DNA of 64,000 nucleotides, taken from positions 1 through 64,000 of the forward strand of contig NZ_JASAMB010000030.1 in assembly GCF_029948125.1 (NCBI RefSeq). Direction: 5' to 3'. The DNA is from Catellatospora sp. KI3. GTDB taxonomy: Bacteria; Actinomycetota; Actinomycetes; Mycobacteriales; Micromonosporaceae. Shown here one piece after another: positions 1 to 64,000 of the stretch (within the stretch, counting starts at the first letter, position 1; each line of letters begins with the position of its first letter). Both the position numbers and the translations under genes were made by a program. Below the pieces are notes generated by a model, which saw only the letters and a program-made list of their open reading frames with translations, did not search any database and was not told the origin of the DNA.

Positions 1-17
1 AAGATCACCTTCCTTGT

Positions 18-34
18 GATAGGCCAGCGTCTAT
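18..34. repeat. Palindromic repeat B, right arm at the window edge
   Basis: GATAGGCCAGCGTCTAT matches the right arm of the two complete family-B elements at 20062-20138 and 63055-63119. The left arm would lie before base 1. ATCAC at 4-8 can pair with GTGAT at 16-20 as the inner stem. The match between copies is seen directly; that this copy is complete is inferred. Confidence 0.6.
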
Positions 35-234
35 GGGAAGCGGGCGCGGTGCGGACCGCGGCGGTCCATGATCGGCGGGTGGGGTCATTCGGCGGGGCGG
101 AGGCGGCGGTTTCCGCCGCGGGAGGTGATGTTGCGGTGGTGCGGGGCGGGCGAGAGGCCACGCGCTGCCGAACTCGGCGCAACGGGTCGCAAAACCTGAC
201 GGAACCTGTCCAGGTATGCCGCCAGCATGGACCC

Positions 235-1149
235 ATGCAGCAGCGACTTCACGGCAAGGTGGCCCTCGTGGCGGGGGCGACCCGGGGCGCCGGGCGGGCG
301 ATCGCGGTCGAGCTCGGCCGCCTCGGCGCCACTGTCTACGCCACCGGCCGCACCACCCGGGCCCAGCGGTCGGAGATGAACCGCCCTGAGGCCATCGAGG
401 ACACCGCCGACCTGGTCACCGCGGCTGGCGGCACCGGCATCGCGGTCCAGGTGGACCACCTCGACCCGGCCCAGGTCGCCGCCCTGGTCGCCCGGATCGG
501 CGCCGACCACGGCCGACTGGACGTCCTGGTCAACGACGTCTGGGGCGGCGACCACATGACCGAGTGGGGCAGGCCGCTGTGGGAGCAGCCCCTGGCGGGC
601 GGGCTGCGGCAGCTGCGCCTGGGCCTGGAGACGCACATCGTCACCAGCCACGCCGCGCTGCCGCTGCTGATCCGGCAGCCGGGCGGCCTGGTGGTCGAGG
701 TGACCGACGGCACCGACGCGTACAACGCGAAGTACCGGGGCTCGTTCTTCTACGACCTGACCAAGGTGTCGGTGTCCCGGATCGCCAAGGCGCAGGCGGA
801 GGAGCTGCGCCCGTACGGCGCGGCGGCGGTGGTGGTCACGCCCGGCTTCCTGCGCTCGGAGGCGATGCTGGACCACTTCGGCGTCACCGAGGACACCTGG
901 CGCGACGGGATCGCGCAGGCGGCGCACTTCGTCCTGTCGGAGACGCCGTACTTCCTGGGGCGGGGGGTGGCGGCGCTGGCGGCCGACGCCGACGCCGCGC
1001 GGTTCAGCGGGCGGTCGCTGTCGGCGACGGACCTGGCCCGCCAGTACGGCCTGACCGATGTGGACGGGTCGGTCCCCGACATCTGGGGCTACTTCGCCGA
1101 CCACGGCGACGGCCAGGAGATGTCCGGGGATCCGGCGGGCTACCGCTGA
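235..1149 (+). CDS. SDR family oxidoreductase
   Basis: A 304-residue short-chain dehydrogenase/reductase, expected to be a soluble NAD(P)H-dependent enzyme. The Rossmann motif GATRGAG is at residues 14-20 and a YxxxK active-site pair appears as YDLTK. The usual NNAG motif reads LVNDVWGG. The length is above the usual 250, as in the DHRS1-like subgroup. The ATG at 235 begins a run that resembles an SDR amino terminus (MQQRLHGKVALVAGA); the reading frame stays open further upstream but without SDR-like sequence. Its 3' end overlaps the convergent WYL regulator gene by 10 bp. The substrate cannot be read from the sequence. Confidence 0.85.
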   Translation: MQQRLHGKVALVAGATRGAGRAIAVELGRLGATVYATGRTTRAQRSEMNRPEAIEDTADLVTAAGGTGIAVQVDHLDPAQVAALVARIGADHGRLDVLVNDVWGGDHMTEWGRPLWEQPLAGGLRQLRLGLETHIVTSHAALPLLIRQPGGLVVEVTDGTDAYNAKYRGSFFYDLTKVSVSRIAKAQAEELRPYGAAAVVVTPGFLRSEAMLDHFGVTEDTWRDGIAQAAHFVLSETPYFLGRGVAALAADADAARFSGRSLSATDLARQYGLTDVDGSVPDIWGYFADHGDGQEMSGDPAGYR

Positions 1150-2141
1150 GCGGCCACCGGCGCGTTGCGGGCGGCGACGGCGGCGCCGAGCGCGGCCAGT
1201 GCCGCCCGCAGCTCCGGCGGGGCCAGCACCTCGACCTCGGGGCCGAGCGCGAGCAGCTGGTGCGCGGCGACCTTGACCGACTCGACGGCCAGGGTCACCT
1301 CGCACCAGCCGGTGCCGTCGGGCGGCCCGACGTGCACGAGCGCCTCGGCGCCGGCGGCGGGGTCGGTGGCGCCGGGCAGGTCGCGCAGGCCCGCCGGGCT
1401 GACCCGGAGCAGGACGGTCTCGCGGATGAGGGTGCGGTCGAAGGCCGCCGCCGACCGGGCCCACCACTGGGCCAGCACGAAGCCCTCCGGCCGGGCGAAG
1501 GCCTCGTCGAGGGGTTCGGCCGCCGTGATCCGGCCCAGCCGGTACGTACGCGGCCCGGCCCGCTCCGGCGCCGTGGCGGGGACGTGCGCGACGACGTACC
1601 AGACCCCGGCCTTGAGGACCAGGCCGAGGGGTTCCAGCACCCGGCGGACGCTGGTGTCGTTGCGGCGGTAGCGGACGGCGACGCGCCGCTGGTGCCATAC
1701 CGCGTCGGCGATCACGGCCAGGTGCGGCACGTCCTCGGCGCGGCGGAACCAGCCCGGGGCGTCCAGATGGAACCGCTCGGCGATCGTGCGGGCGCGTTCG
1801 CGCAGCGCGTCGGGCATGGTGGCGATCAGCTTGGCCTGCGCGGCCAGCAGCACCGAGCCCAGCCCCAGCTCGGCCAGCGCCTGCGGGGCCGCCCCGGCCA
1901 GCAGCGCGGCCGCCTCGCTGCCGGTCAGCCCGTCGAGGCGGGTGCGCCAGCCCGCCAGCAGCCGGATGCCGCCGCCGCGCCCCGGCTCGGTCCACAGCGG
2001 CACCCCGGCGGCCTGCAGCGCGGCGACGTCGCGGTAGACGGTGCGCTCGGACACCTCGAACAGCGCGGCCAGTTCGGCGGCGGTCGCCGAGCGCCGTTGC
2101 TGCAGCGTGAGCAGCAGTGACACCAGGCGGGAGGCTTTCAC
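1140..2141 (-). CDS. YafY/WYL-type transcriptional regulator
   Basis: A 333-residue DNA-binding regulator. The first 60 residues form a DeoR/HTH_11-type winged helix (SLLLTLQQRRSATAAELAAL, then SERTVYRDVAALQAAG). A WYL ligand-sensing domain follows (VWYVVAHVP) and then a WCX-type carboxyl region. The GTG start overlaps the stop codon of the upstream alpha/beta hydrolase gene as GTGA, so the two are translationally coupled. It is convergent with the SDR gene. WYL regulators commonly control adjacent genes in response to nucleic-acid or small-molecule ligands; the ligand here is unknown. Confidence 0.88.
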   Translation of the reverse strand: MKASRLVSLLLTLQQRRSATAAELAALFEVSERTVYRDVAALQAAGVPLWTEPGRGGGIRLLAGWRTRLDGLTGSEAAALLAGAAPQALAELGLGSVLLAAQAKLIATMPDALRERARTIAERFHLDAPGWFRRAEDVPHLAVIADAVWHQRRVAVRYRRNDTSVRRVLEPLGLVLKAGVWYVVAHVPATAPERAGPRTYRLGRITAAEPLDEAFARPEGFVLAQWWARSAAAFDRTLIRETVLLRVSPAGLRDLPGATDPAAGAEALVHVGPPDGTGWCEVTLAVESVKVAAHQLLALGPEVEVLAPPELRAALAALGAAVAARNAPVAAQR

Positions 2142-2716
2142 AGCGTGCTCAGGAACTCGTCCATCCGGGCGGTGACGCGGGCCAGGTCGCGTACCGAGGT
2201 GAGCGGGTCGTCCGGGTGCTCGAGCGCGTGGTCGGCGCCGGGCAGCACCAGCTGCTGCGCGCTGAGCCGGGCGGCGACCTCCGGCTCCCAGCTGGCGTCC
2301 GCCCCGCCGCCTATCAGCAGCGTCGCCGCCGTGGTGGCGGCCAGCGCCGCGGCGATGTCCGGCTCGGACAGGATCGGGGTGAGCCAGATCGCGGGCAGGC
2401 CGAGTGCGACGGCCAGCGGGGCGGCGAAGGTGCCGAGCGACTTGCCGACCAGCAGCCGCCGCGGCGCGGTCTCGGCGGCCAGGACCGGCTCGGCCTGGGC
2501 CAGCACCCAGGCGGTGCGGTCCATCGAGAACCGGTCGGCGGGCGGCTGCCACCGGAGCTCCTGGACGGTCCAGCCGTGCTTGGCCAGGACCGCGGTGGCG
2601 TAGTACAGCAGGGGCATGTCCGGGGTGTAACCGCCGCCGGGCAGCACGATCGCCACCCGGTCGGGGTCGCCGTGCCAGCGGTTGGTCGCGGGGTCGTACG
2701 CCATGGCGGTGATCAT
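2138..2716 (-). CDS. Small alpha/beta hydrolase
   Basis: A 192-residue single-domain alpha/beta hydrolase of the KANL3/Tex30-like class. The nucleophile elbow is GKSLGT (Ser in GxSxG) and the probable catalytic His is in GADHALE near the carboxyl end. The oxyanion-side motif is LPGGGYTPD. There is no signal peptide, so it should be cytosolic. It is the first gene of a two-gene operon with the WYL regulator, with overlapping stop and start. The substrate is unknown. Confidence 0.8.
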   Translation of the reverse strand: MITAMAYDPATNRWHGDPDRVAIVLPGGGYTPDMPLLYYATAVLAKHGWTVQELRWQPPADRFSMDRTAWVLAQAEPVLAAETAPRRLLVGKSLGTFAAPLAVALGLPAIWLTPILSEPDIAAALAATTAATLLIGGGADASWEPEVAARLSAQQLVLPGADHALEHPDDPLTSVRDLARVTARMDEFLSTL

Positions 2717-2873
2717 AGGCGTCTGTCATCCTGCCGGAGGGCCGGTCGCGGGGCGGGCGGTGCGACCGCCACCCGGTCTGGTTAGGCCGTTGTTCCGGGC
2801 GGCGTCGGCTGTCCGACCCTGTCGGTGGACGGGGGCGGCGCGTACCGTGGCCGTAGCTGGAGGGGGTGTGGGG

Positions 2874-4076
2874 ATGCCGGTGGGGGAGTCTGTGCTGGCG
2901 CGGGCCCGCGAGCGGATCGCGTCGGGCGCGCTGTCGGCCGCGCACGAGCTGCTGACCGAGGCGCTGACCACGATGCCGCCCGACCCGATGGCGGCCGGGC
3001 CGTACGTGGCCGAGGCCGTGGTGCTGCAGACCGGTGTGCTGCTCGGGCTGAACGAGCCGTACGCGGCACGCGGCTGGGCCGCGTACGGCTTCACCGCCCA
3101 TCGCGGCCTCTACGGCGATCGCGACCGGCGCACCCTGCACGCGCTCGGCCTGCTCGCGGCGGTGCTGACCCGGGTCGGCCGGCACACCCGCGCCGCCCAG
3201 CGCTACCAGGACCTGATCTCGGCGTACGCGGAGCTGGAAGGCCCGGACTCCGACCGGGTGCTGGCCGCGAAGGCCGACCTGGCCACGGTCGAGCACGCGG
3301 TCGGCGACTGCCTGTCGGCGCGGCTGCGCCTGGCCAACGTGATCGCCGAATACCAGCGCCGCCACGGCAAGGTGCACCCGGTCGCGATCCGGATGCAGGC
3401 CCGGCTGGCCGCGATGTGGCGCGACTGCGGCCGCTTCGACGACGCCCACGAGCTGCTGTCCGAGGCCCGGCGGTACGCCGCGCTGCTGGGCGCCGACGAC
3501 CCGGTGCACGCGCTGCTGGCCACCGCGGCCGGTGCCGAGGCCGACCTCAAGCACGCCTGCGGCGGCGAACTGGTGCCGCCGCCGGTGCCGCGCCCCGACG
3601 ACGGCTGGTCGGCGCCGCAGGACGATCCGCTGCTACCGGACGCGCCGCTGGTCGACGCCCAGCCGGTGGGCGCCCACGTCAACCACGCCTGGACGCCCCG
3701 CCAGCCGGAGTACGCCACCACCGCGCCGGCCCGCGAGCCGCTGCCGCACGAGCGGGCCTGGGCGGCCGAGACGGCGTGGTCCACCCCGGACGCCGGGGCG
3801 GCCCGCTGGGACCACCTCACCCCCGCCCACGACGGCCCCGACGCACCCTCGGCACCCGGCTTCACCACCGCCTACCTCCCGCCGTACCTGGCCACGCCGG
3901 ACTTCGCCACGCCGCACTTCTTCGCCCCGGAGCAGGAGGCGCCGCGCTGGGCGCAGCCTCCGGCGCCGGAGCGGGCGCAGCAGCGCCAGAACCTGGTGCT
4001 GATCGCGGCGTGCGTGGGGATCGTCGCGGTGACGCTGCTGTTCGTGCTGCTCGTCAGCTCCGTCTCCCCGCACTGA
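2874..4076 (+). CDS. TPR-repeat protein with a C-terminal membrane anchor
   Basis: A 400-residue protein. Residues 1-230 are Ala/Leu-rich helical TPR-like repeats (for example TRAAQRYQDLI and DAHELLSEARRYAALLG). A long Pro-rich linker of about 130 residues follows. The last 30 residues are a hydrophobic helix (LVLIAACVGIVAVTLLFVLL) ending SSVSPH, a tail anchor. A GGAGGGGG ribosome site 7 bases upstream supports the ATG at 2874. The TPR part most likely faces the cytoplasm as a scaffold. Its partners are unknown. A family-A palindrome starts four bases after the stop. Confidence 0.72.
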   Translation: MPVGESVLARARERIASGALSAAHELLTEALTTMPPDPMAAGPYVAEAVVLQTGVLLGLNEPYAARGWAAYGFTAHRGLYGDRDRRTLHALGLLAAVLTRVGRHTRAAQRYQDLISAYAELEGPDSDRVLAAKADLATVEHAVGDCLSARLRLANVIAEYQRRHGKVHPVAIRMQARLAAMWRDCGRFDDAHELLSEARRYAALLGADDPVHALLATAAGAEADLKHACGGELVPPPVPRPDDGWSAPQDDPLLPDAPLVDAQPVGAHVNHAWTPRQPEYATTAPAREPLPHERAWAAETAWSTPDAGAARWDHLTPAHDGPDAPSAPGFTTAYLPPYLATPDFATPHFFAPEQEAPRWAQPPAPERAQQRQNLVLIAACVGIVAVTLLFVLLVSSVSPH

Positions 4077-4079
4077 GGC

Positions 4080-4133
4080 AAGGAGGGGACCCTTCTTATC
4101 GCTTTCCGATATGGAAGGGCCCCCTCTTAACGC
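4080..4133 (+). repeat. Palindromic repeat A, copy 1
   Basis: An imperfect palindrome with GGAGGGGACCCTTCT and GAAGGGCCCCCTC arms around the conserved centre CTTATCGCTTTCCG. It begins immediately after the TPR gene stop. It probably ends transcription of that gene, but the non-palindromic centre is conserved between copies, which a simple terminator would not need. Confidence 0.85.
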
Positions 4134-4360
4134 CCGACCTTGTCCGGCGGACGGCGACTGTCGCGTCTGGACGGGCGAGGCACTAGCATCGAGTCCGGCC
4201 GCTGTCGCCGACCCTGGGAGCCGGGTCCGCCGCGGCCGGGTGCCCCCATGCGACCGCCGAGTCCGGCGCGGCGTCGCGGGGCGGCCGTGCACTCCGTATC
4301 CCCGGCGAGGCCGGGTCCCGCGTGGGCGGCGGGCGGCTCGCCTGTCCTGGAAGGACGTCC

Positions 4361-5500
4361 ATGTCCTGGCCCAAACTCAGAGCGGCGCTGATCGCGCTGC
4401 TCACCACGGTCGCCTCGGCGGCCGCCATGCTGGTCCTGTCCCCGTCCGCCCCCGCCGCCGCGGCGGCGGTGCGGATCATGCCGCTGGGCGACTCCATCAC
4501 GGGGTCCCCCGGCTGCTGGCGGGCCCTGCTGTGGAACCGGCTGCAGTCGGCCGGCTACACCAACATCGACTTTGTCGGCACGCTCGGCCCGCAGGGCTGC
4601 GGCGTGGCGTACGACGGTGACAACGAGGGCCACGGCGGCTTCCTCGCCACCAACGTCGCCGATCAGAACCAGCTGGTGCCGTGGCTGGCGGCGACCCTGC
4701 CCGACGTCGTGGTCATGCACTTCGGCACCAACGACGTGTGGAGCAACCGGGCGCCGTCGGTGATCCTGGCGGCGTACAGCAAGCTGGTGGACCAGATGCG
4801 GGCCAGCAACCCGAGCATGAAGGTCCTGGTCGCCAAGATCATCCCGGTGAACCCGCCGAGCTGCCCCGAGTGCGCCCAGCGCACCATCGACCTCAACAAC
4901 GCCATCCCGGCCTGGGCGGCGGGCAAGACCACCGCCCAGTCGCCGATCACCGTGGTCGACCAGTGGACCGGCTTCAACACCGCCACCGACACCGGCGACG
5001 GCGTGCACCCCAACGCCGCCGGCGACCAGAAGATCTCCGACCGGTGGTACCCGGCGCTGGCCGCGGCCATCAGCGGCACCACGCCGTCGCCCAGCGCGTC
5101 GGCCTCGCCCAGTGCCTCCCGGTCGCCCAGCCCGACCCCCACGGTGAACCTGACGCTGTCGCCCAGCCCGTCCCGGACGACCCCGCCGCCGCCCCTCAAG
5201 AGCTGCGCGGCGACGTTCACGGTCACCAACCAGTGGAACAACGGGTTCCAGGGCGACATCACGGTCAAGAACACCGGCTCGGTGGCCCTGACCGGCTGGA
5301 TCGTGCGGCTGGTCTTCCCGAACGGGCAGGTGATCACCCAGGGCTGGAACGGCGTCTTCAGCCAGTCCGGCGCCACGGCGACGGTCACCAACGTCGCCTG
5401 GAACGGGGCGCTGCCGCCGGGCGGGACCGCCTCGGCCGGGTTCCTGGCCAACTGGAGCGGCGTCAACGGCCCGCCGACGGTGACGTGCACCCCGCTCTGA
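4361..5500 (+). CDS. Secreted SGNH/GDSL hydrolase with C-terminal CBM2
   Basis: A 379-residue exported esterase-type enzyme. A signal peptide covers about residues 1-35 (ending PSAPAAAAA). The SGNH domain carries GDSIT, GTNDVW and the catalytic DGVHPNAAG, with a GDSL-family fold like acetylxylan esterases. A Ser/Pro linker at about residues 245-280 leads to a family 2 cellulose-binding module (CAATFTVTNQWNNGFQGDITVKN... to CTPL). The start at 4361 follows an AAGGAC ribosome site and places the signal peptide correctly. It most likely removes acyl groups from plant polysaccharides, in line with the GH48 and GH76 enzymes elsewhere in the window. Confidence 0.9.
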   Translation: MSWPKLRAALIALLTTVASAAAMLVLSPSAPAAAAAVRIMPLGDSITGSPGCWRALLWNRLQSAGYTNIDFVGTLGPQGCGVAYDGDNEGHGGFLATNVADQNQLVPWLAATLPDVVVMHFGTNDVWSNRAPSVILAAYSKLVDQMRASNPSMKVLVAKIIPVNPPSCPECAQRTIDLNNAIPAWAAGKTTAQSPITVVDQWTGFNTATDTGDGVHPNAAGDQKISDRWYPALAAAISGTTPSPSASASPSASRSPSPTPTVNLTLSPSPSRTTPPPPLKSCAATFTVTNQWNNGFQGDITVKNTGSVALTGWIVRLVFPNGQVITQGWNGVFSQSGATATVTNVAWNGALPPGGTASAGFLANWSGVNGPPTVTCTPL

Positions 5501-5511
5501 ACAGGAAGTGA

Positions 5512-5556
5512 GGTAGGGCACCTTCACGCTCCCCGTGAGCGTGCGGGTGCCCTACC
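5512..5556. terminator. Inverted repeat after the SGNH hydrolase
   Basis: GGTAGGGCACC at 5512-5522 pairs with GGTGCCCTACC at 5546-5556. A nested CACGCTCCCCGTGAGCGTG hairpin lies inside. There is no U-tract. It lies 12 bases after the stop, so it probably acts as a terminator, possibly from another dispersed repeat family. Confidence 0.6.
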
Positions 5557-5645
5557 GCACCCGGGCGGGGCGTAGGCGAATCCCGTTCCCGTGGTAGAAC
5601 TGGGGGTCGTGAATTCGCCGATCATGTCCGGCGATCCGAGTGAAT

Positions 5646-5674
5646 ACAGCCGGCCCGCGCCGGCTGTCCCTTTT
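5646..5674 (+). promoter_or_regulatory. Hairpin plus U-tract in the pgsA-like leader
   Basis: ACAGCCGG (5646-5653) and CCGGCTGT (5660-5667) form a strong hairpin followed by CCCTTTT, the form of an intrinsic terminator. It lies only about 25 bases upstream of the first gene of the gcvH/garA block. It could stop upstream read-through or attenuate this operon. Confidence 0.5.
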
Positions 5675-5699
5675 GTGGGCTGGCGGAGGGGGGCGTGCG

Positions 5700-6320
5700 G
5701 TGACGCAGCCGCTGGAGACGAGCCGGCCTGACGGCGCGGTGGCGCGCGACCGCGTGCTCACCATCCCCAACCTGATCAGCTTCGCCCGCCTGCTGGGCGT
5801 GCCGCTGTTCCTGTACCTGTTCCTGGCCGCCGACCAGATCGGCTGGGCGGTGCTCGTGCTGGCCCTGGGCGGCACCACCGACTGGATCGACGGCTACCTG
5901 GCCCGGCGCCTGGGGCAGGTCAGCCGCCTCGGCGAGCTGCTGGACCCGTTCGCCGACCGGCTCTACATCCTGGCCACCCTGCTCGCCTTCACCGTCCGCG
6001 ACATCGTGCCGTGGCAGTTCACGGTGGCGCTGCTGGCCCGCGACGTGCTGCTGCTGGCGACCTTCCCGGTGCTGCGCCGCCTGGGCTACGGCCCGCTGCC
6101 CGTGCACTACCTGGGCAAGACGGCCACCTTCATCCTGCTGATGGGCTTCCCGATCCTGCTGCTGGCCTGGGCGGTGCCCACCGGCCCCATGCACGAGATC
6201 GCGTACGCCAGCGGCTGGGCCCTGGCCTGGTGGGGCATCGTCCTGTACTGGATCGCCGGCATCTTCTACCTCGCCCAGTTCGCGGCCGTGCTGCGCCAGT
6301 CGCGGCAGGCGGCGGCCTGA
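5700..6320 (+). CDS. CDP-alcohol phosphatidyltransferase (PgsA-like)
   Basis: A 206-residue integral membrane enzyme that transfers a phosphatidyl group from CDP-diacylglycerol to an alcohol acceptor. The family signature D-x2-D-G-x2-A-R-x8-G-x3-D-x3-D is present from TDWIDGYLARR to LGELLDPFAD. Hydrophobic segments around it match the usual six-helix core. The GTG at 5700 has a GGAGGGGGG site upstream. It heads the block DUF881, small basic protein, DUF881, gcvH, garA, where Mycobacterium tuberculosis has pgsA2. The acceptor alcohol cannot be told from the sequence. Confidence 0.88.
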   Translation: MTQPLETSRPDGAVARDRVLTIPNLISFARLLGVPLFLYLFLAADQIGWAVLVLALGGTTDWIDGYLARRLGQVSRLGELLDPFADRLYILATLLAFTVRDIVPWQFTVALLARDVLLLATFPVLRRLGYGPLPVHYLGKTATFILLMGFPILLLAWAVPTGPMHEIAYASGWALAWWGIVLYWIAGIFYLAQFAAVLRQSRQAAA

Positions 6321-6333
6321 CGGGCGGGCGGCC

Positions 6334-7224
6334 ATGACCGAGCCGAACGAGCCGCCGCGGCCGCAGCCGGGCCGGTTCCAGGCGGACATGCTCACCGAGC
6401 TGTTCCAGGACCCGCTCGACCCCGCGTACGCCGACGCCGCCCGCGCCCGCCGCGAGCGCACCAGCCCGCTGCCCGGCTGGAACCGCGGCACCCGCAAGGC
6501 GGCCAAGCTCATCGCGCTGCTGATCATCGGTGTCGTGCTCGCCGTCGCCTACCAGCAGGTCATCGCGCGGGCCCCGGGCCGGGCCACCGCGCGCGCGGCG
6601 CTGATCAAGGAGATGAACCAGCGCCAGGCCAAGACCGACGAGCTGGCCCAGGAGGCCGAGCGGCTGCAGAACGAGGTGTCGACGCTGCGCGAGTCGGCGC
6701 TGTCGGACACCACCGTGGCCAAGCTGCGGCAGCTCGAGGCGGCCACCGGCATGCGCAAGGTCGCCGGCGACGGCGTGATCGTCACCATGCAGGACGGCCC
6801 GAACGCGGCCTCGGTGCCCGAGGCGGGCGTGCTCGACGTGGACCTGCAGGTGGTGGCCAACGCGCTGTGGTCCTCCGGCGCCGAGGCGATCGCCATCAAC
6901 GGGCGGCGGCTGAGCTCGATCACGCCGATCCGCCGGGCGGGTTCGGCGATCCTGGTCGGCAACGCGCATATCCTCGGTCCGTACGAGGTGGTCGCGATCG
7001 GCCCGCCGGACCTGGCCGACCGGTTCGAGGAGACCGCGGCGGCGGACTACTACCGGGCGCTGCGCGACGACAAGAACTACGCGGTGGGCTTCGACGTCAA
7101 GGAGCGCGACAACCTGGAGCTGCCCGCCGCGGTGCTGCCGCAGCTGGCGCTCGCGACCGTGCCGAAGCCCAGCGCGACCCCGACCCCGACCCCCTCGACC
7201 TCACCCTCGGGAGGACGCAAATGA
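6334..7224 (+). CDS. DUF881 family protein, first copy
   Basis: A 296-residue membrane-anchored protein. It has a cytoplasmic N-terminal segment of about 55 residues, one transmembrane helix (LIALLIIGVVLAVAYQQVI), a coiled coil (residues 90-130, QRQAKTDELAQEAERLQNEV) and the DUF881 domain (GDGVIVTMQDGP, then VVANALWSSGAEAIAINGRRL). It ends with a Thr/Pro tail. The next gene's ATG overlaps its stop. Pairs of DUF881 proteins around a small basic protein are conserved in this actinobacterial block. The function is unknown, perhaps cell envelope or division. Confidence 0.88.
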   Translation: MTEPNEPPRPQPGRFQADMLTELFQDPLDPAYADAARARRERTSPLPGWNRGTRKAAKLIALLIIGVVLAVAYQQVIARAPGRATARAALIKEMNQRQAKTDELAQEAERLQNEVSTLRESALSDTTVAKLRQLEAATGMRKVAGDGVIVTMQDGPNAASVPEAGVLDVDLQVVANALWSSGAEAIAINGRRLSSITPIRRAGSAILVGNAHILGPYEVVAIGPPDLADRFEETAAADYYRALRDDKNYAVGFDVKERDNLELPAAVLPQLALATVPKPSATPTPTPSTSPSGGRK

Positions 7225-7553
7225 TCGCTGTGCTGGCGCTGGTCGCCGGGGTGGTGCTGGGCGTCGTGCTCAACCCCACCGTCCCGGACGCGCTGCAGCC
7301 GTACCTGCCGATCGCCGTGGTGGCCGCGCTGGACGCCGTCTTCGGCGGCGTGCGCGCCAAGCTCGACGGCATCTTCGACGACAAGCAGTTCGTGATCTCT
7401 TTCATCTCGAACGTGCTGGTCGCGGCGTTCATCGTGTACCTGGGGGACAAGCTGGGCGTGGGCGCGCAGCTGTCCACCGGCGTCGTCGTGGTGCTCGGGG
7501 TCCGGATCTTCGGCAACGTCGCGGCGATCCGCCGACGGCTGTTCAAGGCGTAG
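7221..7553 (+). CDS. Small basic family membrane protein (DUF1290)
   Basis: A 110-residue protein with three predicted transmembrane helices (start to about residue 18, then 28-42, then 60-100). The conserved segment PIAVVAALDAVFGGVRAKLDG is diagnostic of the Sbp/DUF1290 family. The ATG at 7221 overlaps the previous stop and has a GGGAGG site. In other actinobacteria and in Bacillus, homologues sit next to division or envelope genes. The molecular role is not established. Confidence 0.88.
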   Translation: MIAVLALVAGVVLGVVLNPTVPDALQPYLPIAVVAALDAVFGGVRAKLDGIFDDKQFVISFISNVLVAAFIVYLGDKLGVGAQLSTGVVVVLGVRIFGNVAAIRRRLFKA

Positions 7554-7561
7554 GTGCGGCC

Positions 7562-8398
7562 ATGAGTGACGAGCAGAGCAGGCCCGGCGAGCCGGACGAG
7601 CCGACCGTGGTGATCGACCCCGCCGGCCCGGAGCCGGACGCCGGGGCCGAGAGCGGCGCCGTGCCCGCCCCGGCGGAGCGGCCCGCGGCGGCCGAGCCGG
7701 CGCCGGCGCGGCGGCTGACCGGTGCCGGGGCCCTGATCGGGCTGCTGCTGGTGCTGCTGGGGTTCACCCTGGTGGTCCAGCTCAAGAGCAACTCCGAGGA
7801 CAAGGCGTACGCGTCGCTGCGGCAGGAGGACCTGGTCACCATCCTGGCCGACCTCGACGCCCGCGAGGACCGGCTCCAGCAGGACATCAGCGCCCTGGAG
7901 GCGAGCCGCCGCGAGCTGGTCTCCGGCGCGGCCAGCCGCGACGAGATCATCAAGAAGGCGGAGGAGCGCGCCGACGACCTGGGCATCCTGGCCGGGACGC
8001 TGCCCGCGCAGGGCCCCGGGGTGCTGGTGCGGCTTGAGGACGACACGAAGAAGATCACCGCTAACCACCTGCTCAACGCGGTCCAGGAGCTGCGCGGGGC
8101 GGGCGCCGAGGCGATCCAGATCGATGCCCCGGGCGGCTCGGTGCGGGTCATCGCCTCGACCTCGTTCATCGACGCCGACGGCGGGATCGTGGTCGACGGG
8201 GTGCGGCTGACCGGACCGTACTCGATCAAGGCCATCGGCGAACCCCGCGACGTGGCGATCGCCATGCGGTTTCCCGGTGGGGTGGTTGACGATGTGACTC
8301 GCGACGGCGGTAACGTGATCGTCAGCGAACCGGGCACGGTCGACATCACGACCGTCCGGTCAGCACCGACTCTGCAGTACGCCAAGCCCGTCTCCTGA
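7562..8398 (+). CDS. DUF881 family protein, second copy
   Basis: A 278-residue paralogue of the protein at 6334. It has an acidic, Pro-rich cytoplasmic N-terminus, a transmembrane helix at about residues 60-78 (ALIGLLLVLLGFTLVVQL), a coiled coil and a DUF881 domain (GPGVLVRLEDD, then HLLNAVQELRGAGAEAIQID). It starts 8 bases after the small basic protein gene. The two copies probably form hetero-oligomers through the coiled coils (inference). Confidence 0.88.
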   Translation: MSDEQSRPGEPDEPTVVIDPAGPEPDAGAESGAVPAPAERPAAAEPAPARRLTGAGALIGLLLVLLGFTLVVQLKSNSEDKAYASLRQEDLVTILADLDAREDRLQQDISALEASRRELVSGAASRDEIIKKAEERADDLGILAGTLPAQGPGVLVRLEDDTKKITANHLLNAVQELRGAGAEAIQIDAPGGSVRVIASTSFIDADGGIVVDGVRLTGPYSIKAIGEPRDVAIAMRFPGGVVDDVTRDGGNVIVSEPGTVDITTVRSAPTLQYAKPVS

Positions 8399-8441
8399 CG
8401 GGTCAGTGCCGCACGACGGCCGAAGCGCGAGGGGAAGCACC

Positions 8442-8819
8442 GTGATTCCTGAGGACCTGAAGTACACCGCCGAGCACGAGTGGGTCGCGACCCGGGGCGG
8501 CACGGTCCGGGTGGGCATCACCCACTTCGCGCAGGACGCCCTCGGCGACATCGTGTACGTGCAGCTGCCCGAGGCCGGTGCCAAGGTCGACGCGGGCGAC
8601 TCGTTCGGCGAGGTCGAGTCCACCAAGAGCGTGTCGGAGATCTACGCCCCGATCGGCGGCACGGTGACCGCCCGCAACGAGGCGCTCGGCGACTCGCCGG
8701 ACCTGATCAACACCGACCCGTACGGTGAGGGGTGGCTTGTCGAGATCGAGGCGACCGACCCCGCCGCGGTGGATGCGCTTCTGGACGCGGCCGCGTACCG
8801 TGAACTGACCCAGAGCTGA
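8442..8819 (+). CDS. gcvH: Glycine cleavage system H protein
   Basis: The 125-residue lipoyl carrier of the glycine cleavage system, which shuttles the aminomethyl group from GcvP to GcvT. The lipoylation site is Lys62 in ESTKSVSEIYAP. The N-terminus (IPEDLKYTAEHEWV) and length match the family. The GTG at 8442 follows GAGGGGAAG. It is the fifth gene of the conserved block, while its partner gcvP is at 58421; gcvT was not found in the window. Confidence 0.96.
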   Translation: MIPEDLKYTAEHEWVATRGGTVRVGITHFAQDALGDIVYVQLPEAGAKVDAGDSFGEVESTKSVSEIYAPIGGTVTARNEALGDSPDLINTDPYGEGWLVEIEATDPAAVDALLDAAAYRELTQS

Positions 8820-8860
8820 ACCAGCATTCAGCACCCCGAGCCGGAGCCTGGCGAGTCCGG

Positions 8861-8890
8861 TTGACCCGTCATTTCCGGGGTCGCTAGGCT
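8861..8890 (+). promoter_or_regulatory. Candidate sigma-70-type promoter for garA
   Basis: TTGACC at 8861-8866 and TAGGCT at 8885-8890 are separated by 18 bases in the 166-bp gap between gcvH and garA. This resembles actinobacterial housekeeping promoters, so garA and the genes after it may be transcribed separately from gcvH. Confidence 0.5.
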
Positions 8891-8985
8891 CGCGGGCTAA
8901 GCTCGCCGCTGTAGTCGAGTAACGCCGTGTCGGTATCCATAGCAGCACCACGCATGCGTGGCCTATATGACCGTGAGGTGGTCCG

Positions 8986-9426
8986 ATGACGCGACCAGAC
9001 GACGAGTTCCCCCAGCTCGACGTCACGTCGACCCTGCACCTCGGCAACCTGGAGGAGGCCCTGGAGGGGCCCGACTCCGACGTGGTGCCGGGGCGGGTGG
9101 CCGGGCAGCTCCCGCCGGGCATGGCCCTGCTGGTGGTGCGCCGCGGCCCCAACGCGGGCGCGCGGTTCCTGCTGGACCACGACGTGACGACCAGCGGACG
9201 CCACCCCGACAGTGACATCTTCCTCGACGACGTCACCGTCTCCCGCCGGCACGCGGAGTTCCACCGCGACGGCAACACCTTCACCGTGCGCGACGTGGGC
9301 AGCCTCAACGGCACCTACGTGAACCGGGAGCGGGTCGAGTCGGCCACGCTCAACAACGGCGACGAGGTCCAGGTCGGCAAGTTCCGCCTGCTGTACGTCG
9401 CCGGCCCGCGCGCCGAGGAGGCATGA
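8986..9426 (+). CDS. garA: FHA-domain protein, GarA/OdhI-like
   Basis: A 146-residue phosphothreonine-binding regulator. The FHA domain (about residues 50-138) shows the conserved TSGRHPDSD, SRRHAEFH and GSLNGTYVN motifs. In mycobacteria and corynebacteria this protein inhibits 2-oxoglutarate dehydrogenase and is controlled by kinase phosphorylation of an N-terminal ETTSVF motif. Here the equivalent stretch reads LDVTSTLHLGN, so candidate phosphorylation sites remain but the canonical motif is altered. The MerR gene start overlaps its stop. Confidence 0.88.
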   Translation: MTRPDDEFPQLDVTSTLHLGNLEEALEGPDSDVVPGRVAGQLPPGMALLVVRRGPNAGARFLLDHDVTTSGRHPDSDIFLDDVTVSRRHAEFHRDGNTFTVRDVGSLNGTYVNRERVESATLNNGDEVQVGKFRLLYVAGPRAEEA

Positions 9427-10169
9427 CAGCTGCGGTGCCGGCGTCGGCCGGCGGTGCGGGTGGGCCGGCGCGGGCACAGGCGTTGATGAGCATCGGCGAG
9501 GTGCTCGCCGTGCTGCGTTCGGACTTCCCGGACGTCACCATCTCCAAACTGCGCTTCCTGGAGACGGAAGGGCTGGTCGAGCCGCAGCGCACCGCGTCGG
9601 GTTACCGCAAGTACAGCCGTGACGACGTGGCGCGGCTGCGGTTCATCCTGTCCGCGCAGCGTGACCAGTACCTGCCCCTTCGCGTCATCCGGGAGCAGTT
9701 GTCCGAAGGCGCGCACCTGGCGCAGGCGCGCCCGACGCTGGTCGCGGTCGGCGACGACCACCGGCCCGAGCCGCGCGCGGCGGTCGAGGAGCCCGCCGTG
9801 CTGCGCCTGCGTGCCCAGGAGCTGTGCACCCGGGCCGGCATCGACGAGCGGCTGCTCGCCGACCTGGAGCAGCACGGCCTGGTCACGGTGCGGGCCGGGC
9901 AGTGGTACGACGCGGACGCGCTGGCCGTCGCCGAGGTGGCCGGCCAGCTCGCCGAGTACGGTGTCGAGCCGCGCCACCTGCGCGCGTACCGGGTCGCCGC
10001 CGACCGAGAGGCGGGGCTGTACGCGCAGTTGGTGGCGCCGCTGATGCGCCAGCACGACCCGACCGCGCGGGCCCGCGCGGCGGAGGCGGTGCGGGAGTTG
10101 ACCATGCTGTCGCAGCGGCTGCACGCCGCACTGCTACGGTCCGGTCTCAACGACGCGCTCGGCGGCTGA
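9423..10169 (+). CDS. ftsR: MerR-family regulator, FtsR-like
   Basis: A 248-residue MerR-type regulator. The winged helix covers residues 22-95 (MSIGEVLAVLRSDFPDVTIS then SGYRKYSRDDVARLRFIL), and an Ala-rich helical C-terminal domain follows. It corresponds by position and sequence type to M. tuberculosis Rv1828 and to FtsR, which activates ftsZ transcription in Corynebacterium. The ATG overlaps the garA stop. The effector, if any, is unknown. Confidence 0.82.
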   Translation: MTAAVPASAGGAGGPARAQALMSIGEVLAVLRSDFPDVTISKLRFLETEGLVEPQRTASGYRKYSRDDVARLRFILSAQRDQYLPLRVIREQLSEGAHLAQARPTLVAVGDDHRPEPRAAVEEPAVLRLRAQELCTRAGIDERLLADLEQHGLVTVRAGQWYDADALAVAEVAGQLAEYGVEPRHLRAYRVAADREAGLYAQLVAPLMRQHDPTARARAAEAVRELTMLSQRLHAALLRSGLNDALGG

Positions 10170-10303
10170 CGCACGCTCGAACGAGCAGAGCGAGTACGCA
10201 GGCGTGTAGCGTGCAGTAGGAGAGGCGAAGGCGCGGTGCCGCACGGGACTCCGTACGGGTGGGGCCGACCCGAGCCACAGGCAGACGCGACGGAGGCGAA
10301 ACG

Positions 10304-10768
10304 GTGCGCGAGCTGAGCGTGATCGGGGTAAGGGTCGAACTGCCTACCAATCAGCCGATCGTGCTGCTGCGTGAGGTGGACGGGGACCGCTACCTGCCGA
10401 TCTGGATCGGCGCGGTCGAGGCGACGGCGATCGCGTACGAGCAGCAGGGGGTCAAGCCGGCCCGTCCGCTCACCCACGATCTGCTGCGCGATCTGCTGCA
10501 GGCGCTGTCGGCGCCGCTGCAGGCGGTCGAGATCGTCGAGCTCAAGGACAGCATCTTCTACGCCGACCTGCTGATCGGCGAGTCGGTGCGGGTGTCGGCG
10601 CGCCCCAGTGACGCGATCGCGCTGGCCCTGCGGGTCGGCGCGCCGGTGCGCTGTGCGGAGCAGGTCCTCGACGAGGCGGGCATCATCATCCCGGACGAGC
10701 AGGAGGACGAGGTGGAGAAGTTCCGCGAGTTCCTCGAGCAGGTCCGTCCCGAGGACTTCGCGAGCTGA
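10304..10768 (+). CDS. Bifunctional nuclease family protein (DUF151)
   Basis: A 154-residue DUF151/BFN-domain protein (RELSVIGVRVELPTNQPIVL, then SDAIALALRVGAPV). Plant relatives have DNase and RNase activity; the bacterial role is not settled. The GTG at 10304 has a GGAGGCGAAAC ribosome site. It lies between the two MerR genes, as in M. tuberculosis Rv1828-Rv1830. The acidic tail (DEQEDEVEKFREFLEQV) is typical. Confidence 0.88.
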   Translation: MRELSVIGVRVELPTNQPIVLLREVDGDRYLPIWIGAVEATAIAYEQQGVKPARPLTHDLLRDLLQALSAPLQAVEIVELKDSIFYADLLIGESVRVSARPSDAIALALRVGAPVRCAEQVLDEAGIIIPDEQEDEVEKFREFLEQVRPEDFAS

Positions 10769-10891
10769 TCCGCGCGCCCGGTCCGGGCCGCGCCGGGCGC
10801 GGCTCAACGATCGGGCCGGGAAAAGGTGACGCGTCGGGGCCCGATTGTGGCGTGTCGCGACGTTACCTCCCCGCCTGCGGCAGGCGTGCGC

Positions 10892-10899
10892 TATAGGCT
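10892..10899 (+). promoter_or_regulatory. Candidate -10 element before the second MerR gene
   Basis: TATAGGCT lies 33 bases upstream of the ATG at 10932 in a 163-bp gap. It fits an actinobacterial -10 box. No convincing -35 was found. A GGGAGGTAG ribosome site precedes the ATG. Confidence 0.35.
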
Positions 10900-10931
10900 G
10901 ACCACGTCGACACTCGGCGGGAGGTAGTCGC

Positions 10932-11525
10932 ATGCAGCAGCTCCATGACTTCGGCGTGCCCGAGGGCGGGGATCACGAACCCGACCCGGGCGGCTCACTG
11001 GGTTACCGTGGCGTGACCGCGTGCCACGCGGTCGGGATCAGCTACCGGCAACTCGACTACTGGGCGCGTACCGGCCTGGTGGTGCCCAGCATCCGGGACG
11101 CCTCGGGCTCGGGCACGCAACGGCTGTACTCCTTCCGCGACCTGGTCGTGCTGAAAGTCGTGAAGCGACTGCTGGACGCCGGGGTGTCGCTGCAGAACAT
11201 CCGCCGCGCCATCGAGACGCTGCAGGCGTACGCGGCCGAGGATCTGGCCAGCATCACCCTCATCTCCGACGGCACCTCCGTCTACGACTGCCGCTCGCCC
11301 GAGGAGGTCGTCGACCTGCTGCAGGGCGGCCAGGGCGTGTTCGGGATAGCCATCGGCGGGGCGTTCAAGGAGATCCAGGGCTCGCTGTCGCACCTGCCCG
11401 CCGAGCGCGGCGAGGTCGACGAGCCGATCGCCCCGGCGACCCCGGCCCCGTTCGCGCCGGCGGTGCTGCCGCTGGGGGTCACCGACGAGCTGGCCGCGCG
11501 CCGGGCCCGGCGCCGGGCGAGCTGA
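10932..11525 (+). CDS. MerR-family regulator, Rv1830-like
   Basis: A 197-residue MerR regulator, last gene of the contiguous block. The winged helix spans residues 25-100 (GYRGVTACHAVGISYRQLDY, then GSGTQRLYSFRDLVVLKVVK) and a dimerisation helix and ligand-type domain follow (TLISDGTSVYDCRSPEEVVD). Equivalent proteins regulate cell-cycle or growth genes in mycobacteria, but the target here is not known. In M. tuberculosis gcvB follows closely; here it is about 47 kb away. Confidence 0.85.
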   Translation: MQQLHDFGVPEGGDHEPDPGGSLGYRGVTACHAVGISYRQLDYWARTGLVVPSIRDASGSGTQRLYSFRDLVVLKVVKRLLDAGVSLQNIRRAIETLQAYAAEDLASITLISDGTSVYDCRSPEEVVDLLQGGQGVFGIAIGGAFKEIQGSLSHLPAERGEVDEPIAPATPAPFAPAVLPLGVTDELAARRARRRAS

Positions 11526-11538
11526 CGAAACGGTCGAC

Positions 11539-11565
11539 GTGAATCACATAGCGTGCGTGATTCAC
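11539..11565. promoter_or_regulatory. Operator-like inverted repeat upstream of an SDR gene
   Basis: GTGAATCAC (11539-11547) and GTGATTCAC (11557-11565) are perfect 9-bp inverted arms with a 9-base spacer. TTGACA at 11579 and two CTGTAAGT direct repeats (11572 and 11588) lie between it and the SDR start. The geometry suggests a repressor or activator dimer site; the regulator is not identified. Confidence 0.6.
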
Positions 11566-11667
11566 TCCCGTCTGTAAGTTGACATTGCTGTAAGTCACCG
11601 GGTCCTGACAGTCTGATTCGGCACGTCCACACGCGAACGTGCACGTCAGACGGAAGGACTGAGGTAC

Positions 11668-12507
11668 ATGGCACGACGCTGGCTGGTCACGGGCTGCTCC
11701 ACCGGGCTTGGTCGCGCGCTCGCGCAGCGGCTCGCCCAGGAGGGGGAGCAGGTGCTGGCGACCGCGCGCGACCCCCGCACGCTGGCGGACCTGGTCGACC
11801 GGTATCCCGCGCTCGTCACCGCAGCGCTGGACGTCCGTGATCCGGACCAGTGCGCGGCCGCGGTGGCGAAGGCGCAGTCCGCCTTCGGCGGCCTGGACGT
11901 GCTGGTCAACAACGCGGGCTTCGGGCAGTTCGGCACCGTCGAGGAGGTGTCCGACGTCGAGCTGCACAACCAGTTCGAGACCAACGTGTACGGCCCGTGG
12001 CGGCTGACCCGCCTGGTCCTGCCGCTGTTCCGGGCCCAGGGCCACGGGCACGCCGTCTTCGTCGGCTCGGTCGCGGGGCAGGTGCCGTTCCCGGGGCTGT
12101 CGGCGTACACGGCGAGCAAGTTCGCGGTGGAGGGCCTGGCCGAGACGCTCGCGGCCGAGGTGGCGCACCTGGGCATCCGGGTGACGGTGGCCCAGCCGGG
12201 CGGCTTCGCCACCCACTACGGCGCCTCGACGGTCCTGCCGCAGCAGCGCGTCGACGCCTACGAGGCGGTCGCCGGGCCGATGCTGAACGGCGTCCGGAAC
12301 ATGAACCTGAACCCGGCCGTCAACTCGCCGGAGCTGTTCGCCGACGCGGTGTTCCACCTGGCCGGGCTGGCCGAGCCGCCCCTTCGCCTGCCGGTCGGCC
12401 CCGACGCCCGGGAGTACCTGGGCGCCGCCTACGCGGCCCGCACCAAGGAGTTCGAGGACGTCACCGCCGCGGGCCTGCACCTCGGCCGCCCCGCCACCCA
12501 GCCCTGA
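11668..12507 (+). CDS. SDR family oxidoreductase
   Basis: A 279-residue classical SDR. The cofactor motif TGCSTGLG is at residues 8-15, NNAG in VLVNNAGFGQ, and the catalytic YxxxK in YTASKFAVEGL. The length and the C-terminal region resemble short-chain reductases acting on hydrophobic or retinol-type substrates. The ATG at 11668 follows GGAAGGACTGAGGT. It stands alone, with a strong operator-like palindrome upstream and a family-A repeat directly downstream. The substrate is unknown. Confidence 0.87.
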   Translation: MARRWLVTGCSTGLGRALAQRLAQEGEQVLATARDPRTLADLVDRYPALVTAALDVRDPDQCAAAVAKAQSAFGGLDVLVNNAGFGQFGTVEEVSDVELHNQFETNVYGPWRLTRLVLPLFRAQGHGHAVFVGSVAGQVPFPGLSAYTASKFAVEGLAETLAAEVAHLGIRVTVAQPGGFATHYGASTVLPQQRVDAYEAVAGPMLNGVRNMNLNPAVNSPELFADAVFHLAGLAEPPLRLPVGPDAREYLGAAYAARTKEFEDVTAAGLHLGRPATQP

Positions 12508-12512
12508 AAGAG

Positions 12513-12565
12513 AAAGGAAGGGTCCCTTCTTATCGCGATCCGATGTGGAAGGGGCCCTTCCTGAC
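12513..12565 (+). repeat. Palindromic repeat A, copy 2
   Basis: AAAGGAAGGGTCCCTTCT and GAAGGGGCCCTTCCTGAC surround the conserved centre CTTATCGCGATCCGATGT. It begins 6 bases after the SDR stop and separates it from the convergent operon that ends at 12579. Confidence 0.87.
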
Positions 12566-12578
12566 CCGCGGAGCGGGG

Positions 12579-12776
12579 TCAGGCGCAGGTGATCAGGTGC
12601 AGTGAGGGGGCGGACACGATCTGGATGTCGTCGCGGCCCGGCACGCGGACGTTGACGAAGCCGCCCTCCAGGGCGAAGTCGACCACGGGCAGCTCCGCCG
12701 CCGGCAGCCCGGCGGCGTCGAGCAGGTGGTAGCCGGGCAGCAGGCGGATCGAGCCGCGGCGCCAGTCGCGGGTCAT
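12579..12776 (-). CDS. Small conserved-type hypothetical protein
   Basis: A 65-residue protein (MTRDWRRGSIRLLPGY to SLHLITCA) with no domain I recognise and no membrane segment. Its ATG overlaps the stop of the AhpD-like gene as ATGA, so it is co-translated with it and likely controlled by the divergent TetR. A role beside the AhpD-like enzyme is inferred only from this coupling. Confidence 0.65.
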   Translation of the reverse strand: MTRDWRRGSIRLLPGYHLLDAAGLPAAELPVVDFALEGGFVNVRVPGRDDIQIVSAPSLHLITCA

Positions 12777-13342
12777 GCCGCCACCTCCACCGTGTGCGCC
12801 CCGACCGGCGCGGACGGCTCGGCCAGCGGCGGTGCGGGCGGGAAGTCCGGCTCCGGCTGGGCCAGGTGGTTGAAGTAGTTCGACAGGGTGTTCAGTGCGA
12901 CGTGCGCGACGATCTCGGCCAGCTCGGGGTCGGTCACCCCGGCCGCCCGGGCCGAGGCGAGCGAGGCGTCGGAGACCCGGCCGCCGGTCCGCATGACCTC
13001 GCGGGCCAGGCCCAGCACCGCCGCCGCGTGCGGGTCGCGGTCGTCGGCATGGCGGGTGCGCATCAGCTCCTCGGGCGAGAGCTTCATCAGGCCGCCGCGC
13101 AGGTGGTGCGCGCTGACGCAGTAGTCGCAGCCGTTGTCCTGCGCGACGAGCAGGGCGAGCTGCTCGCGCAGCCGGGCGGTCAGGGCGCCGCGGGTCAGTT
13201 CGTGGCGCAGGGCGAGGTAGCCGGCGAGGGCCGCGGGGCCGTTGGCCATGGCGGCGTAGAGGTTGGGCACCCGGCCGAGCTGGGCCCGGACCTGGGCCAG
13301 CTGCTCGGTGGTGTCCTCGGTGAGCTGAGGCAGGCGTGGCAC
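12773..13342 (-). CDS. Carboxymuconolactone decarboxylase / AhpD-like protein
   Basis: A 189-residue AhpD-like protein. The redox motif GCDYCVSAHH places Cys72 and Cys75 with His79/80, as in alkylhydroperoxidase AhpD and YciW-like proteins. It is expected to reduce peroxides or handle reactive metabolites in the cytosol. I chose the GTG at 13342 because GGAGG lies 5 bases upstream; a longer TTG start at 13354 would remove that ribosome site. It is divergent from a TetR gene, with two operator copies between them. Confidence 0.85.
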   Translation of the reverse strand: MPRLPQLTEDTTEQLAQVRAQLGRVPNLYAAMANGPAALAGYLALRHELTRGALTARLREQLALLVAQDNGCDYCVSAHHLRGGLMKLSPEELMRTRHADDRDPHAAAVLGLAREVMRTGGRVSDASLASARAAGVTDPELAEIVAHVALNTLSNYFNHLAQPEPDFPPAPPLAEPSAPVGAHTVEVAA

Positions 13343-13354
13343 GGCGTCCTCCAA

Positions 13355-13401
13355 AACGGTACTGATCGGTTCCGTTTAGAACGGTACTGAGTGGTTCCGT
13401 T
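13355..13401. promoter_or_regulatory. Twin TetR-type operators
   Basis: Two near-identical 22-bp imperfect palindromes, 13355-13376 and 13380-13401, both fit AACGGTACTGAnnGGTTCCGTT. Their starts are 25 bp apart. They lie between the AhpD-like operon and the divergent TetR gene and should bind its product, repressing both directions. Confidence 0.82.
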
Positions 13402-13429
13402 TCTGTCAACGCGCCGCTATGCTGGCCCC

Positions 13430-13972
13430 GTGCCCACCAGAGCCCGCGAGCGCCTGCTCGACACCGCCGAGGAGCTGTTCTATGCCGACGGCATCCGCGC
13501 GGTCGGTCTGGAGCGGATCCTGAGCACCTCCGGCGTCGGCCGGGCCTCCTTCTACCGCCACTTCGCCGGCAAGGACGAGCTGGTCGTGGCCGTGCTGCGC
13601 CGGCGCGACGAGCGGTGGCGGCAGTGGCTGGACGAGCGCGTGTCGGCACTGGGCGGCGGGCCGCTCGCGGTCTTCGACGCGATCGCGGAGCGGTTCGACC
13701 GCGCCGACTTCCGGGGCTGCGCCTTCATCAACACCATGGTCGAGTCCGCTGACCCCGCCGGCGGCGCGCACCAGGTCGCCGTCGCGCACAAGCAGGCGCT
13801 GACCGACTACGTCGCCGGGCTGCTGCGGACGCACGGCGCGCCCCGGCCGGACGAGACGGCCGAGCGGTTCGTGCTGCTGATGGACGGTGCGACGGTCACC
13901 GCACTGCGCGAGCGCAGCTCCGCTCCGGCGCGCCGGGCCCGCGAACTGGCCTCGCTGCTGCTGGCGGCCTGA
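13430..13972 (+). CDS. TetR/AcrR-family regulator
   Basis: A 180-residue repressor. The N-terminal helix-turn-helix is typical (RERLLDTAEELFYADGIRAV, then VGRASFYRHFAGKDELV), and a variable ligand-binding domain follows. TATGCT lies 7 bases before the GTG at 13430, so the message is probably leaderless. The adjacent twin palindromes suggest it controls itself and the AhpD-like operon. The inducer is unknown, plausibly an electrophile or peroxide. Confidence 0.9.
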   Translation: MPTRARERLLDTAEELFYADGIRAVGLERILSTSGVGRASFYRHFAGKDELVVAVLRRRDERWRQWLDERVSALGGGPLAVFDAIAERFDRADFRGCAFINTMVESADPAGGAHQVAVAHKQALTDYVAGLLRTHGAPRPDETAERFVLLMDGATVTALRERSSAPARRARELASLLLAA

Positions 13973-14023
13973 CCGGCCGGGTCGCGCCTCAGCCGCGGGG
14001 CCCGAACGGCGCCGGGGCGGGGT

Positions 14024-14806
14024 TCAGCCGCGCAGGGCGTCCTCGACGCCGGTCTCGTGGCGGCCGAGGAAGACAGGGTCGCGGCCGGACAGCGTGTCGA
14101 GGGCGGCCTTCAGGCAGGCGCCCTGCTCCCGTACGACGGCCTGCCGCCAGAAGCCCTCGAAGCGGCGTACCGAGTCGTCGGCGACGCCGTCGGTGTCGAT
14201 GCCCGCGTCGCGGCACAGGGTGACCGCCCGCGCGATGTGGTAGCTCTGCGTCACCACGATCGCCTTCTGCACGCCGAAGATCCGGGCCGCGCGCTGGCAG
14301 GAGTCGTACGTGTCGAACCCGGCGTGGTCGGTGACCACCCTGCTCGCGGGCACACCCCGGTCGACGAGCCAGGCGCGCATGGTGTCCGGCTCGTCGTAGC
14401 TCCACTCGGCGTGGTCGCCGGAGACCAGGACGGCCCGGACCTTGCCGGCGTCGTACAGCTGCTTGGCGATCGCCAGCCGCGCCTCCAGGAAGGCCGACGG
14501 CACCCCGTTCTCGTGCACCTTCGCGCCCAGCACCAGTGCGACCGGCGCCTCGGGCACGTCCTGCACCGAGTACACGTGCCCGGAGGCGCCCCAGCGGATC
14601 CAGCCGATGCTGCCGCCGACCGCCAGCAACCCGGCCAGGACGCCCCAGAGCACGACGCGCACCACCCGGCGGCGCCAGCGCGCGAGCCGGCCGGGCGCGG
14701 GTCGCGCCGGGGCGGCCTGCTCGGGGTCGGGCTGGTCGGCGGGGGAGAGGTCGTCGGACACAGCCGCATCATCGGGTACGCCCGCCAGCCCCGCAACACC
14801 GTCCAC
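14024..14806 (-). CDS. SanA/YdcF-like DUF218 membrane protein
   Basis: A 260-residue protein. It has an acidic N-terminal segment, one transmembrane helix (VVLWGVLAGLLAVGGSIGWI) and an extracytoplasmic DUF218 domain. That domain shows ALVLGAKVHENGVPSAFLEARL, VSGDH, the DEPDTM..RG block and IVVTQSYHIARA. E. coli SanA of this family influences envelope permeability. A GTG at 14761 is an equally possible start. It is divergent from the hydrogenase operon, with only 104 bp between them. Confidence 0.83.
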   Translation of the reverse strand: MDGVAGLAGVPDDAAVSDDLSPADQPDPEQAAPARPAPGRLARWRRRVVRVVLWGVLAGLLAVGGSIGWIRWGASGHVYSVQDVPEAPVALVLGAKVHENGVPSAFLEARLAIAKQLYDAGKVRAVLVSGDHAEWSYDEPDTMRAWLVDRGVPASRVVTDHAGFDTYDSCQRAARIFGVQKAIVVTQSYHIARAVTLCRDAGIDTDGVADDSVRRFEGFWRQAVVREQGACLKAALDTLSGRDPVFLGRHETGVEDALRG

Positions 14807-14910
14807 CGCAGCGTGACCATGTGATCACCCAGTGCCACATGCGGCGGGCGATTTGCGCGTGTTGTGGTGATAGGAACGCTATGGTGAACGACGACGGAGG
14901 AGGGGACGCC

Positions 14911-15450
14911 ATGACAGCGCCCGCGGTCGACCCGCCGGTACGGCGGCGGGAGCAGCCCGGAGCGGCCCTGGTCGCACTGGCCCCCGCCCTCGTCGGCGCC
15001 GCCGCGGCCGTGGCCGAGCGGCTGGGCGCGGGCGGGACGCTGCACGTGTTCGGCGACGCCGACGCCGAGTCGGACGCGCACCATGTCGCCGTCGAATTCG
15101 TACACCCGGTGATCGTCGGAAAGCCCGCGCTGCCCGCACTCGCGCACCCGGCCGCCCGCACCGCCCACCGGCTGCGCCACGCCGCCGCACCGTACGACGT
15201 CGCGCTGGCCCTGTGCGGCCCGGACCCGGCCGCGGTCGAGCCCGGACTGCGCGCCGCCGCCGAGCGCGGCCTGCTCGCGGTGGTGCTGGGCGGCCCGCGG
15301 CTGCCGCAGGCCCCCGCCGCGCACCTGCTCGCGCTGCCCGCCGACGATCCGCTGATCGCGCGCGAACTGCGTGTCAGCGCCTACCACCTGCTCTGGGAAC
15401 TGGTGCACGTGGTGCTGGAGCGCGACGGCGAAGCGGGGCGACCGGCATGA
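14911..15450 (+). CDS. SIS-fold protein of the hydrogenase operon, first copy
   Basis: A 179-residue protein related to phosphoheptose-isomerase-like SIS domains (LHVFGDADAESDAHHVAVEF, VALALCGPDP, AAERGLLAVVLGG, ELRVSAYHLLWELVHVVLE). The usual GNGGSA and STSG substrate loops are poorly kept, so catalysis is doubtful. The start at 14911 has GGAGGAGGGG just upstream; an in-frame ATG at 14881 lacks this. It opens the 15-gene hydrogenase operon. SIS proteins recur in group 1h hydrogenase clusters, but their job is unknown. Confidence 0.78.
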   Translation: MTAPAVDPPVRRREQPGAALVALAPALVGAAAAVAERLGAGGTLHVFGDADAESDAHHVAVEFVHPVIVGKPALPALAHPAARTAHRLRHAAAPYDVALALCGPDPAAVEPGLRAAAERGLLAVVLGGPRLPQAPAAHLLALPADDPLIARELRVSAYHLLWELVHVVLERDGEAGRPA

Positions 15451-15499
15451 GCGAGGGCTGCGGACCGACCACCGACCGGGCCCGGAACGGGGCGACCGC

Positions 15500-15748
15500 A
15501 TGAGCGTCCGGCTGGCGATCCTGGCCGAGCTGCGCGCCGCCGCGCAGCCGACCGAGTCCTGCGTGACCTGCTCCGACACGGCCGTGCCGGTGACCGTGGT
15601 GCGGCTGCGCCCCGAGGGCCTGGCCCTGGTCGACGTCGGCGGCCGGGTCGAGGAGATCAGCGTCGCCCTGGTCGAGGCCCGGGTCGGCGACACGGTGCTG
15701 GTGCACGCCGGTGAGGCGATCGCGGTGCTGCCGGAGGTGGCGCCGTGA
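15500..15748 (+). CDS. HypC/HupF-like maturation protein
   Basis: An 82-residue protein of the HypC/HupF fold (CVTCSDTAVPVTVVRLRPEG, then VGDTVLVHAGEAIAVL). The family's catalytic Cys normally follows the initiator Met; here the nearest candidates are the internal CVTC pair. It differs from the standard HypC at 23689. It may be a dedicated chaperone for this hydrogenase (inference). Its stop overlaps the GTG of the next gene, and an 18-codon reading frame links it to the previous gene. Confidence 0.78.
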   Translation: MSVRLAILAELRAAAQPTESCVTCSDTAVPVTVVRLRPEGLALVDVGGRVEEISVALVEARVGDTVLVHAGEAIAVLPEVAP

Positions 15749-16428
15749 CGGCAGGCCACCGGACCGCGCCGACCGCCCTCGGCGCGCTCTACCCCTTCCT
15801 GTACGACGGCGCCCCCGCGCCCGACCCCACCGCCGACCTCGTCGCCTCCACCGAGGCCAAGCTGCGCGACACCGCCCGGCTGCGCGCCGACGTGCTCACC
15901 GAGCAGGCCGCCGCACTGCGCCGCTGCGCCGCGACCCTGGCCGCCGCCCTGCACCGGGGCGCCCGCCTGTACGCCTTCGGCAACGGCGGCAGCGCCACCG
16001 ACGCCCAGGCCTGCGCCGACCTGTTCGCCGACCCGCCCGTGCCCGGCCCCAGCCGCCCCGCCACGGCGCTGGGCGGCGACGGCGCGGTGCTCAGCGCGCT
16101 GGCCAACGACGTCGGCGTGGAGGCGGTGTTCGCCCGGCAGCTGGCCGCGCTCGCCCGCCCCGGCGACATCGCGGTCGGCTTCTCCACCAGTGGAAACTCC
16201 CCCAACCTGGTCGCCGCGTTCAGGCAGGCGCGCCGGATCGGCATGGTCACCGTCGGCTTCGCCGGCGGCGACGGCGGCGCGCTGGCGCGCGAGCGGCTGG
16301 ACCACTTGTTCGTCGTGCGGTCGCCGTCGGTGCACCGCGTCCAGGAGGCGCAGACCACCGCCTGCCACGTGCTGTGGGAGCTGACCACGGCCGGGGCGGC
16401 GGGGTCGGGGCCAGAGCACAGGGGGTGA
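15745..16428 (+). CDS. SIS-domain protein, GmhA-like, second copy
   Basis: A 227-residue protein like D-sedoheptulose-7-phosphate isomerase. The sugar-phosphate loops are well kept: FGNGGSATDAQACADLF and VGFSTSGNSPNLVAAFRQAR. It is much closer to active GmhA enzymes than the copy at 14911, so the pair may be one active and one regulatory subunit (inference). Its stop overlaps the hydrogenase small-subunit start as GTGA. Why a sugar isomerase accompanies hydrogenase genes is not known. Confidence 0.85.
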   Translation: MTAGHRTAPTALGALYPFLYDGAPAPDPTADLVASTEAKLRDTARLRADVLTEQAAALRRCAATLAAALHRGARLYAFGNGGSATDAQACADLFADPPVPGPSRPATALGGDGAVLSALANDVGVEAVFARQLAALARPGDIAVGFSTSGNSPNLVAAFRQARRIGMVTVGFAGGDGGALARERLDHLFVVRSPSVHRVQEAQTTACHVLWELTTAGAAGSGPEHRG

Positions 16429-17489
16429 ACGACGTGGGTGCGACGCAGTCCGCCGGAGCCGCGGTGGAGGAGAAGCCGATCCACATTCTCTGGATCAACG
16501 CCGGGCTGAGCTGCGACGGCGATTCGGTGTCGCTGACCGCGGCCACCCAGCCCAGTATCGAGGAGATCGCGCTGGGCGGCCTGCCCGGCCTGCCGAAGAT
16601 CGCGGTGCACTGGCCGCTGATCGACTTCGAGTGCGGCCCGGAGCAGGGCGCCGACACGTTCATCGAATGGTTCCACAGGGCCGACCGGGGCGAGCTGGAG
16701 CCGTTCGTGCTGATCATCGAGGGGTCGATCCCGAACGAGGCGATCAAGGAAGAGGGCTACTGGGCCGCGTTCGGCAACAACCCGGCCACCGGGCAGCCGA
16801 TGACCACCAGCGAATGGCTGGACCGGCTCGCGCCCAAGGCGCTGGCCGTGGTCGCGACGGGGACGTGCGCCACGTACGGCGGGATCCATGCGATGGAGGG
16901 CAATCCGACCGGGGCCATGGGCGTGCCGGACTACCTGGGCTGGGACTGGCGCTCCAAGGCCGACATCCCGATCGTGTGCGTGCCCGGGTGCCCGGTCCAG
17001 CCGGACAACATGGCCGAGACGCTGACCTACCTGCTCTACCAGGCCGCGGGGCAGGCGCCGATGATCCCGCTGGACGACAAGCTGCGCCCGCAGTGGCTGT
17101 TCGGGATGACCGTGCACGAGGGCTGCGACCGGGGCGGCTTCTACGAGCAGGGGCAGTTCGCCAAGGCGTACGGCACGCCCGAGTGCATCGTGAAGATCGG
17201 CTGCTGGGGCCCGGTGGTCAAGTGCAACGTGCCCAAGCGCGGCTGGATCAACGGCGTCGGCGGCTGCCCGAACGTGGGCGGCATCTGCATCGCCTGCACC
17301 ATGCCCGGCTTCCCGGACAAGTTCATGCCGTTCATGGACGAGCCGCCCGGCGCCCACGTGTCGGCCAACGGCAGCGGCATGTACGGCGCGATGATCCGCC
17401 GCCTGCGCAACATCACCGCCAAGACCGTGGACAAGGAGCCCAAGTGGCGCCACCGCGGCCCCGAACTGACCACCGGCTACCGCCGCTGA
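16425..17489 (+). CDS. hhyS: [NiFe]-hydrogenase small subunit, group 1h
   Basis: The 354-residue iron-sulfur subunit that carries electrons from the NiFe site. The proximal-cluster motif normally reads CxxC; here it reads C30-D-G-D33, the Cys-to-Asp exchange known for group 1h/5 actinobacterial enzymes. Other cluster ligands are seen in CVPGCPVQP, the HEGCDRGGFYE to CWGPVVKCN region and GGCPNVGGICIACTMPGFP. There is no Tat signal, consistent with a cytoplasmic-side enzyme. The GTG overlaps the SIS gene stop. The enzyme class oxidises trace H2 to support persistence. Confidence 0.95.
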   Translation: MNDVGATQSAGAAVEEKPIHILWINAGLSCDGDSVSLTAATQPSIEEIALGGLPGLPKIAVHWPLIDFECGPEQGADTFIEWFHRADRGELEPFVLIIEGSIPNEAIKEEGYWAAFGNNPATGQPMTTSEWLDRLAPKALAVVATGTCATYGGIHAMEGNPTGAMGVPDYLGWDWRSKADIPIVCVPGCPVQPDNMAETLTYLLYQAAGQAPMIPLDDKLRPQWLFGMTVHEGCDRGGFYEQGQFAKAYGTPECIVKIGCWGPVVKCNVPKRGWINGVGGCPNVGGICIACTMPGFPDKFMPFMDEPPGAHVSANGSGMYGAMIRRLRNITAKTVDKEPKWRHRGPELTTGYRR

Positions 17490-17525
17490 CCGCTTTCACG
17501 CGACCGGAAGGGCTGAACAACCGCC

Positions 17526-19298
17526 ATGACCATGCAGCAGGAGCGTGAGGGTCTGGTCGAGATGTCGTGGGATCCGATCACCCGGATCGTCGGCAGCCTC
17601 GGCATCTACACGAAGATCGACTGGAAGCAGAAGCAGGTCGTCGAGTGCTACAGCACCTCGTCGGTCTTCCGCGGCTACAGCATCTTCATGAAGGGCAAGG
17701 ACCCGCGCGACGCCCACTTCATCACCAGCCGCATCTGCGGCATCTGCGGCGACAACCACGCGACCTGCTCGGTCTACGCCCAGAACCAGGCGTACGGCGT
17801 GCAGCCGCCGCACCTGGGGGAGTGGATCGTCAACCTCGGCGAGGCCGCCGAGTACATGTTCGACCACAACATCTTCCAGGAGAACCTGGTCGGGGTGGAC
17901 TACTGCGAGCGCATGGTCCGCGAGACCAATCCGGGGGTATGGGAGAAGGCCAAGAACACCCCGGCGCCCGGCGCGGCGCAGCACGGGTACAAGACGATCG
18001 CCGAGATCATGACCTCGCTCAACCCGCTGGAGGGCGAGTTCTACCGCGAGGCGCTGCAGGTCAGCCGGACCACCCGGGAGATGTTCTGCCTGATGGAGGG
18101 GCGCCACGTGCACCCGTCCACGCTGTACCCGGGCGGCGTCGGCACGGTCGCCACGGTGCAGCTGTTCACCGACTACCTGTCCCGGCTGATGCGCTACGTC
18201 GAGTTCATGAAGCGGGTCGTGCCGATGCACGACGACCTGTTCGACTTCTTCTACGAGGCGCTGCCCGGCTACGAGGAGGTCGGCCGGCGGCGGGTGCTGC
18301 TCGGCTGCTGGGGCGCGCTCAACGACCCGGACCACTGCGACTTCTCGTACGAGCGGATGTCGGACTGGGGCCGCAAGATGTTCGTCACGCCGGGCATCGT
18401 GGTCGACGGCAAGCTCGTCACCAACGACCTGGTGAAGATCAACCTCGGCATCCGCATCCTGCTCGGCAGCTCCTACTACGACGACTGGCAGGGCGAGCAG
18501 GTCTTCGTGCACCGCGACCCGCTGGGCAACCCGGTCGACGTGCGCCACCCGTGGAACCAGCACACCCTGCCCAAGCCGCAGAAGCGCGACTTCGACGGGG
18601 CGTACTCCTGGGTCATGTCGCCGCGCTGGTTCGACGGCGCCGACCACCTGGCCCTGGACACCGGCGGCGGCCCGATCGCCCGGCTGTGGTCCACCGCCCT
18701 GTCCGGCCTGGTCGACATCGGCTACGTCAGGGCCACCGGCCACAGCGTGATCATCAACCTGCCCAAGACGCTGACCAAGCCCGAGGTCAGCTTCGAGTGG
18801 AAGATCCCGCGGTGGAGCAACGCCCTGGAGCGCAACCGGGCCCGCACCTACTTCCAGGCGTACGCCGCCGCCGTCGCCCTGCACGCCTGCGAGAAGGCGC
18901 TGGGCGAGGTCCGGGCCGGGCGCACCCAGACCTGGGAGCCGTTCACCGTGCCCAAGGACGTCAACAGCGTCGGGTTCACCGAGGCGGTGCGCGGCGTGCT
19001 GTCGCACCACATGGTCATCCGGGACGGCAAGATCGCCAACTACCACCCGTACCCGCCGACGCCGTGGAACGGCAGCGTGCGCGACCGGTACGGCACGCCC
19101 GGCCCGTACGAGGACGCGGTGCAGAACACCCCGATCTTCGAGGAGAACACGCAGGAGAACTTCAAGGGCATCGACATCATGCGCGCCGTACGCAGCTTCG
19201 ACCCGTGCCTGCCGTGCGGGGTGCACATGTACACCGGCGACGGGAACGTGCTGCGCAAGCTGCACACCCCGCACGCGTTCGCGTCCGGTGCCGCATGA
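17526..19298 (+). CDS. hhyL: [NiFe]-hydrogenase large subunit, group 1h
   Basis: The 590-residue catalytic subunit. Nickel ligands are C71 and C74 in SRICGICGDNHATC and C561 and C564 in DPCLPCGVH. A 23-residue tail follows His567, the expected cleavage point for the maturation protease encoded at 22692. The sequence type (FDPCLPCGVHMYTGDG, RICGICGDNHATCSVYAQN) is that of high-affinity actinobacterial H2 oxidisers. It starts 36 bases after hhyS, and its stop overlaps the next ATG. Together with hhyS it forms the core of the enzyme. Confidence 0.97.
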   Translation: MTMQQEREGLVEMSWDPITRIVGSLGIYTKIDWKQKQVVECYSTSSVFRGYSIFMKGKDPRDAHFITSRICGICGDNHATCSVYAQNQAYGVQPPHLGEWIVNLGEAAEYMFDHNIFQENLVGVDYCERMVRETNPGVWEKAKNTPAPGAAQHGYKTIAEIMTSLNPLEGEFYREALQVSRTTREMFCLMEGRHVHPSTLYPGGVGTVATVQLFTDYLSRLMRYVEFMKRVVPMHDDLFDFFYEALPGYEEVGRRRVLLGCWGALNDPDHCDFSYERMSDWGRKMFVTPGIVVDGKLVTNDLVKINLGIRILLGSSYYDDWQGEQVFVHRDPLGNPVDVRHPWNQHTLPKPQKRDFDGAYSWVMSPRWFDGADHLALDTGGGPIARLWSTALSGLVDIGYVRATGHSVIINLPKTLTKPEVSFEWKIPRWSNALERNRARTYFQAYAAAVALHACEKALGEVRAGRTQTWEPFTVPKDVNSVGFTEAVRGVLSHHMVIRDGKIANYHPYPPTPWNGSVRDRYGTPGPYEDAVQNTPIFEENTQENFKGIDIMRAVRSFDPCLPCGVHMYTGDGNVLRKLHTPHAFASGAA

Positions 19299-19849
19299 GC
19301 GCCGACGTCGACTCCGACCTCGACCCGCACGCGGTCGGGGAACGGGTGCAGGCCCGGCTCGACGAGGTGGAGCGCGCGGGCGGCCCGGCCGCCCGCGCCG
19401 CCGCCGACGACGCCGTACGCGAGCTGATGCTGCTGCATCAGGCCGCCCTGACCCGGCTGCTGCACGGGCTGACCGCGCTGCCCGGCAACGCCGCCGTGCT
19501 GCCCGCCCTGGCCGCCGACGAGCTGGTCGGCGGGCTGCTCGCCCTGTACGACCTGCACCCGGTGCCGGTCACCGACCGGGTCGCCGCCGCGCTGCCCCGG
19601 GTGGCGGGCAAGCTCGGCCGGGAGGTGGCGCTGCTCGGCGTCGACGCCGACGGGGTGGCCCACGTCGCGCTGACCGCTTCCGGCTGCGGGGGCGGCGGCT
19701 GCGGCGGCTCGGCGGCGGCGGTGGCCGACGCGCTGACCCGGGCGGTGCAGCAGGCGGCGCCGGAGGTCGTCGAGGTACGGGTGCAGGAGCGGGTCGCGCC
19801 CGCGCCGCTGCTGCAGATCGGACGGCGCGACGCCGGTGTGCCCGCATGA
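19295..19849 (+). CDS. NifU-like protein of the hydrogenase operon
   Basis: A 184-residue protein. The last 70 residues resemble the NifU C-terminal Fe-S scaffold domain (VAHVALTASGCGGGGCGGSA, then VEVRVQE). The usual CxxC is expanded to C-x4-C within a Gly stretch. The N-terminal 100 residues are helical. It probably delivers or stores iron-sulfur clusters for the hydrogenase (inference from family and place). ATGA overlaps link it to both neighbours. Confidence 0.8.
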   Translation: MSADVDSDLDPHAVGERVQARLDEVERAGGPAARAAADDAVRELMLLHQAALTRLLHGLTALPGNAAVLPALAADELVGGLLALYDLHPVPVTDRVAAALPRVAGKLGREVALLGVDADGVAHVALTASGCGGGGCGGSAAAVADALTRAVQQAAPEVVEVRVQERVAPAPLLQIGRRDAGVPA

Positions 19850-20637
19850 CCCTGCGCCAGTACCTGCGCCCGGCGCCCGGGCCGGACCCGGCTGCCACGG
19901 CGGCCACGGCCGGCCCGGCCGCCGAGCGGTGCGAGCTGTGCGCGGCGCCGCTGCCCGCCCGCCACGACCACCTGGTCGACCGGCACACCCGCTCCCTGCC
20001 CTGCGCCTGCCGCCCCTGCTGGCTCCTCTTCCCCGCCGCGCCACCCGGCGCCGCGCCCAGCCTTAAATCGACGCTGGCCTATCTGGAAGACGGTTTCGGC
20101 GAGTCGCGTCCTCTGGATAGGCCAGCGTCGATGCTAAGTGCGAGCGGTGAAGCCGCCCCGCCCCCCGCCCCCGCACAGTCGCCCGTACCCGACCGGCTCG
20201 CCCGTTACGTGGCGATTCCCGCCACCGTCACCGGGCTGCCGGGGTTCCCGCTGACCGAGCGGGACTGGGCGGCGCTCGACCTGCCCGTGCGGCTCGCGTT
20301 CGTCTACCGCGACAGCTCGCTGCGCCACCCCGTGGCCCTGTACCCGAGCCCGGCCGGCGCCGCCGAGTCCCCGCTGTCGCCCGAGGCGCTGGCAGAGCTG
20401 CTCAGCCGGCACCCGTTGACCGCCGCCCTGCCCGAGGACGTCGCGGCGCTGCTGCTGCACCGGGGCGACCACGGGCCGGAGTGCTTCGTTGTGCCCATCG
20501 ACGCCTGCTACCGGCTGGTCGGGCTGGTGCGTACGCACTGGCGCGGCTTCGACGGCGGCGACCAGGCGCGCGCCGCCATCGCCGGGTTCCTCGACGAGGT
20601 GCGCGCGGACGCGAGGACGGAGACCGCAGTTGCTTGA
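19846..20637 (+). CDS. DUF5947 protein with an in-frame palindromic insertion
   Basis: A 263-residue protein typical of actinobacterial hydrogenase clusters. Residues 25-55 are a zinc-binding module (RCELCAAPLPARHDHLVD, then LPCACRPCWLLF). A C-terminal domain follows (PVRLAFVYRDSS, ALLLHRGDHGPECFVVPIDA). Residues 73-98 are encoded entirely by a family-B palindrome that is intergenic elsewhere in the window. The insertion keeps the frame and sits in the linker between the domains. The stop overlaps the next gene's TTG start. Function is unknown, perhaps electron transfer or assembly. Confidence 0.83.
   Translation: MTLRQYLRPAPGPDPAATAATAGPAAERCELCAAPLPARHDHLVDRHTRSLPCACRPCWLLFPAAPPGAAPSLKSTLAYLEDGFGESRPLDRPASMLSASGEAAPPPAPAQSPVPDRLARYVAIPATVTGLPGFPLTERDWAALDLPVRLAFVYRDSSLRHPVALYPSPAGAAESPLSPEALAELLSRHPLTAALPEDVAALLLHRGDHGPECFVVPIDACYRLVGLVRTHWRGFDGGDQARAAIAGFLDEVRADARTETAVA
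20062..20138. repeat. Palindromic repeat B, copy inside the DUF5947 gene
   Basis: ATCGACGCTGGCCTATC (20067-20083) and GATAGGCCAGCGTCGAT (20116-20132) are perfect 17-bp inverted arms. Outer CTTA/TAAG extends the pairing to 20062-20138. The same arms occur in intergenic DNA at 63055-63119 and at the left window edge. In this gene the element reads as LKSTLAYLEDGFGESRPLDR followed by PASMLS. Confidence 0.9.
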
Positions 20638-21286
20638 GCTCGACTTCACCTGCCTGGACGTGCAGGCGCAGCGCTGGGCGGCCGCCCCGACGCTGCGCAT
20701 CCGGCTGGGCGTGACCGGCCCGCCGGACGTACGCGTGCACGCCGGGGTGCTGACCTGCCAGCTGCGCATCGACCCGCGCGCCCGCGACTACACCGACGCC
20801 GAGGCGCAGAAGCTGGCGTGCGTGTTCGGCGAGCCGTCGCGCTGGGCGGCGAGCATGCAGCAGCTGCAGTTCGCCACGGTCACCGCGATGCTGCCGGGCT
20901 TCACCGACCGCACCGAGATGGAGCTGCTGGTGCCCTGCTCGTACGACCTGGAGGTCGGGCTGGGCAAGTTCTTCCACGCCCTGTCCGGCGGGGATGTGCC
21001 GCTGACGCTGCTGTTCAGCGGCACGGTGTTCGTGGCGACCGAGGCGGGCGTGCAGGTGGCGCGGGTGCCGTGGGACCGGGAGGCGGGCTACCGGATGCCC
21101 GCCGCGATCTGGCGCGACCTGATGGACCTCTACTTCCCGGACTCGGCCTGGATCCGGCTGCGCCGCGACACCACCGACGCGCTGCTGCGCTACCAGGCCC
21201 GGCACGCGGTGCCCAGCGCCGACGTGGCACTGGCCGGGCTGCTGGCGGCCCAGCAGGAGGAGGCGGCGTGTCCGGCTCCGCGCTGA
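20630..21286 (+). CDS. DUF6084 family hydrogenase-cluster protein
   Basis: A 218-residue protein (LELDFTCLDVQAQRWAAAPT, ELLVPCSYDLEVGLGKFFHA, VPLTLLFSGTVF, DSAWIRLRRDTTDALLRY) of the DUF6084 type that accompanies group 1h hydrogenases. There are no membrane helices or obvious cofactor motifs. The only usable start is TTG at 20630, overlapping the previous stop by 8 bases; GGACGGAGA precedes it. The next gene begins 19 bases before its end. Function unknown; likely an assembly or accessory factor. Confidence 0.8.
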   Translation: MLELDFTCLDVQAQRWAAAPTLRIRLGVTGPPDVRVHAGVLTCQLRIDPRARDYTDAEAQKLACVFGEPSRWAASMQQLQFATVTAMLPGFTDRTEMELLVPCSYDLEVGLGKFFHALSGGDVPLTLLFSGTVFVATEAGVQVARVPWDREAGYRMPAAIWRDLMDLYFPDSAWIRLRRDTTDALLRYQARHAVPSADVALAGLLAAQQEEAACPAPR

Positions 21287-22695
21287 GCGACCCGTTCGAG
21301 CAGGCCCGCGCCGTCGCCGACGCGGTGCTGTACGAGGGCTACCTGCTCTACCCGTACCGCGCCGACGCGGCCAAGAACCAGCTGCGCTGGCAGTTCGGCG
21401 TGCTGGTGCCCCCGTCGTACGCCTCCGACGCCCACGGCGAGTACGCCACCTGCCAGACCCAGCTGCTGGCCGAGCCCGGCCCCGACGCGGTGCTGCGCTG
21501 GCGCCTGCGCTTCCTGCACGCGGTCACCCGCACCGTCGAGGCGGCCACGCCCGACGGCTGGTCGCCCCGCGACTCCGCCGAGCACGACGGCGTGCTGCAC
21601 CTGACCTTCGACGAGACGGTCGAGCAGACCGTCGACGTCGAGGCCGCGCTGTGGCCGCTCGCCGACGCCCCCGACGACCTCACCCCGTTCGCCGTCCCCG
21701 GCGGCGAACAGATCGAGCAGCTCAGCCCCGAGCTGCGGCTGCGCCGGGTACGCCGTCCGCTGCAGGGGGCGCTGCGCCTGCGCGTGGAGCGGCTGCCCGG
21801 CCCCCACCGCCAGACCCTCCGCCTCACCTGCACCGTCGAAAACCGCACCGACGAAAGGAAGGGACCCTTCTTATCGCTATCCGATGTAGAAGGGTCCCTT
21901 CCTAACGCGGCCGCCGCGCAGGCGGGGGCTGGGGGCGGGCGCTCCGGCCGGCCGGAGGCCCTGCGGTCGTCGCTGATCGCCGCGCACAGCGTGTTCGCGT
22001 TGAGCGCGGGCGGGTTCGTGTCGGCGCTCGACCCGCCGGAGTGGGCGAAGGCGGCGGTGGGCGCGTGCCGCAACGTGCGGACCTGGCCGGTGCTGCTGGG
22101 CGAGCCGGGGCGTACCGACGCGGTCCTGTCCGCCCCGGTCATCCTGTACGACCACCCGGTGGTCGCGCCGGAGAGCCCCGGCGACTCGTTCGATTCGCTG
22201 GAGATCGACGAGCTGCTGGTGCTGCGTACGCTGACGCTCACCGACGCGGAGAAGCGGCAGGTCCGGGCCACCGACGCGCGCGCGGACGCGCTGCTGGGCC
22301 GGGCCGAGGCGCTGCCGCCGGAGCTGTTCGAGCGCCTGCACGGCGCGATCCGGCAGCTGCGCCCGGCTGCCGTCGCCGTCGACCCTTTCACGACGACGGC
22401 ACCCTGGTGGGACCCGGGCGCGGACGCGGGCGTGGATCCCGCCGCCGACACCGTGGTGATCGACGGGGTGGAGATCGGCGCGGGACGCAAGGTGCGGCTG
22501 CGGCCGGGCGGGCGGCGCAGCGACGCGCAGGACATGTTCCTGGTCGACCGGGTCGCCACCGTGCACGCCGTACTGCTCGATGTGGACGGCTCGACGCACC
22601 TGGCCGTGACGCTCGACGACGATCCCGCCGCCGACCTGCAGGTCGCGCAGGGCCGGTTCCGCTACTTCGCGCCGCAGGAGGTGGTGCCGGCATGA
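21268..22695 (+). CDS. Unknown hydrogenase-operon protein carrying a repeat A insertion
   Basis: A 475-residue cytosolic protein with no recognised domain. The N-terminal 190 residues (VADAVLYEGYLLYPYRADAA, KNQLRWQFGVLVPP) look beta-rich; the C-terminal part includes RSSLIAAHSVFALSAGGFVS, SFDSLEIDELLVLRTLTLTD and QDMFLVDRVATVHAVL. Residues 196-213 (ERKGPFLSLSDVEGSLPN) are encoded by a family-A palindrome, in frame. This puts a rare TTA codon at residue 202. GTG at 21268 has AGGAGGAGG upstream. It is fixed in hydrogenase operons of this type by position; its role is unknown. Confidence 0.8.
   Translation: MSGSALSDPFEQARAVADAVLYEGYLLYPYRADAAKNQLRWQFGVLVPPSYASDAHGEYATCQTQLLAEPGPDAVLRWRLRFLHAVTRTVEAATPDGWSPRDSAEHDGVLHLTFDETVEQTVDVEAALWPLADAPDDLTPFAVPGGEQIEQLSPELRLRRVRRPLQGALRLRVERLPGPHRQTLRLTCTVENRTDERKGPFLSLSDVEGSLPNAAAAQAGAGGGRSGRPEALRSSLIAAHSVFALSAGGFVSALDPPEWAKAAVGACRNVRTWPVLLGEPGRTDAVLSAPVILYDHPVVAPESPGDSFDSLEIDELLVLRTLTLTDAEKRQVRATDARADALLGRAEALPPELFERLHGAIRQLRPAAVAVDPFTTTAPWWDPGADAGVDPAADTVVIDGVEIGAGRKVRLRPGGRRSDAQDMFLVDRVATVHAVLLDVDGSTHLAVTLDDDPAADLQVAQGRFRYFAPQEVVPA
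21855..21905 (+). repeat. Palindromic repeat A, copy 3, inside a gene
   Basis: AAGGAAGGGACCCTTCT (21855-21871) and AGAAGGGTCCCTTCCT (21888-21903) flank the conserved centre TATCGCTATCCGATGT. It is the most symmetric copy in the window and is translated as part of the 475-residue hydrogenase-operon protein. The frame stays open through it. Confidence 0.92.
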
Positions 22696-23222
22696 CGGTG
22701 CTGGTCGCGGGCCTGGGCAACATCTTCCTCGGCGACGACGGGTTCGGCGTGGAGGTCGCGGCGCGCCTGGCGGCGCAGCCGCATCCGGAGTGGGTACGGG
22801 TGGCCGACTACGGCATCCGCGGCGTCCATCTCGCGTACGACCTGATGGAGGGCTACGACGCCACCGTGCTCATCGACACCGACCAGCGCGGCGACGTCCC
22901 CGGCACGGTACGCCTGGTGGAGATCACCGCCGAGCACCGCGCCGCCGACCGGGCGGCCGGGGACGGGGTGCTGGTCGACCCGCACGGCATGCAGCCCAAC
23001 CGGGTGCTGCACCTGCTCGACAGCTGCGGCGGCAGCCCCGGCCGGGTGCTGCTGGTCGGCTGCGAGCCGCTGGTGCTGGAGGAGGGCATCGGGCTGAGCC
23101 GCCCGGTGCTCGCGGCCGTCGACGTCGCGGTGGTGCTGGTGCGCCAGCTGTGGGACGCCGGACCGCAGGCCCTGCTGGAGCAGAGCGTTTCGTCAGGTCC
23201 ATCAAGGAGAGGGGCACCGTGA
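22692..23222 (+). CDS. Hydrogenase maturation protease
   Basis: A 176-residue nickel-dependent endopeptidase of the HyaD/HycI family. It shows the conserved LVAGLGNIFLGDDGFGVEV with the metal-binding acidic residue, DYGIRGVHLAYDLMEGYDATVLIDT, and HGMQPNRVL. It should cut the 23-residue tail from HhyL once the NiFe(CN)2CO centre is in place. The ATG overlaps the previous stop. The C-terminal 20 residues run into the leader of the next small gene. Confidence 0.93.
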   Translation: MTVLVAGLGNIFLGDDGFGVEVAARLAAQPHPEWVRVADYGIRGVHLAYDLMEGYDATVLIDTDQRGDVPGTVRLVEITAEHRAADRAAGDGVLVDPHGMQPNRVLHLLDSCGGSPGRVLLVGCEPLVLEEGIGLSRPVLAAVDVAVVLVRQLWDAGPQALLEQSVSSGPSRRGAP

Positions 23223-23329
23223 TGCTGTGGAAGAAGGTCGTGGCCGGGCTCGTGCTGGCCGGTGCGGCGGCGCTGGTGATCCAGTCGCTGCCCGACATGA
23301 AGCGGTACCTCAAGATGCGCAGTATGTGA
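23222..23329 (+). CDS. 35-residue single-pass membrane peptide
   Basis: MLWKKVVAGLVLAGAAALVI followed by QSLPDMKRYLKMRSM: one membrane helix (about residues 5-21), a Lys pair before it and a basic tail after it. AAGGAGAGGGG lies just upstream of GTG-ATG, so translation is well supported; the GTG at 23219 is an alternative start. It resembles the short DUF6893-type proteins of actinobacterial hydrogenase clusters (recalled, not searched). It may help attach the soluble hydrogenase or its partners to the membrane (inference). Confidence 0.75.
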   Translation: MLWKKVVAGLVLAGAAALVIQSLPDMKRYLKMRSM

Positions 23330-23338
23330 GGCGGACGG

Positions 23339-23686
23339 ATGCATGAGATCGGGCTCTGCGAGAGCATTCTCGCGGTGGTGCGGCAGCGGGCGGAGGGCCG
23401 GGCGGTGGACCGGCTGAAGGTGCGGATCGGGGTGCGCCACGGCGTGGCCGAACCGGCGCTGCGCGACGGGTTCGCGCTGGTGGCGACCGGGACGACGGCC
23501 GACGGGGCGGAGATCGAGCTGGTCACCGTCCCGGCGCTGGTGGTGTGCCGCAGCTGCGGCGGCGACGGGGAGACGCTGCTGCTGCCCGCGATCTGCGGCG
23601 ACTGCGGCAGCGCGCAGGTCACCGTGTACGGCGGCGACGACCTCATCCTCGAGGAGCTGCACCTCATCGACCGGGCGGTGCGCTGA
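23339..23686 (+). CDS. hypA: Hydrogenase nickel-insertion protein HypA
   Basis: A 115-residue HypA. The N-terminal MHE supplies the Ni-binding His. The zinc site has four cysteines, VCRSCGG and ICGDCGS. It passes Ni to the large subunit, normally together with HypB, which is missing from this window. It starts 9 bases after the membrane peptide, and hypC follows after 2 bases. Confidence 0.94.
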   Translation: MHEIGLCESILAVVRQRAEGRAVDRLKVRIGVRHGVAEPALRDGFALVATGTTADGAEIELVTVPALVVCRSCGGDGETLLLPAICGDCGSAQVTVYGGDDLILEELHLIDRAVR

Positions 23687-23688
23687 GC

Positions 23689-23961
23689 ATGTGCCTCGGT
23701 ATCCCCGGTGAGGTCGTCGAACTCCACGCCGACCGCCCCGACCTGGCCCAGGTCGACGTCTCCGGCGTACGCCGGGCCATCAACATCGGGCTGCTGGAGC
23801 CCGGCGAGGTGGGCGTCGGCGACTGGGTGCTGATCCACGTCGGCTTCGCCCTCTCCAAGATCGACGAGGCGGAGGCGAAGGCGGCGATGGAGTTCCTGGA
23901 GAGCATCGGCCAGGCGTACGCCGACGAGCTCGCCGCCCTGCAGTCGTCCACCATCGAGTAG
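23689..23961 (+). CDS. hypC: Hydrogenase assembly chaperone HypC
   Basis: A 90-residue HypC/HybG protein with the essential Met-Cys N-terminus (MCLGIPGEVVEL) and the INIGLLEPGEVGVGDWVLIHVG core. It binds the large-subunit precursor and, with HypD, carries the Fe(CN)2CO moiety. It is the second HypC-type protein of this operon (compare 15500). The spacing to hypA and hypD is 2 and 11 bases. Confidence 0.95.
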   Translation: MCLGIPGEVVELHADRPDLAQVDVSGVRRAINIGLLEPGEVGVGDWVLIHVGFALSKIDEAEAKAAMEFLESIGQAYADELAALQSSTIE

Positions 23962-23972
23962 GGGAGCCGACG

Positions 23973-25100
23973 ATGCGATTCGTGGACGAGTTCCGCAACG
24001 CTGAGCAGGCCAGGGCACTGGCGGCCCGGATCGCGGCCCGGTGCGAGCCGGGGCGGCACTACAAGTTCATGGAGGTGTGCGGCGGGCACACGCACACCAT
24101 CTACCAGCACGGGCTGGAGGACTACCTGCCCGAGTCGGTCGAGCTGGTGCACGGGCCGGGCTGCCCCGTCTGCGTGATCCCGATGGGCCGCGTCGACGAC
24201 GCCATCGCCATCGCCAGGCGGCCCGAGGTGATCCTCACCTCGTTCGGGGACATGATGCGGGTGCCCGGCGGCGACGGGTCGTTCCTGGACGCGAAGGCGG
24301 CCGGGGCCGACATCCGCATGGTCTACTCGCCGCTGGACGCGCTGAAGCTGGCCCGCGCCCACCCCGACCGCGAGGTCGTGTTCATGGCGATCGGGTTCGA
24401 GACCACCGCGCCGAGCACCGCCGTCACGGTGCGCCGGGCCGCCGCCGAAGGGCTGGCCAACTTCTCGGTCTTCTGCAACCACGTGACGATCATTCCGGCG
24501 ATCAAGGCCATCCTGGACTCGCCCGACCAGCGCCTGGACGGCTTCCTCGGCCCCGGGCACGTCTCGACCGTGATCGGCTGCGAGCCGTACCGCTTCATCG
24601 CCGAGCGGTACGGCAAGCCGCTGGTCGTGGCCGGGTTCGAGCCGCTGGACATCCTGCACTCGATCGACATGCTGCTGGCCCAGCTGGAGCAGGGCCGCTG
24701 CGAGATCGAGAACCAGTACAGCCGGGTCGTGCCCTGGGACGGCAACCTGACCGCCCTCAAGACCCTGGCCGACGTGCTGGAACTGCGCCCGTTCTTCGAG
24801 TGGCGAGGCCTGGGCTTCATCGCCCACTCCGCGCTCAAGCTGACCGAGCGCTATGCCGCCTTCGACGCCGAGCGGCGCTTCGCCGTGCCGGGCGTGCGCG
24901 TGGCCGACCCGAAGTCGTGCCAGTGCGGCGAAGTGCTCAAGGGCGTGCTCAAGCCGTACGAGTGCAAGGTCTTCGGCACCGCCTGCACGCCCGAGACGCC
25001 GATCGGCACCTGCATGGTCTCGCCCGAGGGCGCCTGCGCGGCGTACTACAACTTCGGCCGGTTCCACCGGCAGCGCCTGCTGGAGGTGACCGCCCGATGA
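23973..25100 (+). CDS. hypD: Hydrogenase formation protein HypD
   Basis: A 375-residue iron-sulfur scaffold for assembly of Fe(CN)2CO. Family motifs are complete: FMEVCGGHTHTIYQHGLEDY, HGPGCPVCVIPMG, FETTAPSTA, and the C-terminal cluster cysteines in DPKSCQCGEVLKG, YECKVFGTACTPETPIGTC and SPEGACAAYY. The length is normal. GGGGAGCCGACG precedes the start. Its end overlaps hypE as ATGA. Confidence 0.96.
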   Translation: MRFVDEFRNAEQARALAARIAARCEPGRHYKFMEVCGGHTHTIYQHGLEDYLPESVELVHGPGCPVCVIPMGRVDDAIAIARRPEVILTSFGDMMRVPGGDGSFLDAKAAGADIRMVYSPLDALKLARAHPDREVVFMAIGFETTAPSTAVTVRRAAAEGLANFSVFCNHVTIIPAIKAILDSPDQRLDGFLGPGHVSTVIGCEPYRFIAERYGKPLVVAGFEPLDILHSIDMLLAQLEQGRCEIENQYSRVVPWDGNLTALKTLADVLELRPFFEWRGLGFIAHSALKLTERYAAFDAERRFAVPGVRVADPKSCQCGEVLKGVLKPYECKVFGTACTPETPIGTCMVSPEGACAAYYNFGRFHRQRLLEVTAR

Positions 25101-26173
25101 CCGCCGAGCTGACCGAGGTCCTCGACCGCATCGACCGGACCCGCCGCGCCCGTCCCCGGGTCCGCGAGCAGCGGCTCACCATGGCCCACGGCGCGGGCGG
25201 CAAGGCCACGCAGACGCTGGTCGAGGCGGTGTTCCTGGAGGCGTTCGACAACCCGGAGCTGAACGCGCTCGACGACGCGGCGGCGCTGACCGCCGGTGGC
25301 GCCCGGCTGGCGTTCACCACCGACTCGTACGTGGTCAAGCCGCTGTTCTTCCCCGGCGGCGACATCGGCGACCTCGCCGTCAACGGCACCGTCAACGATC
25401 TGGCCGTGGCCGGTGCCCGCCCGCGCTTCCTGTCGGCCGGGTTCATCCTCGAAGAGGGCCTGCCGGTCGCCGACCTGACCCGGATCGTGGCCTCCATGGG
25501 GGCCGCCGCCCGCGCCGCCGGGGTCAGCATCGTCGCCGGGGACACCAAGGTCGTCCCGCGCGGCCTGGCCGACGGCTGCTACATCACCACGGCCGGGGTG
25601 GGCGTACGGGAGCACCCCCGCGACTTCGGCGTGCACCTGGCCCGCCCCGGCGACCTGGTCCTGGTCTCCGGCCCGATCGGCGACCACGGCATGACGGTGC
25701 TGGTCGCCCGGGGCGACCTGGACCTGGAGGCCGACCTGCGCTCGGACACCGCCGCGCTGACCGGGCTGGTCGACGACCTGCTCGCGGCCGCGGGCGAGGG
25801 CGTACGCGGGATGCGCGACGCGACCCGGGGCGGGGTGGCGACCATCCTCAACGAGATCGCCCGCGCGGCCGGGGTGACCGTGGTGGTCGACGAGTCGGCC
25901 GTGCCGGTGCGCGCGGGCGTACGCGGCGCCGCCGAACTGCTCGGCATCGACCCGCTGTACGTCGCCTGCGAGGGCCGCCTGGTCGCGGTCGTGGCCCCCG
26001 AGCACGCCGCCGCCGCCCTGGCCGCCCTGCACGCGCACCCGCTCGGCGACCAGGCCGCCGTCATCGGCCGCATCGACCCCGACCCGGCCGAACTGGTCCT
26101 GCTGCGCACCCGCTTCGGCGGCACCCGCATCGTCGACCTGCTGGTAGGCGACCCCCTGCCCCGCATCTGCTGA
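25097..26173 (+). CDS. hypE: Hydrogenase expression/formation protein HypE
   Basis: A 358-residue HypE that dehydrates a carbamoyl group on its C-terminal Cys to a thiocyanate, the CN donor. The C-terminus reads PLPRIC, the conserved PRIC. The N-terminal GAGGK motif (MAHGAGGKATQTLVE) and NGTVNDLAVAGA mark the AIR-synthase-like ATP fold. It is the last gene of the operon. The carbamoyl donor HypF is encoded 3.4 kb away on the other strand. Confidence 0.96.
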   Translation: MTAELTEVLDRIDRTRRARPRVREQRLTMAHGAGGKATQTLVEAVFLEAFDNPELNALDDAAALTAGGARLAFTTDSYVVKPLFFPGGDIGDLAVNGTVNDLAVAGARPRFLSAGFILEEGLPVADLTRIVASMGAAARAAGVSIVAGDTKVVPRGLADGCYITTAGVGVREHPRDFGVHLARPGDLVLVSGPIGDHGMTVLVARGDLDLEADLRSDTAALTGLVDDLLAAAGEGVRGMRDATRGGVATILNEIARAAGVTVVVDESAVPVRAGVRGAAELLGIDPLYVACEGRLVAVVAPEHAAAALAALHAHPLGDQAAVIGRIDPDPAELVLLRTRFGGTRIVDLLVGDPLPRIC

Positions 26174-26182
26174 AGCGCCTGC

Positions 26183-26569
26183 TCAGGCCCGCTCGGCGGC
26201 GTCGGGGTCGTACGAGCGCAGCAGGGCGAGCAGTTCGAGGCTGGGCGGCGCGGCGCTGTCGAGCGTGAACCAGCCGGAACCGAGGTGGCCCCGGTACTGG
26301 CCATTGCTGCAGCGGAAGCAGATGGCCACCTCGGTCGAGCCGCCGTCGGCGGTCCACAGCCGCATGCCGTAGACGGGCACGAAGCAGCGGGCCGGATCAT
26401 CCTCGGGCAGGGCGGCGAGCAGCAGCGCGGCGGCGGTGGCTGCGGGTGGGTCCAGGGTGGCCAGTTCCTGGTGCACCTGCCAGTCCGTCACGCTGTCCCA
26501 ACCCGGGCTTACCCGCAGGACGTCCACGGCGGTGACGGCAGCGGGGTCGAAGAAGTCGATCACCGGCAC
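26183..26569 (-). CDS. Hypothetical protein
   Basis: A 128-residue protein (MPVIDFFDPAAVTAVDVLRV, FVPVYGMRLWTADGGSTEVA, ICFRCSNGQYRG, LLALLRSYDPDAAERA). No signal peptide or membrane helix. A single CFRC pair is the only possible metal site. Its end lies 9 bases from the convergent hypE end. I do not recognise the family. Strong codon bias supports it as a real gene. Confidence 0.7.
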   Translation of the reverse strand: MPVIDFFDPAAVTAVDVLRVSPGWDSVTDWQVHQELATLDPPAATAAALLLAALPEDDPARCFVPVYGMRLWTADGGSTEVAICFRCSNGQYRGHLGSGWFTLDSAAPPSLELLALLRSYDPDAAERA

Positions 26570-26595
26570 AGCGTGCCACAGCCGCCGCCGGACGG

Positions 26596-27321
26596 TCAGC
26601 CTGGACGTGCGGCGAGGAAGACGTACTCACGGCCGGGGCGGTCGGGGGCGTCGCGGACGTCCAGCAGTTCGAAGCCGCAGGCGGCCAGGGAGTGCTCCAC
26701 CTCGGCACGGTCGCGGAAACGCAGCGTCGAGTCGGAGCCGACCACCGCCCCGTCCGGGAACGTGTACGTGAAGCGGAACGACACGTACGGCAGGGCCACC
26801 CCGGTGAGCTCGAAGCGCTGCTCGACGGCGCCGATTCCGGGCACGTCGCGCACGGTCACGGGCGGTTCGGCGGCCCACTCCTCCCAGGCGCGGTAGGCGG
26901 GCTGGCGGGTCTCGAACGCGAGGCGGCCGCCGGGGCGCAGCGCGTTGTGCAGGCCGCGCAGGGCGGTGTGCCAGTCGTCGTCGGTGCGGAACACCTGGGC
27001 CGCGTTGCCGGTCATCAGGGCGAGGTCGGCGGCCGTGTCGGGCAGTGAGGTCGCGTCGCCGTGGTGCCAGTCGACCTGCTCGGCGCCGGGTTTGGCGCGG
27101 GCGATGGCCAGGGACGCGGCGGCGGGGTCGACAGCGGTGACCCGGATGCCGCGCCCGGCGAGCAGGACCGCCAGCGAGCCGGTGCCGCAGCCGAGGTCGA
27201 GCACGTGCCGGGCGCCGACCCCCTCGACCAGGCGCAGGTACGCGTCGAGGTCGGCGCGGTCGCCGTCGAAGGCGTCGTACACGGCGGCCAGGCGGGGGTG
27301 GGCGAAGAGGGCGTCGGGCAC
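26596..27321 (-). CDS. Class I SAM-dependent methyltransferase
   Basis: A 241-residue Methyltransf_25-type protein. SAM motif I is VLDLGCGTGSLAVLLAGRG; later motifs are VTAVDPA, ADLALMTGNAAQVF and LRPGGRLAFETRQPAYRAW. The GTG at 27321 starts the homologous-looking run PDALFAHPRLAAVYDAFDGD; a GTG at 27330 is possible. No Shine-Dalgarno sequence was seen. The substrate is unknown. It is divergent from the GH76 gene. Confidence 0.83.
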   Translation of the reverse strand: MPDALFAHPRLAAVYDAFDGDRADLDAYLRLVEGVGARHVLDLGCGTGSLAVLLAGRGIRVTAVDPAAASLAIARAKPGAEQVDWHHGDATSLPDTAADLALMTGNAAQVFRTDDDWHTALRGLHNALRPGGRLAFETRQPAYRAWEEWAAEPPVTVRDVPGIGAVEQRFELTGVALPYVSFRFTYTFPDGAVVGSDSTLRFRDRAEVEHSLAACGFELLDVRDAPDRPGREYVFLAARPG

Positions 27322-27373
27322 GGCGACCACGGTAGCCGGGTTGGCACGGCCACGCCGTGGACAGCCAACGGTT

Positions 27374-27435
27374 AAGTTTGTTAACTTCGATCCCCAAACA
27401 TCGACAGATACCAAAGTGAATGTTGTCGGTATCTG
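27374..27435. promoter_or_regulatory. Two operator-like inverted repeats before the GH76 gene
   Basis: AAGTT-TGTT-AACTT at 27374-27387 and CAGATACC (27405-27412) with GGTATCTG (27428-27435) lie in an AT-rich patch in the 147-bp gap upstream of the secreted mannanase. AT-rich palindromes of this kind often bind LacI or ROK sugar regulators; the actual regulator is unknown. Confidence 0.5.
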
Positions 27436-27468
27436 CTGGAATGCCGTGGCCGAGGCGAGGTGGATCCG

Positions 27469-29463
27469 ATGCGCAAGCTGATAGTCCTCATGACCGCGCT
27501 GCTCGCCGGGGCGGCCGGGGCGGTGGTGGTCGCGACTCCGGCGGCGGCGGCGCCGGTGTGCTCGCTGTACTGCGACACCCGCGACCCGTCCCTGGCCCGG
27601 CAGGAGCTCTTCCCGGTGCCCGAGGTGAACCTCAACGGCCGCCGCCTGGTGCTGCACGTGTCCGACACCGACCGGATGGCCTGGGGCAGCATCGACAACG
27701 GCGTGACCGGCGACTCGGTCTGGCTCGACCGCAGCTGGACCGACGGCTCCAGCTGGGACGGCCTGCTGGGCCGGGCGAGCATCCCGTCGACCTGGACCGG
27801 CACCCGCACGCTCATGCACAACCTGGCCGACCCGGCCGCGCACCGGCGCGGCATGGTCCGGGCCTGCGGCGACGCGGGCGGGGTCACCTGCACCGCCTGG
27901 GTGTACCCGAAGGTCTGCGACGCGGTCTGCGACGGCGCCGACGCGGCGACCGCCGTCGGTGACAACCGGCCCGTGCCGGGCACCGTCCTCAGCAACCGCC
28001 GCATCGACCTGCACATCGACAACCGGGGCCTGGCCTGGGCCACCCTCGGCTCGGGCGCCGCCGGCGACGAGGTGTGGCTCGACCGCTCCTGGGACGAGGG
28101 CGCGTCCTGGCCCGGCGGCTCCTCGCTGGGCCGCATCAGCGTCCCGTCGGGCGCCGCCTCGGTGCGCACCACCATGGTCAACACCCGCGATCCGCGCTCG
28201 CTGCTGTACGGCGGGGCGGTGCGCGCCTGCGGCCGGGCCACCGGCAGCGCCAACGGCAGCTGCACCGCCTGGGCCCGGCCCGCCGCCGACCGACCGGCCG
28301 CGGCCGCCGACGCGCTGGCGTACTCGTACCGCACCGACACCGCGTGGTGGCCGTCGAGCTGGTGGAACTCGGCGGTCGCGGTCACCGCGCTGGGGGACTG
28401 GTCGGCCCGCACCGGCCGCACCGACTACCGCTGGCTGATCGACCGGACCTTCGAGCTGAACAAGGGCGTCATGCCGGCCGGGCAGAAGAGCACCGACCCG
28501 ATCGAGGGCAACTTCATCAGCCGCGCGGTCGACGACACCGGCTGGTGGGCGCTGGCCTGGGTGCAGGCCTACGACGTGACCCGCGACGCGAAGTACCTGA
28601 ACATGGCGGTGACCATCGGCAACTACATGCACTCGTACTGGGACGGCACCTGCGGCGGCGGGGTGTGGTGGAACCGCGAGCGCACCTACAAGAACGCGGT
28701 CACCACCGGTCTGTACGTCCGGTTGACCGCCGCGCTGCACAACCGCATCCCCGGCGACACGCTGTGGCTCGGCCGGGCCACCGCGGGCTGGAACTGGTTC
28801 GCCGCCAGCGGGATGATCAACGGGTCGAAGCTGGTCAACGACGGGATCACCGGCGGCTGCGCCAACAACGGGCAGACCGTGTGGACGTACAACCAGGGGC
28901 TGGCCATCGGGGGCGCGGTCGAGCTGTGGCGGGCCACCGGCAACCCGGCGCTGCTGACCTCGGCCCGGCAGCTCGCCGACGCCGCGATGAACTCCACCGT
29001 GCTGACCCGCTCGGGCGTCCTCACCGAGTCCTGCGACCCGGCCAACAGCTGCGACGACAACCAGAAGCAGTTCAAGGGCATCTTCATGCGGTACCTGATG
29101 GACCTGGCCGACGCCTCCGGGGCGGCCGCGTACCGCACGTACGCGCAGCAGCAGTCCGACACGATCTGGCAGTCCGACCGCGACAGCCTGAACCGCATCG
29201 GGCAGCGCTGGACCGGGGCGACCCCGAACGCGCGCGACTGGCGCACCCAGGCCTCCGGCCTCGGCGCCCTGCTCGCGGCCACGGCGGGGCCGTCGACGCC
29301 GCCGACCCAGCCGCCGTCGGAGGCGGCCTGGGCGCCGAGCGTGTCATACGCGACCGGGACGGTCGTGACGTACGCCGGATCGCGCTGGCAGTGCCGCCAG
29401 CCGCACCTGTCGCAGGTCGGCTGGGAGCCGCCGAACGTGCCCGCCCTCTGGCAGCAGCTGTGA
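27469..29463 (+). CDS. Secreted GH76 alpha-1,6-mannanase with CBM5/12
   Basis: A 664-residue exported enzyme. A signal peptide covers about residues 1-27. Two similar N-terminal modules of about 110 residues follow (each with LVLHV/IDLHI, then SVWLDRSW/EVWLDRSW). The GH76 domain spans about residues 285-610, with the catalytic Asp pair in VDDTGWWALAWVQAYD. A C-terminal CBM5/12 is present (WAPSVSYATGTVVTYAGSRW, ending WQQL). GH76 enzymes cut alpha-1,6-mannan of yeast walls or mycobacterial glycans. The ATG at 27469 gives the best signal peptide. Confidence 0.9.
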   Translation: MRKLIVLMTALLAGAAGAVVVATPAAAAPVCSLYCDTRDPSLARQELFPVPEVNLNGRRLVLHVSDTDRMAWGSIDNGVTGDSVWLDRSWTDGSSWDGLLGRASIPSTWTGTRTLMHNLADPAAHRRGMVRACGDAGGVTCTAWVYPKVCDAVCDGADAATAVGDNRPVPGTVLSNRRIDLHIDNRGLAWATLGSGAAGDEVWLDRSWDEGASWPGGSSLGRISVPSGAASVRTTMVNTRDPRSLLYGGAVRACGRATGSANGSCTAWARPAADRPAAAADALAYSYRTDTAWWPSSWWNSAVAVTALGDWSARTGRTDYRWLIDRTFELNKGVMPAGQKSTDPIEGNFISRAVDDTGWWALAWVQAYDVTRDAKYLNMAVTIGNYMHSYWDGTCGGGVWWNRERTYKNAVTTGLYVRLTAALHNRIPGDTLWLGRATAGWNWFAASGMINGSKLVNDGITGGCANNGQTVWTYNQGLAIGGAVELWRATGNPALLTSARQLADAAMNSTVLTRSGVLTESCDPANSCDDNQKQFKGIFMRYLMDLADASGAAAYRTYAQQQSDTIWQSDRDSLNRIGQRWTGATPNARDWRTQASGLGALLAATAGPSTPPTQPPSEAAWAPSVSYATGTVVTYAGSRWQCRQPHLSQVGWEPPNVPALWQQL

Positions 29464-29585
29464 GCTCCGGGCGGCGGGCCGTCGCACGCCGGCCCGCGGA
29501 GCTGATGGCCGCCGCGGGCGCGTACGCGCACCCGTTCGCGCTGCAGGCCAGCGGATACCACGAGACCGAGCAGGTCGCCGCATGA
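29460..29585 (+). CDS. Possible 41-codon ORF coupled to GH76
   Basis: A GTG overlapping the GH76 stop as GTGA opens a 41-codon frame ending HPFALQASGYHETEQVAA. It has no hydrophobic segment and no known motif. The coupling geometry is the only support; it could be chance in GC-rich DNA. Confidence 0.2.
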   Translation: MSSGRRAVARRPAELMAAAGAYAHPFALQASGYHETEQVAA

Positions 29586-29603
29586 CTGTACGGGTGAGCC
29601 CGC

Positions 29604-31904
29604 TCAGCGGTCGAGGGCGGCGGCGACGGCGGCCTGGCCGAGACTGATGCCGCCGTCGTTGGGCGGGACCAGGCTGTGGGTCAGCACCCGGAACCCGGCC
29701 GCCGACAGGCGGTCGACCACCATCGTGAGCAGCACGACGTTCTGGAACACGCCGCCGGACAGGGCCGCCGTGTCCAGCCCGTGCCGCTCGCGTACCAGTA
29801 CGCAGGCCGCGGCGATGAGGTCGGCGAGCCCGGTGTGGAACCGTGCGGCGATCACCGGCACCGGCACGCCGTCGAGGCGGTCGGCCAGCACGGCCCGTAC
29901 CAGATCGGCGCCGTGCAGCGTGAGCAGCGGGCCCTCCTCGACCCGGGCGGGGTAGCCCGGCTGCGGTGCCTGCCCGGCTGCGGCCCGCTCCAGCTCGATC
30001 GCGGCCTGCCCCTCGTAGGAGACCTCGTCGCGCAGGTCGAGCAGCGCCGCCACGGCGTCGAACAGCCGCCCCGCGCTGGAGGTCGGCGGCGAACTCAACC
30101 CCTGCCGGGCGGCCGAGCGCAGCGGCGGCCACCGGTCGGCGTGCCGCGTCACGACCGGCAACTCGGGCAGCTCACCGAGGCCGTCCAGGTAGGACAGGGC
30201 CATCCGCCACGGCTGGCGGACCGCGGCCGCGCCGCCGGGCAGCGGCACCGGCGCCAGCCGACCCGCCCGGGTGTACGACCGCAGATCCGCCACCAGGAAC
30301 TCCCCGCCCCACAGCGTGCCGTCGTCGCCGTAGCCGAGGCCGTCGAAGGCCACCCCGAGGACCGGTCCGTGCTCGCCGTGCTCGGCCAGGCAGGACGCGA
30401 TGTGCGCGTGGTGGTGCTGCACCCCGATCAGCTCCACCTCGTCCAGCCCGTACGCGTACCCGGTGGACAGGTACTGCGGGTGCAGGTCGTGCGCGACCAG
30501 CTCCGGGCTGATCCCCAGCAGCCGCCGCAGGTGCGCCACGCCCTCGGTGTACGACCGGTACACCGCGGCGTTCTCCAGGTCGCCGATGTGGTGCGACAGC
30601 ACCGCCTGCGCACCCGCGGCCAGGCAGAACGTGTTCTTGAGGGTGGCGCCGCAGGCCAGGATCGGGCGGCGGGCCGCCACCGGCAGGGTCAGCGGGCGCG
30701 GCACGTACCCGCGTGAGCGGCGCAGCAGCAGCGGGCGCCCGCGCACCACCCGCGCGACCGAGTCGTCGGTGCGGGTGTGGATCGGCCGGTCATGGGCCAG
30801 CATCGCGTCGGCGAGCCCGGCCAGCCGGTTCACGGCGTCGTCGTCCCGGTAGGCGATCGGCTCGTCGGAGGTGTTGCCGCTGGTCAGCACGATGGGGCGG
30901 GCGACGGCGCGCAGCAGCAGGTGGTGCAGCGGGGTGTAGGGCAGCATGACGCCGTACTCGGGGCAGCCCGGCGCGACGGCCTCGGCGATGCGGTGCGGGC
31001 TGCGGCGGCGCCGGGGCAGCAGCACGATCGGCCGGGCCGGGTGCGTCAGCAGCTCGGCCGCGCCCGGCTCCAGCTCGACGAGCTCGGCGGCCTCGGTCAG
31101 CCCGGCCGCCATCAGCGCGAACGGCCGGTCCTCGCGGTGCTTTGCGCCGCGCAACCGGGCGGCGGCGTCCGGGTGGGTGGCGTCGACGGCCAGGTGGTAG
31201 CCGCCCAGGCCCTTGACCGCGACGATGGCACCCTCGCGCAGCAGGCGCGCGGCGGTCGCGATCGGATCGCCGGAGAGCGGTTCCGGCTCGCCGCTGCCGG
31301 GCAGGGTGTGCAGCCGCAGCCGGGGGCCGCAGCCGGGGCAGCAGACGGGCTGGGCGTGGAAGCGGCGGTCGGCCCGGTCGGCGTACTCGGTGGCGCAGGT
31401 GGGGCACAGGGCGAAGCCGCGCATCGTCGTGTTGGCGCGGTCGTACGGGACGCTTGCGACGATGGTGAAGCGCGGGCCGCAGTGGGTGCAGTTGGTGAAC
31501 GCGTACCCGGCCCGGCGGCCGGTGGCGGCCATGGTCTCGTCCAGGCAGGCGGCGCAGGTGGCGGCGTCGGGCGAGACCTGCGCGGCCGGCGCCCCGGTGC
31601 CGTCGCTGCCGACGATGCGGAAACCGCGTGCGCCGGTCGGCGCCAGCGGACTGGCCGCGACCGAGTCGATCACGGCCAGCGGCGGGCGCTCGCCCTCCAG
31701 CGCGGCCAGGAACGTGTCGAGCGTGCCGGGAGCGGCCTCGGCCTCGATGAACACGCCGCGCGTGTCGTTGCCGACGTGCCCGTCGACCCCCAGGCGCCGG
31801 GCCAGCATATAGACGAACGGGCGGAAGCCGACCCCCTGCACGATCCCGGCGACCCGCACCGCCAACCGGGTACGCGCAGCCACATCACCTGACATTTCGG
31901 ACAC
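29604..31904 (-). CDS. hypF: Carbamoyltransferase HypF
   Basis: The 766-residue enzyme that carbamoylates HypE for CN ligand synthesis. Domains are in order: acylphosphatase (RVAGIVQGVGFRPFVYMLAR), two zinc-finger blocks (CAACLDE, TNCTHCGPRF, LCPTCATEY, CCPGCGPRL), YrdC-like (KGLGGYHLAVDATH) and a Kae1-like C-terminal part (VQHHHAHIASCLAEHG). The start is GTG at 31904 or ATG at 31895. It is separated from the hyp operon and faces it, so it has its own control region, which contains a 15-bp tandem repeat. Confidence 0.96.
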   Translation of the reverse strand: MSEMSGDVAARTRLAVRVAGIVQGVGFRPFVYMLARRLGVDGHVGNDTRGVFIEAEAAPGTLDTFLAALEGERPPLAVIDSVAASPLAPTGARGFRIVGSDGTGAPAAQVSPDAATCAACLDETMAATGRRAGYAFTNCTHCGPRFTIVASVPYDRANTTMRGFALCPTCATEYADRADRRFHAQPVCCPGCGPRLRLHTLPGSGEPEPLSGDPIATAARLLREGAIVAVKGLGGYHLAVDATHPDAAARLRGAKHREDRPFALMAAGLTEAAELVELEPGAAELLTHPARPIVLLPRRRRSPHRIAEAVAPGCPEYGVMLPYTPLHHLLLRAVARPIVLTSGNTSDEPIAYRDDDAVNRLAGLADAMLAHDRPIHTRTDDSVARVVRGRPLLLRRSRGYVPRPLTLPVAARRPILACGATLKNTFCLAAGAQAVLSHHIGDLENAAVYRSYTEGVAHLRRLLGISPELVAHDLHPQYLSTGYAYGLDEVELIGVQHHHAHIASCLAEHGEHGPVLGVAFDGLGYGDDGTLWGGEFLVADLRSYTRAGRLAPVPLPGGAAAVRQPWRMALSYLDGLGELPELPVVTRHADRWPPLRSAARQGLSSPPTSSAGRLFDAVAALLDLRDEVSYEGQAAIELERAAAGQAPQPGYPARVEEGPLLTLHGADLVRAVLADRLDGVPVPVIAARFHTGLADLIAAACVLVRERHGLDTAALSGGVFQNVVLLTMVVDRLSAAGFRVLTHSLVPPNDGGISLGQAAVAAALDR

Positions 31905-32238
31905 ATGATGATTCTGGCCCGCCCTGCAGCTGCACCCCGACCGGACACGCCCCGACGGACCCCCCCGACGGACACCCCCCGACCGACCTCGCCCCGACCG
32001 ACCTCGCCCCGACCGACCTCGCCCCGACCGACGTCGTCCCGACCGCCCCGGGTGCCCCGACTCGCGTCCGGCGATGATCGCGGCCTGCGGTCAGAAGGCG
32101 GCCGTTGACCGCCTGATACGACCGCAAATGCAGATCTCGGCGGGCCGAAACCGCCATGATCACCGGTTCGGGTCGGTTGACGGCCAGGGGGCGGGGTGGG
32201 TGCGGCCTGGGGGAGGGTGGGTGCGGCCTGGGGGAGGG
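31905..32238. other. Gene-poor region upstream of hypF
   Basis: No coding sequence is supported in these 334 bases between hypF and the VOC pseudogene, both on the minus strand. It holds the 15-bp tandem array at 31981-32040 and a 21-bp direct repeat, TGCGGCCTGGGGGAGGGTGG-type, starting at 32201 and 32222. The hypF promoter must lie here; no clear -10/-35 pair was seen. Confidence 0.6.
31981..32040. repeat. 15-bp tandem repeat, four units
   Basis: GACCGACCTCGCCCC is repeated perfectly at 31981, 31996 and 32011. A fourth unit at 32026 has two changes (GACCGACGTCGTCCC). The array lies 77 bp upstream of the hypF start. In one plus-strand frame it would read TDLAP repeats, but no start codon supports a gene. 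Confidence 0.9.
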
Positions 32239-33008
32239 TCAGGCTTGAGGTGCTGTCGCGGGTAGGCTGCCGGTGTGCGGGTCGCGCGCGGTCAGGCAGT
32301 AGACGTGCCCGGCGGGGTCGCGCATCACCGTCCACCGCTGCTGCCGGGTGACCACGCTCGCCCCGTACGACTCGTGCCAGGCGCGGACCGCGTCCACATC
32401 CGAGCAGGCCAGGTCGAGGTGCGCGCCGGTGGGCCGCTCCTCGTCCAGCCGCTGCAGCAAGATGCGCAGCGGCAGGTGCGCGGGCGGCTTCAGCACCCGG
32501 AACTCGGGGCGGGAGCCCTCGGCGAGGTCCCACCCGGTCAGCCCGGCCCAGAACGCGGTCTCCGCGACGGCGCGATGTCCAGGCACACCTGGTCGACCCG
32601 GCTCACGGCGCCCGCCGGACCGGTGACCACCGGGGTACGCGCCGAGTCGCCCTGGTACGGCACCGCGCACAGCAGCAGCCCGCCCGGCGAGCGCAGCACC
32701 GTGAACCCCTGGCCGGTGTCGGCGATGCTCCCGCCCAGCCGCAGCGCCGTCCAGACCAGCGCCTGCGGGTCGTCGGTCGCCGGGTCGAGGTGCATGCCGC
32801 CAGGCGGCCCCACGACCTGCGCCTTCAGGTGGGCGTCGCCGTCGCCGAGCAGGGTCGCGAACTCCCCGTGGGCGCCGCGCCGCGCGGACAGCCGGGTGCC
32901 GGTGACCGCGAGCCAGAACGCCGTCCCGGCGTCGAACCGGTCGGCCGGGTAGTCGAGGAAGGCGTGCAGCCAGCGGATCGCGGGCGGAGTCGGCACGGAC
33001 ATTCGCAT
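32239..33008 (-). pseudogene. Two-domain VOC/glyoxalase-like gene, frameshifted
   Basis: Reading 33008 down to about 32575 gives one glyoxalase-like domain (IRWLHAFLDYPADRFDAGTA, FWLAVTG) and the start of a second (SRVDQVCLDIA). The rest of domain two (VAETAFWAGLTGWDL to CLTARDPHTG) continues in another frame. Domain one has six residues between the DY/DI pair and the Ala-x-x-AFW motif where domain two has about eight bases. This indicates a deletion of about 10 bp near 32570. A sequencing error cannot be excluded. Intact relatives are about 250 residues and of unknown substrate. Confidence 0.78.
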
Positions 33009-33090
33009 CACGATAGCGGCGGCTGTACGCACCCGACGACGGCGGGGACAGGGGGCCGAGATACCTGTAAGCGCGTGGAGGGCGGCGGCC

Positions 33091-33741
33091 TCACGGGCAG
33101 TCGCGGGCCAGCGTGGACCCGCCCACCGCGTCCGCGTCGAGCACCGTGCTGACGAAGGCGCCGACCAGGCAGTTCCAGTGGCTGGCGCGGCGCAGCATGG
33201 CGTGGCCGTCGCCGCTGACGTCCAGGTACGTCACCCGCGCCCCGGCCTCCTCGGCGGCCAGCGCGTAGCGGCGCGAGGCCGACGGGTCGGTGATCCGGTC
33301 GCGGTCACCGTGCGCGATCAGCACCTGCTTGCCCGCCAGCTGCTGGTACGGGTCCCCGGCCTCGATCCACGGCGCCAGCGCGCAGACCGCCGCCACCCGG
33401 GGGTCGCCGCCGCCCCACAGCGCGGCGCGGGCGCCCATCGAGTGCCCGACCAGGATCACCGGCAGCTCCGGCCGCACCTCGGCGGCGCGCCCGAGGGCCC
33501 ACTCCAGGTCCCGCACCGGGTCGGCGTCGGCGCCGTTCCAGCCGTAGTAGCGGTAGCGCAGCCGCCACACCAGCACGTCCGGCGGCAGGGCGCGCAGGAA
33601 CGGCAGCATCCGCAGGTAGGCCAGCCGGGCCCGGTGGTCGGGCCACCGGCTGCGCTCCGCACCGCCGTGCAGCATCAGCACCAGCCCCCGGCTCGCGGCG
33701 TGCGCCGTGCTGGACTCGTACCCCGCGCTGCGCGTCGTCAC
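33091..33741 (-). CDS. Alpha/beta hydrolase
   Basis: A 216-residue hydrolase. LVLMLHGGAERS supplies the oxyanion region, VGHSMGARAALWGG the nucleophile Ser, AHGDRDRITDPSAS the acid and SGDGHAMLRR the catalytic His. There is no signal peptide. The GTG start at 33741 is the only good choice. It stands alone between the VOC pseudogene and the B12-dependent regulator. It resembles dienelactone-hydrolase-like or carboxylesterase proteins; the substrate is unknown. Confidence 0.85.
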   Translation of the reverse strand: MTTRSAGYESSTAHAASRGLVLMLHGGAERSRWPDHRARLAYLRMLPFLRALPPDVLVWRLRYRYYGWNGADADPVRDLEWALGRAAEVRPELPVILVGHSMGARAALWGGGDPRVAAVCALAPWIEAGDPYQQLAGKQVLIAHGDRDRITDPSASRRYALAAEEAGARVTYLDVSGDGHAMLRRASHWNCLVGAFVSTVLDADAVGGSTLARDCP

Positions 33742-33851
33742 CGCACCCTCCCGCCTGCGAACCTATCTCGGCGCCGGGTGCGGCCGCGCGGCCTCAGCCC
33801 TTCGCGCCGCCGAACCGCGCGCCCTGCCGGGCATCGTTGGGTCGACGGGTT

Positions 33852-34757
33852 CTACACGGAGGCGGCCAGGGTGATCGCCGCGGCGAGGCTGTCCGGGGTG
33901 AGCACGCCGTCGGGCAGCTCCTCGGGCCAGCCGGGGCCGGCAGCCACCACCAGCGCGGGGCGGCGGGGCATGGTGAGCAGGTCCGCCAGCACGCCGGTGT
34001 CGGCGGTCTGCGGGGCGTGCGACCAGATCAGCACCAGGGCGGGGCCGGTGCGGCGTACGGCGTCGAGCAGGGAGCGGCCCGGGACCCGGGCGCCGAGCAG
34101 CCGGGTGCCCACCCCGCGCTCGGCCAGCGCCGCCGACAGCGCCTCCAGCGGCAGGCTGTGCTGCTCGTCGTCGGCGCAGGCCAGCAGCACCGGCACGGGA
34201 GTTCCCGGCACGGGGCGGGGCACCGCGCCGAACACCTCGGTGATGCAGCGCGACACCAGGTGCTCGACCTCGATGAGCCGGCTGGTGGCCGCGTGCCGGG
34301 TGCCGATGCCGACCAGCACCGGGCACAGCAGGTCCTGCCAGGTGGCCACCACGCCGTGCTCGGCCACCGCCTGCTCGACCAGGTCGCGCACGGTGAGCGC
34401 GTCCAGCCGCATCGCGGCGCGGGCCAGGCCGCGGGCCTGTGCTCCGGCGCGCCCGACGGCGACGGTGTGGCCGCCGCCGTCGCGGCGCGGTTCGGGCACC
34501 TCCGGCTGGCCATCGGCGGGCGTGGCCAGCGCGATCCGGGCCGCCTCGGCCGCGGGCACGCCGTGCGCGGTGAGCCGCCGCATGGTCTCCAGCCGCGCCA
34601 GGTCGTCGGAGTCGTAGCGGCGGTGGTGCCCGGGTGCGTGCCCGCCCGGACCCAGCCCGTAGCGCTGGTGCCAGGTGCGCAGCGTGGTCACGGCGATGCC
34701 GAGCCGCCGGGCCACCGCCCCCGCGCTCAGCCCTTCGTCATCGACGCCGTCCACCAC
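33852..34757 (-). CDS. CarH/LitR-type MerR regulator with B12-binding domain
   Basis: A 301-residue regulator. The MerR winged helix covers residues 8-75 (LSAGAVARRLGIAVTTLRTW, GHHRRYDSDDLARLETMRRL). A four-helix B12-cap follows with IEVEHLVSRC, then a Rossmann B12-binding domain with the lower-axial His in DDEQHSLPLEAL. Family members bind adenosylcobalamin in the dark and release DNA in light. The Trp that caps the cofactor in Thermus CarH aligns with His here (GIGTRHAATSRL). It is divergent from photolyase. AGCCTA at 34765-34770 gives a -10 seven bases before the GTG, a leaderless arrangement. Confidence 0.85.
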   Translation of the reverse strand: MVDGVDDEGLSAGAVARRLGIAVTTLRTWHQRYGLGPGGHAPGHHRRYDSDDLARLETMRRLTAHGVPAAEAARIALATPADGQPEVPEPRRDGGGHTVAVGRAGAQARGLARAAMRLDALTVRDLVEQAVAEHGVVATWQDLLCPVLVGIGTRHAATSRLIEVEHLVSRCITEVFGAVPRPVPGTPVPVLLACADDEQHSLPLEALSAALAERGVGTRLLGARVPGRSLLDAVRRTGPALVLIWSHAPQTADTGVLADLLTMPRRPALVVAAGPGWPEELPDGVLTPDSLAAAITLAASV

Positions 34758-34831
34758 GCGTTGCAGCCTACCGCAGACTAATATTGCGTTGATTGGTGAA
34801 TCGTTATCCGGCGCGTCGCGGTTTGCGAGCG

Positions 34832-34892
34832 TGCGGTTTCGGGGAAACTGCTGCTCTGGCGCGTCGATTGCTGCAGTTTCCCCGAAACCGCA
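34832..34892. repeat. Palindromic repeat C, copy 1
   Basis: Perfect 20-bp inverted arms at 34832-34851 (TGCGGTTTCGGGGAAACTGC) and 34873-34892. Each arm is itself a near-palindrome (GTTTC..GAAAC). It lies in the intergenic region between the CarH-like regulator and photolyase. Related pairs are at 54501-54560 and 63173-63232. Confidence 0.9.
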
Positions 34893-34941
34893 GCGCACCG
34901 CTGCCCCGTGCGCGGGCGGCGCGAGGGAGGGGAGGGACGGC

Positions 34942-36144
34942 GTGAAGACGGTCGTGGTGCTGTTCACGCGGGACCTGCGGGTGCACGACCAGCCGGCGCT
35001 GGCCGCGGCCTGTGCGGCGTACGAGCGGGTGGTGCCGCTGTTCGTGGTCGACCCGAGCCTGGCGGTGCCGGACAACCGGCGCCGGTTCCTGCTGGAGTGC
35101 CTGCTCGACCTGCGCGAGAACCTGCGCGGGCGCGGCAGCGACCTCGTGGTGCGCACCGGCGACCCGGTCACCCAGGCGGTGAGATTGGCCAAGCAGGTCG
35201 GCGCGGCCGGGATCGGGCTCACCGAGGACTACGGCCCGTACGCGCTGCGCCGCCAGGACCGCCTGGCCCGCGCCTGCGAGCGCGAGCGGATCGCGCTCAA
35301 GCTGTTCCCCGGCGTGACCGTGGTGCCCGCCCGCGAGGTGGTGCCCACCACCGGCGGCGACCACTACAAGGTGTTCACGCCCTACTACCGCGCCTGGCAG
35401 GGGCACCGGTGGCGGTCGCCGGCGCCCACGCCGCGCACGGTGCCGCCGCTGCCTGACGGCGTGCTCGGCAGCGATCCGCGGCGGGCGCTGGCCGGGGCGA
35501 AGTCCGAGTCGCCCGGCCCGATGACCGGCGGCGAGACCGAGGCGCTGCGCCGGTTCAAGGCCTGGCTGCCGCAGGCGCCGCAGTATGCCGACCGCCACGA
35601 CGACATGGCCGGTGACGCCACCTCCCGGATGAGCCCGTACCTGCACTTCGGGTGCGTGTCGCCGCTGCGGCTGGCGACCGCGGCCGGGGTCGCCGACGCG
35701 TACGTGCGGCAGCTGTGCTGGCGCGACTTCTACACCCAGGTGCTGGCCTGCTTCCCGAAGCTCGGCACCGAGGCGTACCGGGCCGGGGCGCAGGAGCAGT
35801 GGCACGACGACGCCGACGCGCTGGCCGCCTGGCAGGCGGGGCGGACCGGGGTGCCGCTGGTGGACGCCGGGATGCGGCAGCTGGCGGCCGAGGGCTGGAT
35901 GCACAACCGGGCCCGGCTGGTGACCGCGTCCTACCTGACCAAGACGCTGGGGCTGGACTGGCGCGAGGGCGCCGCCTGGTACGCGCGGCTGCTGCTGGAC
36001 GCCGACGTGGCCAACAACTACGGCAACTGGCAGTGGGTCGCGGGCACGGGGACCGACACCAAGCCGTACCGCAGGTTCAGCCCGCAGCGGCAGACCGAGC
36101 GCCACGACCCCGAGGGGATCTACATCAAGCGCTGGACCGGCTGA
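34942..36144 (+). CDS. phr: Deoxyribodipyrimidine photolyase
   Basis: A 400-residue class I photolyase/cryptochrome. The N-terminal alpha/beta domain begins VKTVVVLFTRDLRVHDQPAL. The FAD-binding part shows MSPYLHFGCVSPLRL, CWRDFYTQVLACFP, GMRQLAAEGWMHNRARLVTA and NYGNWQWVAGTGTDTKPYRR. It should repair UV pyrimidine dimers using blue light. GGAGGGGAGGG precedes the GTG at 34942. The divergent CarH-like gene is the obvious light-dependent repressor. Confidence 0.94.
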   Translation: MKTVVVLFTRDLRVHDQPALAAACAAYERVVPLFVVDPSLAVPDNRRRFLLECLLDLRENLRGRGSDLVVRTGDPVTQAVRLAKQVGAAGIGLTEDYGPYALRRQDRLARACERERIALKLFPGVTVVPAREVVPTTGGDHYKVFTPYYRAWQGHRWRSPAPTPRTVPPLPDGVLGSDPRRALAGAKSESPGPMTGGETEALRRFKAWLPQAPQYADRHDDMAGDATSRMSPYLHFGCVSPLRLATAAGVADAYVRQLCWRDFYTQVLACFPKLGTEAYRAGAQEQWHDDADALAAWQAGRTGVPLVDAGMRQLAAEGWMHNRARLVTASYLTKTLGLDWREGAAWYARLLLDADVANNYGNWQWVAGTGTDTKPYRRFSPQRQTERHDPEGIYIKRWTG

Positions 36145-36192
36145 CGCTCGCCTGCCCGCACGGTCGGATCAGCGCGGTGGTTCACTACTCGG

Positions 36193-37068
36193 ATGGTGTT
36201 CGCTTCCGGTGCCGTGCCCGCTGAGCAGGTGCAGACCGCCGTCGAGCTGGCGGCCGCGGCCGCGGCCCGGCTGCGGCTGGAGATCCGGGAGCTTACGGCC
36301 GTGCCCGCCCAGCACGAGGCCGCCGAGCTGCTGCGCCGGATCTGGCACGCCGACACGGCCGACCAGCTGATCAACCGGGCCACCCTGCGGGCGCTGCAGC
36401 ACGCGGGCAACTACGTGGCCGGGGCGTACCGCGACGGGGTGCTGGTCGCGGCCGCGATCGCCTTCTTCGGCTCGGACCACCTGCACTCGCACATCACCGG
36501 GGTCGATCCGGCCGCGCAGAGCGGCGGCGTCGGGTACGCCCTCAAGCAGCACCAGCGGGCCTGGTGCCTGGCGCGCGGCATCACCGAGGTCCGCTGGACC
36601 TTCGATCCGCTGGTGCGCCGCAACGCCTACGTCAACCTGCACAAACTCGGCGGCCGCGCGACGGCGTACCTGCCGGACTTCTACGGCGAGATGAACGACG
36701 GCATCAACACCGGCGAGGCGACCGACCGGCTCTACCTGAGCTGGGAGCTGCTGTCGGCGGGCGCCCAGGCGGCCGCGCGCGGCGACGTGCGCGACGTGGA
36801 CCTGGCCGTGCTGCGCGCCGCCGGCGGCGCGGTGCTGCTCGACCGGGGCGCGGCGCAGGAGCCCCGCCCGGCCGCGGTGCCGCTGGACGGCCGTCCGCTG
36901 CTGGTCGCGGTGCCCGACGACGTGGTGGCGCTGCGCGAGCGCGACCCGGCTGCGGCGGTGGCCTGGCGGCTGCCGGTACGCGAGGCGCTGTGCGCCGCCC
37001 TCGACGCCGGCTACCGGATCACCGGGATGAGCCGCGACGGCTGGTACACCCTGGAGGCGGACCGATGA
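36193..37068 (+). CDS. GNAT-like acyltransferase (COG3375 type)
   Basis: A 291-residue protein with a GNAT-type core (LTAVPAQHEAAELLRRIWHA, GVLVAAAIAFFGSDHLHSHI, TGVDPAAQSGGVGYALKQHQ, GITEVRWTFDPLVRRNAYVN). COG3375 acetyltransferases commonly sit beside o-succinylbenzoate-synthase-like racemases. Its stop overlaps the racemase ATG. It probably acylates amino acids to make the racemase substrate. The acyl donor (acetyl- or succinyl-CoA) is not clear from the sequence. Confidence 0.82.
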   Translation: MVFASGAVPAEQVQTAVELAAAAAARLRLEIRELTAVPAQHEAAELLRRIWHADTADQLINRATLRALQHAGNYVAGAYRDGVLVAAAIAFFGSDHLHSHITGVDPAAQSGGVGYALKQHQRAWCLARGITEVRWTFDPLVRRNAYVNLHKLGGRATAYLPDFYGEMNDGINTGEATDRLYLSWELLSAGAQAAARGDVRDVDLAVLRAAGGAVLLDRGAAQEPRPAAVPLDGRPLLVAVPDDVVALRERDPAAAVAWRLPVREALCAALDAGYRITGMSRDGWYTLEADR

Positions 37069-38165
37069 TCAAAGGCTTCGAGCTGCGCCGCATCGCGATG
37101 CCGCTGGTCAGCCCGTTCCGCACCTCGTTCGGGGTGGAGCTGGACCGCGACGTGCTGCTGGTGCGGGCGGTGACCGACACGGCCGAGGGCTGGGGCGAGT
37201 GCGTGGCCATGTCCGCCCCGCTCTACAGCTCCGAGTACGTCGCGGGCGCCGCCGAGGTGATCAAGCGGTTCCTGATTCCGGCGCTGGCCGGGGTGCCCGA
37301 CGCCGACCCGCGCCGCACCGAGGCGCCGTTCGCGAAGATCAAGGGTCACCCGATGGCGAAGGCGGCGGTGCAGACCGCGCTGCTGGACGCCTGGCTGCGC
37401 GAGCACGGGCTGCCGCTGGCCGCGCACCTGGGCGCCGAGCGCGACCGGGTGCCCGCCGGGGTCTCGGTCGGCATCATGGACTCGATCCCGCAGCTGCTGG
37501 CGGCGGTCGAGGGCTACCTCGCCGAGGGCTACCTGCGGATCAAGCTGAAGATCGAACCGGGCTGGGACGTGGCGCCGGTGCGGGCCGTGCGGGAGCGGTT
37601 CGGCGACATCCTGCTCCAGGTGGACGCGAACACGGCGTACACGCTGGCCGACGCCCGGCACTTGGCCAAGCTGGACCCGTTCGACCTGCTGCTGATCGAG
37701 CAGCCGCTGCCCGAGGACGACGTACGCGGGCACGCCGAGCTGGCCCGTCAGGTGCGCACCCCGATCTGCCTGGACGAGTCGATCACCAGTGCGCGGGCCG
37801 CGGCCGACGCGATCGCGCTGGGCGCCACCTCGGTGGTCAACATCAAGCCGGGCCGGGTCGGCGGCTACCTGGAGGCCCGCCGGGTGCACGACGTGTGCGC
37901 CGCCAACGGGATCGGAGTCTGGGTCGGCGGCATGCTGGAGACCGGTATCGGCCGGGCCGCCAACGTGGCGCTGGCCGCGCTGCCGGGCTGCGTGCTGCCC
38001 GGCGACACCTCGGCCTCGGACCGCTACTTCCGCCGCGACGTCACCGACCCGTTCGTGCTGGACGGCGGCCACCTGGCCGTGCCGACCGGCCCCGGCATCG
38101 GCGTCACCCCGGACCCCGACGCGCTGCGCGAGGTCACCACGGCCACCGAGTGGATCCACGTCTGA
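37065..38165 (+). CDS. N-acylamino-acid racemase / OSBS-like enolase-superfamily protein
   Basis: A 366-residue enolase-superfamily enzyme. Catalytic Lys are in RIKLKIEPGW (KxK) and VNIKPGRVGG. Metal ligands are Asp in LQVDANTAY, Glu in LIEQPLPEDD and Asp in CLDESIT. These match the NSAR/OSBS branch. With no other menaquinone genes nearby but a GNAT and a D-aminoacylase either side, racemisation of N-acyl amino acids is more likely than menaquinone synthesis (inference). The deacylase follows 11 bases after its stop. Confidence 0.88.
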   Translation: MIKGFELRRIAMPLVSPFRTSFGVELDRDVLLVRAVTDTAEGWGECVAMSAPLYSSEYVAGAAEVIKRFLIPALAGVPDADPRRTEAPFAKIKGHPMAKAAVQTALLDAWLREHGLPLAAHLGAERDRVPAGVSVGIMDSIPQLLAAVEGYLAEGYLRIKLKIEPGWDVAPVRAVRERFGDILLQVDANTAYTLADARHLAKLDPFDLLLIEQPLPEDDVRGHAELARQVRTPICLDESITSARAAADAIALGATSVVNIKPGRVGGYLEARRVHDVCAANGIGVWVGGMLETGIGRAANVALAALPGCVLPGDTSASDRYFRRDVTDPFVLDGGHLAVPTGPGIGVTPDPDALREVTTATEWIHV

Positions 38166-38176
38166 GGAGCACCACC

Positions 38177-39733
38177 ATGCACGATCTCGTCCTGCGCGGC
38201 GGCACGGTCTACGACGGCCTCGGCGGTCCCGGCGTACGCGCCGACGTCGCCGTGACCGGCGACCGGGTGACCGCGGTCGGCCCCGACCTCGGCCCGGCCC
38301 GGCGGGTGCTCGACGTCGACGGCCTGGCCGTGGCGCCGGGCTTCATCGACCCGCACAGCCACTCCGACCCGGTGCCGCTGATGGCCGACCCGCAGCCGTT
38401 CAAGCTGCACCAGGGCGTCACCACCGAGATCGTCGGCAACTGCGGGTTCTCCTTCGCCCCGCTGGACGCGGCCACCATCGAGGCGGCCGGGCCGCTCTTC
38501 GCCGAGCTGGCGGGCGGGGTGCCGGTGCTGGCGCGCGACTTCGCGGGCTACCTGGCCGACGCGCAGGCGGGCGGGCCGACCAACCACATCGCGGTGCTGG
38601 TCGGGCACAACACGCTGCGGGCGTACGCCAACGGCATGGACGAGAAGCTGCGGCCCGGCGCGCTGGAGCGCATGCGCGCACTCGCCGACGCGGCGTTCGC
38701 GGCCGGCGCGATCGGCCTGTCCAGCGGCCTGATCTACCCGCCGGGCTCCTACGCCGACACCGACGAGCTGGTCGCCCTGGCCCAGGTCGCGCACCGCTGG
38801 AACCGGCCCTACGCCACGCACATGCGCAACGAGGACGACCAGCTCGGCGCGGCCCTGGACGAGGCGATCGAGATCGCGACGCGGGCGCGGGTGCGGCTGC
38901 AGGTGTCGCACTGCAAGGTCGCCGGGAAGGCGAACCACGGCGGTGCCCCCGCGCTGCTGGCCAAGCTGCACGCGGCCCGGCTGGCCGGGGTGGACGTGCG
39001 CGGCGACCAGTACCCGTACCTGGCCGGCGGGACCTTCCTCAACGCGCTGCTGCCCGGCTCGGCGCAGGTCGGCGGGCTGGACGCGATGCGGGCCCGGCTG
39101 GCCGACCCGCAGGGGCGCAAGCTGATCCGGGCCGAAGCCGAGGATCCGGCGTACCCGCAGGGTTTCTGGTCCCGGGTCACCCCCGCCGACGTGCTGGTCA
39201 CCACGCACGCGACCCGCCCCGACACCACCGGCCGGACCCTCGCGGAGCTGGCCGGCGGTGCCGACGCGTTCGACGCGCTGTGCGAGGTGCTGATCGCCGA
39301 CCCCGGCGCGGGCATGGTCATCACCATGATGGACGAGGCCGACGTACAGGCGATCATGGTCGATCCGCTGGTCGGCATCGGCTCCGACAACGGCCCGCCG
39401 GTCGGCCTGCAGCACCCGCGCACCTGGGGCTGCTTCCCCAAGGTGCTCGGCGAGTACGTCCGCGAGCGCGGCCTGCTCACCCTGCCCGAGGCGGTCCGCA
39501 AGATGACCTCGGCCATCGCCGACCAGTTCGGCCTGTCCGGGCGTGGTTTCCTCGGTACGGGCGCCGTCGCCGACCTGGTCGTGTTCGACCCCGCCACCAT
39601 CGGCCACACCGGCACCTACGCCGTGCCCGACATCCGCCCCACCGGCGTGCGCCACGTGCTGCTCGCCGGAGCCCACGTCATCGACGCCGGTGAGTTCACC
39701 GGTGCCCGCGCGGGGCAGGTGCTGCGCGGCTGA
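38177..39733 (+). CDS. N-acyl-D-amino-acid deacylase family amidohydrolase
   Basis: A 518-residue amidohydrolase. Metal and active-site motifs are FIDPHSHSD, TTEIVGNCGFSFAP (with the family Cys), GLSSGLIYPPGSYAD, HMRNEDDQL and QVSHCKVAGKANHGG, with the later Asp in GIGSDNGPP. It should hydrolyse N-acyl-D-amino acids with one or two zinc ions. GAGGAGCACCACC precedes the ATG. It is the third gene of the acyltransferase/racemase operon, so the three can interconvert D- and L-amino acids through N-acyl intermediates. Confidence 0.9.
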   Translation: MHDLVLRGGTVYDGLGGPGVRADVAVTGDRVTAVGPDLGPARRVLDVDGLAVAPGFIDPHSHSDPVPLMADPQPFKLHQGVTTEIVGNCGFSFAPLDAATIEAAGPLFAELAGGVPVLARDFAGYLADAQAGGPTNHIAVLVGHNTLRAYANGMDEKLRPGALERMRALADAAFAAGAIGLSSGLIYPPGSYADTDELVALAQVAHRWNRPYATHMRNEDDQLGAALDEAIEIATRARVRLQVSHCKVAGKANHGGAPALLAKLHAARLAGVDVRGDQYPYLAGGTFLNALLPGSAQVGGLDAMRARLADPQGRKLIRAEAEDPAYPQGFWSRVTPADVLVTTHATRPDTTGRTLAELAGGADAFDALCEVLIADPGAGMVITMMDEADVQAIMVDPLVGIGSDNGPPVGLQHPRTWGCFPKVLGEYVRERGLLTLPEAVRKMTSAIADQFGLSGRGFLGTGAVADLVVFDPATIGHTGTYAVPDIRPTGVRHVLLAGAHVIDAGEFTGARAGQVLRG

Positions 39734-40004
39734 GGAGTTCCTGAGTCTCCTGTGGATCTCCTGAAAATCGCTGCTTGATCATACCTTGTGATCAGCAGCA
39801 GTCGATGCGATGCTTCAACTACTCGTGTGAGGAGCCTTTCACGCGGTTCGGGCGGCCGAGGGCATCCGGGAGACCGGAACGGCGCCCGGTCTGCCTGTGC
39901 ACCGCGTGAGGTCACGCCGACGGCTGGAACACGTCGCGATGCGTCGTCGTCCACCGCCCTGCCCGGGGCAAGGGTCGGTGATCCGTCCCCACGAGGAGAC
40001 CTCA

Positions 40005-43000
40005 ATGAGATTCAGCACGTTCCGCCGCCGTGTCGCGCTCGCCGCGACAGGGCTGATGGTCGTGGCGATGGGAGCCGCGATAGCGACCCCCGCCCACGCC
40101 GCCGTCGCCTGCCAGGTGACGTACACGAAGGCCTGGGACAACGGCTCCGGCTTCGGCGCCAACATCACCGTCGCCAACACCGGTGACGCGTGGACCAGCT
40201 GGACGCTGACCTGGGCCTGGCCCGGCAGCCAGACCGGCATCCAGGGCTGGTCGGCCAACTACAGCCAGTCCGGCCAGAACGTCACCGCCACCAGCCTGTC
40301 CTACAACGGCGCGGTCGCCAACGGCGGCTCGGTCGGCATCGGGTTCAACGCCTCCTACAGCGGCACGAACACCGACCCGACCAGCTTCAAGGTCAACGGC
40401 ACCACCTGCGGCGGCACCCAGCCGGCGGTGAACCTGGTGGTCTCGCCGACGTCGGTGTCGGTGCCCGAGGGCGGCACGGCCACCTACGCCGTACGCCTGT
40501 CGGCCCAGCCGTCGGCCAGCGTCACCGTCAGCACGACCGCCGGCACCGGCGACGCCAACCTGACCGTGTCGTCCGGCGCCAGCCTGACCTTCACGACCAG
40601 CAACTGGAACACCAACCAGACGGTCACCCTGGCCGCGTCCGAGGACTCCGACACCACCAACGGCACCCGGCCGTTCACGGTGGCGGCATCCGGCCTCACC
40701 CCGGTGACGGTCAACGCGACCGAGGCTGACAACGACCCGGCCGGCACCCAGTCGCTGGTGGTCTCGCCGACCGCGGTGACCGTGCCCGAGGGCGGCACCG
40801 CCACCTTCGGCGTACGCCTCAACATCGCGCCGACCGGCAACGTCACCGTCACCACGACGGCCGGCACCGGCGACGCGAACCTGACCGCGTCGGCGGGCAC
40901 CAGCCTGACGTTCACGCCCAGCAACTGGAGCACGGCCCAGAACGTGACCCTGGCGGCGTCCGAGGACAGCGACACCACCAACGGCACCAGGCCGTTCACG
41001 GTCGCCTCCAGCGGCCTCACCTCGGTGACGGTCAACGCCACCGAGGCCGACAACGACACCACGACGACCCAGTCGCTGGTGGTCAACCCCACGTCGGTGA
41101 ACGTGCCCGAGGGCTCGACCGCCGTGGTCGGCGTACGGCTGGCCGTCCAGCCCGCCGCCAGCGTCACCGTCACCACGACGGCGGGCAGCGGCGACACCAA
41201 CCTGACCGTGTCCTCCGGCTCCAGCCTGACGTTCACGACCGGCAACTGGAACACCGTGCAGAACGTGACCCTGGCCGCGGCGCAGGACACCGACAGCACC
41301 AACGGCACCCGGCCGTTCACCGTCGCTTCCAGCGGGCTCACCTCGGTGACCGTCACCGCGACCGAGGTGGACGACGAGAACACGGCCAACGCCTACATCA
41401 CCGAGTTCACCACCCAGTACAACAAGCTGAAGGACCCGGCCAACGGGTACTTCTCGCCCGAGGGCATCCCGTACCACACGATCGAGACGCTGCTCGTCGA
41501 GGCGCCCGACCACGGCCACGAGACCACGTCCGAGGCGTTCAGCTTCTGGATCTGGATGGAGGCCCAGTACGGCCGGGTGACCGGCAACTGGACCCCGTTC
41601 AACAACGCCTGGAACATCACCGAGCAGTACATCATCCCGTCGGCGGCGGCCCAGCCCGGTCAGAGCACCTACAACCCGAGCGACCCGGCCGACTACGCCC
41701 CGGAGGCGCTGCAGCCCAACGGCTACCCGGTGCCGCTGAGCACCAGCGTGGTCGCCGGCCAGGACCCGCTGGCCAACGAGCTGCAGACCACGTACGGCAA
41801 CCGCAACATCTACGGCATGCACTGGCTGCTCGACGTGGACGACGTGTACAAGTACGGCACCGGCCGTACCGGTGCCGAGTGCGGCGACAGCACGCAGCGG
41901 GTGACCTACATCAACACGTTCCAGCGTGGTCCGCAGGAGTCCACCTGGGAGACGGTCGCGCACCCGTCCTGTGACACGGGCCGGTTCGCGAACTTCCCGT
42001 CGCTGTTCATCCAGGGCTCGACCACCGGGCAGTGGCGCTACACCAACGCCCCGGACGCCGACGCCCGCGCCGTCGAGGCCGCGTACTGGGCGCTGCAGTG
42101 GGCCACGGCCCAGGGCAACCAGTCGCAGATCTCGGCGACCGTGGCCAAGGCCGCGAAGATGGGCGACTTCCTGCGGTACGCGATGTACGACAAGTACTTC
42201 AAGACCCCGGGCTGCACCTCCACCTCCTGCACCCCCGGCAGTGGCAAGAGCAGCAGCAACTACCTGCTGTCGTGGTACTACGCGTGGGGCGGCGACATCG
42301 CCGGGGCGTGGTCGTGGCGCATCGGCTCCAGCCACAACCACCAGGGCTACCAGAACCCGCTCGCCGCGTACGTCCTCGGCTCGTCCGGCCCGACCGCGCT
42401 GCGCCCGCAGTCGCCCACGGCCGCCGCGGACTGGGACACCAGCCTCACCCGCCAGCTCGACTTCTACCTCTGGCTCCAGTCGGCCGAGGGCGCCATCGCC
42501 GGTGGCGCGACGAACAGCTGGAACGGCAACTACTCGGCCCCGCCGTCCGGCACGCCCACCTTCTACGGCATGGCGTACGACGTGAAGCCGGTCTACCACG
42601 ACCCGCCGTCGAACCAGTGGTTCGGCTTCCAGGCCTGGTCGCTGCACCGCGTGGCGGAGTACTACTACGTCACCGGCAACGCCAAGGCCAAGCAGATCCT
42701 GGACAAGTGGGTCGCCTGGGCGGTCGCCAACACCACCCTGGGCTCGGGCTCGAACTTCTCGATCCCCAGCGACATGACCTGGTCGGGTCAGCCGTCCGGC
42801 AACTACAGCGGCGGCGGCACCCCGGCGGCCAACCCGGGCCTGCACGTCTCGGTCACCAAGTCCGGCAACGACGTCGGCGTCGCGGCGGCCTACGCCCGTA
42901 CGCTGACCTACTACGCGGCCAAGGAGAACGGCTCGACCCTGGGCAACTCCGCCAAGGCGACCGCGAAGGGCCTGCTGGACCGCATGATCCTGCTGAAGGC

Positions 43001-43319
43001 GAACGACACCAAGGGCATCGTGGTGCCTGAGGTCCGCGAGGACTACAACCGGTTCGACGACGTGTGGAACTCCACCACGCAGACCGGCATGTACGTCCCC
43101 TCGGGCTTCAGCGGCATGATGGGCACCGGCGTGCCGATCAACTCCAGCTCGACGTTCATGAGCGTCCGGCCGTTCTACGCCACCGACCCGGCGTGGCCGG
43201 CGGTCCAGGCGTACCTGAACGGCGGGCCCGCACCCACCTTCACCTACCACCGGTTCTGGGCGCAGTCGGACATCGCCATGGCGTTCGCCGACTTCGGCTC
43301 CCTCTTCCCCGCCGGCTGA
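40005..43319 (+). CDS. Secreted GH48 cellobiohydrolase with CBM2 and three repeat modules
   Basis: A 1104-residue exported exoglucanase. The signal peptide ends near residue 32 (ATPAHA). A CBM2 (about 33-137, VACQVTYTKAWDNGSGFGAN) comes next. Three tandem beta-sandwich modules of about 107 residues start near residues 143, 250 and 357 (each LVV(S/N)PT, VPEG, then ED/QD-D-NGTRPFTVA); they look Calx-beta-like. The GH48 catalytic domain runs from about 462 to the end (APDHGHETTSEAFSFWIWME, YNRFDDVWNSTTQTGMYVPS). It processively releases cellobiose from reducing ends. ACGAGGAGACC precedes the ATG. A family-A repeat follows the stop. Confidence 0.94.
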   Translation: MRFSTFRRRVALAATGLMVVAMGAAIATPAHAAVACQVTYTKAWDNGSGFGANITVANTGDAWTSWTLTWAWPGSQTGIQGWSANYSQSGQNVTATSLSYNGAVANGGSVGIGFNASYSGTNTDPTSFKVNGTTCGGTQPAVNLVVSPTSVSVPEGGTATYAVRLSAQPSASVTVSTTAGTGDANLTVSSGASLTFTTSNWNTNQTVTLAASEDSDTTNGTRPFTVAASGLTPVTVNATEADNDPAGTQSLVVSPTAVTVPEGGTATFGVRLNIAPTGNVTVTTTAGTGDANLTASAGTSLTFTPSNWSTAQNVTLAASEDSDTTNGTRPFTVASSGLTSVTVNATEADNDTTTTQSLVVNPTSVNVPEGSTAVVGVRLAVQPAASVTVTTTAGSGDTNLTVSSGSSLTFTTGNWNTVQNVTLAAAQDTDSTNGTRPFTVASSGLTSVTVTATEVDDENTANAYITEFTTQYNKLKDPANGYFSPEGIPYHTIETLLVEAPDHGHETTSEAFSFWIWMEAQYGRVTGNWTPFNNAWNITEQYIIPSAAAQPGQSTYNPSDPADYAPEALQPNGYPVPLSTSVVAGQDPLANELQTTYGNRNIYGMHWLLDVDDVYKYGTGRTGAECGDSTQRVTYINTFQRGPQESTWETVAHPSCDTGRFANFPSLFIQGSTTGQWRYTNAPDADARAVEAAYWALQWATAQGNQSQISATVAKAAKMGDFLRYAMYDKYFKTPGCTSTSCTPGSGKSSSNYLLSWYYAWGGDIAGAWSWRIGSSHNHQGYQNPLAAYVLGSSGPTALRPQSPTAAADWDTSLTRQLDFYLWLQSAEGAIAGGATNSWNGNYSAPPSGTPTFYGMAYDVKPVYHDPPSNQWFGFQAWSLHRVAEYYYVTGNAKAKQILDKWVAWAVANTTLGSGSNFSIPSDMTWSGQPSGNYSGGGTPAANPGLHVSVTKSGNDVGVAAAYARTLTYYAAKENGSTLGNSAKATAKGLLDRMILLKANDTKGIVVPEVREDYNRFDDVWNSTTQTGMYVPSGFSGMMGTGVPINSSSTFMSVRPFYATDPAWPAVQAYLNGGPAPTFTYHRFWAQSDIAMAFADFGSLFPAG

Positions 43320-43325
43320 CCCCCG

Positions 43326-43380
43326 GTAAGGAAGGGGGCCCTTCTTATCGCTTTCCGTAGCAGAAGGGCCCCTTCCCAAC
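43326..43380 (+). repeat. Palindromic repeat A, copy 4
   Basis: TAAGGAAGGGGGCCCTTCT and GAAGGGCCCCTTCCCAAC flank the conserved CTTATCGCTTTCCG centre. It begins 6 bases after the GH48 stop and 27 bases before the convergent serine-hydrolase gene end. Confidence 0.87.
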
Positions 43381-43405
43381 CTCGCACAGCCGGGGCGCGT
43401 CCGGC

Positions 43406-44386
43406 TCAGGCCGGGCGTGCCCCGTCAGGGGCGTCGTCCTCCAGCAGCAGTTCGGTGAGGGCGTCGGTGAGGGCGACCATCCGGTCGACGCCGTCGGCCA
43501 GCGCGAGTACGGCCAGGCCGCGGCGGGTGCCGGCGATCCGGACCAGCTTCGCGGTCACGCCGGGCCAGGCGCCGCCGTGGGAGTGCAGCATCCGGCCCCG
43601 ATGCGTCCGCAGCCCGACCCCCATCGCATACGGCACGGACGTCCCGTCCCCCAGCCTCCCCGGCGTATGCAGCATCTGCGCCGTCCCCAGCTGATCCGCG
43701 CCGATGCCCCTGTTCCAGCGCAGCAGGTCGGCGACGGTGCTCCACATGCCGCCGTCGCCGAGCGTCAGCGGCGCGGGCCGTGACGGCAGCGGCGTGGCAC
43801 CCGGCGGCGCCGGACCAGGACCGGACCACAGCACGGTCGCGGCCATGCCCAGCGGCCCGAACAGCTCCCGCCCCGCGAACAGCGGCAGCGGCTCACCCGC
43901 CGCCCGCGCCGCGACTTCGGCCAGGCAGACGTACCCCCAGTTGCAGTAGCCGTGGACCAGCCCGGGTGCCGCCACCCGCTCGACCGCACCCAGCGCCGCC
44001 AGTACGCCCGGCGTGGTCCGGTCGGCCTGCCCCGCCGCTCGCATCGCACGCCACAGCCGCTCCTCGCCGGGCAGTCCGCCCGAGTGCGCCAGCACATGGG
44101 CCAGGCGGATCCGGGCGGCCCAGCCGGGCAGCTCCGGCAGCCAGCGGGCCAGCGGGTCGTCGAGCGCCAGCGCGCCGCGCCGGGCCAGCAGCGCCAGGCA
44201 GGCGCCCGTGACCTGCTTGGACACCGATGCCGTGTACGCCACAGTGTCCGCAGTGAACGATCCGTGCGTGGCCGCGGTGGTGATCTCGCCCTCGCGGTCT
44301 ACTCCGACCACGACCCGCTCCGCCGATGCGTACCCGGCGGCGACGATCAGCCCTCGAAGCCGCCGGTCCAGATCCGCGCTGCCCAC
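43406..44386 (-). CDS. Serine hydrolase, beta-lactamase / class C family
   Basis: A 326-residue penicillin-binding-protein-like hydrolase. The SxxK motif is in AYTASVSKQVTG, the YxN motif in GYCNWGYVCLAE, and the third motif (HxG type) in LHSHGGAWPG. There is no signal peptide, so it is cytosolic or leaderless, more like esterase EstB than a true beta-lactamase. The start is GTG at 44386. The substrate is unknown. Confidence 0.85.
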   Translation of the reverse strand: MGSADLDRRLRGLIVAAGYASAERVVVGVDREGEITTAATHGSFTADTVAYTASVSKQVTGACLALLARRGALALDDPLARWLPELPGWAARIRLAHVLAHSGGLPGEERLWRAMRAAGQADRTTPGVLAALGAVERVAAPGLVHGYCNWGYVCLAEVAARAAGEPLPLFAGRELFGPLGMAATVLWSGPGPAPPGATPLPSRPAPLTLGDGGMWSTVADLLRWNRGIGADQLGTAQMLHTPGRLGDGTSVPYAMGVGLRTHRGRMLHSHGGAWPGVTAKLVRIAGTRRGLAVLALADGVDRMVALTDALTELLLEDDAPDGARPA

Positions 44387-44628
44387 CGTTCCCCCGAACT
44401 CTCGACTGCTTCCTGTCCGACGCCGCGTAGGGGCCGATCTTCACGGCTGCGCCGGGCCGGTCAAGCCGGAGGATCGGCGTCCCGGGTCAGCATCCGACGC
44501 TGGCGACCCCATTCTGACCACAGTCGGCGATCACGGCGGACTTCCGATCCGAAGATCGGCGTTCGGGGTCGACAGCGGCAGCGGAGGGGAGTGGCAGGCG
44601 ACACACCGGAACCAGGCCAGGCCGGGAA
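44387..44628. other. Non-coding stretch before hsp20
   Basis: No gene is supported here. It contains a diffuse sequence GATCACGGCGGACTTCCGAT around 44529 with weak similarity to DNA near 32100-32165 and 63337-63360, perhaps a decayed dispersed repeat. The hsp20 control region begins at its right end. Confidence 0.4.
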
Positions 44629-44647
44629 TTGAGTCGACCCGACTCAA
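44629..44647. promoter_or_regulatory. HAIR element (HspR operator) before hsp20
   Basis: TTGAGT at 44629-44634 and ACTCAA at 44642-44647 with exactly 7 bases between match the HspR-associated inverted repeat CTTGAGT-N7-ACTCAAG, apart from the outermost base on each side. It lies 54 bases before the hsp20 start. HspR, which is not in this window, should repress the gene until heat stress. Confidence 0.82.
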
Positions 44648-44700
44648 CTTTAAGTTGGTGTCGGTTCACGACGGCCGACGACCGACCCGAGGAGAACGCC

Positions 44701-45192
44701 ATGAGCACCCTTTCCCTGTGGACCCGGCGCGACCCCTTCGCCGAGTTCGACGCCCTGGTACGCCAGGCCTACGTCCCCGTCCCCGCCCGGACCGCGGGCT
44801 TCACCCCGGCGGCCGAGGTCACCCGTGACGGCGACGACGCGCTGGTCCGGGTGGAGCTGCCCGGAGTGGACGTCGCCAACGACGTCGCGGTCGAGGTCGA
44901 CCGAGGTCGGCTGGTGATCAGCGGCGAGCGTCGCGACCAGCGTGCCGGGCAGCGTGACGGCTTCGGCCTGCGTGAGGTCCGCTACGGCTCGTTCCGCCGT
45001 ACCTTCCGGCTGCCGGCGCATGTCGACGCCGCCGCGGTCCAGGCCGGCTACGACGCGGGCGTGCTCACGGTCCGCATTGCCGGCGCCCATGCGGTCACCC
45101 CGGGGACCCGCGTCGCCATCACGACCGCAACCGCTCCCACGCTGACCGCCGACGGCAACACCGACAGCAACACCGACAGAAGCGCAGAGTGA
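44701..45192 (+). CDS. hsp20: Hsp20 small heat-shock protein
   Basis: A 163-residue alpha-crystallin-type chaperone. The core domain spans about residues 38-130 (PAAEVTRDGDDALVRVELPG, VDRGRLVISGERRDQR, YGSFRRTFRLPAHVDAAAVQ, AGYDAGVLTVRI). A Thr-rich C-terminal extension follows (ITTATAPTLTADGNTDSNTD). It holds unfolding proteins during stress. GAGGAGAACGCC precedes the ATG. The upstream HAIR operator supports heat-shock control. Confidence 0.93.
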   Translation: MSTLSLWTRRDPFAEFDALVRQAYVPVPARTAGFTPAAEVTRDGDDALVRVELPGVDVANDVAVEVDRGRLVISGERRDQRAGQRDGFGLREVRYGSFRRTFRLPAHVDAAAVQAGYDAGVLTVRIAGAHAVTPGTRVAITTATAPTLTADGNTDSNTDRSAE

Positions 45193-45194
45193 CC

Positions 45195-45223
45195 GTGGCG
45201 CGTCCGCTACGCGGATGCGCCAC
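45195..45223. terminator. Hairpin after hsp20
   Basis: GTGGCGCGTCCG and CGGATGCGCCAC form a near-perfect 12-bp stem around CTACG, starting 3 bases after the hsp20 stop. There is no U-tract, as is common in high-GC actinobacteria. Confidence 0.6.
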
Positions 45224-45226
45224 TCA

Positions 45227-45290
45227 TGATCCGAAATCGTGGACGCTGAGTGCTGCTATGGCGGCACCCAGCGTCCACGATTTCGGATCA
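45227..45290. repeat. 22-bp perfect inverted repeat D
   Basis: Arms at 45227-45248 and 45269-45290 are perfect reverse complements. Key sequence is TCCGAAATCGTGGACGCTG with a 20-base loop. It lies in the intergenic gap between hsp20 and the convergent VOC gene. It may terminate both genes, or belong to another dispersed palindrome family. Confidence 0.85.
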
Positions 45291-45360
45291 CCGACCCTTC
45301 ACCGCCCCGTCCACCGCTGCCGCGAGCCGCGAGCCGCGGTGGGAGCCGGGCGGGGCAGGG

Positions 45361-45711
45361 TCAGCGGTCCACGACCAGGAGTACGTTTCCGTCCAGGTCG
45401 GGCACCGTGAAGAAGCGGCATACGCCCGGGTCGCCGGTCAGTTCGGTCGTGGTGTGGCCGTCGGCGGCCAGGCGCGCGTGGACCGCGTCGAGGTCGTCGA
45501 CGATCAGGTTGTGGGTGGCCCAGGGCAGTCCGGGCTGTGCCTTGACCCCGCTGGCCGGTCCCAGCAGGGTGAGCCGGCCGCCGTGGCCGTCGCGCAGGAC
45601 GGCCGACCAGCTGTCCACGGACTGCTCGGTCAGGCCGAAGGCGCGCTGGAACCATGCCGACGCGGCCGCCGGGTCACCGACGGGCAGGAACGCCGATCCG
45701 ATCTTAGTCAC
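45361..45711 (-). CDS. VOC family protein
   Basis: A 116-residue single-domain glyoxalase/bleomycin-resistance-like protein (FLPVGDPAAASAWFQRAFGL, LTLLGPASGV, HNLIVDDLDAVHARLAADGH, CRFFTVPDLDGNVLLVVDR). The two beta-alpha-beta-beta-beta modules are complete. Metal-ligand positions include the His of THNLIV and the Asp of PDLDGN. The GTG start is at 45711. Ligand and activity are unknown. Confidence 0.83.
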   Translation of the reverse strand: MTKIGSAFLPVGDPAAASAWFQRAFGLTEQSVDSWSAVLRDGHGGRLTLLGPASGVKAQPGLPWATHNLIVDDLDAVHARLAADGHTTTELTGDPGVCRFFTVPDLDGNVLLVVDR

Positions 45712-45768
45712 GATCGGTGACGATACCGCCCGGGTGTGACAGTGCGTGACGGCCGCCCGGTGTGACGC

Positions 45769-47880
45769 TCAGCCGACCCGGTGCAGTTCCAGCACGAAGC
45801 CGTCGGCCGGGCGCAGCAGCGGCGCGGCGAGCCCGTGCCCGGCCAGCGCCGCCCCGGTGAGGGTGACCTGCGGCGACCAGTCCTGCGCCCAGATCCTCGG
45901 CACGGGCAGTTCGGGCACGAGGCCGACGCGGTACCGGGCCAGCGGGTCCAGACCGGGCAGCCGCAGCCGCGTGGTGCCCTCGTACGCGCTGGCGGTGAGC
46001 TGGGCGTACGCGAAGACCGCGTGCTCGCCGCCGGTGGACACGATGCCGTACAGGTGGGCGGACGGGTCGGGGTGGTCGGCGCGGACGGTGCGTCCGGAGT
46101 GGAGCAGCCCCCGCAGCCGCCGGTACGCCCCGATCCAGGCCGACAGCTGCGCGCGCTCGTCCTCGGTGCAGCCGGTGATGTCCCACTCGATGCCCGCGTG
46201 CCCGAACAGCGCGGTCAGGCAGCGGAAGCTCAGGTTCGCGGCGCGGCCGTTGGTGTGCGACACCGGCGGCCCGACGTGGGAGCCCATCAGCTCGGGCGGC
46301 AGCAGCAGCGCGGTCCAGCGCTGGATGTGCTGGCGCTCCAGCGGGTCGTTGTTGTCCGAGGCCCATACCCGGTCGGTGCGCGACAGGATGCCGAGGTCGA
46401 CGCGGGCGCCGCCGGAGGAGCAGGACTCGATCTCCAGGTGCGGGTGGCGGGCGCGCAGCGCGTCGAGCAGCCGGTAGGCGGCGGCGGTCTGCGCGTGCAC
46501 CCCGGCGGTGCCGTCGTGGACGGCTTCGACCAGGTCGCGGTTGTGGTCCCACTTGAGGTAGTCGGGCCGGTACTCGGTGACCAGCGCGTCGAGCCGTTGG
46601 AGCAGGTGCGCCCACACCTCGGGGCGGGCCAGGTCGAGCACCTGCTGGTGGCGCCAGTTGGCGGGCAGCCGGTCAGGCGTCGCGAGGTACCAGTCGGGGT
46701 GGGCGCGGGCCAGGTCGGAGTCCGGATTGATCATCTCGGGTTCGACCCAGAGGCCGAACTGCAGGCCGAGGCGGCGCACCTCGTCGACGAGCGGGTGCAG
46801 GCCGTCGGGCCATACCGTCGGGTCCACATGCCAGTCGCCGAGCCCGGCGGTGTCGTCGCGGCGGCCCAGGAACCAGCCGTCGTCGAGCACGAACCGCTCG
46901 ACGCCCAGCTCGGCGGCGGTGCGTGCGAGCGCGGTGAGGCGGGTCAGGTCGTGGTCGAAGTAGACGGCCTCCCAGGTGTTGAGGGTGACCGGCCGGGGCG
47001 TGCGCGGATGGGTGTCGCGGGCGCGCAGCCAGGCGTGCATCGCGTCGGACAGGCCGTCCAGTCCGGACGGCGAGTGGCAGAAGTAGACCCAGGGGGTCGT
47101 GTACGTCTCACCGTCGCCGAGCCGGATCTCGCCGGCGCCGAGCAGCTCACCGCCGCCGAGCACGCCGTCGCCGTCGACGGTCCGCTGGGCGAGCTGCGTG
47201 TGGTCGCCGCTCCAGCCCACGTGCACGCCCCACACCTGCCCGTGCCGGAACCCGAAGGCGGCCGTACCGGCGGCGAAGAACGGCGGGGCGTCGAAGCCGG
47301 TGCGGCCCCGGCGGCTCTCGTGCGCGACCGCCTGGTGCCCGAACGCCGTACGCTGCGGCACCCGCTCGCGCGACCAGCGCCCGGTGAAGTCCAGCACCTC
47401 GACCGCGTCGGCGGGCACCGGCAGCAGGCACAGCAGCCCGTCCACCGTGTACGTCCCCGCGTCGGTGCTCGTCACCGCGTGCCGCATCCGCAGCACGCCC
47501 TGCGCCCCGAGCTCGATCTCCGTACGCAGCCGCACCCCGGCCGCCTCGTCGGTGGCGTGCACGGTCACCGTGCCGCCCCCGGCCGGGTCGACCATGGCCG
47601 CGACCGGCTCGGTGCGCAGCAGCCGCAGGTGCGGGTACGTGCCGTCGCGGTGCCCGGCCAGCGCGGGCTGCCCGGCCCAGCGGTCGGCCTGGGTGGGCAG
47701 CAGCGGGGCGCCCAGCGGCTGGTTCGGGTACACCGGCTGCGCCGCCGCGAGCAGATCCAGCGCGTCCTCGCCGAGGTCGGCGCCCCAGTGCAGCACCCGG
47801 GGCAGCCCGGTGCCGGTGGCGTCCAGGGCGAGGCCCACTCCGGCGGCGCGCAGCACGATCAGGTCGGCAGAGGCAGGCAC
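45769..47880 (-). CDS. GH36 alpha-galactosidase
   Basis: A 703-residue cytosolic glycosidase. The N-terminal beta-sandwich leads to the (beta/alpha)8 domain with FVLDDGWFLGRRDD, the nucleophile Asp in DYLKWDHNRD and the acid/base Asp in VWASDNNDPLERQ. GLWVEPEMI and SCSSGGARVD are also diagnostic. It should cleave terminal alpha-galactose from raffinose-type sugars or galactomannan fragments. I chose GTG at 47880; a TTG at 47898 falls inside an operator-like palindrome. Confidence 0.92.
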   Translation of the reverse strand: MPASADLIVLRAAGVGLALDATGTGLPRVLHWGADLGEDALDLLAAAQPVYPNQPLGAPLLPTQADRWAGQPALAGHRDGTYPHLRLLRTEPVAAMVDPAGGGTVTVHATDEAAGVRLRTEIELGAQGVLRMRHAVTSTDAGTYTVDGLLCLLPVPADAVEVLDFTGRWSRERVPQRTAFGHQAVAHESRRGRTGFDAPPFFAAGTAAFGFRHGQVWGVHVGWSGDHTQLAQRTVDGDGVLGGGELLGAGEIRLGDGETYTTPWVYFCHSPSGLDGLSDAMHAWLRARDTHPRTPRPVTLNTWEAVYFDHDLTRLTALARTAAELGVERFVLDDGWFLGRRDDTAGLGDWHVDPTVWPDGLHPLVDEVRRLGLQFGLWVEPEMINPDSDLARAHPDWYLATPDRLPANWRHQQVLDLARPEVWAHLLQRLDALVTEYRPDYLKWDHNRDLVEAVHDGTAGVHAQTAAAYRLLDALRARHPHLEIESCSSGGARVDLGILSRTDRVWASDNNDPLERQHIQRWTALLLPPELMGSHVGPPVSHTNGRAANLSFRCLTALFGHAGIEWDITGCTEDERAQLSAWIGAYRRLRGLLHSGRTVRADHPDPSAHLYGIVSTGGEHAVFAYAQLTASAYEGTTRLRLPGLDPLARYRVGLVPELPVPRIWAQDWSPQVTLTGAALAGHGLAAPLLRPADGFVLELHRVG

Positions 47881-47892
47881 AGATTCACACCC

Positions 47893-47929
47893 GATCAAAC
47901 GTGATCCAACATCGGCGAGCCAGAGCCTA
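47893..47929 (-). promoter_or_regulatory. Promoter and operator of the alpha-galactosidase gene
   Basis: On the minus strand TAGGCT (47924-47929 in plus coordinates) is a -10 box. GATCA-AACG-TGATC at 47893-47906 is a palindrome just downstream of the expected start site, where a LacI-type repressor would block transcription. The assignment is by position and symmetry only. Confidence 0.5.
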
Positions 47930-47949
47930 GGAGGACGGGCCCGACCCCG

Positions 47950-48717
47950 TCAACGCGCGGAGCAGGTGAACTCGCCGTACTCGGCGATCGGGGTGAAGCC
48001 GAGGCGGTCGTATAGGGCCAGCGCGGCCGCGTTGCCGGCGTGCACGTTCAGGGTCACGTGGTCGACGGTCTCGCGCAGGCGGCGGCACAGCGCGGCGACC
48101 ACGCCCCTGGCCAGGCCCTGTCCGCGCAGCTCCGGCCGGGTGGTGACGTTGCCCAGCGCGCTGACCCGGTACGCCGGGGACCAGACGTGGATCCCGGCCA
48201 CGGCGGCCAGGCGGCCGTCGCGGCGCACCCCGACGTACTGGCCGGTCTCCAGCATGCGCCGGTCGAACCAGTTGCCGGGGTACGCGGCGTCGTACAGCTC
48301 CGACAGCTCCGGCAGGTCGCCGGGGCCGAGCACGTCGCCGAGCGGCTCGGCGGCGGCCAGGGCGGCCGGGTCGGTCAGCGCCATCTTCAGGTGCGGACCG
48401 CCGGGTTCGAGCCGGTAGGCCGCGGCCAGCTCCGACTCGGCGCCGGGGGACAGGTGCGCGTAGAGGCGGCCCGGCAGCAGCGGCAGCAGGTCGCGCAGCA
48501 GCGGCGCGACCGTGCCGGGGCCGTCGGGGTCGAAGGCGAGCAGGGTGGGCAGGCCGCCGCCGTGGTAGACCAGCGCGAGCGCGTCGCCGCGCCGATACCA
48601 GGTGGTGTACGGCCAGAAGAAGTCGTCCAGATCACCGAGCTGGTACGCGTACCGGGCCGGGTCCCGCCCCAGCAGTTCGGCCAGTTCCGCTCGATCGTGC
48701 ACGCTGTGTACCGGCAT
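47950..48717 (-). CDS. GNAT family N-acetyltransferase
   Basis: A 255-residue protein with a C-terminal GNAT domain (YVGVRRDGRLAAVAGIHVWS, NVTTRPELRGQGLARGVVAA, NVHAGNAAALALYDRLGF). The N-terminal half is a second, degenerate GNAT-like lobe. The acetyl-CoA pyrophosphate loop is RGQGLA. The start ATG at 48717 leaves 38 bases to the divergent DUF72 gene. The substrate is unknown. Confidence 0.87.
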   Translation of the reverse strand: MPVHSVHDRAELAELLGRDPARYAYQLGDLDDFFWPYTTWYRRGDALALVYHGGGLPTLLAFDPDGPGTVAPLLRDLLPLLPGRLYAHLSPGAESELAAAYRLEPGGPHLKMALTDPAALAAAEPLGDVLGPGDLPELSELYDAAYPGNWFDRRMLETGQYVGVRRDGRLAAVAGIHVWSPAYRVSALGNVTTRPELRGQGLARGVVAALCRRLRETVDHVTLNVHAGNAAALALYDRLGFTPIAEYGEFTCSAR

Positions 48718-48755
48718 CAGCCGATGATCACACAGCCGGGGCGCAGACTGGAAAG

Positions 48756-49472
48756 GTGATCCTGGTCGGCACCTCCGGCTGGCAGTACCGCGACTGGCGC
48801 GGCCCGTTCTACCCGCCCGGCCTGCCGCAGCGCCAATGGCTGGCCCACTACGCCGCCGAGTTCCCGACCGTCGAGGTCAACAGCGTCTTCTACCGGCTGC
48901 CGCAGCGCGGCGTCTTCACCGCCTGGCGCGAGCAGACGCCGTCCGGGTTCACCGTGGCGGTCAAGGCCAGCCGCTACCTGACCCACATCCGGCGGCTGCG
49001 CGACCCGGCCGAGCCGGTGCGCCGGTTCCTCGACGCGGTCGCGGGCCTGGGCGACCGGCTCGGCCCGGTGCTGCTGCAGCTGCCGCCGACGATGCGCGCC
49101 GACCCGGCCGCGCTGGCCGATACGCTGCGCCACTTTCCCGAGGGGCGGCGGGTCGCGGTCGAGCCCCGGCATCCGTCCTGGTGGAACGATGCGGTCCGGG
49201 CGGTGCTGGAAGGCCACGGCGCCGCGCTGTGCTGGGCCGACCGGCTGGGGCGGCCGCAGACCCCGCTGTGGCGTACCGCCGACTTCGGCTACCTGCGCCT
49301 GCACGAGGGCCGCGCCCAGCCCCGCCCCCGCTACGGCCGCACCGCCCTGCGCACCTGGCAAGGCCGCCTCCAGGACACTTTCGGCGACCACCCTGTGTAC
49401 GTCTACTTCAACAACGACCCCCACGCCGCCGCGATCGCCGATGCCCGCGCCTTCACCTCCCTCGCGGGTTAA
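48756..49472 (+). CDS. DUF72 family protein
   Basis: A 238-residue TIM-barrel protein of the DUF72/YecE family. It shows LVGTSGWQYRDWRGPFYPPG, VEVNSVFYRLP, VEPRHPSWW, GYLRLHEG and the C-terminal VYVYFNNDPHAAAIADARAF. The biochemical function is not known. The GTG start at 48756 is divergent from the GNAT gene. Its TAA stop (49470-49472) lies within the end of a family-A palindrome, so the repeat supplies the stop codon. Confidence 0.88.
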   Translation: MILVGTSGWQYRDWRGPFYPPGLPQRQWLAHYAAEFPTVEVNSVFYRLPQRGVFTAWREQTPSGFTVAVKASRYLTHIRRLRDPAEPVRRFLDAVAGLGDRLGPVLLQLPPTMRADPAALADTLRHFPEGRRVAVEPRHPSWWNDAVRAVLEGHGAALCWADRLGRPQTPLWRTADFGYLRLHEGRAQPRPRYGRTALRTWQGRLQDTFGDHPVYVYFNNDPHAAAIADARAFTSLAG

Positions 49473-49523
49473 CAAGGGGCCCTTCCTCTACGTAAAGCGA
49501 TAAGAAGGGGCCCTTCCTTTCTC
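49469..49523 (-). repeat. Palindromic repeat A, copy 5, reverse orientation
   Basis: On the minus strand it reads AAAGGAAGGGCCCCTTCT, then TATCGCTTTACG, then GGAAGGGCCCCTTGTTAAC. It is inverted relative to the other four copies and overlaps the DUF72 stop codon. Confidence 0.88.
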
Positions 49524-49594
49524 TCAGGTTTAGGGGTGGGGCGGGTGGGTCATCCACGGGGCAGGATTCGACCGTCACCCCTCGGGAGATAAAG

Positions 49595-49777
49595 ATGTTC
49601 GCCGTCATCGCCGCGATCCTGTTCGGCCTCGCGCTGCTGCTGGACCTCGTGAACGAGAGCATCGGCAGCCTGCTCACGCCCGGCACCCTGGTCACCGCGG
49701 GCCTGCTGTTCCTGGCCCTGCACATGGCCGGTGCGGGCACCTACGTGCGCGGGCGGTCCTGGCGCGGCCGCCGCTGA
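49595..49777 (+). CDS. Small two-helix membrane protein
   Basis: A 60-residue protein (MFAVIAAILFGLALLLDLVN, then LLTPGTLVTAGLLFLALHMA, ending VRGRSWRGRR). It has two hydrophobic helices and a basic tail. GGGAG lies just upstream of the ATG. A strong intrinsic terminator follows. Similar tiny membrane proteins are common in actinobacteria and have no known function. Confidence 0.72.
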   Translation: MFAVIAAILFGLALLLDLVNESIGSLLTPGTLVTAGLLFLALHMAGAGTYVRGRSWRGRR

Positions 49778-49797
49778 CCCCCGGCGCCCCCTGATCG

Positions 49798-49834
49798 GGC
49801 GGTGTGCACGCCCCCGTGGTGCACACCGCCTTTT
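49798..49834. terminator. Intrinsic terminator
   Basis: GGCGGTGTGCAC (49798-49809) and GTGCACACCGCC (49819-49830) form a perfect 12-bp stem followed by TTTT. It lies between the small membrane protein and the convergent nucleotidyltransferase gene and is the clearest rho-independent terminator in the window. Confidence 0.85.
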
Positions 49835-49850
49835 CTGTGCCCGTGGGACG

Positions 49851-50612
49851 TCAGAGGCCCAGGCGGGCGCGGACGACCAGGTCGTGCAGGGCGTCGGCGG
49901 CGGTCGGCTGGGCGGGCAGCTTCGCGTCGGCCTTGGCCTGGTTCAGCTGCTCGCGCAGCCGGGCCGTGTCGGCCAGGATCCGGTCCGGGCCGGGCAGGCC
50001 CGCGTCCGTGCCGAGCACCCGGTGCTCGCCCTCGCGCTTGGCCGCGATCAGGTCCGGCACGTACGGCAGGTCGCAGTCGCCGTACAGCAGGGTCAGGTCG
50101 GCCTGGACCGTGCCGGTGCGCATCAGGTGCAGGCCGGTGCACAGCACCCGGAGCAGGTACAGCGCGGGCTTGAGCTTGTTCGTCTTGGTGAACAGCAGCT
50201 GCGACGAGGTGGCGAAGCCGAGGTAGTGGTCGGCGTAGCCGGTGGAGACGCAGCCCGGGACCAGCGACAGCAGCTCGGCGTGCGTCTCGGAGGTGTGGAT
50301 CACCAGCGGGGACGTGACCTGCTCCAGCACGTCGCCGCTGCGGCGCAGCAGCAGGCGGCAGCTCTTGGCCAGGTCGTGCGTGACCAGGTCCAGCTCCACC
50401 CCGGCGCGGTCGCCGGTGTGCGACAGCGTCTCCGGGCCGTGGCGCAGGCCGACCAGCTCGCGCGGCGGCAGCAGGTGCGCTCCGCGCAGGTCGACATCGG
50501 AGTCGACCGAGGCGAAGCCGTAGAGGTGGGCGCCGCTGACGGTCGCGAAGACCATCGGGTACGGCTGCTCGGCGACCACGTCGCCGGTCCAGGCGGGCAC
50601 GACCGTGGTCAT
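49851..50612 (-). CDS. RlaP/YcgL-like nucleotidyltransferase, copy 1
   Basis: A 253-residue protein of the DNA polymerase beta superfamily (COG3541). The active-site loop reads VSGAHLYGFASVDSDVDLRG, where the usual GSxxxG is SGAHLYG and the metal Asp pair is DSDVD. The C-terminal half matches the RlaP extension (KLKPALYLLRVLCTGLHLMR). Family members are predicted RNA-repair nucleotidyltransferases. Its ATG overlaps the stop of the beta-propeller lipoprotein gene. Confidence 0.8.
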   Translation of the reverse strand: MTTVVPAWTGDVVAEQPYPMVFATVSGAHLYGFASVDSDVDLRGAHLLPPRELVGLRHGPETLSHTGDRAGVELDLVTHDLAKSCRLLLRRSGDVLEQVTSPLVIHTSETHAELLSLVPGCVSTGYADHYLGFATSSQLLFTKTNKLKPALYLLRVLCTGLHLMRTGTVQADLTLLYGDCDLPYVPDLIAAKREGEHRVLGTDAGLPGPDRILADTARLREQLNQAKADAKLPAQPTAADALHDLVVRARLGL

Positions 50613-52105
50613 CGCAGCGCCAAGGAGTGCAGGTACCCGCCCCGGGTGCCGACGTAGAGCGTCCCGTCCCAGACCGCCGGGGTGGACTCGATGCAGGCGC
50701 CGGGCTTGGTCTGCCACAGCGGCTTCGGCGCGACCGCGGTGTCGGCGACGTCGAAGGCGTGCAGGTAGCCCTGGCTGCAGTCGCCGATGACCAGGACGTC
50801 GTCGACGATCACCGGCGAGCCGTGGCCCATGCCCGCGACGTGGTACCGCCAGCGCACCGCGCCCGTGGCCCGGTCGACGCCGACCAGGTAGCCGGTGTGC
50901 GTGCCCCAGACGACGATGTCCTTGTGCAGCGCGACCGTGCTGTAGACGCCCCCGGGATTCGTGTCGTGATCGTCGATCTTCCACACCACCGGGTCGTCGG
51001 GCTTGCCCGGGTCCAGCTTCATCATCTGGCCCATCTCCTTCGACCTCTTGTTGCCCTTCTCGTACTGCGAACCGACGTACAGCATCCCGTCGCCGTCGGA
51101 GACGATCGACGCGTCGGTGTCGTCGCCGGTCCAGAACCGCAGCGTACGGGTCGGCATCCGGCCCTCCTTCAGCCCGCTGACGTCCCAGCCCTGCACCAGC
51201 CCCGCCGAGTTGGCGAAGTAGATGGCGCTGCCGGTGACGTTGACCGAGTTCTCGATCGACACCGTGTCGTGTCCGGCGTCCTTGAGCAGCTGGGCGTCCC
51301 AGCCCGGCGTGTGCCAGACCAGCTTCGGCGCGACGGTGACCTTCCCGTTCGCGTCATAGCCCCGGTTCAGCTTCACGATGTGGAACTGGCTGTTCTCGCC
51401 GCCCTCGAACAGGTAATCGTCGATGATGATCGGCGAGCTGTCCCAGTCGTTGTTCCACATCACCGGCTTCACGTCGTACGCCGAGAGCTTCCACAGCTCC
51501 ACCGGCTTGCTCCGGTCCATGGCGATGACCCTGAAGTAGTTGTCGCGCGAGCCGGAGTACAGCAGCGGGAAGCCGTCCGGGTCGACCGTCACCGAGCCCT
51601 TGATGATGTCGCCGGTCGGAAAGTCGGGCAGGATCCGCCGCCCGGTCTTCCCGTCGACGAAGTGCAGCTTGCCGTCGTACGCGCCGAACACCACCCAGGT
51701 GCGGCCGTCGCGCTCGAACACGGCCGGCTGGCCGGTCCAGCCCATGCCGCACCACAGCCGCACGCCGTGCTCGTCGCTGGACTCCTTGCACATCGGCTGG
51801 TCCGGGAACTTCCACCGCTGCACCGGCTTGCCGCGCGGCATCGGCCCGGTGCCGTAGAAGGTGCGGGTCGGGTTGCCCCGGAACGTGAGCAGACCCTCGA
51901 CCTTGTCACCCCACGGCTTGCCCGCCAGCGCCGGATCCGACCAGCCGGTGAACGCGGGCGGCGCCGGGGACGGGACCGGCACGGCCGGGCCGCTCGGCGC
52001 GGCCACGAACGCCGGTTCGGGCGGCGCCGTGTCGCACGCGGACACGGCCAATGCCAGCAGGGCTGCGGCGAGCAGGGAGAATCGGCGGCCGACGGGTCGC
52101 ATCAC
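50609..52105 (-). CDS. PQQ-like beta-propeller lipoprotein
   Basis: A 498-residue exported lipoprotein. The signal peptide ends in the lipobox LAVSAC. Repeated beta-propeller blades follow (RTWVVFGAYDGKLHFVDGKT, YLFEGGENSQFHIVKLNRG, IVVWGTHTGYLVGVDRATGA, LVIGDCSQGYLHAFDVAD, LYVGTRGGYLHSLALR). It should be fixed to the outer face of the membrane. Its role is unknown. It lies between two RlaP-like genes on the same strand and overlaps one of them, which is unexpected for a secreted protein. Confidence 0.85.
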   Translation of the reverse strand: MMRPVGRRFSLLAAALLALAVSACDTAPPEPAFVAAPSGPAVPVPSPAPPAFTGWSDPALAGKPWGDKVEGLLTFRGNPTRTFYGTGPMPRGKPVQRWKFPDQPMCKESSDEHGVRLWCGMGWTGQPAVFERDGRTWVVFGAYDGKLHFVDGKTGRRILPDFPTGDIIKGSVTVDPDGFPLLYSGSRDNYFRVIAMDRSKPVELWKLSAYDVKPVMWNNDWDSSPIIIDDYLFEGGENSQFHIVKLNRGYDANGKVTVAPKLVWHTPGWDAQLLKDAGHDTVSIENSVNVTGSAIYFANSAGLVQGWDVSGLKEGRMPTRTLRFWTGDDTDASIVSDGDGMLYVGSQYEKGNKRSKEMGQMMKLDPGKPDDPVVWKIDDHDTNPGGVYSTVALHKDIVVWGTHTGYLVGVDRATGAVRWRYHVAGMGHGSPVIVDDVLVIGDCSQGYLHAFDVADTAVAPKPLWQTKPGACIESTPAVWDGTLYVGTRGGYLHSLALR

Positions 52106-52147
52106 CGCGTAAGTATCGACGACGGCGCGCCGTTGCCGATCATCGAT

Positions 52148-52858
52148 TCAGATCGGCCGAACTGCCGGTTCGGCGGAGTCGAGCCCCTCCTCGCGTACCC
52201 CCGCCAGGAACGCGTCGACCGCGGCCCGGTCCGGCTCGACCGGCAGCACCGGCGCGGCGGCCGCGGCCGCCAGCTGCTCCGTGCGCTCCCGGGCCAGCTC
52301 CCGCACCCGCTCGAACGGCAGCTCGCCGCGCTTGACCGACAGCAGCAGCTCGCGCTCGTCCCGCACCTCCACCAGCACCTGCCCGGTACGCAGCACGTGC
52401 GCGCCCGCCCGCAGCAGCCGCAGCATGTGCATCGCCTGCTTCCACCGCACCTCGCCGGTACGGTCGAAGTGGCCGGTCAGCTTCGCGAACTGGTCGGCGG
52501 CGTAGCGCCCGTACGTGTCGGCGGCCCGCCGCGACAGGAAAGCCTCCCGGACCGCGAGCAGCCGCTGCCCGGCCGGGGTGATCCGCTCGACCAGCGGCGA
52601 CCACAGGCACTCCAGCACGGTCGGGTTCGCGGTCAGCGCCAGCGCGCACAGCCGCTCCACCTCCCACGAGAACTCCTCGTGGCGAGGTCCTTCGACGTGC
52701 GTGGGCGGCTTGTCGAGATGCCAGAACAGCCTGGTCGGCGCCGCGTACACGCCTCGGCGGTCGGTGTCGGAGCCGGGCCCGTCCAGCCCGTACGCCCGCG
52801 ACCCCACGACCACCGACAGGATCGTGTACCGCTCGACCAGCCCATGCCCCGCATCCAT
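52148..52858 (-). CDS. RlaP/YcgL-like nucleotidyltransferase, copy 2
   Basis: A 236-residue paralogue of copy 1 with a more standard active site (SVVVGSRAYGLDGPGSDTDR, then RGVYAAP). The conserved PTVLECLWSP and AMHMLRLLRAGAHVLRTGQV regions match COG3541. The charged C-terminal helix (FERVRELARERTEQLAAA) is typical. It begins the three-gene minus-strand set with the lipoprotein and copy 1. Confidence 0.85.
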   Translation of the reverse strand: MDAGHGLVERYTILSVVVGSRAYGLDGPGSDTDRRGVYAAPTRLFWHLDKPPTHVEGPRHEEFSWEVERLCALALTANPTVLECLWSPLVERITPAGQRLLAVREAFLSRRAADTYGRYAADQFAKLTGHFDRTGEVRWKQAMHMLRLLRAGAHVLRTGQVLVEVRDERELLLSVKRGELPFERVRELARERTEQLAAAAAAPVLPVEPDRAAVDAFLAGVREEGLDSAEPAVRPI

Positions 52859-52921
52859 GCCGCGCAGGCTAGCGCACCACCCGCCCCTTGATCACGCGAG
52901 TTGTCAGGCGCGTTGGTCGTT

Positions 52922-52981
52922 CAAGTTGCCGGGCGATCGGGCGTATACAGCGTGCGATACCCCCGATCGCCCGGCAACTTG
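52922..52981. repeat. 20-bp perfect inverted repeat E
   Basis: CAAGTTGCCGGGCGATCGGG (52922-52941) and its exact reverse complement (52962-52981) surround a 20-base loop. It lies between RlaP copy 2 and the aldo/keto reductase gene end, about 35 bases past the latter's stop. Like repeat D it has near-perfect arms and a 20-base loop. Confidence 0.87.
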
Positions 52982-53017
52982 GATGACCTTGGCCGCGATG
53001 GCGGCCGGGCGGGACGG

Positions 53018-54022
53018 TCAGGCGATCTCGGCCTCGGTGGCGAAGCGGTCGATCTCGGCGAGTTCGGCGTCGGTGAACGACAGGTCGTCCAGGGCGGCGA
53101 CGTTGTCCTCCAGCTGCTTGACGCTGGAGGCGCCGATGACCAGCGAGGTCATCCGCTCGTCGCGCAGCGCCCAGGCCAGCGCGAGCTGCGCCAGCGACTG
53201 CCCGCGCCGGGACGCGACCGCGTTCAGGCCCTCGACCTTGGCGCGGTTGCTCGGCGTCAGCGCGTCCTCGTTGAGGAACCGGCTGGTGCGGATGCGCGAG
53301 TCGTCCGGCACCCCGTGCAGGTATCGGTCGGTGAGCAGGCCCTGGGCCAGCGGCGAGAACGCGATGCAGCCCGCGCCGACCTCCTCAAGCGTGTCCAGCA
53401 GGCTGTCCCGCTCGGTCCACCGGTTGATCATCGAGTACGAGGGCTGGTGGATCAGCAGAGGAGTGCCCAGGTCCTTGAGGATCGCCGCCGCGCGTCGAGT
53501 CTGCTCGGAGGTGTAGGACGAGATGCCCACGTAGAGGGCCTTGCCCGCGCGGACCGCCGCGTCCAGCGCGCCCATCGTCTCCTCGAGCGGGGTCTCCGGG
53601 TCGAAGCGGTGCGAGTAGAAGACGTCGACGTAGTCCAGGCCCATGCGCTTGAGCGACTGGTCCAGCGAGGCGGTCAGGTACTTGCGCGAACCCCACTCGC
53701 CGTACGGGCCGGGCCACATGTCGTACCCGGCCTTGGTCGCGATGACCAGCTCGTCGCGGTACGGCTTCAGGTCGGTGGCCAGCATCCGGCCGAAGTTCTC
53801 CTCGGCCGCGCCCGGGGGCGGGCCGTAGTTGTTCGCCAGGTCGAAGTGGGTGATGCCGAGGTCGAAGGCGCGCCGGACGATCTCGGTCTGCCGCTGCCAG
53901 GGGCGCTCGTGCCCGAAGTTGTGCCACAGGCCGAGGGAGATCGCCGGCAGCTTCAGGCCGCTGCGCCCGGAACGGCGGTAGATCATCCGGTCGTACCGCT
54001 TCGCTTCTGCCACGTACGTCAT
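53018..54022 (-). CDS. Aldo/keto reductase, YghZ-like
   Basis: A 334-residue NADPH-dependent reductase. The catalytic tetrad is visible: Asp in THFDLANNYGPP, Tyr in NNYG, Lys in IATKAGYDMWPG and His in FYSHRFDPETPLEETM. The cofactor tail is LVIGASSVKQLEDNVAAL. It most resembles L-glyceraldehyde-3-phosphate reductase YghZ. The start at 54022 gives the usual N-terminus (MTYVAEAKRYDRMIYRRSG); an earlier in-frame ATG adds a poor extension. Confidence 0.92.
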   Translation of the reverse strand: MTYVAEAKRYDRMIYRRSGRSGLKLPAISLGLWHNFGHERPWQRQTEIVRRAFDLGITHFDLANNYGPPPGAAEENFGRMLATDLKPYRDELVIATKAGYDMWPGPYGEWGSRKYLTASLDQSLKRMGLDYVDVFYSHRFDPETPLEETMGALDAAVRAGKALYVGISSYTSEQTRRAAAILKDLGTPLLIHQPSYSMINRWTERDSLLDTLEEVGAGCIAFSPLAQGLLTDRYLHGVPDDSRIRTSRFLNEDALTPSNRAKVEGLNAVASRRGQSLAQLALAWALRDERMTSLVIGASSVKQLEDNVAALDDLSFTDAELAEIDRFATEAEIA

Positions 54023-54116
54023 GGAGATCACCCTACTGGCGGCGAATGCCGACGGGATCATGCCCGTCCCGCTGCCATTTCAGCCGTGGAGGCGGAGTCG
54101 GGGCGGCGGCCGCCGG

Positions 54117-54386
54117 TCAGGCCTCCGGCGGGAGGTCGACGCACTTCTCGCTGATGTAGACCGAGTAGCCGGCCTTGATGCCCCAGTCCAGGATGGTGCC
54201 CTCGCAGTTGGTGGTGTGGCCGCCCTGCAGCCGGGTGTGCGCGGCATCGGCGTAGTAGAGCCAGCCGCACTTGTAGTTGGCGGGGCAGCTGGGGTAGGTG
54301 CTGACCGTGCCGGACCCGCCGACGGGGGCGAGGACGGACGCGACGCCTGCGGCGGCGAAGGCGAGCACGGCGATACGACGTTTCAT
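54117..54386 (-). CDS. Small secreted Cys-rich protein, DUF6289-like
   Basis: An 89-residue precursor. The signal peptide runs to about residue 25. The mature part has four Cys (CPANYKCGWLYY, TNCEGTILDWG, EKCVDLPPEA), likely two disulfides. The pattern resembles DUF6289 proteins of actinobacteria (recalled, not searched). GAGGAG precedes the ATG, and TATCG-AAT-CGATA at 54407-54419 is an operator-like palindrome 21 bases further upstream. Confidence 0.78.
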   Translation of the reverse strand: MKRRIAVLAFAAAGVASVLAPVGGSGTVSTYPSCPANYKCGWLYYADAAHTRLQGGHTTNCEGTILDWGIKAGYSVYISEKCVDLPPEA

Positions 54387-54697
54387 CGGGTCTCCTCAGT
54401 GATGAGTATCGAATCGATAATCGTCGCAGTCGTGCCGCGCGCGCAAGGCCGCGCGTCCCCTGCCTGCGGATAGGCCGCGCCGTGCCTGGGCTGGACCGCT
54501 GCAGTTTCGGGGAGACTGCGGGAATCACCGCCGGCTTTCGTGCAGTTTCGAAGAAACTGCACGAACGGGTCGCCCGGCGCCCGGGGGCGAGCGCACGTGG
54601 AGTGACGGGCAGTTGACATCAGGTATCAGGCGCCGCGCGCCGGGTCTCTTGTCTTCGTCGGAAACACGCGGGAACCGCCAAGCCGAAGGAGGCAGCC
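54387..54697. other. Intergenic region with repeat C and divergent starts
   Basis: No gene is supported. It contains the TATCGAATCGATA palindrome (54407-54419), the repeat C pair (54501-54560) and TTGACA at 54613. It serves as the divergent control region of the DUF6289-like and zinc-ribbon genes. Confidence 0.55.
54501..54560. repeat. Palindromic repeat C, copy 2
   Basis: Two palindromic units: GCAGTTTCGGGGAGACTGC (54501-54519) and GCAGTTTCGAAGAAACTGC (54542-54560), 22 bases apart. Spacing and unit sequence match the pairs at 34832-34892 and 63173-63232. Confidence 0.85.
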
Positions 54698-55348
54698 ATG
54701 ATGACGTACGGCTCGGACGACGAGTTCGAAGAGCCCGAGTACCCCAACAAGGTGTTCAAGTGCACCACGTGCGGGAAGTTCAAGATCCTCACACTGACCG
54801 AGGAGGAGATGCGCCGCGCCCAGGCCTGCCCCAAGTGCGACACGAAGCTGGTGTGGGCCAAGGACGACGACGCCCTGAGCGGCTTCCCCACCTGCGCCAT
54901 CGTCACCTGCTCCCAGTACCTGAGCACCGCGGCGACCGGTGACACGATCGACCGCTGCGAGGGCAAGCGCACCGACAAGAAGGGGGACTGCAAGAAGCCC
55001 CTCGAGGTGCTCACCATGGAGGCCGTCCAGGCCCTGCCGGACTCCTCGGTCGAGGAGGTCGACGACTCCGACGCCAAGCCGGTGCGGCAGCTCAAGGCCC
55101 TGACCAAGCAGTCGCTGGCCTGGGTGAAGGGCTCGGGCAGCCACCACCGCTCGACCGGTGGCTCGCACACCAGCGCCGCGCGCGAGAAGCACTCGGCGGC
55201 CTCCGGCTCCAAGGACAAGGTGCGCGACCGCTTCATCGAGAACCTGAAGGAGCTGATCGCCCAGGTCGGCGACCTCACCGAGACGGAGTCCTCGAAGAAG
55301 GCCGTCAAGGACGGCAAGGACGCGATGTCCAAGCTCGGCGGCAAGTAG
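54698..55348 (+). CDS. Zinc-ribbon protein of unknown function
   Basis: A 216-residue acidic and Lys-rich protein. The N-terminal 90 residues hold a Cys pattern CTTCGK, CPKCD, then C in PTCAIVTCSQYL and further C in DRCEGKRTDKKGDCKKP, likely binding one or two zinc ions. A His/Ser-rich linker and a C-terminal Lys-rich helix follow (KDKVRDRFIENLKELIAQV). The ATG at 54698 is preceded by GGAGGCAGCC. I do not recognise the family; an RNA- or DNA-binding role is a guess. Confidence 0.75.
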   Translation: MMTYGSDDEFEEPEYPNKVFKCTTCGKFKILTLTEEEMRRAQACPKCDTKLVWAKDDDALSGFPTCAIVTCSQYLSTAATGDTIDRCEGKRTDKKGDCKKPLEVLTMEAVQALPDSSVEEVDDSDAKPVRQLKALTKQSLAWVKGSGSHHRSTGGSHTSAAREKHSAASGSKDKVRDRFIENLKELIAQVGDLTETESSKKAVKDGKDAMSKLGGK

Positions 55349-55463
55349 GCCGGGCTCCTGCGGGCGGCCGCCGACCGTCGGCCGCCCGTGCCCGGTGCGG
55401 CGGCGCGACCCCGACGCGCCGCTCCTGCCGTACTCCCGGCCGTCGCGGCAGTACGCTGGCGCG

Positions 55464-55931
55464 GTGACCTGGATCGATCCAGCGCTGTGGTACCAGAGCC
55501 TGCCGACCTTCCACGTGTCGGCCAGTGCCCTGGTCACCGACGCCGAAGGCCGCGTCCTGCTGGTGAAGGCGACCTACCGCGACCACTGGTCGTTCCCCGG
55601 CGGGATCGTCGAGGCGGGCGAGCAGCCGCACGTCGCCGCCGCGCGCGAGCTGGCCGAGGAGGCCGGGCTGGCCGCCGAGGTCGGGTCGCTGCTGCTGGTC
55701 GACTGGGCGGCGCCGCAGGGACACCGCTCCCGCGCCATGGTCCACTTCCTGTTCGACGGCGGCACGGTCGCCGCGGCCGGTGCCGCCGCGGACTCGACCG
55801 AGATAGCCCAGCTGGGCTTCTACGCACCGGATGCGGCCGCCGGCATGCTCGCCGAGAACTCGTCGCGCCGGCTGCCGGCCGCGCTCGCCGCCCGCCGCGA
55901 CGGCCGCCCCGTCTACCTGCCATACCACTGA
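55464..55931 (+). CDS. Nudix hydrolase
   Basis: A 155-residue Nudix protein. The Nudix box is complete: GGIVEAGEQPHVAAARELAE followed by EAG. TACGCT lies 6 bases upstream of the GTG at 55464, so the message is probably leaderless; longer in-frame starts would place that -10 inside the gene. It should hydrolyse a nucleoside diphosphate linked to another group, with Mg2+. The substrate is unknown. Confidence 0.9.
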   Translation: MTWIDPALWYQSLPTFHVSASALVTDAEGRVLLVKATYRDHWSFPGGIVEAGEQPHVAAARELAEEAGLAAEVGSLLLVDWAAPQGHRSRAMVHFLFDGGTVAAAGAAADSTEIAQLGFYAPDAAAGMLAENSSRRLPAALAARRDGRPVYLPYH

Positions 55932-56196
55932 GGCGACCGCACGCCGCGATCGTCCAGCTGCCTGCTGTGGTGATCGGCGGCTGAGGTCGATTCATGGGCT
56001 TACAGGTGCGGAACTGGCCTGAGCCGCCGATCTTGCGCAGAGATCGCTGCCGCGGGCCGGAACCGGCGTGTGCGCGGTGCGCCGGAGGTCCCCGGGGCGG
56101 TGCTTGACCTGAAGCGCGGTTGAGGTTTTAGCGTCGTCGGCGGGCACCCGGCGCCATCGCGCCGGGTGGCACGGCTTGCGAGACCCGAGGAGCACC

Positions 56197-57165
56197 ATGC
56201 GCGCCATCCGCCAGTACGAGTTCGGCCCGGCCGAGAACCTGCGGTTCGAGCAGGTGCCCGACCCGACGCCAGGGCAGGGCCAGGTGGTGGTCCAGGTGGA
56301 GGCGGCCGGGGTGCACCTCATCGATACGACGGTCAGGCGCGGCGGCGCCACGCCGTTTCCGCTGCCCGCGCTGCCGATGACCCCGGGCCGTGAGGTGGCG
56401 GGCCGGGTGGTCGCGACCGGCCCGGGCGCGGACCCGGGCTGGCTGGGCCGCCGCGTGGTCGTACACCTCGGCCTGACCAGCGGCGGGTACGCCGAGCGCG
56501 CCGTCGCCGCCGCCGCGTCCCTGCACCCGATCCCCGACCACCTGTCCGCCCGGACGGCGGTCGCGATGATCGGCACCGGCCGCACCGCCGTCAGCGTGCT
56601 CGACCGCGCCGCCCCCACCAGCGCGGACACCGTCCTGGTCACCGCCGCCGCGGGCGGCCTGGGCACCCTGTTCGTGCAGGCGGCCCAGCGGGCGGGCGCC
56701 CACGTCGTCGGCGTCGCGGGCGGCCCGGCCAAGGTCGACCAGGTGCTGCGCAACGGCGCCGACACGGCGCTCGACTACACCGACCCGGGCTGGCCGGAGA
56801 AGGTACGCGCGGAGCTGGGGGAGCGGCGGGTGACGCTGGTCATCGACGGGGTGGGCGGCCAGGCCGGCCGGGCGGCACTCGAGCTGCTGGCGCCGGGCGG
56901 GCGCTTCGTGATCTGCGGCTGGTCCGCGGGCGCCGCCACCGAGATCACCACGGCTGACCTGTACACCCGGGGCATCACCGCGAGTTCGGCCCTCGGCCCG
57001 GGAATGGTCCGCCCGCTGCGCGACCTGGAGGAGCAGGCGCTGCGCGAGGCGGCCGAGGGGTGGCTCACCCCCGCGGTGACCGGGTTCCCGCTGGCCGAGG
57101 CGGCGGCCGCACACCGCGCGCTGGAGAGTCGCGCCACGGTCGGCAAGGTCGTCCTGCTGCCGTGA
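56197..57165 (+). CDS. Quinone oxidoreductase-like MDR protein
   Basis: A 322-residue NADPH:quinone reductase / zinc-independent MDR enzyme. The GroES-like part is MRAIRQYEFGPAENLRFEQV to TPGREVAGRVVATG. The Rossmann loop is VLVTAAAGGLGTLFVQAAQR, followed by GAHVVGVAGGPAK and VTLVIDGVGG. The structural zinc cysteines are absent, as in QOR enzymes. GAGGAGCACC precedes the ATG. It acts alone; the substrate is unknown. Confidence 0.9.
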   Translation: MRAIRQYEFGPAENLRFEQVPDPTPGQGQVVVQVEAAGVHLIDTTVRRGGATPFPLPALPMTPGREVAGRVVATGPGADPGWLGRRVVVHLGLTSGGYAERAVAAAASLHPIPDHLSARTAVAMIGTGRTAVSVLDRAAPTSADTVLVTAAAGGLGTLFVQAAQRAGAHVVGVAGGPAKVDQVLRNGADTALDYTDPGWPEKVRAELGERRVTLVIDGVGGQAGRAALELLAPGGRFVICGWSAGAATEITTADLYTRGITASSALGPGMVRPLRDLEEQALREAAEGWLTPAVTGFPLAEAAAAHRALESRATVGKVVLLP

Positions 57166-57186
57166 CGCGGCGTGGCGCGACGGCGG

Positions 57187-58053
57187 TCACGGAGTCGGTT
57201 CCAGGTCGGGGAAGCCGTCGCCGAGCGGGTCGTCCTCGTCGAGCATCCTCGCCCTGTCGTCGTCGCGGATGATCACGGCGCATCCGGCGACCAGCAGCAC
57301 GTAGCGGACCGGCTTGTGGATCTCGCCGTTGGCGGTGCGCACCACGGTGTCGAACCGCTCGCCGAACGGGCACTGCAGCTGGTCCTCGGCGAGCTGCCGC
57401 ATGGGTACCAGTACGGCGACGGCGCGCACCAGCTGTTCGTCGTCCGTGGTCGCGAAGGTCTGCCGCGTGCCGCCGAGCCAGAACTCGAAGGCCTGCTCGT
57501 ACTCGATGAGGATGCGCCGGCCGGGCTGCAGGATCAGCGGTAGCGGCTGACTGCGCTTGAATCGGGCGTCGGCGCGCTCCTGGTCGTCCTTGATCTCGTT
57601 GACGGTGATCCAGTCGCCCCGGTCGGCGTACACGGTCACGGCGTTGGCCCGGTCCACCCGGCGTAGTTCCGCGCCGGAGACCTGGGGGAATACCGTCTCG
57701 ACATCGTTGACGACGATCGGTGTGGCGCTGGTGTTCGCGATCGACAGCATCGAACTCCAGCCGATCCGGGTGGCGTCCGTGCCGCCCGACGCCGGGTCCC
57801 GCAGCGACATGCTCTTCTGGAAAGGCCACTCCTGCGCCAGCAGCAGCGCCTTTCGTTCGAGGTCCAGCGCGGTGGCCGAGGCGGGCGGCGGCGGATCGTC
57901 TGCGAGCAGACCGAACATGTCGTTGGCGAATCCGACGACCAGCGCTATGGCGCTGAAGGTGGTCACCGCGATCCGCACCAGTGGCGCCTTGGACATCCGC
58001 TTGAGCCGCCGCGGCAGTGTCGAGGGGCCTGCTGCCGGTTCGGGAGTGTTCAT
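57187..58053 (-). CDS. Membrane protein of unknown function
   Basis: A 288-residue protein with one N-terminal transmembrane helix (VRIAVTTFSAIALVVGFAND) after a basic cytoplasmic segment. The rest is extracytoplasmic and beta-rich (SMLSIANTSATPIVVNDVET, LILQPGRRILIEYEQAFEFW). A second hydrophobic stretch near residue 255 (VRYVLLVAGCAVII) could be another helix or a core strand. The family is not recognised. It is divergent from the gcvP leader. Confidence 0.72.
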   Translation of the reverse strand: MNTPEPAAGPSTLPRRLKRMSKAPLVRIAVTTFSAIALVVGFANDMFGLLADDPPPPASATALDLERKALLLAQEWPFQKSMSLRDPASGGTDATRIGWSSMLSIANTSATPIVVNDVETVFPQVSGAELRRVDRANAVTVYADRGDWITVNEIKDDQERADARFKRSQPLPLILQPGRRILIEYEQAFEFWLGGTRQTFATTDDEQLVRAVAVLVPMRQLAEDQLQCPFGERFDTVVRTANGEIHKPVRYVLLVAGCAVIIRDDDRARMLDEDDPLGDGFPDLEPTP

Positions 58054-58229
58054 CGACCAGCATCGTACGCCGCGGTGGCTACCCGTCGTGACGAACGCGT
58101 TGCTGGAAGCTTCCCACAGTGGTCCGTCGTTCGGGTGGGGCTGGTGGGACCTTCGGGGCTGGCGAGCCGGTCCGACAGTGGCCCAGGTTACGGTGCTGCC
58201 CCCAGGGTGCTGGTAGCGTGATCGTTGCC

Positions 58230-58337
58230 GGCACACCCGTGTGGGAGAGTCCGCGCGCGAGCGCGGCGCCGAAGGGGCAATTCCTCCCCGGAACCTCTCA
58301 GGCACCCGAACCGTACGGGCATGGCGACTCTGGAACT
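58230..58337 (+). ncRNA. Glycine riboswitch (single gcvT-type aptamer)
   Basis: Conserved aptamer blocks occur in order: GGGAGAGTCC (58243), GGCGCCGAAGGGGCAA (58265), CCTCTCAGGCACCCG (58304) and GGCGACTCTGGA (58323). A second aptamer was not found. It lies about 85 bases before gcvP and should switch the gene on when glycine is abundant. Confidence 0.92.
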
Positions 58338-58352
58338 CAGGCGCGACCGCCG

Positions 58353-58376
58353 AGGCGAGGCTTGCGAGCCTCGCCT
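58353..58376 (+). promoter_or_regulatory. Hairpin in the riboswitch expression platform
   Basis: AGGCGAGGCT (58353-58362) and AGCCTCGCCT (58367-58376) form a perfect 10-bp stem with a 4-base loop, placed between the glycine aptamer and gcvP. It has no U-tract. It probably belongs to the switching platform, perhaps acting on translation, since GGAG at 58411 is the ribosome site. Confidence 0.6.
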
Positions 58377-58420
58377 GTGACAGAGGGGGAGGGCTTAGGT
58401 CCTCGACCCCGGAGTCTCAT

Positions 58421-61225
<2,805 letters not shown>

Positions 61226-61348
61226 TCCGGCGGGCGGCGGACGGTTCCCCCGCGTCGCGCCGGCCTGGGCCCTGCCTCGGGCCGGCCGGCGTGGCGGGGA
61301 CGGCGGCAGCTCTGCCGCCTGGGTGAGGGCCTTAAGGTGGTGGGACCG

Positions 61349-61549
61349 TCAGGCCATGGCGTGCACCGCGGGACCGCGGTGCGGGGCGACGCTCGACCCG
61401 TCGGGGAGCAGCTCGCCGGTGTCCTCGAAGACGATGACGCCGTTGCAGAGCAGGCTCCAGCCCTGCTCCGGGAACGAGGCCACTACCTTGGCGGCGTCGT
61501 GGTCGATGGCGTCCGCGGACGGACACTGCGGTTGGTGCTGGCACAACAT
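61349..61549 (-). CDS. DUF5999 family protein
   Basis: A 66-residue protein, MLCQHQPQCPSADAIDHDAA to LLPDGSSVAPHRGPAVHAMA. The N-terminal CQHQPxCPSAD and the GWSLLCNGVIVFEDTGELLP run are typical of the short DUF5999 proteins of actinobacteria. Three Cys and several His suggest metal binding. I start it at the ATG preceding CQHQP; upstream sequence does not look coding. Function unknown. Confidence 0.82.
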   Translation of the reverse strand: MLCQHQPQCPSADAIDHDAAKVVASFPEQGWSLLCNGVIVFEDTGELLPDGSSVAPHRGPAVHAMA

Positions 61550-61633
61550 CTCGGGGTTCTCCGCGATTCGGTTAGGGGTGAGGGCGTGGTTGCTCGGTCT
61601 GAGCTGAACCGGCGCCGGTGTGCGGTCGATCAC

Positions 61634-61729
61634 ATGAACAGTGACGCACGCTACCAAGCCGAACGAGCCTTTTACGAGCAGGTGACGCTGGGCGTTTTCA
61701 TTTATCAGCCGTTCGGACGAGACGAATGA
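61634..61729 (+). CDS. 31-codon ORF coupled to the pabB-like gene
   Basis: A short frame, MNSDARYQAERAFYEQVTLG then VFIYQPFGRDE, ends in TGA overlapping the next gene's ATG. Its aromatic, non-random composition and coupling suggest it may be translated. It is more AT-rich at third positions than neighbouring genes and has no clear ribosome site. It could act as a leader peptide. Confidence 0.4.
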   Translation: MNSDARYQAERAFYEQVTLGVFIYQPFGRDE

Positions 61730-62937
61730 AGCCGGTCGGCCTATACCCCACCCATGGTCTGGCCAGGGACATCCCCGGCATTCCGGCCGCGTGTCGTGAC
61801 CAGGCGTGGGAACGCTCCCGGTTCGAGTGGCGGGTCGGCGACCCCGGCGATCCGGCCGCCCTTGTCGAAGCTTTTCTGTCCCGTCATAACCTTATTGTGA
61901 ATGATCTGTCCGGTAGGTGTTCTTCGGAAGTGCCCGATCCGGAACACGACATCTGCGGAGCGGCACTGTTCGTCTCCGCCGCGGGCGGTGCGGTGATGGC
62001 GGGCGGCGCCCTGGGCGCGCCCAGCCCCGTTCCCGCGGTCCCGGATGTGGTCGCGGTCGTTTACGAGCACTCCGCCACCGTACGCCCGTCTGGCGAACCG
62101 GACGCCCCGTCCGGGCAAACGGACGGCGACTGGCGATTGGGCGCTTGGCGGCCCTCCTGGACCCCCGCAGACCATGCCGCAGCGGTGGAGCAGGTGCGTA
62201 CGTCGATCGCCCGCGGTGACGTATACCAGGTCAACGTGGTCGGCCATGCCGCCGCCGCGTACGCGGGCGACCCGCTCCCGGCGCTGCGCCGGCTCACCCG
62301 CCTGGCCGGTGCCCGCTACGCCGGGATCCTGCGCGGCGAGGGCTGGGCCATCGGCTGCGGCTCGCCCGAGACCCTGCTGCGGGTACGCGGCGGCGAGGCG
62401 CTGACCCGCCCCATCAAGGGCACCGGCCCCGCCACCGAGGCCGGGCGGGCCGCGCTGCTCGCCTCGCCCAAGGAGCGCGCCGAACACGTCATGATCGTCG
62501 ACCTGATGCGCAACGACCTCGCCCACGTCGCCGCCACCGGCTCCGTACGGGTGCCGCGGCTGTTCGCGCTGCGCCCCTGGGTGGACCTGTGGCAGGCTGA
62601 GTCCGACGTGACCGCGCGGCTGCGACCCGGCACCGGGCTCGCCGAGCTCCTGCGCGCCGTGTGCCCCGGCGGCTCGGTCACCGGAGCGCCGAAGCTCGCC
62701 GCGCTGGCCGAGATCGCCCGGCTGGAGCCCGTCGGCCGGGGCGTGAGCATGGGCGCGCTGGGGTGGATCGGCCCCGACCGCGTCGACCTGGGCCTGACGA
62801 TCCGCACCGCCGCCGCCGACGAGGGCCTGGTCCACGTCTGGGCGGGCGGCGGCATCACCATCGACTCCGACCCGGCCGCCGAGGTGGCCGAAGCCGCCGC
62901 CAAGGCCGCCCCGGTCCGCGCCGCCCTCCGCGGCTGA
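61726..62937 (+). CDS. pabB: Chorismate-binding enzyme, PabB-like
   Basis: A 403-residue aminodeoxychorismate synthase component I type protein. It has SIARGDVYQVNVVGHAAAAY, SPETLLRV, the active-site PIKGTGPA, MIVDLMRNDLAHVA, CPGGSVTGAPKLAALAEI and VWAGGGITIDSDPAAEVAEA. With a glutamine amidotransferase it would make 4-amino-4-deoxychorismate for folate; no partner is in view. The first 100 residues are poorly conserved. The ATG overlaps the short upstream frame. Confidence 0.88.
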   Translation: MKPVGLYPTHGLARDIPGIPAACRDQAWERSRFEWRVGDPGDPAALVEAFLSRHNLIVNDLSGRCSSEVPDPEHDICGAALFVSAAGGAVMAGGALGAPSPVPAVPDVVAVVYEHSATVRPSGEPDAPSGQTDGDWRLGAWRPSWTPADHAAAVEQVRTSIARGDVYQVNVVGHAAAAYAGDPLPALRRLTRLAGARYAGILRGEGWAIGCGSPETLLRVRGGEALTRPIKGTGPATEAGRAALLASPKERAEHVMIVDLMRNDLAHVAATGSVRVPRLFALRPWVDLWQAESDVTARLRPGTGLAELLRAVCPGGSVTGAPKLAALAEIARLEPVGRGVSMGALGWIGPDRVDLGLTIRTAAADEGLVHVWAGGGITIDSDPAAEVAEAAAKAAPVRAALRG

Positions 62938-62945
62938 CCCAAGCC

Positions 62946-62989
62946 GCACCCGCGCGGGTGCTCCCCGCGCGCCGCACCCGCGCGGGTGC
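62946..62989. terminator. Duplicated terminator-like palindromes after pabB
   Basis: GCACCCGCGCGGGTGC occurs at 62946-62961 and 62974-62989, each self-complementary, 28 bp apart. It starts 9 bases after the pabB stop. It is likely to terminate transcription; the duplication is direct. Confidence 0.65.
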
Positions 62990-63054
62990 TCCTGCGCGGC
63001 GCTCGTGCGGCCGAGTCGCCGCAGGGCAGGTCCGCCGGACACGACCCGTCTTGT

Positions 63055-63119
63055 ATCGACGCTGGCCTATTACGTCGACTTCGATCTTGATTGAGTCGAT
63101 GTAATAGGCCAGCGTCTAT
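63055..63119. repeat. Palindromic repeat B, complete intergenic copy
   Basis: Arms of 26 bp at 63055-63080 and 63094-63119 pair with two mismatches (ATCGACGCTGGCCTATTAC with its complement). The outer 17 bases match the copy inside the DUF5947 gene. The inner stem and loop differ between copies. Confidence 0.9.
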
Positions 63120-63172
63120 GACGGGCGGGCCGGGTCGCCCGCCCGGCGGGCCGCTCCGCCCTCGGCTTTCCG

Positions 63173-63232
63173 GCAGTTTCGGGGAAACTGCGCGAATGGG
63201 GGCGCCTTTTCCGGCAGTTTCCCCGAAACTGC
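63173..63232. repeat. Palindromic repeat C, copy 3
   Basis: GCAGTTTCGGGGAAACTGC (63173-63191) and GCAGTTTCCCCGAAACTGC (63214-63232) are exact reverse complements, 22 bases apart. It is the cleanest copy of the family in the window. Confidence 0.9.
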
Positions 63233-63396
63233 ACGGATCAGCGCCAGGCCCTGCTGACCGCGAGTCGCGAGCGCACCCCTACACCCAGGCGCGTGATCGG
63301 TGGCCGCGGTCCGAATGTGCCGGTAGAGCCGGCCGTCTGACCGCAAACGCTGATCATGTGGCTGAGCGTAGGGGTGTGTGCTGGGGCGGGAACGGC

Positions 63397-63432
63397 GGAG
63401 GCCCGGCCCGCGTGGTGGCGGGCCGGGCCTCC
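63397..63432. terminator. Hairpin after the VWA gene
   Basis: GGAGGCCCGGCCCGC (63397-63411) and GCGGGCCGGGCCTCC (63418-63432) form a perfect 15-bp stem with a 6-base loop, 20 bases past the stop of the minus-strand VWA gene. It is a probable terminator. Confidence 0.75.
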
Positions 63433-63452
63433 GGCTGTCGGGGCGGGGCGGG

Positions 63453-64000
63453 TCAGTTCGCCTCGAAGATGGCGCTCATGAGCACCTTGCCGATGTCGTA
63501 CGACCGCTCGGAGCTGTAGGTGTTCACCCCGGTCGCGGAGCTGATCTTGGCGAGGGCGGAGCTGTTCTCCGGCTTGCCCAGCGCGATCGTCACGACCTTC
63601 ACCGGGCGGCTGGCGTCGGCTCCCTTGATCTTCGCGGTGAGCTCCTCCAGCTTCAGGCCCTGCAGCTGGTCGTCGTCGGCGCCGTCGGACAGCAGCACGA
63701 TCATGTTGGTCGCGTCGGGCACGTACTTCTTCTGCATGGTCTGGTACGCGGCCCAGACCGTGTCGTACATGCCCGTGTTGCCGCCCGGCTCCAGCTCCTT
63801 GAGCTCGGCGACCAGCGTGTCGCGCCGGGACGCGGTCTGGCCGTCGGCCTCGAGGTCGTCGTCGAGCTTGCCGACCGGCACCACCTCGCGGTACGCCTTG
63901 CTGCCCGACTGCTGCGAGGAGAAGACCCACAGGCCGACCTGCGCGTCGTCGCCGAACAGCTCGATCGCCGCGCCCGCGCCGGCCTTGGTCAGGTCCAGCT
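63453..64000 (-). CDS. von Willebrand factor A domain protein, 5' end beyond the window
   Basis: The visible C-terminal 181 residues carry a VWA fold: AQVGLWVFSSQQSGSKAYRE, GNTGMYDTVWAAYQTM (the MIDAS Thr region) and NMIVLLSDGADDDQLQGLKL. The gene runs off the right edge, so the N-terminus is not seen. Related actinobacterial proteins combine a substrate-binding-like domain with VWA and are exported, but that cannot be checked here. Confidence 0.85.
   Translation of the reverse strand, partial: LDLTKAGAGAAIELFGDDAQVGLWVFSSQQSGSKAYREVVPVGKLDDDLEADGQTASRRDTLVAELKELEPGGNTGMYDTVWAAYQTMQKKYVPDATNMIVLLSDGADDDQLQGLKLEELTAKIKGADASRPVKVVTIALGKPENSSALAKISSATGVNTYSSERSYDIGKVLMSAIFEAN

What the first reader, a model, noticed from the sequence alone, without database searches (positions are those of the whole stretch)
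21855..21905. Palindromic repeat A inserted in frame into the neighbouring 475-residue gene, adding a TTA codon
The element reads as KGPFLSLSDVEGSLP within the protein, while four other copies are intergenic. It brings a TTA leucine codon at 21871-21873. TTA is very rare in such GC-rich genomes, and in Streptomyces it ties translation to the bldA tRNA. The repeat could therefore place a hydrogenase accessory protein under developmental tRNA control.
Basis: partly seen in the sequence, partly recalled or inferred. Interest (0 to 1): 0.85.

Follow-up and report, generated by a model that had tools for sequence, protein, structure and literature searches.

The report
Coding repeat hairpin with rare codon
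A short DNA hairpin scattered through the genomes of Catellatospora soil bacteria, mostly just after genes, also sits inside several unrelated genes where it is translated; its copies differ between species in step with each other, and the rare TTA codon it carries looks like a passenger, not a developmental switch.

Summary
A 52-bp palindromic repeat (21855-21906) is translated in frame inside a 475-residue hydrogenase-cluster protein and supplies its only TTA codon. TTA is very rare here (21 in 501,051 called codons) and a tRNA-Leu(UAA) gene exists.

The bldA reading is weakly supported. TTA stands at this site in 3 of 10 genus orthologues, window included. The same repeat puts TTA into a class I ribonucleotide reductase gene. 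TTA codons show no bias to gene starts.

What is there is a REP-like family without a detected RAYT transposase. In 1.78 Mb, 47 of 61 intergenic copies lie within 20 nt of a stop codon (random 7.6%). Eight copies found wholly inside genes all use the one usually open frame of their orientation. The relatives' variant (GGGCACC) is replaced by GGGNCCC in this genome (162 matches against 0), and also inside three unrelated protein genes, changing the encoded residues. In-place rewriting is the simplest account; recurrent insertion at the same sites is the main rival. Function and mobility mechanism are inferred, not shown.

The parts
21855..21906 (+). 52-bp palindromic repeat, in frame inside the 475-residue gene (residues 196-214)
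   Evidence: nhmmer E 6.6e-17
21857..21870 (+). left arm GGAAGGGACCCTTC, itself nearly palindromic; pairs with the right arm
   Evidence: folds
21889..21902 (+). right arm GAAGGGTCCCTTCC
   Evidence: folds
21871..21873 (+). TTA leucine codon (codon 202), part of the conserved arm TTCTTATCG of the repeat
21268..22695 (+). 475-residue gene of unnamed family in a [NiFe]-hydrogenase cluster; host of the in-frame copy
   Evidence: ORF; no Pfam family above its cut-off and no NCBIfam family; 74 relatives in other genera
4080..4131 (+). intergenic copy, 3 nt after the end of a called gene; also filled in C. tritici, empty in G118
12514..12565 (+). copy between convergent genes; copies of other arm types at the corresponding place in C. 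tritici and G118
43328..43380 (+). copy between convergent genes
49468..49519 (-). copy at the end of a + strand gene
16464..17489 (+). hydrogenase small subunit gene of the cluster (NCBIfam matches below the curated cut-offs)
17526..19298 (+). hydrogenase large subunit gene of the cluster (NCBIfam matches below the curated cut-offs)
22692..23222 (+). hydrogenase maturation protease gene, directly downstream of the host gene
   Evidence: TIGR00072 above cut-off
25097..26173 (+). hypE of the same cluster
   Evidence: TIGR02124 above cut-off

Best explanation
The feature is one member of a high-copy, REP-like palindromic repeat family of Micromonosporaceae. Shown: the repeat is 52 bp with two arms; most intergenic copies stand a few bases after a stop codon, more often in the gene's own orientation; a minority lie in frame inside unrelated genes; and the sequence variant differs between genomes in step across intergenic and coding copies. 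Inferred: the hairpin acts at the RNA level at gene ends (termination, 3'-end protection or ribosome pausing), and inside a gene it is tolerated because moving ribosomes keep it open and because it falls in linkers. Inferred: the coding copies are rewritten in place by a gene-conversion-like process, so the inserted peptide follows the genome's repeat variant (KGTF in relatives, KGPF here). The TTA codon is a passenger of the conserved arm. It may slow translation where tRNA-Leu(UAA) is scarce, but nothing indicates a conserved developmental switch.
For: Copies: 65 in 1.78 Mb. 47 of 61 intergenic copies lie within 20 nt of a stop codon, random expectation 7.6%; among these 47 the orientation is that of the gene in 36 and opposite in 11; 31 of 61 between convergent genes against 170 of 940 gaps. 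Eight copies found wholly inside genes are all in one phase: 5 sense (window gene, CysS_C-like, LuxR-type, class I ribonucleotide reductase, LPG-synthase-like) and 3 antisense (UreF, xanthine dehydrogenase D, AtuA). Variant switch: GGGNCCC 162 matches in this genome, 78 in C. tritici, 0 in nine others; GGGCACC 0 here, 61 in C. tritici, 7-243 in the nine. At three orthologous coding sites the same switch is seen: element position 11 is C in 6 of 6 copies of this genome and C. tritici, and A (15) or G (1) in the 16 others. Mean differences over 52 positions: same locus across groups 11.4 (n=32), different loci within a group 7.4 (n=93), different loci across groups 10.8 (n=64). At the CysS_C-like site 10 of 10 species with the whole gene are filled, and G118, a near relative, keeps a decayed copy with the older left arm. 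C. tritici holds copies that mix old or intermediate and new arms, also on the one contig of the hydrogenase cluster.
Against: The ribonucleotide reductase site is empty in G118, G051 and C. bangladeshensis; on the tree that fits two independent insertions as well as one gain with losses. Placement of G118 beside this genome and C. tritici as a pair is 0.99 in the joint tree but 0.27 and 0.85 in single-gene trees. The joint switch rests on one branch, since only two genomes carry the new variant. The C. tritici assembly (6% contamination) may be mixed. Pattern GGGNCCC was searched with ATCG only, GGGCACC with AACG or ATCG. Arm pairing is not strict: positions 10 and 41 are complementary in 22 of 59 copies against 12.2 by shuffling, but C-C mismatches are the commonest class (17 of 59). 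No RNA-level function was tested, and no mobility enzyme was found.
Confidence: 0.7

Rival explanations
1. The TTA codon puts the hydrogenase accessory protein under bldA-type developmental control.
For: TTA is very rare (21 in 501,051 codons); a tRNA-Leu(UAA) gene exists; it is the only TTA of the gene. In the ribonucleotide reductase copies the TTA is replaced by CCA or ACA in 6 of 6 species outside this genome and C. tritici, although the arms persist, which would fit a cost of TTA; the number of independent events was not tested.
Against: TTA at this site in 3 of 10 genus orthologues; it comes with the repeat arm (56 of 59 copies); TTA in a class I ribonucleotide reductase gene; no start bias of TTA; 5 of 74 orthologues in other genera have a TTA, at varied codons; passages of PMC4255298 doubt a role of bldA outside Streptomycineae.
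Confidence: 0.07
2. The coding sites are hot spots where the locally active variant inserts again and again, so orthologous sites carry different variants without conversion.
For: Ribonucleotide reductase site empty in G118, G051 and C. bangladeshensis, filled with the new variant in two species and the old one in six; window site 4080 filled in C. tritici and empty in G118; hydrogenase site without element in G118.
Against: The CysS_C-like site is filled in 10 of 10 with no empty allele; the insertion point, orientation and frame agree at the three sites; copies mixing arm types occur; no clean target duplication was seen at the two filled/empty comparisons examined.
Confidence: 0.25
3. The in-frame hairpin is itself a regulator of the hydrogenase operon, an attenuator or mRNA-processing site between structural and maturation genes, and the peptide is incidental.
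For: Very stable RNA hairpin, -37.1 kcal/mol, z -9.2; intergenic copies sit at gene ends.
Against: The hairpin is lost or broken in G118, C. paridis, C. coxensis, C. sichuanensis and G051; there is no sign that hydrogenase operons are favoured, since other coding copies lie in unrelated genes.
Confidence: 0.12

Closest known systems
REP / BIME / REPIN elements (GTAG- and CGTC-tagged repeats, PMC3733652, abstract and passages read)
   Same: Short palindrome, more than 100 copies, mostly between convergent or co-oriented genes and downstream of coding regions, close inverted pairs, a minority inside genes in frame, and some providing stop codons to neighbours.
   Different: No Y1 transposase (RAYT) found in this genome; 52-bp rigid two-arm unit; no membership shown of the GTAG or CGTC superfamilies; the paper's main text has no hit for Micromonospor, Salinispora, Actinobacteria, Frankia or Streptomyces.
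Rickettsia palindromic elements (passages on them in PMC10969869, and PMC3733652)
   Same: Palindromic repeat translated in frame inside unrelated genes, one conserved peptide per element.
   Different: Here most copies are extragenic at gene ends (61 of 65 in the sample); the unit is 52 bp against about 150 bp; it carries TTA in the sense frame; sequence relation was not tested.
bldA / TTA-codon control in Streptomyces (passages of PMC4255298)
   Same: Rare TTA codon in a GC-rich actinomycete with a tRNA-Leu(UAA) gene.
   Different: TTA brought by a repeat, not conserved at this site, without bias to gene starts, also in a ribonucleotide reductase gene.
MITEs (passages of PMC10969869)
   Same: Small, non-coding-by-origin, dispersed, sometimes fused in frame with genes.
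   Different: Ends only loosely inverted (AAGGAAGGG against GTTAAGAAGGG); no target duplication recognised at the two filled/empty comparisons examined.

Membership tests
REP/RAYT (REPIN) system | Short palindrome in more than about 100 copies, mainly extragenic | tested here: met
   65 copies in 1.78 of 8.2 Mb, 61 not wholly inside a called gene; 150 peptide-level matches genome-wide
REP/RAYT (REPIN) system | Associated Y1 tyrosine transposase (RAYT) in the genome | tested here: not met
   PF01797: 0 matches in this genome; the control search rings in 5 of 14 named genomes, E. coli among them
REP/RAYT (REPIN) system | GTAG or CGTC tetranucleotide at the foot of the palindrome | tested here: inconclusive
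   GTAG often occurs just before the right arm, as in CCGTAGTAGAAGGG or CGATGTAGAAGGG, by eye in the copies; not counted or tested against chance
REP/RAYT (REPIN) system | Neighbouring copies in inverted pairs | tested here: met
   6 of 6 neighbouring pairs under 300 bp apart are inverted
Rickettsia palindromic elements | In-frame insertion in unrelated protein genes with one conserved peptide | tested here: met
   8 genes, one peptide per orientation
Rickettsia palindromic elements | Sequence homology to RPE families | not tested
   no RPE sequence was compared
bldA regulon | tRNA-Leu(UAA) present and TTA rare | tested here: met
bldA regulon | TTA conserved among orthologues | tested here: not met
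   3 of 10 genus orthologues, window included
bldA regulon | Expression depends on the UAA-reading tRNA | not testable with these tools
   needs a mutant
MITE | Terminal inverted repeats and target-site duplication | tested here: inconclusive
   two filled/empty comparisons (window site 4080 against G118; C. tritici 22057 against the window) differ by the element plus extra flank, no clean duplication

The most novel reading that the evidence does not exclude
A dispersed hairpin family is kept uniform genome-wide by in-place rewriting that does not spare coding sequence: when the family switched variant in the lineage of this genome and C. tritici, copies inside at least three unrelated proteins switched with it, so stretches of unrelated proteins evolve in concert with non-coding DNA; in sense orientation each intact copy also delivers a TTA codon, the rarest leucine codon of the genome.
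Probability: 0.4. Interest if true: 0.8.

Novelty: new variant of a known kind. Interest (0 to 1): 0.5.

Why it matters
REP-like repeats and their in-frame copies are known, but here the coding copies of a repeat without a detected RAYT seem to be homogenised together with the non-coding ones. That would be a route by which non-coding DNA dictates residues in unrelated proteins, ribonucleotide reductase included, and a natural assay for how such repeats are rewritten. It also warns against reading a TTA codon in an actinomycete gene as regulation before checking whether a repeat brought it.

Tried and rejected
bldA control of the hydrogenase protein: kept only as a weak rival (reasons above). 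A RAYT-driven system: no PF01797 match. A parent mobile element: I read the genes between neighbouring copies less than 3.5 kb apart in the sample by eye; they look like ordinary genes and I recognised no transposase, but no family search was run on them. Spread by plasmids or phages: no match to the 52 bp in either collection. A known RNA family: in the window Rfam matches only a glycine riboswitch elsewhere. Literature: searches gave listings only, apart from the four papers whose passages I read; none of the listings or passages I saw describes this repeat, and the string search for GAAGGGGCCCTTC returned 0 papers. The effect of E. coli REPs close to a stop codon on translation is recalled, not found. 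A structure model to see whether the insert is a surface loop could not be made.

Limits of my counts: the gene caller is my own; in-gene copies outside the 1.78-Mb sample came from regions picked because they matched the peptide, so 8 is not a rate; two further copies (C1:208647, C1:623601) form the 3' ends of called genes in another frame; decayed copies were left out of the distance comparison (22 copies used); copy counts by pattern count matches, and one element can match twice. The C. coxensis remnant at the hydrogenase site is only about 8 nt.

Full report
Setting. The window lies in an 8.2-Mb, 96-contig genome. The closest named relative by the host protein is Catellatospora tritici, 88% identity. 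The host gene (21268-22695) stands in a [NiFe]-hydrogenase cluster with small and large subunit genes (NCBIfam matches below cut-off), a maturation protease and hypE (both above cut-off). The 475-residue protein has no NCBIfam family and no Pfam family above cut-off.

Observation. The repeat at 21855-21906 is in frame, reads ERKGPFLSLSDVEGSLPNA and brings TTA at 21871-21873, the only TTA of the gene. It folds into a long hairpin with z-scores near -9 as DNA and as RNA. The genome has 354 matches to a 19-base pattern of it at up to 2 mismatches, against 1 for the reversed control.

The family. In an unselected 1.78-Mb sample (C1 1-800 kb, C12 200-400 kb, C34 1-400 kb, C67, window) there are 65 copies: 4 wholly inside called genes and 61 not. 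Of the 61, 47 lie within 20 nt of a stop codon; random placement in the same gaps gives 7.6%, and 9.9% in the first, smaller sample. Of these 47, 36 have the orientation of the gene. Convergent gaps hold 31 of 61 copies against 170 of 940 gaps; divergent gaps hold 4. Copies are uneven: 2 in 400 kb of C34 and 20 in 316 kb of C67. The consensus is rigid: 41 of 43 copies in the first sample are full-length and of 52 bp, with nearly invariant arms and a variable centre. One sense frame is free of stops in 40 of 41 copies and one antisense frame in 32 of 41. The eight copies I found wholly inside genes are in those frames. Their hosts are the window protein, a CysS_C-domain protein, a LuxR-type regulator, a class I ribonucleotide reductase alpha subunit, an LPG-synthase-like protein (sense), and UreF, xanthine dehydrogenase subunit D and AtuA (antisense). 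Four of the five sense copies carry TTA; the LPG-synthase-like one has CCA.

TTA. 21 TTA codons occur in 20 of 1498 called genes; 2 of the 21 come from the repeat. They are spread along genes, median relative position 0.56. A tRNA-Leu(UAA) gene lies at C12:347106.

Distribution. In 121 Micromonosporaceae genomes, 30 have the pattern at up to 1 mismatch, among them 8 of 8 Catellatospora, the window's genome included; copy number is patchy within other genera. Plasmid and phage collections have no match.

Orthologous coding sites. Hydrogenase site: intact in this genome, C. tritici, C. vulcania, C. bangladeshensis and G121; altered or decayed in C. sichuanensis, G051, C. paridis and C. coxensis; without the element in G118. 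Outside the genus 0 of 74 have it. TTA: this genome, C. tritici, C. bangladeshensis. CysS_C-like site: filled in 10 of 10 species with the whole gene, decayed in G118, TTA in 8 of 10; G121 was left out because its gene is split in that assembly. Ribonucleotide reductase site: filled in 8 of 11, empty in G118, G051 and C. bangladeshensis, TTA in 2 of 8; 28 of 28 fetched relatives from other genera lack it at the tail (no match better than E 2.8 anywhere in those loci).

Concerted change. GGGNCCC-type matches: 162 here, 78 in C. tritici, 0 in nine others; GGGCACC-type: 0 here, 61 in C. tritici, 7-243 in the nine (the patterns were not fully symmetric). One likely relict of the older type remains here, at C1:623601. 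The 11 copies seen in fetched stretches of G051, G118 and G121 that keep a left arm carry GGGCACC in it, and the one truncated G051 copy keeps GGTGCCC. At the three coding sites element position 11 is C in 6 of 6 copies of this genome and C. tritici, and A or G in 16 of 16 others. The peptide changes accordingly from KGTF to KGPF. Copies differ more from their orthologues across the two groups (11.4 of 52, n=32) than from other loci in their own group (7.4, n=93). The tree of three genes from nine species groups G118 with this genome and C. tritici at 1.00, and that group with G051 and C. bangladeshensis. At the CysS_C-like site the copy is present throughout, so the switch is most simply in place. 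At the ribonucleotide reductase site two insertions are as simple. C. tritici contains copies with one old or intermediate arm and one new arm, as partial rewriting would give. In G051, 6 of 7 full copies have arms GGGCACC and GGTGCCC, which keep the long hairpin paired.

Mechanism. Placement right after stop codons with mostly one orientation suggests an RNA hairpin at gene ends; in-frame copies would be kept open by ribosomes. This is inference. The enzyme that moves or rewrites the repeat is unknown; a RAYT was not found.

Judgement.

Noticed in passing
window 58232-58323 (+): Glycine riboswitch aptamer (RF00504, 62.3 bits against a gathering score of 32).
   Followed up: no
window 54501-54563 and 63173-63235: A second palindromic repeat type (GCAGTTTCGGGGAAACTGC and similar), 76% identical copies.
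   Followed up: no
window 11-51, 20109-20149, 63096-63136: Three copies of a 41-bp repeat with TAGGCCAGCGTC.
   Followed up: no
window 40508-41449: Three tandem 300-bp units spaced 321 bp within a large called gene.
   Followed up: no
L012 and L245 (C. sichuanensis and G051), hydrogenase site: A further stretch (GTCGGCTC.CGTCAGCGAGACGAGCAGCA) interrupts the element in frame in these two, with remains in C. paridis and C. coxensis, although their closest relatives G121, C. vulcania and C. bangladeshensis have the plain element.
   Followed up: partly
G123 (C. tritici) contigs C6 and C12, C1 and C44: Repeat copies with identical spacing on C6 and C12 and a twice-present ribonucleotide reductase match on C1 and C44 suggest duplicated or mixed assembly; its copy counts may be inflated.
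   Followed up: no
ribonucleotide reductase orthologues L303-L308: The TTA position of the repeat is CCA or ACA in 6 of 6 filled species other than this genome and C. tritici, possibly selection against TTA in a housekeeping gene.
   Followed up: no
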